34,555 nt of DNA from Tyzzerella sp. (lineage in GTDB: Bacteria > Bacillota > Clostridia > Lachnospirales > Lachnospiraceae). The stretch lies in assembly GCA_017465565.1 (NCBI GenBank), contig JAFTWA010000046.1, positions 65,897 through 100,451 of the forward strand. Direction: 5' to 3'. Made by a program: the position numbers and the translations under genes. Numbering within the stretch: position 1 is the stretch's first letter; every line of letters begins with the position of its first letter. Under the pieces are notes generated by a model. It did not search any database and was not told where the DNA came from. It saw only the letters and a program-made list of their open reading frames with translations. Below are positions 1-34,555 of the stretch, piece by piece.

Positions 1-843
1 ATGACAGTATATGACAACATGGCATTTGGTCTTAAATTAAGAAAAGTACCAAAGAACGAAATCGACAAAATGGTTCGTGAAGCTGCTAAAATCCTTGACC
101 TTGAAGCTTTATTAGATCGTAAACCAAAAGCTTTATCAGGTGGACAAAGACAGCGTGTTGCTATGGGACGTGCTATCGTTCGTAATCCTAAGGTATTCCT
201 TATGGACGAACCTTTATCAAACCTTGATGCTAAATTAAGAGGACAAATGCGTATCGAAATCTCTAAATTACACCAGAGATTAGGTACAACAATCATCTAC
301 GTAACTCATGACCAGACAGAAGCTATGACACTTGGTACAAGAATCGTAGTTATGAGCGCTGGTATCGTTCAACAAGTAGATACTCCACAAGTATTATACG
401 ATACACCATGTAACTTATTCGTAGCTGGATTCATTGGATCACCACAGATGAACTTCTTAGATGCTGTATGTACAGTAAAAGGTGACAAAGTTGCTCTTGA
501 CTTAGGCGAATCTACAATCGAATTAGGTGGAGAAAAAGCTAAGAAATTAATCGATGGCGGATATGATGGAAAGAAAGTTGTTCTTGGTATTCGTCCAGAA
601 GATGTTCATGATGAAGCAGAATTTATCGAAAAATCACAAGATACAGTAATCGAATCTACAATCCGTGTATACGAAATGTTAGGTGCTGAAGTTTACTTAT
701 ACTTCGATTACGCAGGTGGCAACATGACAGCCAGAGTAAATCCTAGAACAACAGCTAGAACAGGCGACACTGTTAAATTTGCTCTTGATGCAGCTAAAAT
801 TCATGTATTCGATAAAGAAACAGAAATGGCAATTGCACACTAA
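1..843 (+). CDS. ugpC: Sugar ABC transporter ATP-binding protein, UgpC/MsmK type (5' truncated)
   Basis: This is the cytoplasmic ATPase of a carbohydrate (or glycerol-3-phosphate) importer. The window opens inside the gene: the first visible residues (MTVYDNMAFGLKL) normally follow the Q-loop, so the Walker A segment and roughly the first 80-100 residues lie upstream and the ATG at base 1 is not a real start. Visible motifs are the ABC signature LSGGQRQRVAMGRA, Walker B VFLMDEPLSNLDA and the switch histidine in YVTHDQTEAMTL. They are followed by a C-terminal OB-like regulatory domain containing the family's IRPEDVHDE stretch. In Firmicutes such ATPases often serve several sugar permeases; no permease or binding protein is visible here, so the substrate is unknown. 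Codon use looks strongly optimised, as in highly expressed genes. A terminator follows directly. Confidence 0.93.
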   Translation: MTVYDNMAFGLKLRKVPKNEIDKMVREAAKILDLEALLDRKPKALSGGQRQRVAMGRAIVRNPKVFLMDEPLSNLDAKLRGQMRIEISKLHQRLGTTIIYVTHDQTEAMTLGTRIVVMSAGIVQQVDTPQVLYDTPCNLFVAGFIGSPQMNFLDAVCTVKGDKVALDLGESTIELGGEKAKKLIDGGYDGKKVVLGIRPEDVHDEAEFIEKSQDTVIESTIRVYEMLGAEVYLYFDYAGGNMTARVNPRTTARTGDTVKFALDAAKIHVFDKETEMAIAH

Positions 844-857
844 TAAGTACTTATTAA

Positions 858-890
858 GAAACAGGACAAGACGTCCTGTTTCTTTTTTTT
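858..890 (+). terminator. Rho-independent terminator of the ABC ATPase gene
   Basis: A perfect 10-bp stem (858-867 with 873-882, arm GAAACAGGAC) with a 5-nt loop is followed by eight T (883-890). It begins 15 bp after the stop codon. Confidence 0.95.
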
Positions 891-906
891 GGTCCGTTAA
901 TTCATG

Positions 907-940
907 TTTTGCAATTCAAAAAATTTTATAAATTGCAAAA
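907..940. repeat. 10-bp perfect inverted repeat upstream of the ATPase promoter
   Basis: TTTTGCAATT (907-916) and AATTGCAAAA (931-940) are exact reverse complements separated by 14 bp of A/T. The second arm ends 6 bp before the proposed -35 at 947. It could be an operator for an upstream-binding regulator. No T tract follows, so it is not an obvious terminator. Its function is not known. Confidence 0.45.
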
Positions 941-946
941 TTAGGA

Positions 947-976
947 TTGACGAAAACACCCCCTATTGTATATATT
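947..976 (+). promoter_or_regulatory. Putative sigma-A promoter of the riboswitch-ATPase operon
   Basis: TTGACG (947-952), an 18-bp spacer and TATATT (971-976). The predicted start site falls just before the aptamer at 986, as expected for a riboswitch leader. Confidence 0.55.
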
Positions 977-985
977 TATTAACAT

Positions 986-1087
986 AAAAGGGAGTAACTT
1001 GCGTAGTATACGCTTACGATATCGTCAATACGATGAACTTTCATTTGAAATTTTCGTCCGTGTCGTAATGAAATAGTGAGACTTTTA
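986..1087 (+). ncRNA. yybP-ykoY (Mn2+) riboswitch aptamer
   Basis: The leader carries the conserved blocks of the yybP-ykoY class in order: a P1 5' strand with the GGGAGTAAC block (986-999, class consensus GGGGAGUAG), CGTCAATACG (1023-1032), the GTCCGTGTCG segment (about 1056-1065) and GTGAGACTTTT (1076-1086, consensus GCAAGACCUUU). P1 pairs AAAAG (986-990) with CTTTT (1082-1086). This class senses Mn2+ and often precedes Mn/Ca P-type ATPases or other exporters, which fits the next gene. The assignment was made by eye against remembered consensus; the covariance fit has not been computed. Confidence 0.82.
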
Positions 1088-1121
1088 TTGCAAACAATGT
1101 GCAATAATCGTCTCTTTTTTT
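1078..1121 (+). terminator. Riboswitch expression platform: terminator competing with P1
   Basis: GAGAC (1078-1082) pairs with GTCTC (1110-1114) and ATTGC (1087-1091) with GCAAT (1101-1105), followed by seven T (1115-1121). The 5' arm includes the end of the aptamer and overlaps the P1 3' strand. Ligand-stabilised P1 would therefore block the terminator, making an ON switch. A second mutually exclusive 10-bp stem is possible: CAATGTGCAA (1095-1104) with TTGCACATTG (1123-1132). Confidence 0.75.
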
Positions 1122-1170
1122 GTTGCACATTGGAGAACATGGAAATACTAGTAAAAATGGAGGTTTTAGT

Positions 1171-3714
1171 GTGAAAGAAATGTATCAGTTGACACAGAGA
1201 GATGTCATAATGGAAGTGAATGGTAAGTATGAACGCCTGTCGCAGAGTGAAATAGAGGAGCGTCAGGCAAAGTACGGTATGAACGAACTTGTGGAGGGGA
1301 AACGAAAAACGGTTTTCCAGATTTTTCTGGAGCAGTTCCGTGACTTTCTTGTAATTATTCTGATTGGGGCTGCAGTTGTATCTGGAATCCTTGGAGATAT
1401 TGAGAGTGCGATTGTAATTTTAGCGGTCATATCGCTAAACGCGTGTTTAGGAACGGTGCAGACGGTGAAGGCGGAGCAGTCACTGCAGAGTCTTAAAAAT
1501 TTGTCTTCGCCGATGGCAAAGGTGCTTCGAAATGGTAATATCATGCTGATACCATCAAGAGAAGTGACGATAGGCGATGAGGTGTTCCTGGAAGCAGGGG
1601 ATTATGTGCCTGCAGATGGAAGAATTCTTTCAAGCGCAAGTCTCAAAATCGATGAGAGTGCGCTGACGGGAGAAAGCGTTCCGGTCGAAAAGCATGAGGA
1701 GGCCATTGAAGGTGAGGTTCCGCTTGGTGACCGCAAAAACATGGTGTTTTCCGGAAGCTTTGTCACATATGGAAGAGGTTCTTTTTTAGTAACTTCAATT
1801 GGTATGAATACAGAGGTTGGTAAGATAGCAAGTCTGTTAGAATCGGCAGCGGAGAAGAAAACGCCGCTACAGGTAAGTTTAGATGAATTCGGCAGGAAAT
1901 TATCTCTGGTAATTTTGGCATTCTGTGGTATTCTATTTATAGTCAATGTAATCAAAGGCGAGTCGCTTGGAGAAGCCTTTCTCTTTGCAGTTGCCCTTGC
2001 GGTGGCAGCAATTCCGGAAGCGTTAAGTTCGATTGTGACGATTGTGCTTTCTTTTGGAACCCAGAAAATGGCGAAAGAGCATGCGATTATCCGAAAATTG
2101 CAGGCGGTAGAAGGGCTCGGGAGCGTTTCTGTTATTTGTTCCGATAAGACAGGAACGTTAACCCAGAACAAGATGACGGTGGAAGATACGTATGAGTTTG
2201 GATGCGAAAAAGATGAGTTATTAATATACGGTATCTTGTGTAATGATGCGGTGCATGTAGATGGAAATGACATCGGTGACCCGACAGAGACGGCACTTGT
2301 ACAGTTCGCAATGAAGTCTGGAATGGATGTCAATGAACTGCGGGATAAGTTTCTTCGTTTGAGAGAAATTCCATTTGACAGCGACCGCAAGCTGATGTCT
2401 ACACTACACAAGTGGGATGTGGACCATGTCATGATTACAAAAGGTGCAGTGGATGTGCTGTTGGACCGTGTGAGCGGATTATCCAAAGAAGATAAAATTT
2501 TGATAGAAGAGAGAAATCAAACATACTCGAAACAGGGACTTCGCGTTCTGGCATTTGCTCACAAACCATTTTCAGAGGAGCGGGAGCTTACATTAGAAGA
2601 TGAAAATGAGTTGATTTTTGCAGGTCTTGTTGCGATGATGGACCCACCGAGGGAGGAATCCAGGGCAGCAGTTGAAGAATGTATCCGTGCGGGAATCCGC
2701 CCAGTCATGATTACCGGGGACCATAAAGTGACTGCGGCTGCGATTGCAAAGCGAATTGGCATTTTGCAGGATGAATCTGAGGCGTGCGAGGGTGCCGTGA
2801 TTGATGCGATGTCAGATGAAGAGTTGCAGGATTACGTGGAAGGAATTTCCGTGTATGCGAGAGTTTCTCCAGAGCATAAAATTAGAATTGTCCGTGCATG
2901 GCAGGCGAAAGGTCATGTCGTGGCCATGACGGGTGACGGTGTGAATGATGCGCCGGCGCTGAAGCAGGCAGATGTGGGAGTTGCCATGGGAATCACGGGA
3001 ACTGAGGTTTCTAAGGATGCAGCTTCTATGGTATTGACGGATGATAATTTTGCAACCATCGTAAAGGCTGTTGAGAACGGAAGAAATGTATACAAGAATA
3101 TTAAAAAGGCTATTCAGTTCCTATTGTCAGGAAATTTTGGCGGAATTCTGGTAGTTCTTGCAGCGGCATTGTTGGGTCTTCCGGTTCCGTTTGCGGCAGT
3201 ACATTTATTATTCATTAATTTATCGACAGACAGTCTTCCAGCAATTGCTCTTGGGCTGGAGCCGCATAGTAAGTCGGTAATGGATGAAAAACCAAGGGCA
3301 GTAAATGAGTCGATTATGACAAGAACATTTTTGGGAAAAGTAGGAATCGAAGGATTTTTTGTAGGACTTGTGACGTTTATAGCATTCTTGATTGGATATC
3401 GAGGAGGAGATGCGGCACTTGCAAGTACCATGGCTTTTGGTACACTTTGTATGGCACGACTCGTGCACGGTTTTAACTGTAAATCAGAGGAACCTGTTGT
3501 GTTTTGCAGGGCGATGTGGAATAACAAGTATCTTATCGGCGCATTTTGTGTTGGTCTGGTATTGATTACGAGTGTTCTCATGTTACCAGTAATGCAGAGT
3601 GTGTTTAAGGTTGTGACACTTGAGTGGACGCAGTTATTTACAATATATGGGCTTGCAGTTTTACATTTCTTTGCGATTCAACTGATAAAATGGATAAGAA
3701 AAAGGGTGATGTAA
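1171..3714 (+). CDS. P2-type cation-translocating ATPase (Ca2+/Mn2+, PMCA/YoaB-like)
   Basis: An integral membrane ATPase that pumps a divalent cation out of the cytoplasm, about 847 residues. Start: the reading frame is open from 1120, but GGAGG at 1159-1163 sits 7 nt before GTG 1171, which I take as the start. Visible features are an N-terminal cation-ATPase domain, the actuator motif LTGESVPVEK (TGES about residues 166-169), the M4 segment AVAAIPEALSSIV, the phosphorylation site CSDKTGTLT (Asp about 325), the nucleotide-domain hinge MITGDHKVTA, TGDGVNDAPALKQADVG (Asp about 589) and four C-terminal membrane helices. M4 reads PEALS rather than the PEGLP of classical Ca pumps. Together with the yybP-ykoY leader this favours Mn2+ efflux, as proposed for lactococcal YoaB, but ion specificity cannot be read from sequence alone. 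The stop codon overlaps the next start by one base. Confidence 0.92.
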   Translation: MKEMYQLTQRDVIMEVNGKYERLSQSEIEERQAKYGMNELVEGKRKTVFQIFLEQFRDFLVIILIGAAVVSGILGDIESAIVILAVISLNACLGTVQTVKAEQSLQSLKNLSSPMAKVLRNGNIMLIPSREVTIGDEVFLEAGDYVPADGRILSSASLKIDESALTGESVPVEKHEEAIEGEVPLGDRKNMVFSGSFVTYGRGSFLVTSIGMNTEVGKIASLLESAAEKKTPLQVSLDEFGRKLSLVILAFCGILFIVNVIKGESLGEAFLFAVALAVAAIPEALSSIVTIVLSFGTQKMAKEHAIIRKLQAVEGLGSVSVICSDKTGTLTQNKMTVEDTYEFGCEKDELLIYGILCNDAVHVDGNDIGDPTETALVQFAMKSGMDVNELRDKFLRLREIPFDSDRKLMSTLHKWDVDHVMITKGAVDVLLDRVSGLSKEDKILIEERNQTYSKQGLRVLAFAHKPFSEERELTLEDENELIFAGLVAMMDPPREESRAAVEECIRAGIRPVMITGDHKVTAAAIAKRIGILQDESEACEGAVIDAMSDEELQDYVEGISVYARVSPEHKIRIVRAWQAKGHVVAMTGDGVNDAPALKQADVGVAMGITGTEVSKDAASMVLTDDNFATIVKAVENGRNVYKNIKKAIQFLLSGNFGGILVVLAAALLGLPVPFAAVHLLFINLSTDSLPAIALGLEPHSKSVMDEKPRAVNESIMTRTFLGKVGIEGFFVGLVTFIAFLIGYRGGDAALASTMAFGTLCMARLVHGFNCKSEEPVVFCRAMWNNKYLIGAFCVGLVLITSVLMLPVMQSVFKVVTLEWTQLFTIYGLAVLHFFAIQLIKWIRKRVM

Positions 3715-4853
3715 TGGATTTGAACAGAGAAAACATTAAGAAAATCAGAGGGCTTGTGTTGTTTACGGCAGTCGTACTGGTGGCGGCATGGAATTATGAG
3801 GCTGTTTTCAGAGGAATTAAATTTATAGGAAATGTGATTTTACCATTTGTACTTGGCGGGGCAATTGCATTTGTCATAAATGTTCCTATGCATTTTATGG
3901 AAGAGAAATTCTTTGGCAGAGCGAAAAAGGCGGAGAAAAAATGGGCGCTAAAACTTGCGAGGCCAGTCAGCCTTTTAACAACGCTTATTCTGGTAATTGG
4001 TGTTATCGGTATCGTCATATTTGTTGTGGTTCCAGAGCTTGGCCGTACGGTGATGAATCTTGGAAAGACACTTCAGGACTTTGTTCCACAGGTGCAGGCA
4101 TGGGCAATCCAGATGTTCCAGGAAAATGAAGAACTGGTCGAGTGGATTAGCAGCATGGAATTTAAGTGGGATGAGATTCTGAAAAGCGGCATGGATTTCC
4201 TGAGAAATGGTGCTGGAAGTGTCCTTGGCTCTACAGTTGAGGTCGCAAAAAGTGTGGTAAGCGGAGTATCCACTTTCTTTATTGCATTTGTTTTCTCTTG
4301 TTATATTTTACTGCAGAAAGAAAAATTAAATGTACAGGTGCGTAAGCTGATGAAGGCATTTATGCCAGATGATTGGAGAGAGATTTTCCTTGCGCTAGGT
4401 TCAGTTACTTATAAAACATTTTCAAGCTTCCTGACCGGGCAGTGCGTGGAAGCTGTGATTTTAGGAACAATGTTTTTTGTTGTAATGACGATTTTTAGAA
4501 TGCCATACACGCTCCTTATCAGTGTACTCATCGCATTTACTGCCTTGATTCCGATTTTCGGGGCGTTTATTGGATGTGCAGTGGGCGCATTTTTAATCTT
4601 TATGATAAATCCGGCACAGGCGCTTATCTTTGTTGGGATGTTCTTAGTGTTGCAGCAAATTGAAGGTAATTTCATTTATCCACACGTGGTTGGTAATTCT
4701 GTTGGACTTCCATCCATCTGGGTACTGGTAGCTGTTTCCGTAGGCGGAAGCCTTATGGGCCTTGTAGGAATGTTGGTTTTCATTCCACTGACATCAGTTG
4801 TATATACATTGCTGCGTGGTATTGTAAATCGCAGACTTGGTCTGAAGGAATAG
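3714..4853 (+). CDS. AI-2E family (PerM/YtvI-like) membrane protein
   Basis: A polytopic membrane protein of 379 residues in the AI-2E/PerM family, whose members include exporters and Na+/H+ antiporters. The frame is open from 3624, but ATG 3714 overlaps the ATPase stop (TAATG) and gives the usual family N-terminus. Two hydrophobic segments near residues 15-50 precede a further helix near 85-110, an amphipathic soluble region and about five C-terminal helices. These include the typical LIPIFGAFIGC and GNFIYPHVVGNSVGLPSIWVL stretches. It is translationally coupled to the cation ATPase and so likely also under the riboswitch. The substrate is unknown; it may have a role in spore or ion physiology given the spmAB genes behind it. 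Confidence 0.85.
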   Translation: MDLNRENIKKIRGLVLFTAVVLVAAWNYEAVFRGIKFIGNVILPFVLGGAIAFVINVPMHFMEEKFFGRAKKAEKKWALKLARPVSLLTTLILVIGVIGIVIFVVVPELGRTVMNLGKTLQDFVPQVQAWAIQMFQENEELVEWISSMEFKWDEILKSGMDFLRNGAGSVLGSTVEVAKSVVSGVSTFFIAFVFSCYILLQKEKLNVQVRKLMKAFMPDDWREIFLALGSVTYKTFSSFLTGQCVEAVILGTMFFVVMTIFRMPYTLLISVLIAFTALIPIFGAFIGCAVGAFLIFMINPAQALIFVGMFLVLQQIEGNFIYPHVVGNSVGLPSIWVLVAVSVGGSLMGLVGMLVFIPLTSVVYTLLRGIVNRRLGLKE

Positions 4854-4911
4854 GAAATATTGTCGCAAATCCAAGCATACATTATAAGGAAAACTTTCGT
4901 GGAGAAATGTT

Positions 4912-5505
4912 ATGCTAAATTATCTTTGGGCAGGGATGATTGTGGTTGGAATTATCTTTGGTGCATTTCAGGGGAAAATGCCGGATATTACCGATGCGGC
5001 GCTGGAGTCATCGAAAGAAGCAGTCACCCTATGCCTTACCATGATGGGTGTGATGTCCTTTTGGACTGGACTTATGGAAATTGCCACAAAGGCTGGTATT
5101 ATTGAGTGGCTGTCGTCAGTGATGCGTCCGGCTATTCGATTTATGTTTCCAAGGATACCTAGGGGACATAAGGCAAACGAACATATAACTACAAATATTA
5201 TTGCTAATATTCTTGGACTTGGCTGGGCGGCAACGCCGGCGGGACTTCAGGCAATGGAGGCATTAGGAGAATTAGAAGAGGAACGTGGACACAAGAGAGA
5301 TGTCGCAAGCGACGAGATGTGCACGTTCCTCATTTTAAATATTTCTTCTTTGCAGCTTATCCCAATCAATGTCATTGCATACCGCAGTCAGTATGGGAGC
5401 GTAGACCCGGCTCGTATCGTTGGCGCGGGACTTCTGGCGACGACGATTAGCACGTTAGTTGCCATCATTTATTGTAAATTCAAAAATAGACGGGGAAGCA
5501 GGTGA
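4912..5505 (+). CDS. spmA: Spore maturation protein A
   Basis: A membrane protein of the nucleoside-recognition (Gate) family, 197 residues, needed in Bacillus and Clostridium for proper spore core dehydration and heat resistance. It begins MLNYLWAGMIVVGIIFGAFQG, then has the SFWTGLMEIATKAGI segment and the family hallmark ANILGLGWAATPAGLQAME, followed by an SLQLIPINVIAYR helix. ATG 4912 is preceded by GGAG at 4901-4904. The gene starts 58 bp after the AI-2E gene with no terminator between them, so it is probably in the same transcript, and it is followed directly by spmB. Its presence indicates an endospore-forming lineage. Confidence 0.93.
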   Translation: MLNYLWAGMIVVGIIFGAFQGKMPDITDAALESSKEAVTLCLTMMGVMSFWTGLMEIATKAGIIEWLSSVMRPAIRFMFPRIPRGHKANEHITTNIIANILGLGWAATPAGLQAMEALGELEEERGHKRDVASDEMCTFLILNISSLQLIPINVIAYRSQYGSVDPARIVGAGLLATTISTLVAIIYCKFKNRRGSR

Positions 5506-5510
5506 TGTGA

Positions 5511-6035
5511 ATGAAATTGTTGATGTATCTGACGGATTTCATCGTACCTGTGGTTGTGCTCGGAATTGTCGCATACGGGGCAATGGAGCAGGTGAAAGTA
5601 TATGACGAATTTATCCGGGGAGCAAAGAAGGGATTCTATACGGTGATTCGAATCATGCCGACGCTGATTGGGCTTATGGTAGCAGTTGGTATCTTACGGG
5701 CGTCCGGATTCTTGGACTTATTGTCTGGTCTTTTGGGGAAAGTTACAGATTACATAGGCTTCCCATCCCAGCTGGTGCCACTTTCGATTGTGAAAATGTT
5801 CTCCTCCTCAGCGGCGACTGGACTTCTCTTAGACGTGTTTAAAGAATATGGAACGGATTCAAGGATAGGACTGATTGCTTCCATTATGATGAGCTGCACA
5901 GAAACCATATTTTATACCATGAGCGTGTATTTCATGGCGGCGAAAGTGAAAAAGACAAGATATACACTGACTGGGGCACTTCTGGCTACGCTGGCGGGGA
6001 TAATGGCGAGTGTGTTTATTGCGGGGAGAATGTGA
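5511..6035 (+). CDS. spmB: Spore maturation protein B
   Basis: The partner of SpmA, also a Gate-domain membrane protein, 174 residues with about four helices. Family stretches include IMPTLIGLMVAVGILRASG, the PSQLVPLSIVKMFSSSAATG segment and SCTETIFYTMSVYF. The start ATG 5511 lies 5 bp after the spmA stop with AGGTGA (5500-5505) as ribosome binding site, so the two are co-translated. SpmA and SpmB together act in spore core dehydration; the molecular activity is not established. No T-rich terminator follows, and the palindrome at 6065-6096 lies between this gene and the PadR promoter. Confidence 0.93.
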   Translation: MKLLMYLTDFIVPVVVLGIVAYGAMEQVKVYDEFIRGAKKGFYTVIRIMPTLIGLMVAVGILRASGFLDLLSGLLGKVTDYIGFPSQLVPLSIVKMFSSSAATGLLLDVFKEYGTDSRIGLIASIMMSCTETIFYTMSVYFMAAKVKKTRYTLTGALLATLAGIMASVFIAGRM

Positions 6036-6064
6036 GAATTCTATTTTTGTGCTGGGAAACTAGA

Positions 6065-6096
6065 AATGCAATTTGGGGAGACCCCCAAATTGCATT
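6065..6096. repeat. Palindromic repeat copy A (short form)
   Basis: A 14-bp perfect stem with a 4-nt loop: AATGCAATTTGGGG (6065-6078) with CCCCAAATTGCATT (6083-6096). The left arm is identical to the start of repeat copy B at 7731, so this is a short member of the same family. No T run follows. It could end or stabilise the spmAB transcript. Confidence 0.75.
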
Positions 6097-6108
6097 CACA
6101 ATTAGACG

Positions 6109-6137
6109 TTGACATACCTCGATATACTAGGTATAAT
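6109..6137 (+). promoter_or_regulatory. Consensus sigma-A promoter of the PadR cassette
   Basis: TTGACA (6109-6114), a 17-bp spacer and TATAAT (6132-6137): a perfect consensus promoter, overlapped by the first PadR-type box. Strong promoters of this kind are usually held off by a repressor. Confidence 0.88.
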
Positions 6138-6159
6138 ATACATAGAAGTACTAGGTATA
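6123..6159. promoter_or_regulatory. Two PadR-type operator boxes
   Basis: TATACTAGGTATA (6123-6135) is a perfect dyad (TATAC-TAG-GTATA) overlapping the -10 region. TACTAGGTATA recurs at 6149-6159, 24 bp downstream, just before the AGGAGG of padR. ATAC/GTAT dyads are typical PadR-family operators, and the position indicates autorepression. Binding is inferred. Confidence 0.65.
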
Positions 6160-6171
6160 GGAGGTGCGTAT

Positions 6172-6504
6172 ATGGCAGTAGATAAAGGATATATGTCTGG
6201 CAGTTCTCGTTTACTTGTTTTAAAACTGTTAAGCGAAAAGTCCTACTATGGATATGAACTGATTAAGACATTAAAGACGCGTTCAAACGATGTATTTGAT
6301 ATGAAAGAAGGAACTCTTTATCCCATCTTACACAAACTGGAAAATGATGAATTGATATGTTCGTCTAACCAACAGGTTTCTGGAAGGGTGAGAAAAGTAT
6401 ATTCTATAACGGATAAAGGGATAAAGGTGCTTTCGAAAGAAACTGAAGAATGGAGAGAGTTTTCGTTGGCAGTAAACCAAGTTTTAACATTTGGAGGTGC
6501 CTAA
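6172..6504 (+). CDS. PadR family transcriptional regulator
   Basis: A small winged-helix regulator of 110 residues, the length of the PadR-s2 class. ATG 6172 is chosen over the upstream ATG 6109 because GGAGG (6160-6164) is 7 nt before it and because 6109 lies inside the promoter. The sequence shows the family pattern: a short N-terminal helix, SSRLLVLKLLSEKSYYGYELIKTL, then MKEGTLYPILHKLENDELI (recognition helix and wing entry), GRVRKVYSITDKG (wing) and a short dimerisation helix. It probably represses its own operon through the two boxes upstream; the inducing signal is unknown. The next gene starts 2 bp after its stop. Confidence 0.93.
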   Translation: MAVDKGYMSGSSRLLVLKLLSEKSYYGYELIKTLKTRSNDVFDMKEGTLYPILHKLENDELICSSNQQVSGRVRKVYSITDKGIKVLSKETEEWREFSLAVNQVLTFGGA

Positions 6505-6505
6505 G

Positions 6506-7201
6506 ATGAACAGAAAGGAATACTTGCGCATTGTCAGAAAGCAGATTCATTTCATATTCGACCGAGATTCTATAGAATCGGAATTGAATCAACATTTGCA
6601 GGACAGTGTGGCAGATTTGATGGAAGACGGATTGTCAGAGGAAGAAGCGGAATTACAGGCCGTGGCACAGATGGGAAATCCAGTTGAAGTGGGCAAGCTT
6701 TTGAATCAAGAACATCATCCGCTTTTGGGGTATTTGTGGATCGCTTCGATGGTAATATTATTGTTATTGGTATACCCGGCTTTCATCTTGATAACTGGTT
6801 TCGGATATAGCATCATAAACCTGGCGATACCGACAGTACATGATACAGTGGTAGAGACATATCCAATAGGGATAGAAATGGAGCTGCCAACACACAGTGT
6901 CAAAATTGACAATATCACTCTGAATGAAGAAGGACGGTATTATCTGACCTACCGTTCCCGAACAAAGCTTGATTACAGCCGGGCAGGCTGGTCTTCGAGC
7001 CTCTTCTATCTAGAAGATAGTGCAGGAGAATCAATTATGGGAGGCGAATATAGCTCTCAAGGCTTTGGCGTTTCTAATGGGGGTAAAGAATTCATGTGGC
7101 CGGAAGATGATTTGTTGATTGTAGTTGGTATGGATGGAGAAAAGTTTGAGATTAATTTGAAGGAGTACTGCGATGAAACGAGGAAAAAAACTTTTGATTA
7201 A
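6506..7201 (+). CDS. Membrane-anchored protein with permease-prefix-like N-terminus, PadR-linked
   Basis: 231 residues, function unknown. ATG 6506 is used because GGAGG (6493-6497) is 8 nt upstream. Residues 1-70 (NRKEYLRIVRKQIHFIFDRD to QAVAQMGNPVEVGKLLNQEH) match the cytoplasmic helical prefix often found beside PadR genes (permease prefix domain 1 / DUF1700-like), including the LSEEEAELQAVAQMG signature. A membrane segment follows at about residues 75-105, then a predicted extracytoplasmic beta-rich domain of about 120 residues. The usual FtsX-like or other permease helices are absent, so this is a single-pass variant. It is co-transcribed with padR and overlaps the next gene by 29 bp. It may be a membrane sensor or partner of the following protein. 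Confidence 0.75.
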   Translation: MNRKEYLRIVRKQIHFIFDRDSIESELNQHLQDSVADLMEDGLSEEEAELQAVAQMGNPVEVGKLLNQEHHPLLGYLWIASMVILLLLVYPAFILITGFGYSIINLAIPTVHDTVVETYPIGIEMELPTHSVKIDNITLNEEGRYYLTYRSRTKLDYSRAGWSSSLFYLEDSAGESIMGGEYSSQGFGVSNGGKEFMWPEDDLLIVVGMDGEKFEINLKEYCDETRKKTFD

Positions 7202-7706
7202 TGCAAGCATCATTGCAATTATTCTCTTTGGATTATATTTTTTTAGCGGATTTTATTTCTCCAAGGAGAAATGTATTTTAGAAACGATGCGTGCTTTATA
7301 TGGAACAGAAAGAAATGTTGTTGCGGAATACGAGTGTGATGATGCAATTATAACTCTTCTCACGGACGAAGAAAAAGAAACGTATTCTATTGTTAGGACA
7401 AAGAAGTTTGGATTTTTATACCAGAGGGGTTCAGCTCAGATTGGTTTGAAAATGAGAGATAAAGAATGTGTTGGTATAGCGTGGATGAGCGTTAATGAAA
7501 ATGAAGGAATGTTAGTGATATATCGAAATGACAAGGCAGTAGATAAAGTGGAAGTGAGTCTGAGTGATGGAAGAGAGTTTGTTCTGGAGGAATGGGAACA
7601 GGATTTTTCCACGCTTTTGATAGAGATGGATATTGGAGGATTTAAAAGAGGTACATATAAAGCATACGATGCTTCAAATCAGTTAGTGGGAGAGGTGTAT
7701 TATTAA
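7173..7706 (+). CDS. Small membrane-anchored extracytoplasmic protein, unknown function
   Basis: 177 residues. It starts at ATG 7173 inside the previous gene, with AAGGAG (7160-7165) 7 nt before, indicating translational coupling. The N-terminus MKRGKKLLINASIIAIILF is a signal anchor; no lipobox is seen. The rest is a predicted small extracellular beta-rich domain with three cysteines. I recognise no family. As third gene of the PadR-controlled cassette it probably works with the preceding membrane protein. It ends just before repeat copy B, whose palindrome may terminate this transcript. Confidence 0.75.
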   Translation: MKRGKKLLINASIIAIILFGLYFFSGFYFSKEKCILETMRALYGTERNVVAEYECDDAIITLLTDEEKETYSIVRTKKFGFLYQRGSAQIGLKMRDKECVGIAWMSVNENEGMLVIYRNDKAVDKVEVSLSDGREFVLEEWEQDFSTLLIEMDIGGFKRGTYKAYDASNQLVGEVYY

Positions 7707-7730
7707 AATTAAGTGGGAGCCACTCTCCAA

Positions 7731-7823
7731 AATGCAATTTGGGGACACCATTAAACGCAATTTGGGACACCACTAAACGCAATTGGGGACGTAGTAAAAT
7801 TTAATTTTACTACGTCCCCAATT
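7731..7823. repeat. Palindromic repeat copy B (long form), between convergent genes
   Basis: Three tandem degenerate units beginning AATTTGGGGACACCA, AATTTGGGACACCAC and AATTGGGGACGTAGT (from about 7736, 7759 and 7781). The last forms a 20-bp perfect hairpin, 7781-7800 with 7804-7823, with a 3-nt loop. It lies between the ends of convergent genes (7706 and 7828) and could terminate both transcripts, although it lacks a classic T tract. It shares architecture with copy C at 13817 and its first unit with copy A at 6065. Confidence 0.8.
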
Positions 7824-7827
7824 TGAA

Positions 7828-9537
7828 TTAGTTCATATATTTTTCAATAATTTCAAATGGTGCTGGACCAATATCAAGTAGTTTCTGGTGAAATTCTTTT
7901 TGCGAAAAGTCATTTCCCATTTCAGCAATCATTTCTTTCTTTAATTCAAGAATCTCAACATATCCAATATAGTAAGTAAGATAGTTTGCAGGATCCCCAA
8001 GAATCAAGTCGTAAATCTCCTGAATGGTTGCCTCGTCGCTAATTCCATAGGAACTGAAAAATGCAAGTGTATCTTCCGCAGTCCATCCGTCATAGTGAAT
8101 TCCAATATCCGCGGTTGCGTAGAGTCCAAGGATAATGGAATTGTTTTTCTGCAACAGTGTTGCCATCGGCCTTTCCAGGGTGCTTAAGTAATAGGAGCAC
8201 ATCTCTGCATAAGTTGCCCAGCCTTCCACATAACCACCGAAGTTCAAAAGTGTACGGATTGGATCTGGCTCAGTTGATGCATAGTAGGTGGTTTGATACA
8301 AGTGCCCGGGATAGCCTTCATGTGCAAGTGTTGTAAAAAGTGAAATATCTTCCATAGAGTAGGCTTGATTAATGTAAATCACATTTTCATTGTAGTTATC
8401 AATAGAAGGAATCAAGTAAAATGCAGGGCTTAGGTATTCTTCCAAAGCCTTAGGTACATATTTTATTTCTACGTTTACGGCTGCTGAGGTTGGAAACGTG
8501 TTGGAAATTTTATTTTCTAATGTTTTTAAAATGGTATCGGGTGATTGCGTAATGGAAGCAGTCTCTTCTAATATAGAAGCATTTTCTTCTAACACAATCT
8601 GTGTGTCCATAAGATCTGCAGCTATTTGGCTCTGTATTAGTTCTTTTAATTCTTCAATAGTTCGAGATGAACCTGTTGATGTGCGGACAAGGTGAGAGTA
8701 ATAATCTTTTCCTTCAGGAAGAAAACATAGTCCCTGTGGATTTGTTCCTGTGCCTTTGAGAGCGGCGATGGCGGAAGCTAGTTTCTCATAGGTTGGGAGG
8801 ATTTTGGAACTTACAATATTCTGGTTTAATTCACAAAAGGCAAGTCGGGAGTTTTCTGTGAGATTGGTTAACCCTGAAAGTCGTTCTTCAAAAGTAGAAA
8901 GCAAGTAATTTTCTTCACCCATTGCAACAAAAGCATTGCATTGCTCGATAACATCATCGGCAACGGCATCACACATAAAGAGTCCCGCAGCCGATTTTTG
9001 CTGTTCGAAGTGAATCAGAGAATCGAAATATTCTGGCAGAGTTTCAAGCAACGCTAGATAAGTTTCTACATCTTCACTGCTTGTAAACTGATATTCTGCT
9101 AAGAGGACTGGGAGCTGCGCATGAATGCCAGTTACAGGGCTTAAAGGTTCTTCATAGAGATAATAGGAAACATCCTTCGCTGCGGTGTCAAAATAATAAG
9201 TAAGAATGTCGTAGGTCAGTTGATTTTCTTCGGAAAGTGTATTGTAAGAAAATTTGCGAAGTGCCTCATTCCAGTTTTCAATAGATGCAAGGGCAGCAGT
9301 CTCGCTGTAATCAAAGGAACCAAAAGTAATTGGAGAGTCAGTGATTCCATATTTTTCGGGCTCTTGAAGGGAATAGTGCAGGTTGATGGTGTTTGAAGAT
9401 ACTTCTTCTTGGAATAGGCATAGAGTGAAATTCTTGAAAGCTGTGTTAGCATTGGTAGGGATTGAGAAGTTGGAACAACTAGTGATTAATATGAAGAGAC
9501 AAAGTAAAAGCGGAAGAAGATATTTTTTAAATTTCAT
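7828..9537 (-). CDS. DUF885 family lipoprotein, putative metallopeptidase
   Basis: A surface lipoprotein of 569 residues. The signal peptide MKFKKYLLPLLLCLFILITS ends in a lipobox with the lipidated Cys at residue 21, so the mature protein is anchored outside the membrane. The body matches the DUF885 family, whose key motif HEGYPGH is present at about residues 406-412. This is a zinc-type site resembling that of M2/M3-like carboxypeptidases, with the downstream GYVEGWATYAE glutamate segment also seen. The likely role is hydrolysis of extracellular peptides or cell-wall-derived substrates, but the substrate is unproven. On the minus strand GGAG lies 5 nt before the ATG. The next gene upstream on the same strand is an AbgT-family importer, which would fit uptake of amino-acyl products, although the 329-bp gap with a hairpin suggests separate transcription. 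Confidence 0.88.
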   Translation of the reverse strand: MKFKKYLLPLLLCLFILITSCSNFSIPTNANTAFKNFTLCLFQEEVSSNTINLHYSLQEPEKYGITDSPITFGSFDYSETAALASIENWNEALRKFSYNTLSEENQLTYDILTYYFDTAAKDVSYYLYEEPLSPVTGIHAQLPVLLAEYQFTSSEDVETYLALLETLPEYFDSLIHFEQQKSAAGLFMCDAVADDVIEQCNAFVAMGEENYLLSTFEERLSGLTNLTENSRLAFCELNQNIVSSKILPTYEKLASAIAALKGTGTNPQGLCFLPEGKDYYSHLVRTSTGSSRTIEELKELIQSQIAADLMDTQIVLEENASILEETASITQSPDTILKTLENKISNTFPTSAAVNVEIKYVPKALEEYLSPAFYLIPSIDNYNENVIYINQAYSMEDISLFTTLAHEGYPGHLYQTTYYASTEPDPIRTLLNFGGYVEGWATYAEMCSYYLSTLERPMATLLQKNNSIILGLYATADIGIHYDGWTAEDTLAFFSSYGISDEATIQEIYDLILGDPANYLTYYIGYVEILELKKEMIAEMGNDFSQKEFHQKLLDIGPAPFEIIEKYMN

Positions 9538-9562
9538 AAAGACTCCAGTTTGTTTTAGTGTA

Positions 9563-9568
9563 ATTATA
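9563..9568 (-). promoter_or_regulatory. Putative -10 box of the DUF885 gene
   Basis: TATAAT on the minus strand (plus-strand ATTATA), 26 bp upstream of the start codon. No convincing -35 was found at 16-18 bp. Tentative. Confidence 0.35.
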
Positions 9569-9645
9569 TGAAATCTTTTCCTTGAAATTGCATTAAAACT
9601 AAATCAAGATAAGCAAGTGGGTCTCGAAAACCAGTAAATAAACTT

Positions 9646-9677
9646 AAGGTCCAAAAATCAGTCTCTTTTTGGACCTT
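9646..9677 (-). terminator. Hairpin downstream of the AbgT-family gene
   Basis: AAGGTCCAAAAA (9646-9657) pairs with TTTTTGGACCTT (9666-9677) in a near-perfect stem with an 8-nt loop. It lies in the 329-bp gap 9538-9866, downstream of the minus-strand AbgT gene and upstream of the DUF885 promoter. The U tract on the minus strand is short, so termination is likely but not certain. Confidence 0.55.
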
Positions 9678-9727
9678 TTAGTGTGTTATAAAGCAAATTT
9701 TATCTGCAGACGTGGATTTTGCATGTA

Positions 9728-9756
9728 GTGTCCATTTTTCAAAAAAATTTGGACAC
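9728..9756. repeat. Inverted repeat GTGTCCA/TGGACAC
   Basis: GTGTCCA (9728-9734) and TGGACAC (9750-9756) flank an A/T-rich loop, and GTGTCCA recurs at 9779-9785. The TTTGGACACCAT segment resembles the repeat unit of copies B and C and may be a decayed member. The rest of the gap 9538-9866 shows no further gene or RNA signal. Confidence 0.45.
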
Positions 9757-9866
9757 CATATCAACCTGTGATTGACTAGTGTCCAAGCGTCGAATTAAAT
9801 TGTTGGTTTTCACCAAAAAAGAAATCAAGTTCCCCAGTGCGGCAAATACAAATTTTTTGTGATAAT

Positions 9867-11411
9867 CTATACCCCAATCGGCAGTCCCACCGCCAGCCAA
9901 ACCACCATCATAATTGTCCATCCAATCAAAAACACAATCGAATAAGGCATCATAGTAGCAGTGATGGTTCCAATCCCTGCTTTCTTGTCATAACGCTGTG
10001 CGAAGGTAATGATTACTGCGTAGTATGTCATCATTGGCGTAATGACGTTTGTGCAGGAATCTCCGATTCGGTAAGCCAGCTGGCAAAGCTCAGGGCTGTA
10101 ACCGAGCAGCATGAACATTGGCACGAATACAGGTGCAAGAATGTTCCATTTTGCAGAGGCAGAACCCATAAATAAGTTCATAAATGCCGAGAACAACACG
10201 AAAATAATCATCAGCGGAATGAGCCCGATGTTCACATTTTTGAAAAAGTTTGCGCCATTTAGGGCAATGATTGTTCCTAATTTCGTGTAATTAAAATAGT
10301 TAATGAACTGTGCGGAAACAAACGCCAATGCGAGAAACGATCCCATAGAACCCATGGATTTTGACATGGCATTGCATACACCATTTTGCTTTGTAAAGGT
10401 GCCAACTGTTTTACCGTAAGCAATTCCAGGAAGCAGGAACAGCAGGGTAATCAATATTACGATACTGTTCAAAAATGTGGAGGTTGGATTTCCAAACAGA
10501 GCGCCATTTTCATTTCGCATAAAGGAATCCGCTGGAATACATGCGATTACAATGATGGCAACGTAAAGAAGCGCAACAATTCCTGCATTTCGCAGTCCCT
10601 TTCGCTCTAAATCCGTTACAACTCTTAAAGAATCATCCTCTTCATCAAGGACATCTCCGCTAAATACTCCTAAACGAGGCTCTACAATTTTGTCAGTTAC
10701 AAATGTACCTAAAATTGTAATTAAAAATGTTGATACAAATAGGAAAATATAGTTCCCCATAACGGATACTTCGTAAGCCGGGTCGATGATAGTCGCTGCA
10801 GTCTGGGAAATTCCAGCAAGCATAGGCTCCAGTGACCCAATTAAAAGATTGGCTGAGTAACCGCCAGACACTCCGGCAAATGCGGCGGCAAGACCGGCCA
10901 TCGGATGGCGGCCGCAGGCGCGGAACATCATAGCGCCGAGCGGAATCAGGATAACGTAACCGGCATCACTTGCAATGTTAGACATCACCCCGAGGAAAAC
11001 AATAGCTGGAGTGATGAATTTTGCCGGAGTTATTTTGACCGCAGATTTTAATAGGGTGTTAATTAAACCCGACTGCTCCGCAACCCCTACACCGAGCATG
11101 GCAACTAGAACCACACCAAGCGGTGCATAGGTAGTAAAGTTGCTGACAACATTTGTCAGCATGTAAGTGAGTCCTTCTCTGGAAAGAAGGCTTACAGCAG
11201 TGACTGTCGTTTCCTGAAGCTCGCCGTCTACGATTAATTCTCCGGTCGCAGAGATTCCAAGCATAGAACAAACGGCAGAAATCACAACGACTGCCGCCGC
11301 AAAGACTGCGAATAAGGCAATCGGATGCGGAAGCCGATTTCCGATGGACTCAATTCCGTTGAGCCAGCGGTTATATAAGCTAACCTTTGGCGTCGATTTT
11401 TTCTTTATCAT
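9867..11411 (-). CDS. abgT: AbgT family transporter (p-aminobenzoyl-glutamate type)
   Basis: A polytopic inner-membrane transporter of 514 residues, the full family length, with about 12 hydrophobic segments. It begins with a cytoplasmic NRWLNGIESIGNRLPHPIALF segment. It carries the family blocks YAPLGVVLVAMLGVGVAEQSG, NIASDAGYVILIPLGAMMF, GVSGGYSANLLIGSLEP and, near the C-terminus, GDSCTNVITPMMTYYAVI. AbgT proteins import p-aminobenzoyl-glutamate or export sulfonamides; dipeptide-like substrates have also been proposed for Firmicute members, so the substrate is inference. GGGGAG lies 6 nt before the ATG on the minus strand, and a minus-strand promoter at 11461-11490 drives it divergently from metG. 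Confidence 0.92.
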   Translation of the reverse strand: MIKKKSTPKVSLYNRWLNGIESIGNRLPHPIALFAVFAAAVVVISAVCSMLGISATGELIVDGELQETTVTAVSLLSREGLTYMLTNVVSNFTTYAPLGVVLVAMLGVGVAEQSGLINTLLKSAVKITPAKFITPAIVFLGVMSNIASDAGYVILIPLGAMMFRACGRHPMAGLAAAFAGVSGGYSANLLIGSLEPMLAGISQTAATIIDPAYEVSVMGNYIFLFVSTFLITILGTFVTDKIVEPRLGVFSGDVLDEEDDSLRVVTDLERKGLRNAGIVALLYVAIIVIACIPADSFMRNENGALFGNPTSTFLNSIVILITLLFLLPGIAYGKTVGTFTKQNGVCNAMSKSMGSMGSFLALAFVSAQFINYFNYTKLGTIIALNGANFFKNVNIGLIPLMIIFVLFSAFMNLFMGSASAKWNILAPVFVPMFMLLGYSPELCQLAYRIGDSCTNVITPMMTYYAVIITFAQRYDKKAGIGTITATMMPYSIVFLIGWTIMMVVWLAVGLPIGV

Positions 11412-11460
11412 ATAAAACTCCCCTTTATCGTGATTTTAAAATGTATACGTTGACGCCAAA

Positions 11461-11490
11461 ATTGTATCATGCGATAGTTTATACGGTCAA
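11461..11490 (-). promoter_or_regulatory. Putative promoter of the AbgT-family gene
   Basis: On the minus strand, TTGACC (plus 11485-11490), an 18-bp spacer and TACAAT (plus 11461-11466), about 50 bp before the start codon. Confidence 0.65.
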
Positions 11491-11508
11491 AACACAATAT
11501 TTGGTAAC

Positions 11509-11537
11509 TTGACATACGGCAAATCCTGTGTTACGAT
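11509..11537 (+). promoter_or_regulatory. Promoter of the metG T-box transcript
   Basis: TTGACA (11509-11514), a 17-bp spacer and TACGAT (11532-11537). It is placed just before the stem I region of the T-box. Confidence 0.75.
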
Positions 11538-11544
11538 TTTTCCA

Positions 11545-11850
11545 TATTTGAAAATGTAAACGCAGTGATGAAAAGAGTACATTTTTGAAAATCTTACAGA
11601 GAATTCCCGTTGGCTGAGAGGGATAGATGGAAGAAAATGGAAGATGGCTTCGGAGCGGTGTGCTGAGCGGATTTTATATGGATAGATTTTCGTAAGGTAC
11701 AATGGGTTCGCCCTTTATAGCGATAGAGTTTCTTTATAAAATAAGTGAACTCGTGGAGGTTGGTATCGCGAGGTGCCAGCGAAGAGAAGTGGTAACACGG
11801 AATAACAAGCCCGTCTTCTTATTATAAGAAGAGTGGCTTTTTTTATTCTA
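11545..11850 (+). ncRNA. T-box leader, tRNA-Met-responsive
   Basis: A long leader before metG with T-box hallmarks. These are GTGATGAAAAGAGTA (11565-11579, stem I GATGA and AGTA), a distal-loop segment CAGAGAATTCCCGTTGGCTG (from 11597), TGCTGAGC (11661-11668, K-turn 3' strand) and the T-box core AAGTGGTAACACGG (11787-11800), whose TGGT bulge complements the ACCA end expected of tRNA-Met. The terminator is CTTCTTA-TTA-TAAGAAG with a T7 run (11815-11844). A plausible specifier is ATG at 11644-11646, directly before a GCT-TCGG-AGC mini-hairpin; ATG at 11637 is an alternative. Uncharged tRNA-Met would permit readthrough into metG. Confidence 0.88.
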
Positions 11851-11903
11851 TATTTTAGGAAATAGCGCTCTTCAATCCAAAGAAACAAATGGAGGAAAAG
11901 AAA

Positions 11904-13808
11904 ATGGAAAACAAGAAATTTTATATGACAACAGCCATTGCCTACACATCAGGCAAACCACACATTGGTAACACATACGAATTCGTACTTGCAGATGCAA
12001 TCGCAAGATACAAAAGAAGCCAGGGGTATGACGTATGGTTCCAGACAGGTACAGACGAGCATGGCCAGAAAATTGAATTAAAAGCACAGGAAGCAGGAAT
12101 GTCACCAAAGGAATTTGTTGACGGTATTGCTGCGCAGGTAAAAGAAATCGCTGATATGATGAACACATCTTACGATTATTTCATCCGTACAACAGACGAT
12201 TATCATGAAAAACAAGTGCAGAAAATGTTCAAAAAGATGTACGAAAAAGGGGACATTTACAAAGGGTACTACGAAGGAATGTACTGTACACCTTGTGAAT
12301 CCTTCTTTACAGAATCACAATTAGTAGATGGAAAATGTCCAGACTGCGGACGTGAAGTTCAACCAGCAAAAGAAGAAGCTTATTTCTTCAAAATGAGCAA
12401 ATACGCCGACAGATTAATCGAGCACATCAACACACACCCAGAATTTATTCAACCAGTTTCACGTAAAAATGAAATGATGAATAACTTCTTATTGCCAGGC
12501 CTTCAAGACCTTTGTGTATCAAGAACTTCATTCAAATGGGGCATTCCAGTTGATTTTGACCCAAAACACGTAACATACGTATGGCTTGACGCCCTCACAA
12601 ACTACATCACAGGTATTGGATACGACTGCGATGGTGAAAGCACAGAGCAGTTTAACAAAAACTGGCCAGCAGATTTACACTTAATCGGAAAAGATATCAT
12701 TCGTTTCCATACAATTTATTGGCCAATTTTCTTAATGTCATTAGATTTACCATTGCCAAAACAAATCTTTGGACACCCATGGTTACTCCAAGGCGATGGC
12801 AAGATGAGTAAATCAAAAGGAAATGTTATTTATGCAGACGAATTAGTAGATATGTTCGGCGTAGATGCAGTGCGTTACTTCTTACTTCACGAAATGCCAT
12901 TCGACAACGACGGTGTTATCACATGGGAATTGATGGTAGAACGTATCAACTCTGACCTTGCAAACACCTTAGGAAATCTTGTGAATAGAACAATTTCTAT
13001 GACAAACAAATACTTCGGTGGAAAAGTTACAGACAAGGGCGTAGCTACAGAGGTAGATGCGGACCTTAAAGCAGTTGTTGATGGAACTCCAGCAGCAGTG
13101 GATAAGAAAATGGAAGACCTTCGTGTTGCAGATGCAATCACAGAAATCTTCAATTTATTCAAACGTTGTAACAAATACATCGATGAAACAATGCCATGGG
13201 CATTAGCAAAAGATGAGGCACAAAAAGACAGACTGGAAACTGTACTTTACAACTTAATCGACAGTATCGAAAAGGGTGCAAAACTTTTGGCTTCATTCTT
13301 ACCAGAAACAGCAGAAAGAATCTTGAAGCAGACAAATGGCGGAAACGTAACAGACAAACCAGAAATCTTATTTGCACGTTTAGATATGGAAGAAGTACTT
13401 AAGAAAGTAGAAGAACTTCATCCACCAGTAGCAGAAGAAGCTGAGGCTGTAGAAGAAGATGTAATTGACATTGAACCAAAAGAAGAAATTACATTTGATG
13501 ATTGGTCAAAATTACAATTCCAGGTAGGTGAAATCATCGCTTGTGAAGAAGTGAAGAAATCTAAAAAATTACTCTGCTCACAAGTTAAGATTGGAAGCCA
13601 GGTAAAACAAATCGTATCAGGTATCAAACAGCATTACACAGCAGAAGAAATGGTTGGTAAGAAAGTAATGGTGCTTGTAAACTTAAAACCTGCTAAATTA
13701 GCTGGTATTTTATCAGAAGGTATGTTACTCTGCGCAGAAGATGCGGAAGGAAACCTTGCACTCATGACGCCAGAAAAACCAATGCCAGCTGGGGCAGAAA
13801 TTGCGTAA
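11904..13808 (+). CDS. metG: Methionyl-tRNA synthetase
   Basis: A cytoplasmic class I aminoacyl-tRNA synthetase of 634 residues charging tRNA-Met. The frame is open from 11889, but that ATG overlaps the ribosome binding site GGAGG (11891-11895), so ATG 11904 is chosen. Motifs are the HIGH variant PHIGN (about residues 19-23), a zinc knuckle CTPC...CPDC, the KMSKS loop at about residues 300-304 and an anticodon-binding helical domain. A C-terminal EMAP-II/Trbp-like tRNA-binding domain (FQVGEIIACEEVKKSKKLL to AEGNLALMTPEKPMPAGAEI) is joined by an acidic linker rich in E, V and A. Codon use is highly optimised. It is controlled by the T-box and followed by repeat copy C, then ddh. Confidence 0.97.
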   Translation: MENKKFYMTTAIAYTSGKPHIGNTYEFVLADAIARYKRSQGYDVWFQTGTDEHGQKIELKAQEAGMSPKEFVDGIAAQVKEIADMMNTSYDYFIRTTDDYHEKQVQKMFKKMYEKGDIYKGYYEGMYCTPCESFFTESQLVDGKCPDCGREVQPAKEEAYFFKMSKYADRLIEHINTHPEFIQPVSRKNEMMNNFLLPGLQDLCVSRTSFKWGIPVDFDPKHVTYVWLDALTNYITGIGYDCDGESTEQFNKNWPADLHLIGKDIIRFHTIYWPIFLMSLDLPLPKQIFGHPWLLQGDGKMSKSKGNVIYADELVDMFGVDAVRYFLLHEMPFDNDGVITWELMVERINSDLANTLGNLVNRTISMTNKYFGGKVTDKGVATEVDADLKAVVDGTPAAVDKKMEDLRVADAITEIFNLFKRCNKYIDETMPWALAKDEAQKDRLETVLYNLIDSIEKGAKLLASFLPETAERILKQTNGGNVTDKPEILFARLDMEEVLKKVEELHPPVAEEAEAVEEDVIDIEPKEEITFDDWSKLQFQVGEIIACEEVKKSKKLLCSQVKIGSQVKQIVSGIKQHYTAEEMVGKKVMVLVNLKPAKLAGILSEGMLLCAEDAEGNLALMTPEKPMPAGAEIA

Positions 13809-13816
13809 ATGTAAAA

Positions 13817-13898
13817 AAGGGACACCCCAAAGTTCAATTTGGGGACACCACTAACTTAAATTTGGGACGTAGTCAAATTGAATTTTACAACGTCCCCA
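13817..13898. repeat. Palindromic repeat copy C (long form)
   Basis: AAGGGACACC, AATTTGGGGACACCACTAA (from 13836) and AATTTGGGACGTAGT (from 13859) end in an imperfect hairpin, GGGACGTAGTCAAATT (13864-13879) with AATTTTACAACGTCCC (13881-13896), which has two mismatches. The order of units matches copy B. The right edge abuts the ribosome binding site AAGGAGG of ddh, so the hairpin may affect readthrough from metG or ddh translation. Confidence 0.8.
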
Positions 13899-13911
13899 AG
13901 GAGGCAAAATT

Positions 13912-14892
13912 ATGATTAGAATTGGTATCGTAGGTTATGGCAATATCGGACGCGGCGTTGAGCTTGCAATCGAACGCAATGATGATATGCAATTGGTAGC
14001 AGTCGTTACTCGCCGTAATCCAGAGACAGTAAATGTTTTAACAGAAGGTGTGAAGAAGGTTCATTTAGATGATGTTCTCACATTAAAAGATGAAGTTGAC
14101 GTGATGATTCTCTGCGGAGGTTCTGCAACAGACCTTCCAGTGATGGGACCAGCAATCGTTAAGAACTTTAATACAATCGACAGTTTTGATACACATGCAA
14201 AGATTCCAGAATATTTTGCAAATGTGGATGCAGCTGCAAAAGAAGGAAACCATGTGGGAATTATCTCAGTAGGCTGGGACCCAGGTATGTTCTCGCTCAA
14301 CAGAATTTATGCGGAATCCATTCTTGTACAGGGCAGCACATATACATTCTGGGGAAAAGGCGTGAGTCAGGGACACTCTGACGCAATCCGACGCGTGCCA
14401 GGTGTAAAAAATGGAATCCAATATACAGTTCCAATTGAAGCTGCAGTAGACGAAGTAAGAAGCGGAAGCGAACCACAGCTTACCACAAGACAGAAACATT
14501 TGAGAGAATGCTACGTTGTGCCCGAAGAAGGCGCTGACCTTGCAGCAATCGAAGAGGCAATCAAGACAATGCCAAACTACTTTGCTGAATACGACACAAC
14601 AGTAACATTCATTACTGAAGAAGAGTTAAAAGCAAACCACAGTAAGATGCCACACGGCGGATTCGTGATCCGTACAGGCGAAACTGGAAGAGATGGAAGC
14701 AAACACGTGATTGAATACTCGCTCAAATTAGATTCAAATCCAGAGTTTACTTCAAGTGTATTAGTTGCTTACGCAAGAGCAGCTTACAGACTTGCGGCAA
14801 AAGGCGAATCAGGAGCAAGAACAGTATTCGATATTCCACCAGTATTGTTATCACAAAAGACTCCAGAGCAATTAAGAAAAGAGATTTTGTAA
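13912..14892 (+). CDS. ddh: meso-Diaminopimelate D-dehydrogenase
   Basis: An NADPH-dependent cytoplasmic enzyme of 326 residues, converting L-2-amino-6-oxopimelate (tetrahydrodipicolinate hydrate) and ammonia directly to meso-diaminopimelate. It thus supplies lysine and the peptidoglycan cross-linking residue by the short pathway. The N-terminal Rossmann fold has GIVGYGNIGRG. Family blocks include SFDTHAKIPEY, IISVGWDPGMFSLNRIYAES, FWGKGVSQGHSDAIRRVPGV and the C-terminal NPEFTSSVLVAYARAAYRL. ATG 13912 is preceded by AAGGAGG (13898-13904). It lies between metG and tatD, two genes usually adjacent in Firmicutes, and appears co-transcribed with tatD, which begins one base after its stop. Confidence 0.95.
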   Translation: MIRIGIVGYGNIGRGVELAIERNDDMQLVAVVTRRNPETVNVLTEGVKKVHLDDVLTLKDEVDVMILCGGSATDLPVMGPAIVKNFNTIDSFDTHAKIPEYFANVDAAAKEGNHVGIISVGWDPGMFSLNRIYAESILVQGSTYTFWGKGVSQGHSDAIRRVPGVKNGIQYTVPIEAAVDEVRSGSEPQLTTRQKHLRECYVVPEEGADLAAIEEAIKTMPNYFAEYDTTVTFITEEELKANHSKMPHGGFVIRTGETGRDGSKHVIEYSLKLDSNPEFTSSVLVAYARAAYRLAAKGESGARTVFDIPPVLLSQKTPEQLRKEIL

Positions 14893-14893
14893 A

Positions 14894-15679
14894 ATGAAAC
14901 CTGATAGAAAGCCAATGATTTTCGAGAGTCATGCACATTATGATTCGCAGCAGTTTAATGAAGACCGGGATGAACTTCTGATGTCGATGCCTGAAAAAGG
15001 CATCGGCACTATCATAAACTCGGGTGCTGATTGGGATTCTGTCACAGAAGTCGTAGAATTAGCCCAGAAGTATCCGCACGTCTATGCGGCAGTAGGGATG
15101 CATCCAGACGAAGTGGGAGATTTGAACGAAGAACGATTCCAATTTTTAAAAAGCCAATGCCAGAAAGAAAAAGTCGTGGCAGTTGGCGAAATCGGTCTCG
15201 ATTATTATTGGGACAATGAATCGCATGACGTTCAGAAAAAATGGTTTACCCGACAGCTTGAATTAGCCAGAGAACTGGACCTGCCGGTCATCATCCACAG
15301 TAGGGATGCGGCGGCGGACACGCTGGAAATGATGAAGGAGTATGGAAAAGGCCTCCGCGGTGTCATCCACTGTTTCTCTTATTCCAAAGAGATGGCATTA
15401 GAATATGTGAAAATGGGATTTCACATCGGAGTCGGCGGTGTGGTCACATTTAAAAATAGCAAGAAACTAAAAGAAGTGGTGGAAGCAATTCCTTTAGAAA
15501 GAATTCTTCTAGAGACCGACTGCCCATATCTTGCACCGACACCATTCCGTGGCAAACGAAATTCTTCCCTTTATATTCCTTATATTGCAGAAGAGATTGC
15601 TAATCTAAAGGGAGTAACTTATGAAGAAGTAGTTGCGCAGACAGAGCAAAACGGAAAAATGTTATTCAATATTCAGTAG
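14894..15679 (+). CDS. tatD: TatD family hydrolase (metal-dependent DNase)
   Basis: A TIM-barrel metallohydrolase of 261 residues with 3'-5' exonuclease or DNA-repair-type activity in characterised members. Metal ligands are visible in ESHAHYD (HxH), VGEIGLDYYWD (Glu), VIIHSRDA (His), IHCFSYS (His) and LETDCPYLAP (Asp). The first residue of the HxH block is Glu where Asp is common. The start is uncertain: ATG 14894 gives an 8-residue extension, while ATG 14915 (MIFESHAH) matches the usual family start; neither has a strong ribosome binding site. It sits between ddh and rsmA in a housekeeping block. Confidence 0.92.
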   Translation: MKPDRKPMIFESHAHYDSQQFNEDRDELLMSMPEKGIGTIINSGADWDSVTEVVELAQKYPHVYAAVGMHPDEVGDLNEERFQFLKSQCQKEKVVAVGEIGLDYYWDNESHDVQKKWFTRQLELARELDLPVIIHSRDAAADTLEMMKEYGKGLRGVIHCFSYSKEMALEYVKMGFHIGVGGVVTFKNSKKLKEVVEAIPLERILLETDCPYLAPTPFRGKRNSSLYIPYIAEEIANLKGVTYEEVVAQTEQNGKMLFNIQ

Positions 15680-15706
15680 AAACCAATATATACGAGAGGT
15701 AAGTAT

Positions 15707-16579
15707 ATGACAAAGCCAACATTAGGCAATCCGCAAAATACAATTGAAGTATTACAAAAATATGGATTTTCGTTCCAGAAGAAATTCGGACAGAACTTTT
15801 TAATTGACACACATGTACTGGACAAAATCATTGCGTCTGCAAACATTACAAAAGACGACATGGTTTTGGAAATCGGACCGGGAATCGGAACCATGACACA
15901 GTACCTGGCATGCGCTGCACGAAAGGTTGTTGCCGTTGAAATTGATAAGGCGCTTATTCCAATTTTGGCAGATACTTTGAGTGCATATGACAATGTAACG
16001 GTTATCAACGAAGACGTGCTGAAGGTTGACATTGCAAAGCTGGCAGAAGAGTATAACGATGGGAAACCAATCAAAGTGGTGGCTAACCTTCCATACTATA
16101 TCACAACACCGATTATTATGGGACTTTATGAAAGCCATGTGCCAATCGAGAGCATCACAGTTATGGTGCAAAAAGAAGTGGCAGACCGCATGCAGACAGG
16201 CCCTGGAAGCAAAGACTACGGTGCCTTATCTCTCGCAGTGCAATATTATGCGGAGCCTTACATCGTAGCAAACGTGCCGCCAAACTGCTTTATGCCAAGA
16301 CCAAATGTTGGTTCAGCGGTAATCAGACTTACCAGTCATAGTAAGCCGCCAGTTCAAGTGGATGATGAACAGTTAATGTTCAAGATTATCCGAGCTTCTT
16401 TCAACCAAAGAAGAAAGACATTGGCTAATGGACTTAATAATTCGCCGGAAATCCATCTTCCAAAAGAAGTGATTATCAGTGCAATTGAGAGTCTTGGAAA
16501 AGGGGCGAGTGTCAGAGGAGAGGCTTTGACGCTGGAGGAATTTGCAGCATTAAGCAATGAAATTAATAGGATGATATAA
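15707..16579 (+). CDS. rsmA: 16S rRNA A1518/A1519 dimethyltransferase (KsgA)
   Basis: An S-adenosylmethionine-dependent enzyme of 290 residues that dimethylates two adjacent adenines in the 3'-terminal hairpin of 16S rRNA during 30S assembly; its loss gives kasugamycin resistance. Visible are KKFGQNFLIDTHVL at the N-terminus, the SAM motif LEIGPGIGTMTQYL, the VAVEID acidic motif and the catalytic NLPYYITTPIIM. The C-terminal helical domain includes FNQRRKTLANGL. ATG 15707 is 27 bp after tatD. The rnmV (RNase M5) gene that often lies between tatD and rsmA is absent here. A strong terminator follows. Confidence 0.97.
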   Translation: MTKPTLGNPQNTIEVLQKYGFSFQKKFGQNFLIDTHVLDKIIASANITKDDMVLEIGPGIGTMTQYLACAARKVVAVEIDKALIPILADTLSAYDNVTVINEDVLKVDIAKLAEEYNDGKPIKVVANLPYYITTPIIMGLYESHVPIESITVMVQKEVADRMQTGPGSKDYGALSLAVQYYAEPYIVANVPPNCFMPRPNVGSAVIRLTSHSKPPVQVDDEQLMFKIIRASFNQRRKTLANGLNNSPEIHLPKEVIISAIESLGKGASVRGEALTLEEFAALSNEINRMI

Positions 16580-16580
16580 A

Positions 16581-16624
16581 AAGAAGAAGCTGTGCAGACA
16601 AAATGCACAACTTCTTCTTTTTTT
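16581..16624. terminator. Bidirectional terminator between rsmA and the sensor kinase
   Basis: AAGAAGAAG-C-TGTGCA (16581-16596) pairs with TGCACA-A-CTTCTTCTT (16604-16619) with one internal mismatch, flanked by an A run on the left and a T run (to 16624) on the right. It serves both convergent transcripts. Confidence 0.93.
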
Positions 16625-17950
16625 CTATAAATTCAACATAAACGACACATAGAACATCTCGCCCTTCTTCTCGGCACTAAACACTCCATTGTACCGTCCC
16701 ACGATATGCTTCACCGACTGAAGTCCAATTCCGCTTCCATTCGGTTTCGTCGTTAAAAATTCCCCATTTCTGGTCTTCTTAATCCCATTCTCACAGGTAT
16801 TATCAATGGTAAATACCAGAGAGTTCTTATCACCTTTTCCAGAAATAATAATCTTTCGCTTGCCCTTTTGCTGTTCCACGCATGCCTCCAGTGCATTTTC
16901 TAAAAGATTTCCAAGTATGACAGAGATATCACTTTCCGGAATGTTGAGTTCCTCGGGAATCGACAACTTCACCTGAAAATCAATATTATTATCCCGGGCC
17001 TGTGTTGCAAAGAAAAGCAGCAATCGGTTCACAGAACGGTTTTGGCAGAACAAATATGACTGGTTATCAGGCATAGACTTCTGATAGCTGTCCAGATACG
17101 CTTTTAACCGGTCATATTCCTTGGTTTCCAGATAATCCGACATTGTCAAAATATGATGGCGGAGGTCATGCCTTGCGCGGCGAGTCTCTTCCATACGGTC
17201 GTGGAGTGCCTGATATTCCAGCTTCTCGATATCCAGATAACGGTTCTGGCGCTCCAGTTCCAGGTTCTTCATTAATATGCTGTTGAGCTGAATTACAATA
17301 TAGTAAACCAAGAAGGCCCCAAGGTTCACTACTCCAAGGAAAATTACATTTCGCGGCTGCGTGATAACCTCCATCGTATTCTGAGAATTTCCGTAAACGT
17401 GATATTGCCAGATTAAATAAAAGGTCGCAGGAATCAGCCAAAAATAACTCCATTCATTTCCCACAGGATTGCTTTCTATCATAGGCTTTAATCGGCGCTT
17501 TACTGTGATAGAGAATGGCAATGTAACAAAAAGATGAAGGATTAGCATTGTCAAAGCTCCATGCCAGCAATAGAGCCGGTGTACCTGCCCCAATAGAAAT
17601 TGACTTTCAATACACACAGCAGCAATGGAAATGAGATTTGAAAAATTCGAATAAATAAATAGGATAAATAGTACTTTTCCAAAATGTGCATTCAGCGCAA
17701 TTGCAAATATTATTAAATAAGAAATAAACCGAATTAATGCAATCAGAGAAGTACTTCCTATACCAGAATATATCGAATAAAATCGAGTCAAAATCTGTAC
17801 AAGCATCGCAATGCTGCAGAGAAAAGCAGTAAATTGCTTCGAAAAACGTAAGCGGTTTGAAAACGCATACACCGACAGAACCAGATATGGCACGAAGTTT
17901 GCCAGGGCATATAACACCACTTCAATTATACGAGGAATAGATAACATCAC
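16625..17950 (-). CDS. GHKL-domain sensor histidine kinase (AgrC/VirS type)
   Basis: A membrane sensor kinase of 441 residues. About six N-terminal membrane helices (residues 5-225) resemble the peptide-sensing regions of AgrC/ComD-like kinases. A coiled linker leads to the phospho-acceptor box RRARHDLRHHILTMSDYL, then the N-box ILGNLLENALEAC and the G2 box GSGIGLQSVKHIVGRY of the GHKL ATPase. The start is GTG 17950 or the adjacent ATG 17947; AGGAG lies within the end of the regulator gene, so translation is coupled. It pairs with the LytTR regulator immediately upstream. The signal is unknown: no obvious peptide pheromone or AgrB-type processing gene is visible nearby. Confidence 0.9.
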   Translation of the reverse strand: MMLSIPRIIEVVLYALANFVPYLVLSVYAFSNRLRFSKQFTAFLCSIAMLVQILTRFYSIYSGIGSTSLIALIRFISYLIIFAIALNAHFGKVLFILFIYSNFSNLISIAAVCIESQFLLGQVHRLYCWHGALTMLILHLFVTLPFSITVKRRLKPMIESNPVGNEWSYFWLIPATFYLIWQYHVYGNSQNTMEVITQPRNVIFLGVVNLGAFLVYYIVIQLNSILMKNLELERQNRYLDIEKLEYQALHDRMEETRRARHDLRHHILTMSDYLETKEYDRLKAYLDSYQKSMPDNQSYLFCQNRSVNRLLLFFATQARDNNIDFQVKLSIPEELNIPESDISVILGNLLENALEACVEQQKGKRKIIISGKGDKNSLVFTIDNTCENGIKKTRNGEFLTTKPNGSGIGLQSVKHIVGRYNGVFSAEKKGEMFYVSFMLNL

Positions 17951-17953
17951 GCC

Positions 17954-18655
17954 CTACTCCTTTCTCATCATTTCAAAACGAAATGATGCATAAGCTTCTA
18001 AGGCATCCTTTGTTTTTCTTCGGCTGATAGGCACTTGAGCGCCATCGCTCATAAGAAACATACCATTTTCCTGCTTCACAATCTCATGAAAATTCACCAC
18101 GATTCCTTTTGAAGAACTGTAGAAATATGAATGCTCTGAAAGAATCGTCTCCCAGTCTGTCTGTGACATACGGGTCTGAATATCCTGACCATTCTTGCAG
18201 TGAACGATAATCAAATGATTATAGTATTCTGTATAAATAACATTTCTAAGAACAACGCGCTGTCCATCTGCCAAACGGATAAAGCGATTCACCTCATAAT
18301 GGTCAAGACGAATCATCTTCAGCATTCTGCCAACGCTCGTTTCAGAAATCGGTTTATGTAAATAATAATTTGCTCCTACTTCATAGCTTTCGCTTGCAAA
18401 TTCATTGCTGGTAGTGCAGAAAACAATGCGCACATCCATGTCCGTGTCGCGAACCGTCCGTGCCACTTCAATTCCCAGCATACCATCCATGAAAACATCC
18501 AGAACAACAAGGTCATATGCGCCCTCGCTCCATGTCTCAAGGAATTCTTCTCCACTCGAAAATGTGAAATATTTTGCGGTTGGGAGTTCTTTATGTAATA
18601 TAGTAAAAAGCCGTTCAAGTTCATCAACCTGATCGTCTACTAATGCAATTTTCAT
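17954..18655 (-). CDS. LytTR family response regulator
   Basis: A cytoplasmic DNA-binding response regulator of 233 residues. The start is ATG at 18655 (MKIALVDDQ) with GAGGTG 6-7 nt upstream; an extension to 18685 has no ribosome binding site. The receiver domain has the acidic pair DD (residues 7-8), phospho-acceptor Asp 53 in VVLDVFMDG, the Thr switch near 81 and Lys 101 in LHKPIS. A LytTR DNA-binding domain (about residues 130-230) includes the IYTEYYNHLIIVHC strand and SYFYSSSKGIVVN stretch. LytTR proteins bind short direct repeats spaced about two helical turns, which are found just upstream at 18707-18743. It likely controls its own operon and the divergent adhesin operon. Confidence 0.93.
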   Translation of the reverse strand: MKIALVDDQVDELERLFTILHKELPTAKYFTFSSGEEFLETWSEGAYDLVVLDVFMDGMLGIEVARTVRDTDMDVRIVFCTTSNEFASESYEVGANYYLHKPISETSVGRMLKMIRLDHYEVNRFIRLADGQRVVLRNVIYTEYYNHLIIVHCKNGQDIQTRMSQTDWETILSEHSYFYSSSKGIVVNFHEIVKQENGMFLMSDGAQVPISRRKTKDALEAYASFRFEMMRKE

Positions 18656-18676
18656 ATGTGTCACCTCACCCCCATA

Positions 18677-18705
18677 ATTATACATCCGTTTATTTCCATA
18701 ATCAA
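18677..18705 (-). promoter_or_regulatory. Promoter of the regulator/kinase operon
   Basis: On the minus strand, TTGATT (plus 18700-18705), a 17-bp spacer and TATAAT (plus 18677-18682). The -35 is 2 bp from the direct repeats. Confidence 0.75.
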
Positions 18706-18706
18706 G

Positions 18707-18743
18707 AAATTAACCGTTTGAGTTGTAAATTAACCGTTCGAGT
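18707..18743. promoter_or_regulatory. Direct-repeat LytTR-type binding site between divergent promoters
   Basis: AAATTAACCGTTTGAGT (18707-18723) and AAATTAACCGTTCGAGT (18727-18743) differ at one base and have a 20-bp period. Read on the minus strand each contains ACGGTTAAT, close to the AgrA/LytTR half-site pattern of a GTT core followed by an A-rich end. The site adjoins the -35 of the regulator operon on one side and lies 8 bp before the proposed -35 of the pseudo-receiver/adhesin operon on the other. Confidence 0.75.
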
Positions 18744-18751
18744 CACTTTTG

Positions 18752-18786
18752 TTGCCAAACAATTGTGAATACTGTAATAATATAAT
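18752..18786 (+). promoter_or_regulatory. Putative promoter of the pseudo-receiver/adhesin operon
   Basis: TTGCCA (18752-18757) with TAATAA at 18775-18780 (17-bp spacer); a TATAAT at 18781-18786 is too far away unless another -35 is used. The weak match would fit a promoter that needs an activator. Confidence 0.5.
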
Positions 18787-18820
18787 CAGAAAATTATCAG
18801 AAAACTAAGGAGGTGTGGAT

Positions 18821-19198
18821 ATGAATGTATTGATATATGGAAATGCGACTGATAAAGAACTGCTCATACAGCATATGAAGTCCCAGGCATGTATGGCATT
18901 CCGGCTTATCAATTATTTGCAGACCGACGACTACGATACGTTCCTCAAAATGCTCAAATCCAATGAGTACGAAATGGTATTCGTTATGATGGACAACGCA
19001 GCAGGAATGGAGGGTGTCATAGCAGTACAGAATCTGCACCCGGACACACCAGTTATCTGGTTCTCAAATGATAAAAATTTCGTAGCACAGTCTTACAGGC
19101 TTGGCGTCACGTATTTCTCAGTGAAGCCAATTAGCGATAAAATATTGAGCCTGGCACTTGGAAGATGCCAGAGGAGGGAGGAAGTTATATATGAATAA
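18821..19198 (+). CDS. Stand-alone degenerate receiver-like protein
   Basis: 125 residues. ATG 18821 is chosen over GTG 18815 because AAGGAGGT (18807-18814) is correctly spaced. It has a receiver-like fold pattern: strand NVLIYGN, helix, strand MVFVMMDNAAGMEG with Asp 58 at the phospho-acceptor position, strand PVIWFSN with Ser 82 at the Thr/Ser position, and YFSVKPISDK with Lys 102. The acidic pair that binds Mg2+ after the first strand is replaced by Gly-Asn, and no output domain follows. Its SYRLGVTYFSVKPIS tail resembles SYEVGANYYLHKPIS of the LytTR regulator encoded divergently, suggesting derivation from it. Its last 8 bp overlap the giant adhesin gene. Function is unknown; it is possibly a modulator of the kinase or regulator. 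Confidence 0.82.
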   Translation: MNVLIYGNATDKELLIQHMKSQACMAFRLINYLQTDDYDTFLKMLKSNEYEMVFVMMDNAAGMEGVIAVQNLHPDTPVIWFSNDKNFVAQSYRLGVTYFSVKPISDKILSLALGRCQRREEVIYE

Positions 19199-22100
19199 AG
19201 ACAGAAAAGTAAGACAGAAAAATGGAAAATTCGATATCCGCAAAGTCGGTGCAGCTGTGGTTGCGGCTATGCTGGTTGTGGCTATGGTAGTTGGGCTCGT
19301 TCCAAATGAAACAGCACAGGTACTTGCGGCGGCTACAACCGATGCTGACGTTAATACAAGTAATGGTTATTTGAGCGAGGATTTCTTAGGACATCCATAT
19401 TCTACAGAATTTGTGGGTCGTATTTGGACTGACAAGTCGGTAGATACGATTGCCGACTCACAGAATTTGCAAGTGACTTATTCCGCACTGGCAACAGGAC
19501 AATCGGTTACAGGAAAAACCGCGGCACCATTAGATGTTGTTTTTGTTATTGACATCTCAGGTTCCATGGTAAATGGAAGCAGCGGTATGCCAGATGCAAA
19601 TGGTAACAGAACATATACCCGTATGAAATATACAGTAGATGCGGTAAATGAATCTATTAGAGAAATCATGGCAATGAATGAAAATACCCGCGTTGGTGTA
19701 GTTGTATTTAGTACATCGGCTTCGGTGGTTCTTCCATTGGGACGTTACACGCAGACAACAGATCGCTGGGGCAATACATATGAGTATTTCACTCTAAGTG
19801 AAGATGAACCTAGCTCATGGAATTATCCGGAGATGACTGTCAGAGCAAATGAGATTACGACAAGAACGATAGATGTATCCGGTGGTACTAATATTCAACA
19901 GGGTATCTATACTGGTGCATCACTTCTTACAAGTGCAACAGATGTGAAATCACCGGTTCAACGTATTCCTGCATTGGTTCTCTTATCAGACGGTGCACCA
20001 AGCTACTCATCGGCAACAAATAACTGGTGGGAACCAGACCCGGATGATGGAACACTCAGTACGGGTGCTAGAAATAACGACTACTATTATGGAAATGGTA
20101 TGAAAGCCATGATGGTGGGTGCTTATATGAGACAGCAGATTAATAGCCACTATGGTATTGAGGCAAATAGTGACTATGCAGCATCATTCCATACAATTGG
20201 TATGGGTATCACGGAGCTTTCAGGAGATGCATTGAATCTTGCTAATATTACACTGAATCCAGGAGCTTACTGGAATGCTAACAATAATATGGCAAGAAAT
20301 ATTCGTACCCAATGGACGAATTATACAAGCGAAAATAATGAATACATTAATGTAACAGTTTCGGGAAATAATAGCACCGATAGATTGTATCATCCTTCTT
20401 CTGATATTGCTGCTATTAACACTTGGGTAGACAGATATCATTCAGCAGATGCGGCAGGAGACGTTTCTAGCGTATTTACAGAAATCGTGTCTGACCTTGC
20501 GCTCAGTGTTCCTGAGGTTCCAACTGAAATCAAAGAAGGTGGAACATGGGATAACAGTGGACATCTTACATATACTGACCCAATTGGAAAGTATATGGAA
20601 GTGAAAGATTATAACAACATGACCCTTACTTTCCCAACTACTGCTGGCAATACAGAAACATATACTCCAACAAACGTGGATACAAGTGTAGCTGGTAAAG
20701 TAACATGGACATTTAATCAAGCTGTTACTGGTGCGGATGAAAAAGCAACTACTTTATCAGGAATTAGTATTGTTCTCACAGAGGATGCAGATGGAAATCA
20801 GACTCTTACGGTAGATATTCCTGCAAACTTAATTCCACTTCGTGTAAATACTGTAACATTAGATGAAGATGGTGTAATTACATCACATACACATAATAAT
20901 GAACAGCCATTCAGACTTTCTTATACAGTTGGCTTACAAGATGGACTTGTAAAAGATGGTCATCTTGTTGAAGAGCCAGAAAGTATGAAAAATGATGAGG
21001 CAAAATTAGCAGCATATAAAGCTTATATTGCAACTAATACAAGTGAAGATGGCGAAGTAAAATTCTACAGCAACCTCTATACAGGTACAAATCAGGTAAC
21101 TGTGTTAGATAAAGCTACAAACACAGAAGAAGTTAGGACGGCCGGAGATGCTACAGTAGTATTTGAACCATCACACAGCAATCCTTTCTATTACATACAA
21201 GAGGATATGCCTCTTTACTTTGACGATAAATTTGAGACGCCTGTAACAGGTACCGTGAACTCATTGGATGATGACACTATTTATTATTATAAAGAAGTTT
21301 ACTATCACAATGATGAGGTTGTAACAAAAGCTGTTGCGCGTACAGGTAAACAGTTAAAGAAAACAGAAATCAACGTAAACGCATCTGGGCAGCTTGTCAG
21401 AGAAGCAGGAACTCCTCGCTTGAACAAGATTTTATTATTCGAAGGTTCAAAAGCAGCGGATACAGCAATTGCTAATACAGCTGAGGAATTCTACGCACCA
21501 ACATTCGTGCATAAAGCAGATAATCCAGACCCAGCAGAAGGACACTACAAGATCTATCTTGGTAACAACGGTGTTCTCAGCGTGAAGGTTACAGGAAGCT
21601 TAGAAATTAGCAAAATGGTAACGGCTGATGAAGGCTTAACTGCACCAGATAAAGAATTTACATTTGCCGTAGCGTTAACAGACGCGAATAATAATGCACT
21701 TACAGATACATATGCATATACAGTAGTAGATGCACAGGGAACAGAAATTGCTTCTGATGGTACAATTACAAGTGGTGGAACTATTACTTTGAAGGATGGC
21801 GAGACAGCAAAGATTATTAATCTCCCAGAAGGTTCTAAGTATACAGTAACAGAAACAAATGTACCAGCTGGATTTAAAGCATATGTTATTAATCCAGAAA
21901 CAAATGCAGAAACTCAAGGAACTGTAGTTTCAGGAGACATTGCATCAGGAGTAACAGATGAAGCAAAATTCAAGAATAATTACTCAGTAAGTAGTGTAGT
22001 TGTAAATGATGAAGATGATATAGCAACCGATTTCCGTGTTAAAAAGACAATTAATGGTAGACTAGGAGGCTGGCTTGCTACAGATGAATTCACATTTATT

Positions 22101-25100
22101 CTTGAGTCAAACAGACCTACGACACCTATGCCAGAAGGTTCAATATATGTACCGAATCAAGAAAATGCGACACATATGTTGAAAGAAGTAACCGTCAAAA
22201 ATAGTGATGAATTTACATTCGATGAAATTATTTATACAAAACCAGGCACATACACATACACGATTTCTGAACGTGTGCCAGCTACTGGTATTGCAGGTAT
22301 CTCGTATTCGGGTGCCATGTATCAAGTTATTGTAACTATATCAGACAATGGAGACGGAACATTGTCTAAAAACGTAGTTATGAATAAGTTACGTGATGAT
22401 GCAGGTTTGGTTATTACAGAAAATAATGAAGTTACAAGCAAAACGGCTGAAATTGTAAATACATTTAGTGCGAAATATGTATTATGGACACCAGTAGGAA
22501 CCAAGGATTATACAGATAATTCTGGAACAAATCCATTACAAAATGATATGTTCCAATTTAGAATCAGTGTAGCAAAAGGAAGTCCAGTAAATACACCATT
22601 ACCTAAAAATCTGGTAGAGGGCAATGTAGGACCACAGATTGCGTATGATTCAATCGAATTTACTACTGCTCATGTAGAAGTTGGAAAAACGACTACATAT
22701 ATCTACAATTTAACAGAAGTAATTCCAGAAGGTGCAACAAATAATGGAGATGGCACATATTCATTAAAAGGAATGAGTTATGATGGAAGCACAATCACTG
22801 TTAAAGTTCATGTAAGTTATAATGCTGATGGAAAGATTGTTGTACAGACCGAGTATCCAACTATGGTAGATGGTAAACATTACGACCGTGCGGTATTCTT
22901 TAACTCATACACACCGGAGTCAGTAACTCTTGGAGAAGGTACTTATGCACCACTTCAAGGTACAAAGGCTATATCAGGTCGTGAGTGGCTAGATAGTGAC
23001 AAATTTAGCTTTACAATTGAGGCTTATGGTGCTGATACAATAGCAGCAGTTGGAACAACTGTTACATTCACAAACGATGAAGGAACAGTTGTAAACTTAC
23101 CGATTACTGACGAAGTGTCAAAAGCAGATCAAACATTTGACTTTGGTAAAGTGACATTTACAAAACCAGGAACATACCAGTTTAAGATTACAGAAGTCAA
23201 TGCAGGTCAAACATCTCAAGGGCTTACTTATGATACACATGAGTGGATTGCTACTGTAGTGGTTGAAGATGAATTGGTAGAAAATGAAAGAACTGGAAAA
23301 CTCGTGGTTACATCTGTAACCTATGACAATGGTGAAGGCACAACTAATACAACTGGCGCAGCGTTTGTCAACACATACAAAGCAACATTTGAGAATAAAC
23401 CGGTTGTAGTATCAGGTAAGAAAATTCTTACAAAAGATGACAATTCTGATACAAAGGAATTAAAAGAAGGCGAATTCTTCTTCATCGTTGATGCACAAGG
23501 TTCAGCACCAATGGGTGACAGTCAGCGAGGAAATACAAATGATAAAGAAGGTAACATCTTATTATTACAGAACGTTACTTATGATGCGGTAGGCACTTAT
23601 GAATATATCATTTATGAAAATATTCCAGAGGATGCACAGAAGATAGGTGGCATTACATACGACGAAAATACAAGATATAAAGTAGTTGTAACTGTAACGG
23701 ATGATGGTCTTGGTACATTGAGTGCTAAGACAGAAGTTTATAAGAGTGTAGATAAGGGAGCAACATATAATTCAACTGCAATTGAATTAGATGAGATTGA
23801 GTTTAATAACAAATACACAACTCAGGATGCCACATACACTCCATTAAGCTTATGGAAGATTCTGAATGGAATGACTCTGGAAGCAGGGCAATTTACATTT
23901 GAAGGAAAAGTAACAGACTGTCCAGATGGTGCAGAAGTTAAGTTAACTAAAGATGGTGTTACAACTGCATTCAAGAAAAATGATACTATCGAAGTAAAAA
24001 ATGAGGCTAATGGTGCAATCCAATTTGGAGCATTGGCATTTACAAAGGTTGGAGAATATGAAATCCAAATTAAAGAAGATAGTTCTGTGAATACAATCCA
24101 AGGAATGACTTACGATTCACATGTAATCACAGTTCGTTTCGAAGTTACTGACAATGATTTAGGTCAATTAGTTGCAACTAGAACCTATATCGATGGAGAC
24201 CTTACATTTACAAACGATTACCACACAGAAGGTACACTTGATCTTCCTATTACAAAGTCATATACAAACGAAGATGGTACATCTGCATGGGAAACAAATG
24301 ACAAGTTTACATTTGTATTAAAAGCAATCGATGTAGCAGCAGAAGAAGTGGATGCTGGAAACATCGATATGAATGGAGATAAAGAAGGAACACCTAGCGA
24401 AGTCACACTTACTATAGGTCATGATGCGGCTACAACAGGTGTAACTGAAACAGGAACATTTGAAGATATCACCTTCAAAAAAGCAGGTACTTATGTATTT
24501 GAACTATACGAAGACACATTGGCAGATAGAATCCCAGGCGTTAACTATGATGGTATTCTTCGTACAGTTACAGTGGTAGCTGAAGATAATGGCGATGGAA
24601 CGATGAAGATTACTGCAACCGTTCAAACCTTAACAAGGGCAGGGGCTACTGTAGAAGGTGAGGCGGCACTCACATTCAACAACCAATTTGTACCAGAATC
24701 AACGATTCTGTATGGATGGGAAAATTTACAGGTAGTAAAAACAATTGATGGACGTGATTGGAAAGAAAGCGATACATTCCAATTTAAGTTAACAGTTGAA
24801 GATGAATGGACCCAAGCACAAATTGATGCAGGCAACGTGATAATGCCGACGGATGAGCGACTTACAATCACAATGAACAGTGATAACAGAGAAACATTAA
24901 GTTTCGGTAATATTACTTTCAAAGCTGCTACAACAGACAACAATCTTTACGAGTTTGTTGTAACAGAAACAAAGGGTGATATTCCAGGTCTTACCTATGA
25001 TACAAAGAAATACACTGTATCAGTAAAAGTGGTTGAACGAGACGGAGAAGGAAATACGGTTCTTTTAGTAATTCCTCGAGATGAGAATGACCCTGACTAT

Positions 25101-28100
25101 CCTGGAATCACAAAAACATATGATGATGGAGATGTTACAGAACAATCATCAAATGTAATAGGTTTTGTAAACAAGTATACAGCAGAACCAGATGAACTGA
25201 TTGCAGCAACACATTTGAATATTAACAAAACCTTAACAGGACGTAACTGGAACAGTAATGACTCATTTACGTTTACTCTTGCGGGTGGCGATGATGCAAC
25301 GATAAACGCAATCGCAGATGGTGAAATTAAGTTCATTGATGCCGATACAAAGGAAGCTGTTGCAGGTGCTACATCGGTTACAACAACAATTACAGCAGCA
25401 AATTCACATGTTGGTGACGATGTAAGTACAAAGGCAGCTGCATTCGGCCACGATATTCAATTTACAAAAGTTGGAACATACAGATTTGAGATTTCAGAAA
25501 ACAAACCTAGTACAATTGATGGCAAGCTTTCATATGATGAGACAAAAGCTTATGTCATTGTAGAAGTTACAGATGATACAAATGGACATTTGGTTGTGGG
25601 TGAACCAAGATACGCTGGCAACAGAATGACATTTGAAAATGTATATACACCGACTCCTATTACTCAAGCACTTAGTGGTGCAAAGGTGTTGACAGGACGT
25701 AAATTTATCGGGTCTGACCACTTTATGTTTGTACTTACTGCAACAGGTAACGCTCCAGTTCCAGAAGGAACAACAGCAGAATATCCAACGAGCAAAGTAG
25801 TAGAAATCAAAGGTGCTGACAATAGTATCGTAGCAGATACGGAAAGTGCTAGAGTTGATTTTGGCAATATCACATTTACAGAAGCTGGTGAATTTGTATA
25901 CGTTATCCGTGAAGTTGAAGGTTCTATTGCGGGAATGACATATGATACGAATAGATGGTATGCAACTGTAAAAGTTGATTACAATCCAGATACTGGCGTA
26001 TTAAGTATCGCAGATGGATATCCAATGTATACTCAAGGAACAACTTCAAATACAACAGGCTTTGTTGTTACAAATGAATATGTTCCAGAAGCTACAGAAC
26101 CAGTAAGTGTTTCAGCAGAAAAAATAGTAACTCCTAAATTATCAGGTAATACTTATGACATGGATGCTGGAGATTTTAGATTTGAAATTGAACCATCAGC
26201 TGGTAATCCAACTCCAGATCCAATTGTAGCGGTAATTACTGAAAGTGGAAGATTTGTAGAAAATGCAGAAGATGGATTTATCTCATTGTTTGATAATGTA
26301 GCATTCTCTAAAGCTGGAGATTATGTATATACAGTGCATGAAGTAGATGGCGAAAAAGGCGGAATCATTTATGATGATACAGTATATACGATTACAGTTA
26401 AAGTAACAGACAATCCAGCAGAAGCAAAATTAGAAGCAGAATTAGTTGTTGCGAAAGATGGAACTGTTTTAGGAGACAATGAAGAGATTCAGTTTAATAA
26501 TGAATATGATCCAGAGGAAACAACAGCGTCAATTCATGCTCATAAAGAGTTATTAGGTGGACATAAGAACCTTGAAGATGGAGAGTTCCAATTCAAGTTA
26601 GAGATTGTTTCGTATAATGGAGAAACTGTAGCAACTACAGATTCGAGATATTATTCAGAAATTGTATCAAATCAGTCTACAGGATTAGTTCAGTTCTCAG
26701 TAATAAATTATGCTGAAGCAGGAAAATATGTATACGCAGTTTCAGAAGTGGTTACAACAGAAAAATCGGGTTATACATATGATGACGATGAGGTTCGTAC
26801 AGTAACAGTAACAGTAGAAGATGATAGCACGGGTGCATTAAAAGCAACAGTAGATGGTGTCGTGAATGAAGATTACACTACAGCAATCCTGTTTAAGAAC
26901 ACTTACATTCCAAAATCTACATCAGCAACGCTTAGCGGAATTAAGACTTTAGCAGGTCGTGATTTGGAAAATAAAGAATTCTCGTTTGTTTTGACAGATA
27001 GCGAAGGTAAAACAGAAACTGTACAAAACTCTTATAACGAGTCTGAAGAAGATTACTCAGCAATTGTCTTTAAGTCAATTACTTATACAAAGGCAGGTGA
27101 ATACCGTTACACAATTCAAGAAAAAGTTGAAGAATTAGGCGGAGTAGACTATGACGATAGAGTTATCGATGTATTAGTAAATGTTGTTGACGAGGGTGGA
27201 AAGTTGAAAGCTGAAGAACCTGTTTACACAGTAAACGGACAGCCAGCAACTTTCGAATTCACGAACTCTTACAAAGCAGCTTCTATTCATGTAGTTCTTG
27301 ATGCTAAGAAGACATTAGAAGGCAGAGGCTTACAAGATAATGAATTTGAATTTGAATTAAAACCTATCGATAATGCTCCAATGCCATCAACAGAAGGCGT
27401 AGCTAAGGCTAAGAATGATGCAAGTGGAAAAGTAACATTTGAAGAAATCATTTTCGACAAGGTTGGAACTTATGAGTACGAGATTTCAGAAGTTGACAAT
27501 GGCATTACACATGTAACATACAGCAAAGCGAAATACACGGTGGTTGTATCAGTTACAGATGAAGGCCATGATGGGCAATTGGATGCTACTGTAAAAGTAA
27601 AAGATGCAGAAGTTGCAGAATTTATCAATACTTATACACCAACTCCAATTTCAGTTACATTTAAAGGTACAAAGACTTTAAAAGGCCGTGACTTACGAAA
27701 AGGTGAATTCGTATTCGTATTGAAGGATGCAGAAGGCAATGAGCTTGACGAAGCAACTAATGATGCAAAAGGAAACTTCATATTTGACCCTGTGAAAATT
27801 TCAGTTAAAGGTGAATACAAGTACTATATCGTAGAAAAGGATACTGATGTGAAAGGTATTACATACGATAAGGGAACATGCGTTGCTACAGTAACAGTAA
27901 CTGATGATGGCAAAGGTACATTAACACCAGTTACAACTTATACAAAAGATGCTGTAATCGCAGAATCTGTTGAGTTTACAAATACTTACAAAGCGCTTTC
28001 AACGGAAATTCAAATCGGTGCTACTAAGAAATTAGCAGGACGCGATATGAAGGCTGGCGAATTCAAATTTGTATTAGAAGATGCAAACGGCAACAAGATT

Positions 28101-28436
28101 TATGCTACAAATACTGCAGATGGAATTATTCTCTTTGAAAAGATTACCTATACAGAAGCTGGAACTTATGTTTATAAGCTTTACGAAGAAAAAGGCACAG
28201 ATAAGCATGTGACTTATGACGATAAGGTTTATACAGTTACAGTAGTGGTAGAAGATGATCTGAATGGTTCTCTCAAAGTGACAAGCGAGTTAGATGCAAA
28301 ACAATTTGAATTCAATAATAGCTACAAATCTGTTATTGAAACAGGCGACGTAACAACAATCATCCCAACAATGATTATGTTTGTTGTATCAGCAGGATAC
28401 ATCTTAGTATCTCTTGCAAAAGCTCGTAGAAGATAA
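19191..28436 (+). CDS. Giant surface adhesin: VWA domain plus tandem pilin-isopeptide modules
   Basis: 3081 residues. ATG 19191 (GGAGG at 19177-19181) is preferred over the frame's opening at 19158. A signal peptide (KVGAAVVAAMLVVAMVVGLV, cleavage near VLA-AA about residue 45) is followed by a VWA domain (about 115-450) with a complete MIDAS: DISGS (Asp 121, Ser 123, Ser 125), Thr 233 in GGTN and Asp 267 in LSDG. A linker domain of about 350 residues comes next. From about residue 803 run 16 modules of 110-165 residues. The first is Cna-B/DUF7601-like; the others are FctA/Spy0128-type pilin domains with Lys in the first strand (KTLAGR type), Glu in a YTI-E type strand and Asn in a terminal F-N-Y motif, the triad that forms Lys-Asn isopeptide bonds. 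The end is ETGD (about 3050-3053), a membrane helix and KARRR. No LPXTG is present and no sortase is nearby. The likely role is adhesion to host or other cells. Confidence 0.93.
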   Translation: MNKDRKVRQKNGKFDIRKVGAAVVAAMLVVAMVVGLVPNETAQVLAAATTDADVNTSNGYLSEDFLGHPYSTEFVGRIWTDKSVDTIADSQNLQVTYSALATGQSVTGKTAAPLDVVFVIDISGSMVNGSSGMPDANGNRTYTRMKYTVDAVNESIREIMAMNENTRVGVVVFSTSASVVLPLGRYTQTTDRWGNTYEYFTLSEDEPSSWNYPEMTVRANEITTRTIDVSGGTNIQQGIYTGASLLTSATDVKSPVQRIPALVLLSDGAPSYSSATNNWWEPDPDDGTLSTGARNNDYYYGNGMKAMMVGAYMRQQINSHYGIEANSDYAASFHTIGMGITELSGDALNLANITLNPGAYWNANNNMARNIRTQWTNYTSENNEYINVTVSGNNSTDRLYHPSSDIAAINTWVDRYHSADAAGDVSSVFTEIVSDLALSVPEVPTEIKEGGTWDNSGHLTYTDPIGKYMEVKDYNNMTLTFPTTAGNTETYTPTNVDTSVAGKVTWTFNQAVTGADEKATTLSGISIVLTEDADGNQTLTVDIPANLIPLRVNTVTLDEDGVITSHTHNNEQPFRLSYTVGLQDGLVKDGHLVEEPESMKNDEAKLAAYKAYIATNTSEDGEVKFYSNLYTGTNQVTVLDKATNTEEVRTAGDATVVFEPSHSNPFYYIQEDMPLYFDDKFETPVTGTVNSLDDDTIYYYKEVYYHNDEVVTKAVARTGKQLKKTEINVNASGQLVREAGTPRLNKILLFEGSKAADTAIANTAEEFYAPTFVHKADNPDPAEGHYKIYLGNNGVLSVKVTGSLEISKMVTADEGLTAPDKEFTFAVALTDANNNALTDTYAYTVVDAQGTEIASDGTITSGGTITLKDGETAKIINLPEGSKYTVTETNVPAGFKAYVINPETNAETQGTVVSGDIASGVTDEAKFKNNYSVSSVVVNDEDDIATDFRVKKTINGRLGGWLATDEFTFILESNRPTTPMPEGSIYVPNQENATHMLKEVTVKNSDEFTFDEIIYTKPGTYTYTISERVPATGIAGISYSGAMYQVIVTISDNGDGTLSKNVVMNKLRDDAGLVITENNEVTSKTAEIVNTFSAKYVLWTPVGTKDYTDNSGTNPLQNDMFQFRISVAKGSPVNTPLPKNLVEGNVGPQIAYDSIEFTTAHVEVGKTTTYIYNLTEVIPEGATNNGDGTYSLKGMSYDGSTITVKVHVSYNADGKIVVQTEYPTMVDGKHYDRAVFFNSYTPESVTLGEGTYAPLQGTKAISGREWLDSDKFSFTIEAYGADTIAAVGTTVTFTNDEGTVVNLPITDEVSKADQTFDFGKVTFTKPGTYQFKITEVNAGQTSQGLTYDTHEWIATVVVEDELVENERTGKLVVTSVTYDNGEGTTNTTGAAFVNTYKATFENKPVVVSGKKILTKDDNSDTKELKEGEFFFIVDAQGSAPMGDSQRGNTNDKEGNILLLQNVTYDAVGTYEYIIYENIPEDAQKIGGITYDENTRYKVVVTVTDDGLGTLSAKTEVYKSVDKGATYNSTAIELDEIEFNNKYTTQDATYTPLSLWKILNGMTLEAGQFTFEGKVTDCPDGAEVKLTKDGVTTAFKKNDTIEVKNEANGAIQFGALAFTKVGEYEIQIKEDSSVNTIQGMTYDSHVITVRFEVTDNDLGQLVATRTYIDGDLTFTNDYHTEGTLDLPITKSYTNEDGTSAWETNDKFTFVLKAIDVAAEEVDAGNIDMNGDKEGTPSEVTLTIGHDAATTGVTETGTFEDITFKKAGTYVFELYEDTLADRIPGVNYDGILRTVTVVAEDNGDGTMKITATVQTLTRAGATVEGEAALTFNNQFVPESTILYGWENLQVVKTIDGRDWKESDTFQFKLTVEDEWTQAQIDAGNVIMPTDERLTITMNSDNRETLSFGNITFKAATTDNNLYEFVVTETKGDIPGLTYDTKKYTVSVKVVERDGEGNTVLLVIPRDENDPDYPGITKTYDDGDVTEQSSNVIGFVNKYTAEPDELIAATHLNINKTLTGRNWNSNDSFTFTLAGGDDATINAIADGEIKFIDADTKEAVAGATSVTTTITAANSHVGDDVSTKAAAFGHDIQFTKVGTYRFEISENKPSTIDGKLSYDETKAYVIVEVTDDTNGHLVVGEPRYAGNRMTFENVYTPTPITQALSGAKVLTGRKFIGSDHFMFVLTATGNAPVPEGTTAEYPTSKVVEIKGADNSIVADTESARVDFGNITFTEAGEFVYVIREVEGSIAGMTYDTNRWYATVKVDYNPDTGVLSIADGYPMYTQGTTSNTTGFVVTNEYVPEATEPVSVSAEKIVTPKLSGNTYDMDAGDFRFEIEPSAGNPTPDPIVAVITESGRFVENAEDGFISLFDNVAFSKAGDYVYTVHEVDGEKGGIIYDDTVYTITVKVTDNPAEAKLEAELVVAKDGTVLGDNEEIQFNNEYDPEETTASIHAHKELLGGHKNLEDGEFQFKLEIVSYNGETVATTDSRYYSEIVSNQSTGLVQFSVINYAEAGKYVYAVSEVVTTEKSGYTYDDDEVRTVTVTVEDDSTGALKATVDGVVNEDYTTAILFKNTYIPKSTSATLSGIKTLAGRDLENKEFSFVLTDSEGKTETVQNSYNESEEDYSAIVFKSITYTKAGEYRYTIQEKVEELGGVDYDDRVIDVLVNVVDEGGKLKAEEPVYTVNGQPATFEFTNSYKAASIHVVLDAKKTLEGRGLQDNEFEFELKPIDNAPMPSTEGVAKAKNDASGKVTFEEIIFDKVGTYEYEISEVDNGITHVTYSKAKYTVVVSVTDEGHDGQLDATVKVKDAEVAEFINTYTPTPISVTFKGTKTLKGRDLRKGEFVFVLKDAEGNELDEATNDAKGNFIFDPVKISVKGEYKYYIVEKDTDVKGITYDKGTCVATVTVTDDGKGTLTPVTTYTKDAVIAESVEFTNTYKALSTEIQIGATKKLAGRDMKAGEFKFVLEDANGNKIYATNTADGIILFEKITYTEAGTYVYKLYEEKGTDKHVTYDDKVYTVTVVVEDDLNGSLKVTSELDAKQFEFNNSYKSVIETGDVTTIIPTMIMFVVSAGYILVSLAKARRR
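21597..28336 (+). repeat. Coding array of 16 pilin-type modules in the adhesin
   Basis: Approximate module starts are 21597 (Cna-B/DUF7601-like), then 22000, 22480, 22922, 23391, 23832, 24233, 24702, 25200, 25660, 26103, 26526, 26918, 27284, 27648 and 28005. Each ends with a variant of F-x-N-x-Y (FVNTY, FNNEY, FTNTY, FNNSY; FNNQF in the seventh). Sequence identity between modules is low at DNA level, so this is an old protein-repeat array, not a recent tandem duplication. Module length falls from about 160 residues near the VWA domain to about 110 next to the membrane anchor. Confidence 0.85.
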
Positions 28437-28482
28437 TAACTTAACAAAAGAATATGCAGAATGAAATGCATAGAGTATGATA

Positions 28483-28510
28483 GGCGGGATTCCGAAAGGA
28501 GTCCCGTTTT
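28483..28510 (+). terminator. Terminator of the adhesin operon
   Basis: CGGGATTCC (28485-28493), a GAAA tetraloop and GGAGTCCCG (28498-28506), followed by TTTT. One G-T wobble. A related hairpin is at 29662-29689. Confidence 0.88.
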
Positions 28511-28702
28511 GCTGTGAACGAAATTTTCGAATTGGTATGGTATTCTTTTGAGGACTATGCTATACTGTCTATAAGCATTAATATTTCTATATTTCTAGTG
28601 AATAATCACATCTATTATCTTGCCGTTATGGCGTTCAAAGAAATCTCAATGCTTGATATCCAAAGAAAAAGGCAGAGAGGTTGAAAATAGTGTGTGAAGT
28701 GA

Positions 28703-28726
28703 CCTCCTGCGAGAAACCAAAGGAGG
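28703..28726 (+). promoter_or_regulatory. Hairpin that could hide the ribosome binding site of the Rpn gene
   Basis: CCTCCT (28703-28708) is exactly complementary to the Shine-Dalgarno AGGAGG (28721-28726), with a 12-nt loop, 6 nt before ATG 28733. The upstream gap 28511-28702 shows no gene; a TATACT-like -10 lies near 28560. Confidence 0.55.
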
Positions 28727-28732
28727 AATTTT

Positions 28733-29632
28733 ATGAAATTAAAAGAAGTATTAGCAAACTTTAAACGTGTTTTCGTGAAGCGGAAGTATAAGGATATACT
28801 ATTTCGTTATGTGTTTCGGGAGAAGCAGGAAATTTTACAATTGTATAATGCCATTAATCACACAAATTATACAAATCCAGATGATTTAATGATTACTACA
28901 ATGGAAGATGCAATTTATATTGGCATGAAGAATGACTTATCTTTTCTGGTTGCCAATGAACTGAATCTGTACGAGCATCAGAGTACCCTGAATAAAAATA
29001 TGCCTCTCCGAGGTCTGTTTTATATCGCTAAAATGTATGAGGGCTATATCGAAACACATGGACTGAACAAATATCAGAAAACACTCATCAAGTTACCATT
29101 TCCGAGATTTGTTGTCTTTTATAATGGTGAGGATAACATACCCGAGGAATTGTGTATGAGGCTTTCAGATGCATTCGAAAAACACGAGGAAGAACCGGCT
29201 GTAGAATGTGTAGCAAGGTTTATAAATATTAATTATGGACACAATCAGGAGCTTCTTAATAGCTGCAAGCGATTGCATGACTATTCTTATTTTGTGAACT
29301 GCGTGCGAGGATATTTGAAGAAGGGCTTAGGGAAAAAAGAAGCGATTGTCTTAGCAACAGATAAATGCATTGAAGAAGGAATTTTGAAAGATGTTTTGGT
29401 AAAACATCGTGCGGAGGTAGTGGATATGTTTTTGACTACGTTTGATAAGAAGATGTATGAGGAGGCTGTACGTGAAGAAGGCCGCGAGGAAGAACGAGTA
29501 AATACGGAGCGTGAACGAGCAAATGCAGAGCGCGAACGAGCAAATGCAGAGCGTGAACGTCAACGTGCAGAAAAAGCAGAAGCAGAACTTGAGAAACTCC
29601 GTGAGGAGATGGCAAGGTTAAAAGGCGAATGA
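28733..29632 (+). CDS. Rpn family recombination-promoting nuclease / PD-(D/E)XK transposase-like protein
   Basis: 299 residues. The N-terminal two thirds match the Rpn/PDDEXK-transposase family of small nucleases linked to horizontal transfer and RecA-independent recombination in RpnA. The nuclease core is recognisable in NDLSFLVANELNLYEHQST (Asp, then E-x-x-x-Y-E-H-Q), preceded by TTMEDAIYIGMK and followed by NMPLRGLFYIAKMYEGYI and LPFPRFVVFYNGED. The C-terminus (about residues 245-299) is a highly charged coiled coil with a 7-residue repeat of ANAERER type. The ribosome binding site can be closed by a hairpin. The gene lies between two related terminator hairpins, suggesting it was inserted or arose with a local duplication. 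Whether it is active is unknown. Confidence 0.83.
   Translation: MKLKEVLANFKRVFVKRKYKDILFRYVFREKQEILQLYNAINHTNYTNPDDLMITTMEDAIYIGMKNDLSFLVANELNLYEHQSTLNKNMPLRGLFYIAKMYEGYIETHGLNKYQKTLIKLPFPRFVVFYNGEDNIPEELCMRLSDAFEKHEEEPAVECVARFININYGHNQELLNSCKRLHDYSYFVNCVRGYLKKGLGKKEAIVLATDKCIEEGILKDVLVKHRAEVVDMFLTTFDKKMYEEAVREEGREEERVNTERERANAERERANAERERQRAEKAEAELEKLREEMARLKGE
29486..29569 (+). repeat. Four tandem 21-bp units inside the Rpn gene
   Basis: Units at 29486, 29507, 29528 and 29549, the middle two nearly identical (differing at one base). Each encodes one heptad of the coiled coil (ERERANA type). In-frame gain or loss would change coiled-coil length without breaking the frame. Confidence 0.85.
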
Positions 29633-29661
29633 TAAGAAAGAAGAAATATGCAAAATGACAG

Positions 29662-29689
29662 ACGGGATTCTGAAAGGAGTCCCTGTTTT
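29662..29689 (+). terminator. Terminator-like hairpin, related copy of 28483
   Basis: GGGATTC-TGAAA-GGAGTCCC followed by TGTTTTG. The preceding AATATGCAAAATGA also matches AATATGCAGAATGA before the first hairpin (28450), so the homology extends beyond the stem. It ends the Rpn transcript. Confidence 0.75.
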
Positions 29690-29729
29690 GTTGAGAGCCT
29701 TTATTGTAAGCAGGTATATAAGGAGTAGA

Positions 29730-30500
29730 ATGTATAATTCAATTTTTGACATCGAATTTATTCAAAAGACAACCTACAATTTCCAGATTTCTGTGACAAC
29801 AGTAAAACGTTATTTGCATGAATGTTTGGCAAATCAGATTATAGTGAAAGATGTGTTGTATACTGAAATCACGATTACAGATGATGGGATTGGTATTTTC
29901 AAGAATATACAGAATTATTTGACGGTGGAGCTGGGAAAGAGGGTTACATATCAGGATGTGTTGGTAGAGCTGTATAAGGGAAAAATGACGACCGCGGCTC
30001 AAAATCATTCTGGAGAAGGAGTTTTCTTCAGTTCTAAGTCAATGGATGAATTTGCTATTTGGTCGGATGATATGGTGTATGTGCAGGGTGTTCAAGAAAG
30101 GAACCAGTTCATGCAGAATCATTTAATCGCATATTATACAAGACTGCAAAGGATTGGAACGGCAGTGATGATGAAACTAGCTAATCAGAGCAAACGCGCG
30201 TTAAAAGAGGTGTTTAGTATGTACTCTACAATAGATGAAGGATTTATTAAGACGAGAATACCGATAAAAGAGGTCTGCCAAGAGGGTGAGCCAATTGCAC
30301 GTTCGCAGGCGAGAAAGCTTCTTTATAGGCTGGAACAGTTTAAAATAGTAGAATTTGATTTTGCCGAAGTGGATTTCATGGGACAGGGATTTGCGGATGA
30401 AGTGTTCCGGGTTTTTAAAAATAGACATCCTGAGGTTGAGATTGTTCCAATAAATGCGTGTCCAGATATTTTGTCAATGGTAAAACATGTACAGAGATAA
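29730..30500 (+). CDS. HATPase / STAS-like (DUF4325) protein with probable internal deletion
   Basis: 256 residues from ATG 29730 (AAGGAG ends 4 nt before). The frame opens at 29655, but that ATG lies within the terminator-like hairpin copy. Order: a remnant helix-turn-helix (ISVTTVKRYLHECLANQII, about residues 20-38), then the GHKL G1 box TDDGIGIF (about 50-56), KGKMTTAAQNHSGEGVFFSS (G2 box, His 93), a helical linker, and a C-terminal STAS-like DUF4325 domain with VEFDFAEVDFMGQGFADEVF. In full-length relatives about 100 residues including the N-box (E-x-x-x-N) lie between the HTH and the G1 box; here they are missing. Either a deletion fused the two parts in frame or this is a divergent form. 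ATP binding would be impaired without the N-box. Confidence 0.72.
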   Translation: MYNSIFDIEFIQKTTYNFQISVTTVKRYLHECLANQIIVKDVLYTEITITDDGIGIFKNIQNYLTVELGKRVTYQDVLVELYKGKMTTAAQNHSGEGVFFSSKSMDEFAIWSDDMVYVQGVQERNQFMQNHLIAYYTRLQRIGTAVMMKLANQSKRALKEVFSMYSTIDEGFIKTRIPIKEVCQEGEPIARSQARKLLYRLEQFKIVEFDFAEVDFMGQGFADEVFRVFKNRHPEVEIVPINACPDILSMVKHVQR

Positions 30501-30519
30501 AAAGTTCACATTCTTTTTA

Positions 30520-30548
30520 TTGTTTTATTTGGAAGATTTTAGTATAAT
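30520..30548 (+). promoter_or_regulatory. Promoter of the citrate synthase gene
   Basis: TTGTTT (30520-30525), a 17-bp spacer and TATAAT (30543-30548), about 35 bp upstream of the start. Confidence 0.7.
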
Positions 30549-30582
30549 GAAGTAACATTTTAAAAACGAAGGGAGAATGCCC

Positions 30583-31956
30583 ATGAAAAACAGCACAGTA
30601 GATAGAACATTATTTGAGATTACTCCTGAGATAGCGTATCTTGCAGATAAGTGTGAGACGGCAAATGCGATTGATAGAGAGTTATATATACAGCATAACG
30701 TAAAGCGGGGTTTGCGTGACTTAGATGGACGCGGAGTTCTTGCAGGACTTACGAACATTTCGGATGTTTGCGCATCGAAGGACGTAGATGGTGTGAGAAT
30801 TCCGATTGCAGGTAATCTTTATTACAGAGGTTACAATATTAAGGATCTGGTAAATGGATTTTTAAATGATAATCATTTTGGATTTGAAGAGATGACTTAT
30901 CTGTTATTGTTTGGTGAACTGCCAACAGCAGGTGAGTTGAAGGTGTTTTCTGAAATGCTTGCAGAGAGAAGAACACTGCCACCTAACTTCGTAAGAGATA
31001 TCATTATGAAGGCGCCAAGCAAGGACATGATGAACAGTTTGTCGCGTTCTATTTTGAACTTGTATTCATATGATGACAAGGCAGATGATACTTCTATTCC
31101 AAATGTATTAAGACAAAGTCTGAATTTAATCAGCCAGTTTCCAATGTTAATGGTTTATGGTTATCATGCATATAATTATAAGAAAGGGGAAGACCTTTTC
31201 ATTTACGCGCCATCGAAGGACCTTTCTATGGCGGAGAATATTTTGATGATGCTTCGTGAAGACAGACAGTACACACCTCTGGAAGCGAAGATTCTGGATA
31301 TGGCGTTGGTACTTCACATGGACCACGGCGGTGGTAATAACTCAACATTTACAACTCACGTGGTTACATCTTCAGGTACAGATACTTATTCGACGATGGC
31401 AGCAGCCATGGCGTCGCTTAAGGGACCAAAGCATGGTGGTGCGAATATCAAGGTATCACAGATGTTTGAAGACATGAAGGAGCATGTAAAGGACTGGACA
31501 GATGAAGAGGCCGTACACCAATATCTTGTTGATATATTAGACAAGAAAGCATTTGACCAGAAGGGTCTCATCTATGGTATGGGACACGCGATTTATTCGA
31601 TTTCTGACCCAAGAGCTGAGATTTTCAAAGGCTTTGTAAAACAGCTTGCGACAGAAAAGGGATGTGAAAAAGAATATGCATTGTATGAGATGGTAGAGCA
31701 TATGGCACCGCAGGTTATTGCTGAGAGAAGAAAGATGTATAAAGGTGTTAATGCGAACGTAGACTTTTACAGTGGATTGGTTTATGGTATGCTTGGTCTT
31801 CCGAAGGAACTTTATACACCTATTTTTGCGGCAGCACGTATTGTTGGTTGGAGTGCACACAGACTGGAAGAACTTAAGAACGTGGACAAGATTATTCGTC
31901 CGGCGTATATGCCACTTTGCCCATATAAGGATTATGTAAGAATTGACGACAGATAA
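30583..31956 (+). CDS. gltA: Citrate (Si)-synthase, type II-like
   Basis: A cytoplasmic enzyme of 457 residues condensing acetyl-CoA and oxaloacetate to citrate. In an anaerobe this feeds the oxidative branch to 2-oxoglutarate and glutamate. ATG 30583 is chosen over 30577 because GGGAG (30571-30575) is 7 nt upstream. Catalytic regions are visible: LVLHMDHGGGNNSTF (first active-site His region), SLKGPKHGGANIKV (second His) and GLIYGMGHAIYSISDPRAEI (third His and substrate Arg), followed by NVDFYSGLVYGMLGLP with the catalytic Asp. An N-terminal extension of about 45 residues precedes the core, as in other clostridial forms. A related methylcitrate activity cannot be excluded. It is a single-gene transcript with its own promoter. 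Confidence 0.93.
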   Translation: MKNSTVDRTLFEITPEIAYLADKCETANAIDRELYIQHNVKRGLRDLDGRGVLAGLTNISDVCASKDVDGVRIPIAGNLYYRGYNIKDLVNGFLNDNHFGFEEMTYLLLFGELPTAGELKVFSEMLAERRTLPPNFVRDIIMKAPSKDMMNSLSRSILNLYSYDDKADDTSIPNVLRQSLNLISQFPMLMVYGYHAYNYKKGEDLFIYAPSKDLSMAENILMMLREDRQYTPLEAKILDMALVLHMDHGGGNNSTFTTHVVTSSGTDTYSTMAAAMASLKGPKHGGANIKVSQMFEDMKEHVKDWTDEEAVHQYLVDILDKKAFDQKGLIYGMGHAIYSISDPRAEIFKGFVKQLATEKGCEKEYALYEMVEHMAPQVIAERRKMYKGVNANVDFYSGLVYGMLGLPKELYTPIFAAARIVGWSAHRLEELKNVDKIIRPAYMPLCPYKDYVRIDDR

Positions 31957-31964
31957 GAATGACA

Positions 31965-31989
31965 GGACGGGAACACAATGTTTCCGTCC
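31965..31989 (+). terminator. Hairpin after gltA
   Basis: GGACGGGAACA (31965-31975) pairs with TGTTTCCGTCC (31979-31989) with one G-T wobble and a 3-nt loop. The T tract is weak (GTGTTTGC), so it may be a leaky terminator. Confidence 0.6.
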
Positions 31990-32038
31990 GTGTTTGCATA
32001 GAAGGAAATTTCTGTTATTACCTAAGGAGGTGTGAGTA

Positions 32039-32962
32039 GTGAGAAATGAATTTTTTTATCCATCAAAAGATGGCGCAACCCAGATTCGCGCAATTGAATG
32101 GAAACCAGAGACGGAGGTAAAAGCAATACTGCAGCTTTGTCACGGAATGACGGAACATATCGAACGCTATCACGATTTCGCAGAATTTTTGGCGGGGCAT
32201 GGATACTATGTTGTGGGAAATGACCATTTAGGACATGGAAAATCAATTACAGGTCCGGAAAAGTTGGGATATTTCCACGAGACAAACGGAAATGCGTATG
32301 TGATTGCAGACATCCATCAGCTCCGTGTACGCACAGAGAAGAAGTATCCGAACATTCCATATTTTATCATGGGTCACAGCATGGGTTCATTCTTGGTAAG
32401 GCAGTATCTTGGAATGTATGGAAGCGGTCTGACAGGCGCAATCGTGATGGGAACCGGAGACCAGCCGAGTCTTATTCTGGAAGCAGGAAAGCTGGTTTGC
32501 AAGGTGATTGCAATGTTCAGGGGCTGGGAGTACCGAAGCAAACTTGTCCACGGCATGGCTGCCGGTGGCTATGATAAAGCATTTAAGAACGAGACGGATG
32601 GCTCGAACTGGCTTTCGAGAAATCCAGAGAATGTAAAGAAATATAAAGACGACCCACTCAGTGGATTTATGTTTACCGTAAATGCATATTATCACATGTT
32701 TAGTGGCATGGCGAAGATGAATAAGCAGGAGAGCGAAGGGAAGCTGCCAATGGCACTGCCTGTTTTATTTGTGGCGGGAGCGGAAGATCCTGTGGGTAAC
32801 TATGGGAAGAGTGTAGTGGCTGTTTATCAGAGGTACCAGGCGCTTGGAATGCAGGACGTGGAGATGAAGCTTTATGAAGAAGACCGCCATGAGATTCTGA
32901 ATGAAGCGGATAGAGATGTGGTATTTCGGGATATTTTGGCGTGGTTAGAGAATAGAAATTAA
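32039..32962 (+). CDS. Alpha/beta hydrolase, monoacylglycerol lipase / lysophospholipase-like
   Basis: A serine hydrolase of 307 residues with no signal peptide, so cytoplasmic. The start is GTG 32039 with GGAGG (32026-32030) 8 nt upstream. Visible features are the oxyanion-region ILQLCHGMTEHIERY (HG motif typical of the Hydrolase_4 family), DHLGHGKS, the nucleophile elbow GHSMGS, the acid in FVAGAEDPVGNYG and the catalytic His in DRHEILNE. This arrangement is typical of PldB or monoglyceride-lipase-like enzymes; the true substrate is unknown. The gene follows gltA by 82 bp with a hairpin between them. A weak inverted repeat and T-rich stretch (32959-33000) follow as a possible terminator. 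Confidence 0.9.
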   Translation: MRNEFFYPSKDGATQIRAIEWKPETEVKAILQLCHGMTEHIERYHDFAEFLAGHGYYVVGNDHLGHGKSITGPEKLGYFHETNGNAYVIADIHQLRVRTEKKYPNIPYFIMGHSMGSFLVRQYLGMYGSGLTGAIVMGTGDQPSLILEAGKLVCKVIAMFRGWEYRSKLVHGMAAGGYDKAFKNETDGSNWLSRNPENVKKYKDDPLSGFMFTVNAYYHMFSGMAKMNKQESEGKLPMALPVLFVAGAEDPVGNYGKSVVAVYQRYQALGMQDVEMKLYEEDRHEILNEADRDVVFRDILAWLENRN

Positions 32963-33083
32963 TTCTTAAGACTGAATTAATAAATTTTCTTTTCTTTTTA
33001 GAAATCACTCATATTTTGGACACATATTTCTTTTATACTTATAGACAGATAGTTGATGACACACAACTATCACCCCCTCATAA

Positions 33084-33120
33084 AGTAAAACCCTCGGCGT
33101 GGCCGAGGGAACACTTTACT
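33084..33120. terminator. Strong hairpin in the hydrolase-integrase gap
   Basis: CCCTCGGC (33091-33098), a GTG loop and GCCGAGGG (33102-33109), enclosed by AGTAAA (33084-33089) and TTTACT (33115-33120). A further dyad, GATAGTTG (33048-33055) with CAACTATC (33064-33071), is just upstream. No T run directly follows. Confidence 0.6.
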
Positions 33121-33123
33121 CTC

Positions 33124-33253
33124 ATTCCTTTAGATAACTATGAAGAAAAGCCTTAGAAATAGGGCTTTTTTTCTGTGTCTGGAGCATTCGGGACAACTTT
33201 GGGACAACTTTTTTGGCCCGTTTTCCTGCCCGGGACAACATATCTAAAGGAAT
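33124..33253. other. Candidate integrase attachment region: inverted and direct repeats
   Basis: ATTCCTTTAGATA (33124-33136) and TATCTAAAGGAAT (33241-33253) are exact 13-bp inverted repeats. Between them GGGACAAC occurs three times in direct orientation (33190, 33201, 33232). Such arrays next to the 3' end of a tyrosine integrase gene resemble core and arm-type Int sites. The junction itself cannot be placed without the other end of the element. Confidence 0.45.
33146..33172. terminator. Bidirectional terminator near the end of the integrase gene
   Basis: AAAAGCC (33146-33152) pairs with GGCTTTT (33163-33169), with T continuing to 33172 on the plus strand and TTTTCTTC on the minus strand. 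It lies downstream of the minus-strand integrase. Confidence 0.75.
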
Positions 33254-33267
33254 TTATGCAGTTTATT

Positions 33268-34473
33268 TTAAATAATTGCTTCATATAGATTTTCTAATTT
33301 GTTCATTTCTGTCTTGGCTTTATCATTTGTAACATGTGTGTACAGGTCGAGAGTGATGGAAATGGAATAGTGTCCTAAATAGCCCTGAACTACTTTTGCA
33401 TCAATTCCTGCTTCAAAACATCTTGTAGCGAAGGTATGTCTTAATGCATGTGGATAGAAGTGTGGAATCGGTTCGTAAGGCATCTTTGTTTCTTCGGCGA
33501 TTCTCAATCGTTCTTTGTTTATGGAGTTTTCAATCCAGTTCAAAGCCACTTGGAATGTGTGCTCTGTGATAGGTTTTCCGTTCTTCCCAACAAATACAAG
33601 ATTCTGAAATCCGAGGGTTGGTTCCCAGTTGGTGCAAGCTAGTTGCATCTCTTTTAACTGAACATGCTGTTTCTTGAGTGCTTGATATACCGATTCTTGC
33701 ATAGGTATTTTACGAATACCATTCTTAGTTTTGGGTGTCTGATATTTAAAGACATATTTTCCAGTCTCGTTGTCCTTGATGTGAACGAGAGTCTTGTTGA
33801 TGGAAATTTCTCGCTTTCGGAAATCAACATCATCCCAAGTCAACCCTAGTAATTCTCCACCACGCATACCCGTACCAAGAGCGACTAAAATCAGATTCTC
33901 ATACAGTCGTCCTTTGGCATGAGTGACAATTTCCTTTTGTTCTTCAAGTGTTAATACACGTATTTCTTTTGTCTTCGTTTTCGGAAGACACACACCGGCA
34001 CAAGGGTTAAACGCAATCAATCTGTTATGTATTGCGTATTTAAACATGGAATTCAGGATGTTATAGACATCTCGAATGGTCTTGGTGCTATAATCTTTGT
34101 CAGCCATGTTTTGAAACAAATGCTCTAAAGTAAGCGGAGCAATGTTGGCTATCTTCTGTTTGCCAAGCTGCTTTTTGATGTAACGCTGGTAAAAGTCGTG
34201 GTAACGCACTTGTGTACTTTCCTTAATTGACTTTTTCTTGTGTACGTTTAGCCATACATCAAACCAAGCATCCAGAGTAATGTTGTCACCTTTGCCTTTC
34301 AGACCATGCTTCACTTCATAACGCAAATCTTCTAATTCCTGTACTAATTCTTTTAGGTTGGCATTATCACGGGTGTAAGTTTCTCCATTGTAATTGAAAC
34401 GGCCGCGATAGATTCCTGTTTTTCGTTGCGTAATACCATTAGGTAATACTTTCCCTTGCAAATCTTTTCCCAT
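33268..34473 (-). CDS. Tyrosine-type site-specific integrase
   Basis: A recombinase of 401 residues, similar in length and layout to Tn916-like and phage integrases of Firmicutes. Residues 1-60 form an arm-DNA-binding-like domain (GITQRKTGIYRGRFNYNGET), then a SAM-like core-binding domain (about 65-160) and the catalytic domain. Catalytic residues are visible: Arg in GTGMRGGELLGL, Lys in TPKTKNGIRKIPM, His and Arg in HALRHTFATR, His in GYLGHYSISITLD and the nucleophile Tyr in LDLYTHV. It looks intact. GGAG is 9 nt before the ATG on the minus strand. The rest of the element, including any excisionase or conjugation genes, would lie to the right of the window. Confidence 0.93.
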   Translation of the reverse strand: MGKDLQGKVLPNGITQRKTGIYRGRFNYNGETYTRDNANLKELVQELEDLRYEVKHGLKGKGDNITLDAWFDVWLNVHKKKSIKESTQVRYHDFYQRYIKKQLGKQKIANIAPLTLEHLFQNMADKDYSTKTIRDVYNILNSMFKYAIHNRLIAFNPCAGVCLPKTKTKEIRVLTLEEQKEIVTHAKGRLYENLILVALGTGMRGGELLGLTWDDVDFRKREISINKTLVHIKDNETGKYVFKYQTPKTKNGIRKIPMQESVYQALKKQHVQLKEMQLACTNWEPTLGFQNLVFVGKNGKPITEHTFQVALNWIENSINKERLRIAEETKMPYEPIPHFYPHALRHTFATRCFEAGIDAKVVQGYLGHYSISITLDLYTHVTNDKAKTEMNKLENLYEAII

Positions 34474-34524
34474 TAAAAATTTCTCCTTTCTTACTGCAAG
34501 GGACTATTGGTCTAGTTTTCCTAT

Positions 34525-34554
34525 ATTATACCTTGCGAACTGTTTACACTGCAA
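34525..34554 (-). promoter_or_regulatory. Putative promoter of the integrase gene
   Basis: On the minus strand, TTGCAG (plus 34549-34554), an 18-bp spacer and TATAAT (plus 34525-34530), about 50 bp upstream of the start codon. It lies at the window edge. Confidence 0.6.
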
Positions 34555-34555
34555 T

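Follow-up and report, generated by a model that had tools for sequence, protein, structure and literature searches.

The window analysed here, the whole stretch of 34,555 nucleotides from a Tyzzerella sp. draft genome, contains a locus that is best read, with a probability of roughly 0.6, as a dedicated surface-protein expression cassette. In this cassette, a LytTR response regulator (RR) would activate an operon encoding a receiver-only pseudo-receiver (PR) and a giant surface protein, and the PR would tune its own two-component system (TCS). Sequence comparison shows that the gene order recurs with different surface proteins, that the target is exchanged between loci, that the control regions carry direct repeats, that the phospho-acceptor Asp of the PR is lost, and that the PRs group apart.

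Gene layout in the window and in related genomes

The host draft genome (G000) comprises 3.22 Mb in 62 contigs; NCBI places Tyzzerella in the Lachnospiraceae, Lachnospirales. The coordinates, gene calls and 165-bp intergenic region given by an earlier sequence-only reading of the window hold. The minus strand encodes a GHKL membrane sensor histidine kinase of 441 aa (16625..17950; PF14501 HATPase_c_5, 72.9 bits), whose match to SPOB_a reaches 22.2 bits, under the family cut-off, and which has relatives at 57% in G008 and 51% in G009. It adjoins a receiver-LytTR regulator on the same strand (17954..18655; PF00072, 68.1 bits, and PF04397, 33.2 bits), which is the layout of a GHKL/LytTR TCS. The phospho-site of this RR is intact (D7 D8 D53 T81 K101, the DD/D/T/K set), and its start is placed at the ATG at 18655, in agreement with relatives, within a reading frame open to 18685. 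The control region (18656..18820, 165 bp) separates the RR from the divergent PR gene on the plus strand (18821..19198, 125 aa). The PR matches PF00072 at E 8.5e-6 and 26.3 bits, below the gathering score of 30.2; this receiver match is its only one in Pfam, where no DNA-binding or other output domain was found. The sequence-only reading had called it a degenerate receiver, which is borne out by the absence of the phospho-acceptor Asp. It carries the family Trp as W80 and has relatives at 72-74% in G008 and G009; two named records with a close relative are Tyzzerella sp. MAGs, sampled from the rectum of roe deer and the cecum of goat.

The fourth gene, encoding the giant surface protein of 3081 aa (19191..28436, plus strand; FctA, VWA_2 and DUF7601), starts within the PR gene, overlapping its stop by 8 bp. 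An N-terminal hydrophobic segment is followed by a VWA head, DUF7601, the FctA stretches (Spy0128-like isopeptide, 15 stretches, 822.8 bits) and a C-terminal tail, which consists of ETGD, a hydrophobic segment and KARRR, the canonical LPXTG being absent.

The sequence-only reading had seen a cassette in the regulator, the receiver-only protein and their single, very large surface-protein target; its own refuting condition, a gene order without conservation in related genomes, did not hold. The four genes occur together in three of ten genus genomes, namely G000, G008 (L023/L027) and G009 (L024), and related forms are found beyond the genus. In G000 and G009 the cassette is flanked by ksgA and citrate synthase. 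A distance of 197 bp separates the two genes in G008, whose cassette occupies another place on the same contig; in G004 and G005 the gap between them measures about 0.8-0.9 kb and contains no cassette. Altogether, nine genomes have a ksgA match, two with the cassette at this site, three with the neighbours and no cassette, and four unplaced. In G004 the gap between ksgA and citrate synthase contains a 246-aa ORF. The giant of G009 is a 2851-aa FctA protein with VWA. That of G008 (3779 aa) shows 20 Cna_B stretches; at E 0.001 it matches nothing else in Pfam, neither FctA nor VWA. Yet its first 600-700 aa align with the G000 and G009 giants at 26-30%, a related head on a different stalk.

The search outside the genus used five aligned receivers (query A2) against 397 family and 392 order genomes, and the surroundings of short-ORF matches were annotated by script and Pfam. 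This yielded 33 PR loci across four families of the order, counted with L115 and L147 added. Two CheY-like proteins (L102, L103) with a preserved phospho-site and no LytTR gene beside them were excluded. Trp-type PRs were found in 1 of 58 genomes of family f17, in 2 of 24 of family f2 and once in family f16. An intact LytTR RR is divergent from the PR in 23 of the 33 loci. A remnant is present in L026, the RR lies on the same strand in L087 and is convergent in L111; none was found in the retrieved stretches of L104, L114, L118 and L147 (17.5 kb for L147), and the contig ends just upstream of the PR in L095, L105 and L115. A kinase similar to that of the window or of L025 stands behind the RR in 21 of the 23 divergent loci, with an ORF of 580-750 aa interposed in six of the 21; behind the L094 RR there is none, and the retrieved stretch of L112 ends too early.

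Directly behind the PR and on the same strand, an ORF of at least 683 aa is present in 21/33 loci and one of at least 1,100 aa in 18/33, the L092 length including masked bases. A CotH/VTC/DUF4956/GT2 operon takes this place in two loci (L025, L089), that of L025 also containing GT2, a HEAT-like ORF and two ORFs with no Pfam match. Eight loci have neither giant nor operon (L026, L087, L088, L091, L095, L100, L111, L147), and in two, L093 (masked bases) and L118 (contig end), the gene behind the PR is not assessable. The PR-linked large proteins match FctA, Cna_B, YDG/MBG, InlB-type, fn3 or LRR/DUF285 families, or nothing, as in the products of L094, L096 and L105, for which no Pfam family matched; the L115 product (688 aa) stands outside this comparison. 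Some giants are interrelated (L098/L104; L110/L112/L113/L117). Where recognisable, their C-termini are sortase-like, carry SLH or choline-binding-like repeats, or end in a hydrophobic tail. By a hydropathy script alone, the hydrophobic N-terminus is absent from two of 23 large sequences, one the downstream half of a split ORF and the other an ORF with too early a start. The neighbourhoods contain 358 ORFs that reach 150 aa, in a count that includes the G008 gene twice and omits masked ORFs; 24 of them have 1,100 aa or more, and 20 of these are PR-linked and surface-type. Judged by these matches, the regulatory core is constant while the type of large protein varies (FctA, Cna_B, YDG, SLH-anchored, LRR).

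This distribution bears on the question of which partner the PR serves. It could serve the giant rather than the TCS, through translation coupling or as a chaperone or export adaptor, and the overlap or contact of PR stop and giant start (8 bp in the window, 4 bp in L110, adjacent in L090) would fit such a role. The PR, however, stands beside a TCS with no giant in L087, L088, L091, L100 and L111 and precedes other operons in L025 and L089; the giants are of several types while the PR is a single family; and the giant of G037 has no PR. A role toward the giant is therefore quite unlikely. The TCS is the likeliest partner, since the PR stays with it where the giant is absent or replaced.

Direct repeats and predicted promoters of the control region

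The control region of the window contains a 20-bp-period pair of LytTR-type direct repeats on the plus strand, copy 1 ACCGTTTGAG at 18713..18722 and copy 2 ACCGTTCGAG at 18733..18742. The repeat stretch matches itself in 15 of 16 positions at the 20-bp period, which is equalled in none of 200 dinucleotide shuffles; the direct repeats reported by the sequence-only reading are thus confirmed. They precede the -35 of the target with a period of about two helical turns, in the order 9-bp ACCGTTTGA, 11 bp, 9-bp ACCGTTCGA, 10 bp and TTGCCA. The latter is the -35 (18752-18757) of the candidate promoter directed toward receiver and giant (18752..18786, plus strand; -10 region TAATAATATAAT, 18775-18786), which is predicted by consensus match and scores highest in a repeat-independent scan. 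Toward the RR, a candidate sigma-A-type promoter on the minus strand (18677..18705; -10 TATAAT, 18677-18682; -35 TTGATT, 18700-18705; 17-bp spacer) is likewise a consensus scan match.

The period recurs in related cassettes. Of 22 control regions, counted with near-identical L112 excluded and the microsatellite part of L116 trimmed, 16 have a best 13-nt direct repeat that matches in at least 10/13 positions at a 20-bp period exactly; every other period from 14 to 33 is found in 0 to 3 regions each. Across 100 shuffles of the 22 regions the period-20 count had a mean of 0.63 and a maximum of 3. The six regions with no such pair are L025, L091, L096, L099 (9/13), L100 and L101, the repeats of L100 and L101 having a period of 21. 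Taken singly, many regions are weak: at most 4 of 200 shuffles were as good in 12 of 24 control regions. Two of those 12 pass through other kinds of repeat, L025 through an AT-rich 22-bp repeat and L116 through its microsatellite. The promoter scan covered the whole control region with no regard to the repeats. In 12 of the 16 period-20 regions it placed the best -35 12-28 nt past the start of repeat 2 (chance about 0.10 per region), and in 14 of the 16 one of the three best promoters has its -35 there.

The similarity of the boxes tracks that of the LytTR domains (n=20, Mantel r 0.68, 0/5000 permutations as high), in a test that is not blind because the -35 positions were set by hand (20/22 regions; L025 and L091 unplaced). 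The leader used as control also correlates (Mantel r 0.33, 1/5000). The period count and the repeat-blind promoter scan are independent of the hand-set positions. Since the repeats lie beside the PR-ward -35 and the boxes track the LytTR domain, the RR very likely binds the repeats and activates the PR/giant operon.

The sequence-only reading went further and proposed that one bound regulator drives both directions. The window offers a good match for this, as TTGATT-17-TATAAT begins 7 bp past repeat 1, and the same distance of 7 bp occurs in G009. Across 15 cassettes, however, the distance from repeat 1 to the best RR-ward -35 varies between 1 and 42 bp; driving of both directions by the repeats is no conserved feature of these loci and is unlikely as an account of them.

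Genome-wide searches agree with the proposal that the repeats are a regulator site. They resemble LytTR-type boxes, and the degenerate window pair has a single exact site in G000, at the cassette itself. The same pair recovers the cassettes of G009 (exact), G201 (one mismatch) and G008 (two mismatches); its remaining matches have three mismatches and are chance-like, the reversed control giving 6 and 2 in G000. For the ACCGCTTG pair, G669 contains two exact sites: one at the cassette and one before a second PR/giant unit, near which no RR was found in the retrieved surroundings. The pair has two exact sites in G446, both preceding PR/giant units, and one in G429; the reversed pattern had no exact sites in these three genomes. 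In G037, where the cassette RR is broken, there are two near sites with two mismatches each. The first precedes an SLH giant with no PR, and the second a gene pair for a kinase and a LuxR-type regulator, behind which small proteins are encoded, one of them with a weak camelysin match.

The pseudo-receiver family

When 39 receiver-only proteins, the excluded L102 and L103 among them, are aligned with 25 partner RRs, PRs and RRs differ in their hallmarks. All 25 partner RRs retain the phospho-acceptor Asp; all 37 aligned PRs lack it, owing to a common deletion of two residues where strand 3 ends. In 35 of the 37 PRs a Trp stands where 24 of the 25 RRs have a Phe preceding Thr/Ser; L117 and L118 have Ile. 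By hand-placed secondary-structure elements, conservation peaks in strand 4 at 2.75 bits, helix 4, strand 5 and strand 1 follow at about 2.26, and the leading positions are W80, P103, G62, F99, F87 and R93. The PR profile matches solved receivers, including ComE; the 60 solved relatives listed are receivers or response regulators by name, with a few others, e.g., one de novo protein.

In the maximum-likelihood tree of 89 receivers (33 Trp-type PRs, two Ile-type PRs and 54 RRs; 122 columns), the bootstrap of which had not settled, the Trp-type PRs form one side of a branch with support 98/95, and a grouping of the two Ile-type PRs with this side is compatible with the data (AU p 0.256). Removing the hallmark columns costs the branch its 98/95 support: the free tree then requires two changes where one sufficed before, but a tree with a single PR clade scores 5 log units better (AU p 0.62). 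The PRs are thus possibly one clade, and a single origin fits these trees, unproven as it is. Repeated copying of local RRs was rejected as the origin, with 2 changes against 26.8 in shuffles. The sequence-only reading had called the PR a paralogue of the regulator; this calls for qualification, since a recent duplication of the neighbouring RR was rejected, as the PRs group apart from the RRs.

The PR might also be a decaying, functionless duplicate of its neighbouring RR, given a score under the Pfam threshold, the loss of the phospho-site and a broken copy in G308 (75 bits with the profile described below). Against decay, the PRs group apart from the RRs and not each with its neighbour, the Trp is kept in 35/37, the family persists in four taxonomic families, and dN is far below dS. 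Between congeners, dN is 0.17-0.22 for the PR and 0.18-0.27 for the RR, with dS near or beyond saturation in both (NG86). Decay is highly improbable.

Searched with a profile of 32 PRs (A4), 16 of the 397 family genomes score at least 94 bits, and RRs score 82 at most; A4 was built from most of those same PRs, and ten candidates per genome were scored. A short ORF of G198, at 72 bits with A4, is a PR by paired profiles (74.0 for PR, 52.7 for RR), and because it scores in the range of ordinary RRs, the A4 search alone does not separate the two cleanly. Among the matches listed for a class sample of 291 genomes, where weak PRs may be hidden, the best new short one (G747) proved to be a truncated RR (RR 134, PR 78), as did the second (G986; 118 against 43).

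Proposed mechanism and relation to known systems

In the proposed mechanism, the kinase would sense a signal and phosphorylate the LytTR RR, which would bind the 20-bp-period direct repeats and activate the adjacent promoter, from which the PR and the giant surface protein would be co-expressed. The PR, not phosphorylatable at the usual site, would pair with the RR receiver or occupy the kinase and in this way set the output, most probably through negative feedback that keeps a very costly protein in check. Action of the PR on its own TCS is likely, because the PR remains beside a TCS in loci whose giant is missing or replaced and because its divergence follows the LytTR domain (n=20, Mantel r 0.867, 0/5000); this correlation may reflect joint inheritance alone. 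Negative feedback is the tentatively favoured sign, since the PR has no detected DNA-binding domain and is encoded with the product.

Alternatively, as a positive co-factor, the PR would lock the RR active in a heterodimer and produce a bistable ON operon. Such a co-factor would show the same genetics as the feedback model, and heterodimers of a regulator and an atypical regulator have precedents in BldM/WhiI (PMC12632262) and, apparently, CmrR/CmrT (PMC12548384). A PR/RR heterodimer would, however, place one LytTR domain on a two-box site, as the PR has no detected DNA-binding domain. The sequence itself is neutral on the sign of the effect, and the positive role is rather unlikely. More broadly, the non-phosphorylatable receivers may be a dedicated family of plug-in governors of LytTR TCSs, forming a relocatable regulatory chassis with swappable giants or matrix operons; this broader view is tentative, at somewhat less than even odds.

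The nearest known systems share features with the cassette. In LytTR Regulatory Systems (LRS; HdrRM/BrsRM), the spacing between direct repeats of about 9 bp is mostly 12 bp and sometimes 11 or 13, with a strong preference for 10 bp between them and the -35, a layout to which the window corresponds; the boxes vary between regulators, and ACC.CTT-type boxes occur (PMC6193735). An LRS, however, pairs a LytTR regulator with a membrane inhibitor, whereas the cassette has a kinase and RR with a receiver-only protein, its RR possessing a receiver and a GHKL kinase as partner in the window, and its repeats serve a divergent surface-protein operon. Described Asp-less pseudo-receivers likewise belong to the receiver family by profile and have no phospho-acceptor (PMC12632262); the cassette PR differs in being stand-alone and LytTR-TCS-linked, with the two-residue deletion and the Trp in 35/37. 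The main text of that review contains neither "LytTR" nor "adhesin". CmrRST of Clostridioides difficile also joins a normal kinase and RR to an Asp-less regulator, with apparent heterodimers, but CmrT belongs to the OmpR family of transcription factors and has Glu at the site (PMC12548384), and the PR is a 125-aa protein with a receiver match only and no output domain, encoded in the divergent operon rather than with the RR. PlnC and PlnD of Lactobacillus plantarum are a homologous activator and repressor of one regulon that act on the same DNA repeats (PMC2714321); both bind DNA, unlike the PR, which has no such domain. The operons of L025 and L089 resemble the accessory genes of Gram-positive Pel loci in CotH, the polyphosphate-polymerase (VTC here) and DUF4956 (PMC7112168). 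L025 adds GT2, the HEAT-like ORF and the two Pfam-less ORFs.

Each component is of a known kind. Among the top-ranked matches in open-licence PMC full texts, no description was found of the recurring combination, the PR family or the exchangeable output, which appear to be undescribed in that literature. How bacterial pseudo-receivers are switched on and off is a matter whose mechanisms "remain a mystery" (PMC12632262). Here, a PR stands beside its kinase and RR, with one likely promoter and one large output, and its effect could be read from a single reporter. The PR profile provides a means to find such loci, whose small gene falls under the Pfam threshold. The finding suggests how gut Lachnospirales may exchange very large surface proteins under one type of control.

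Variants of the cassette gene order

The order of the cassette genes varies among the related loci. An ORF of 580-750 aa separates the response regulator from the kinase in L025, L090, L091, L101, L110 and L113, and these loci constitute a second cassette subtype. In L025, where a CotH/VTC/DUF4956/GT2 operon occupies the place of the giant gene, a Pfam search with this ORF gave no match.

The pseudo-receiver gene itself is also variable. Two genes of this type in tandem precede the large ORF in L090, L110, L112, L113 and L114. The second copies of L110, L112, L113 and L114 group with a single L112 copy in a separate branch; the second copies of L090 do not. In L091 (9779-10517), a separate stand-alone LytTR-domain ORF overlaps the pseudo-receiver gene; the two look as if one full regulator had been split in two.

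In L089 (7519-19901), a LytTR/GHKL pair lies on either side of the pseudo-receiver gene, behind which comes an L025-like operon encoding relatives of VTC, DUF4956, CotH and GT2. A CotH/VTC/DUF4956 set also occurs in L115 (8116-13999), approximately 7.6 kb behind the pseudo-receiver gene and beyond a LytTR regulator and a kinase. In L127 (9878-14868), a LytTR-type box pair (two mismatches) lies upstream of a kinase/LuxR-type regulator pair, behind which come three small proteins, one of them with a weak match to camelysin.

Genes downstream of the cassette and repeats in the window

A 299-aa ORF (28733-29632), flanked by the cassette and the STAS gene, matches a YhgA-like transposase below threshold (15.9 bits, cut-off 21), and 21-bp tandem repeats (29492-29559) lie close to its end. 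No counterpart was found between cassette and STAS gene in G009, a genome of the same genus. The DUF4325/STAS-like gene (29655-30500, 281 aa) was compared with its 348-aa G009 relative (L024:19078-20124). About 65 aa of the relative are missing, including the segment MMNNAIEH, which we take to resemble an ATPase N-box; the gap may reflect either a deletion or an assembly error. Elsewhere, 22-23 bp tandem repeats at 7730-7790 and 13819-13866 share GGGGACACCAC-like units.

Leaders and possible attenuation

Inspection of the printed control regions by eye revealed a terminator-like hairpin with a T-run between the promoter and the pseudo-receiver gene in L090, L093, L098, L101, L110, L112 and L116; none was noticed by eye in the window leader. 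Such leader elements suggest possible attenuation ahead of a very long gene.
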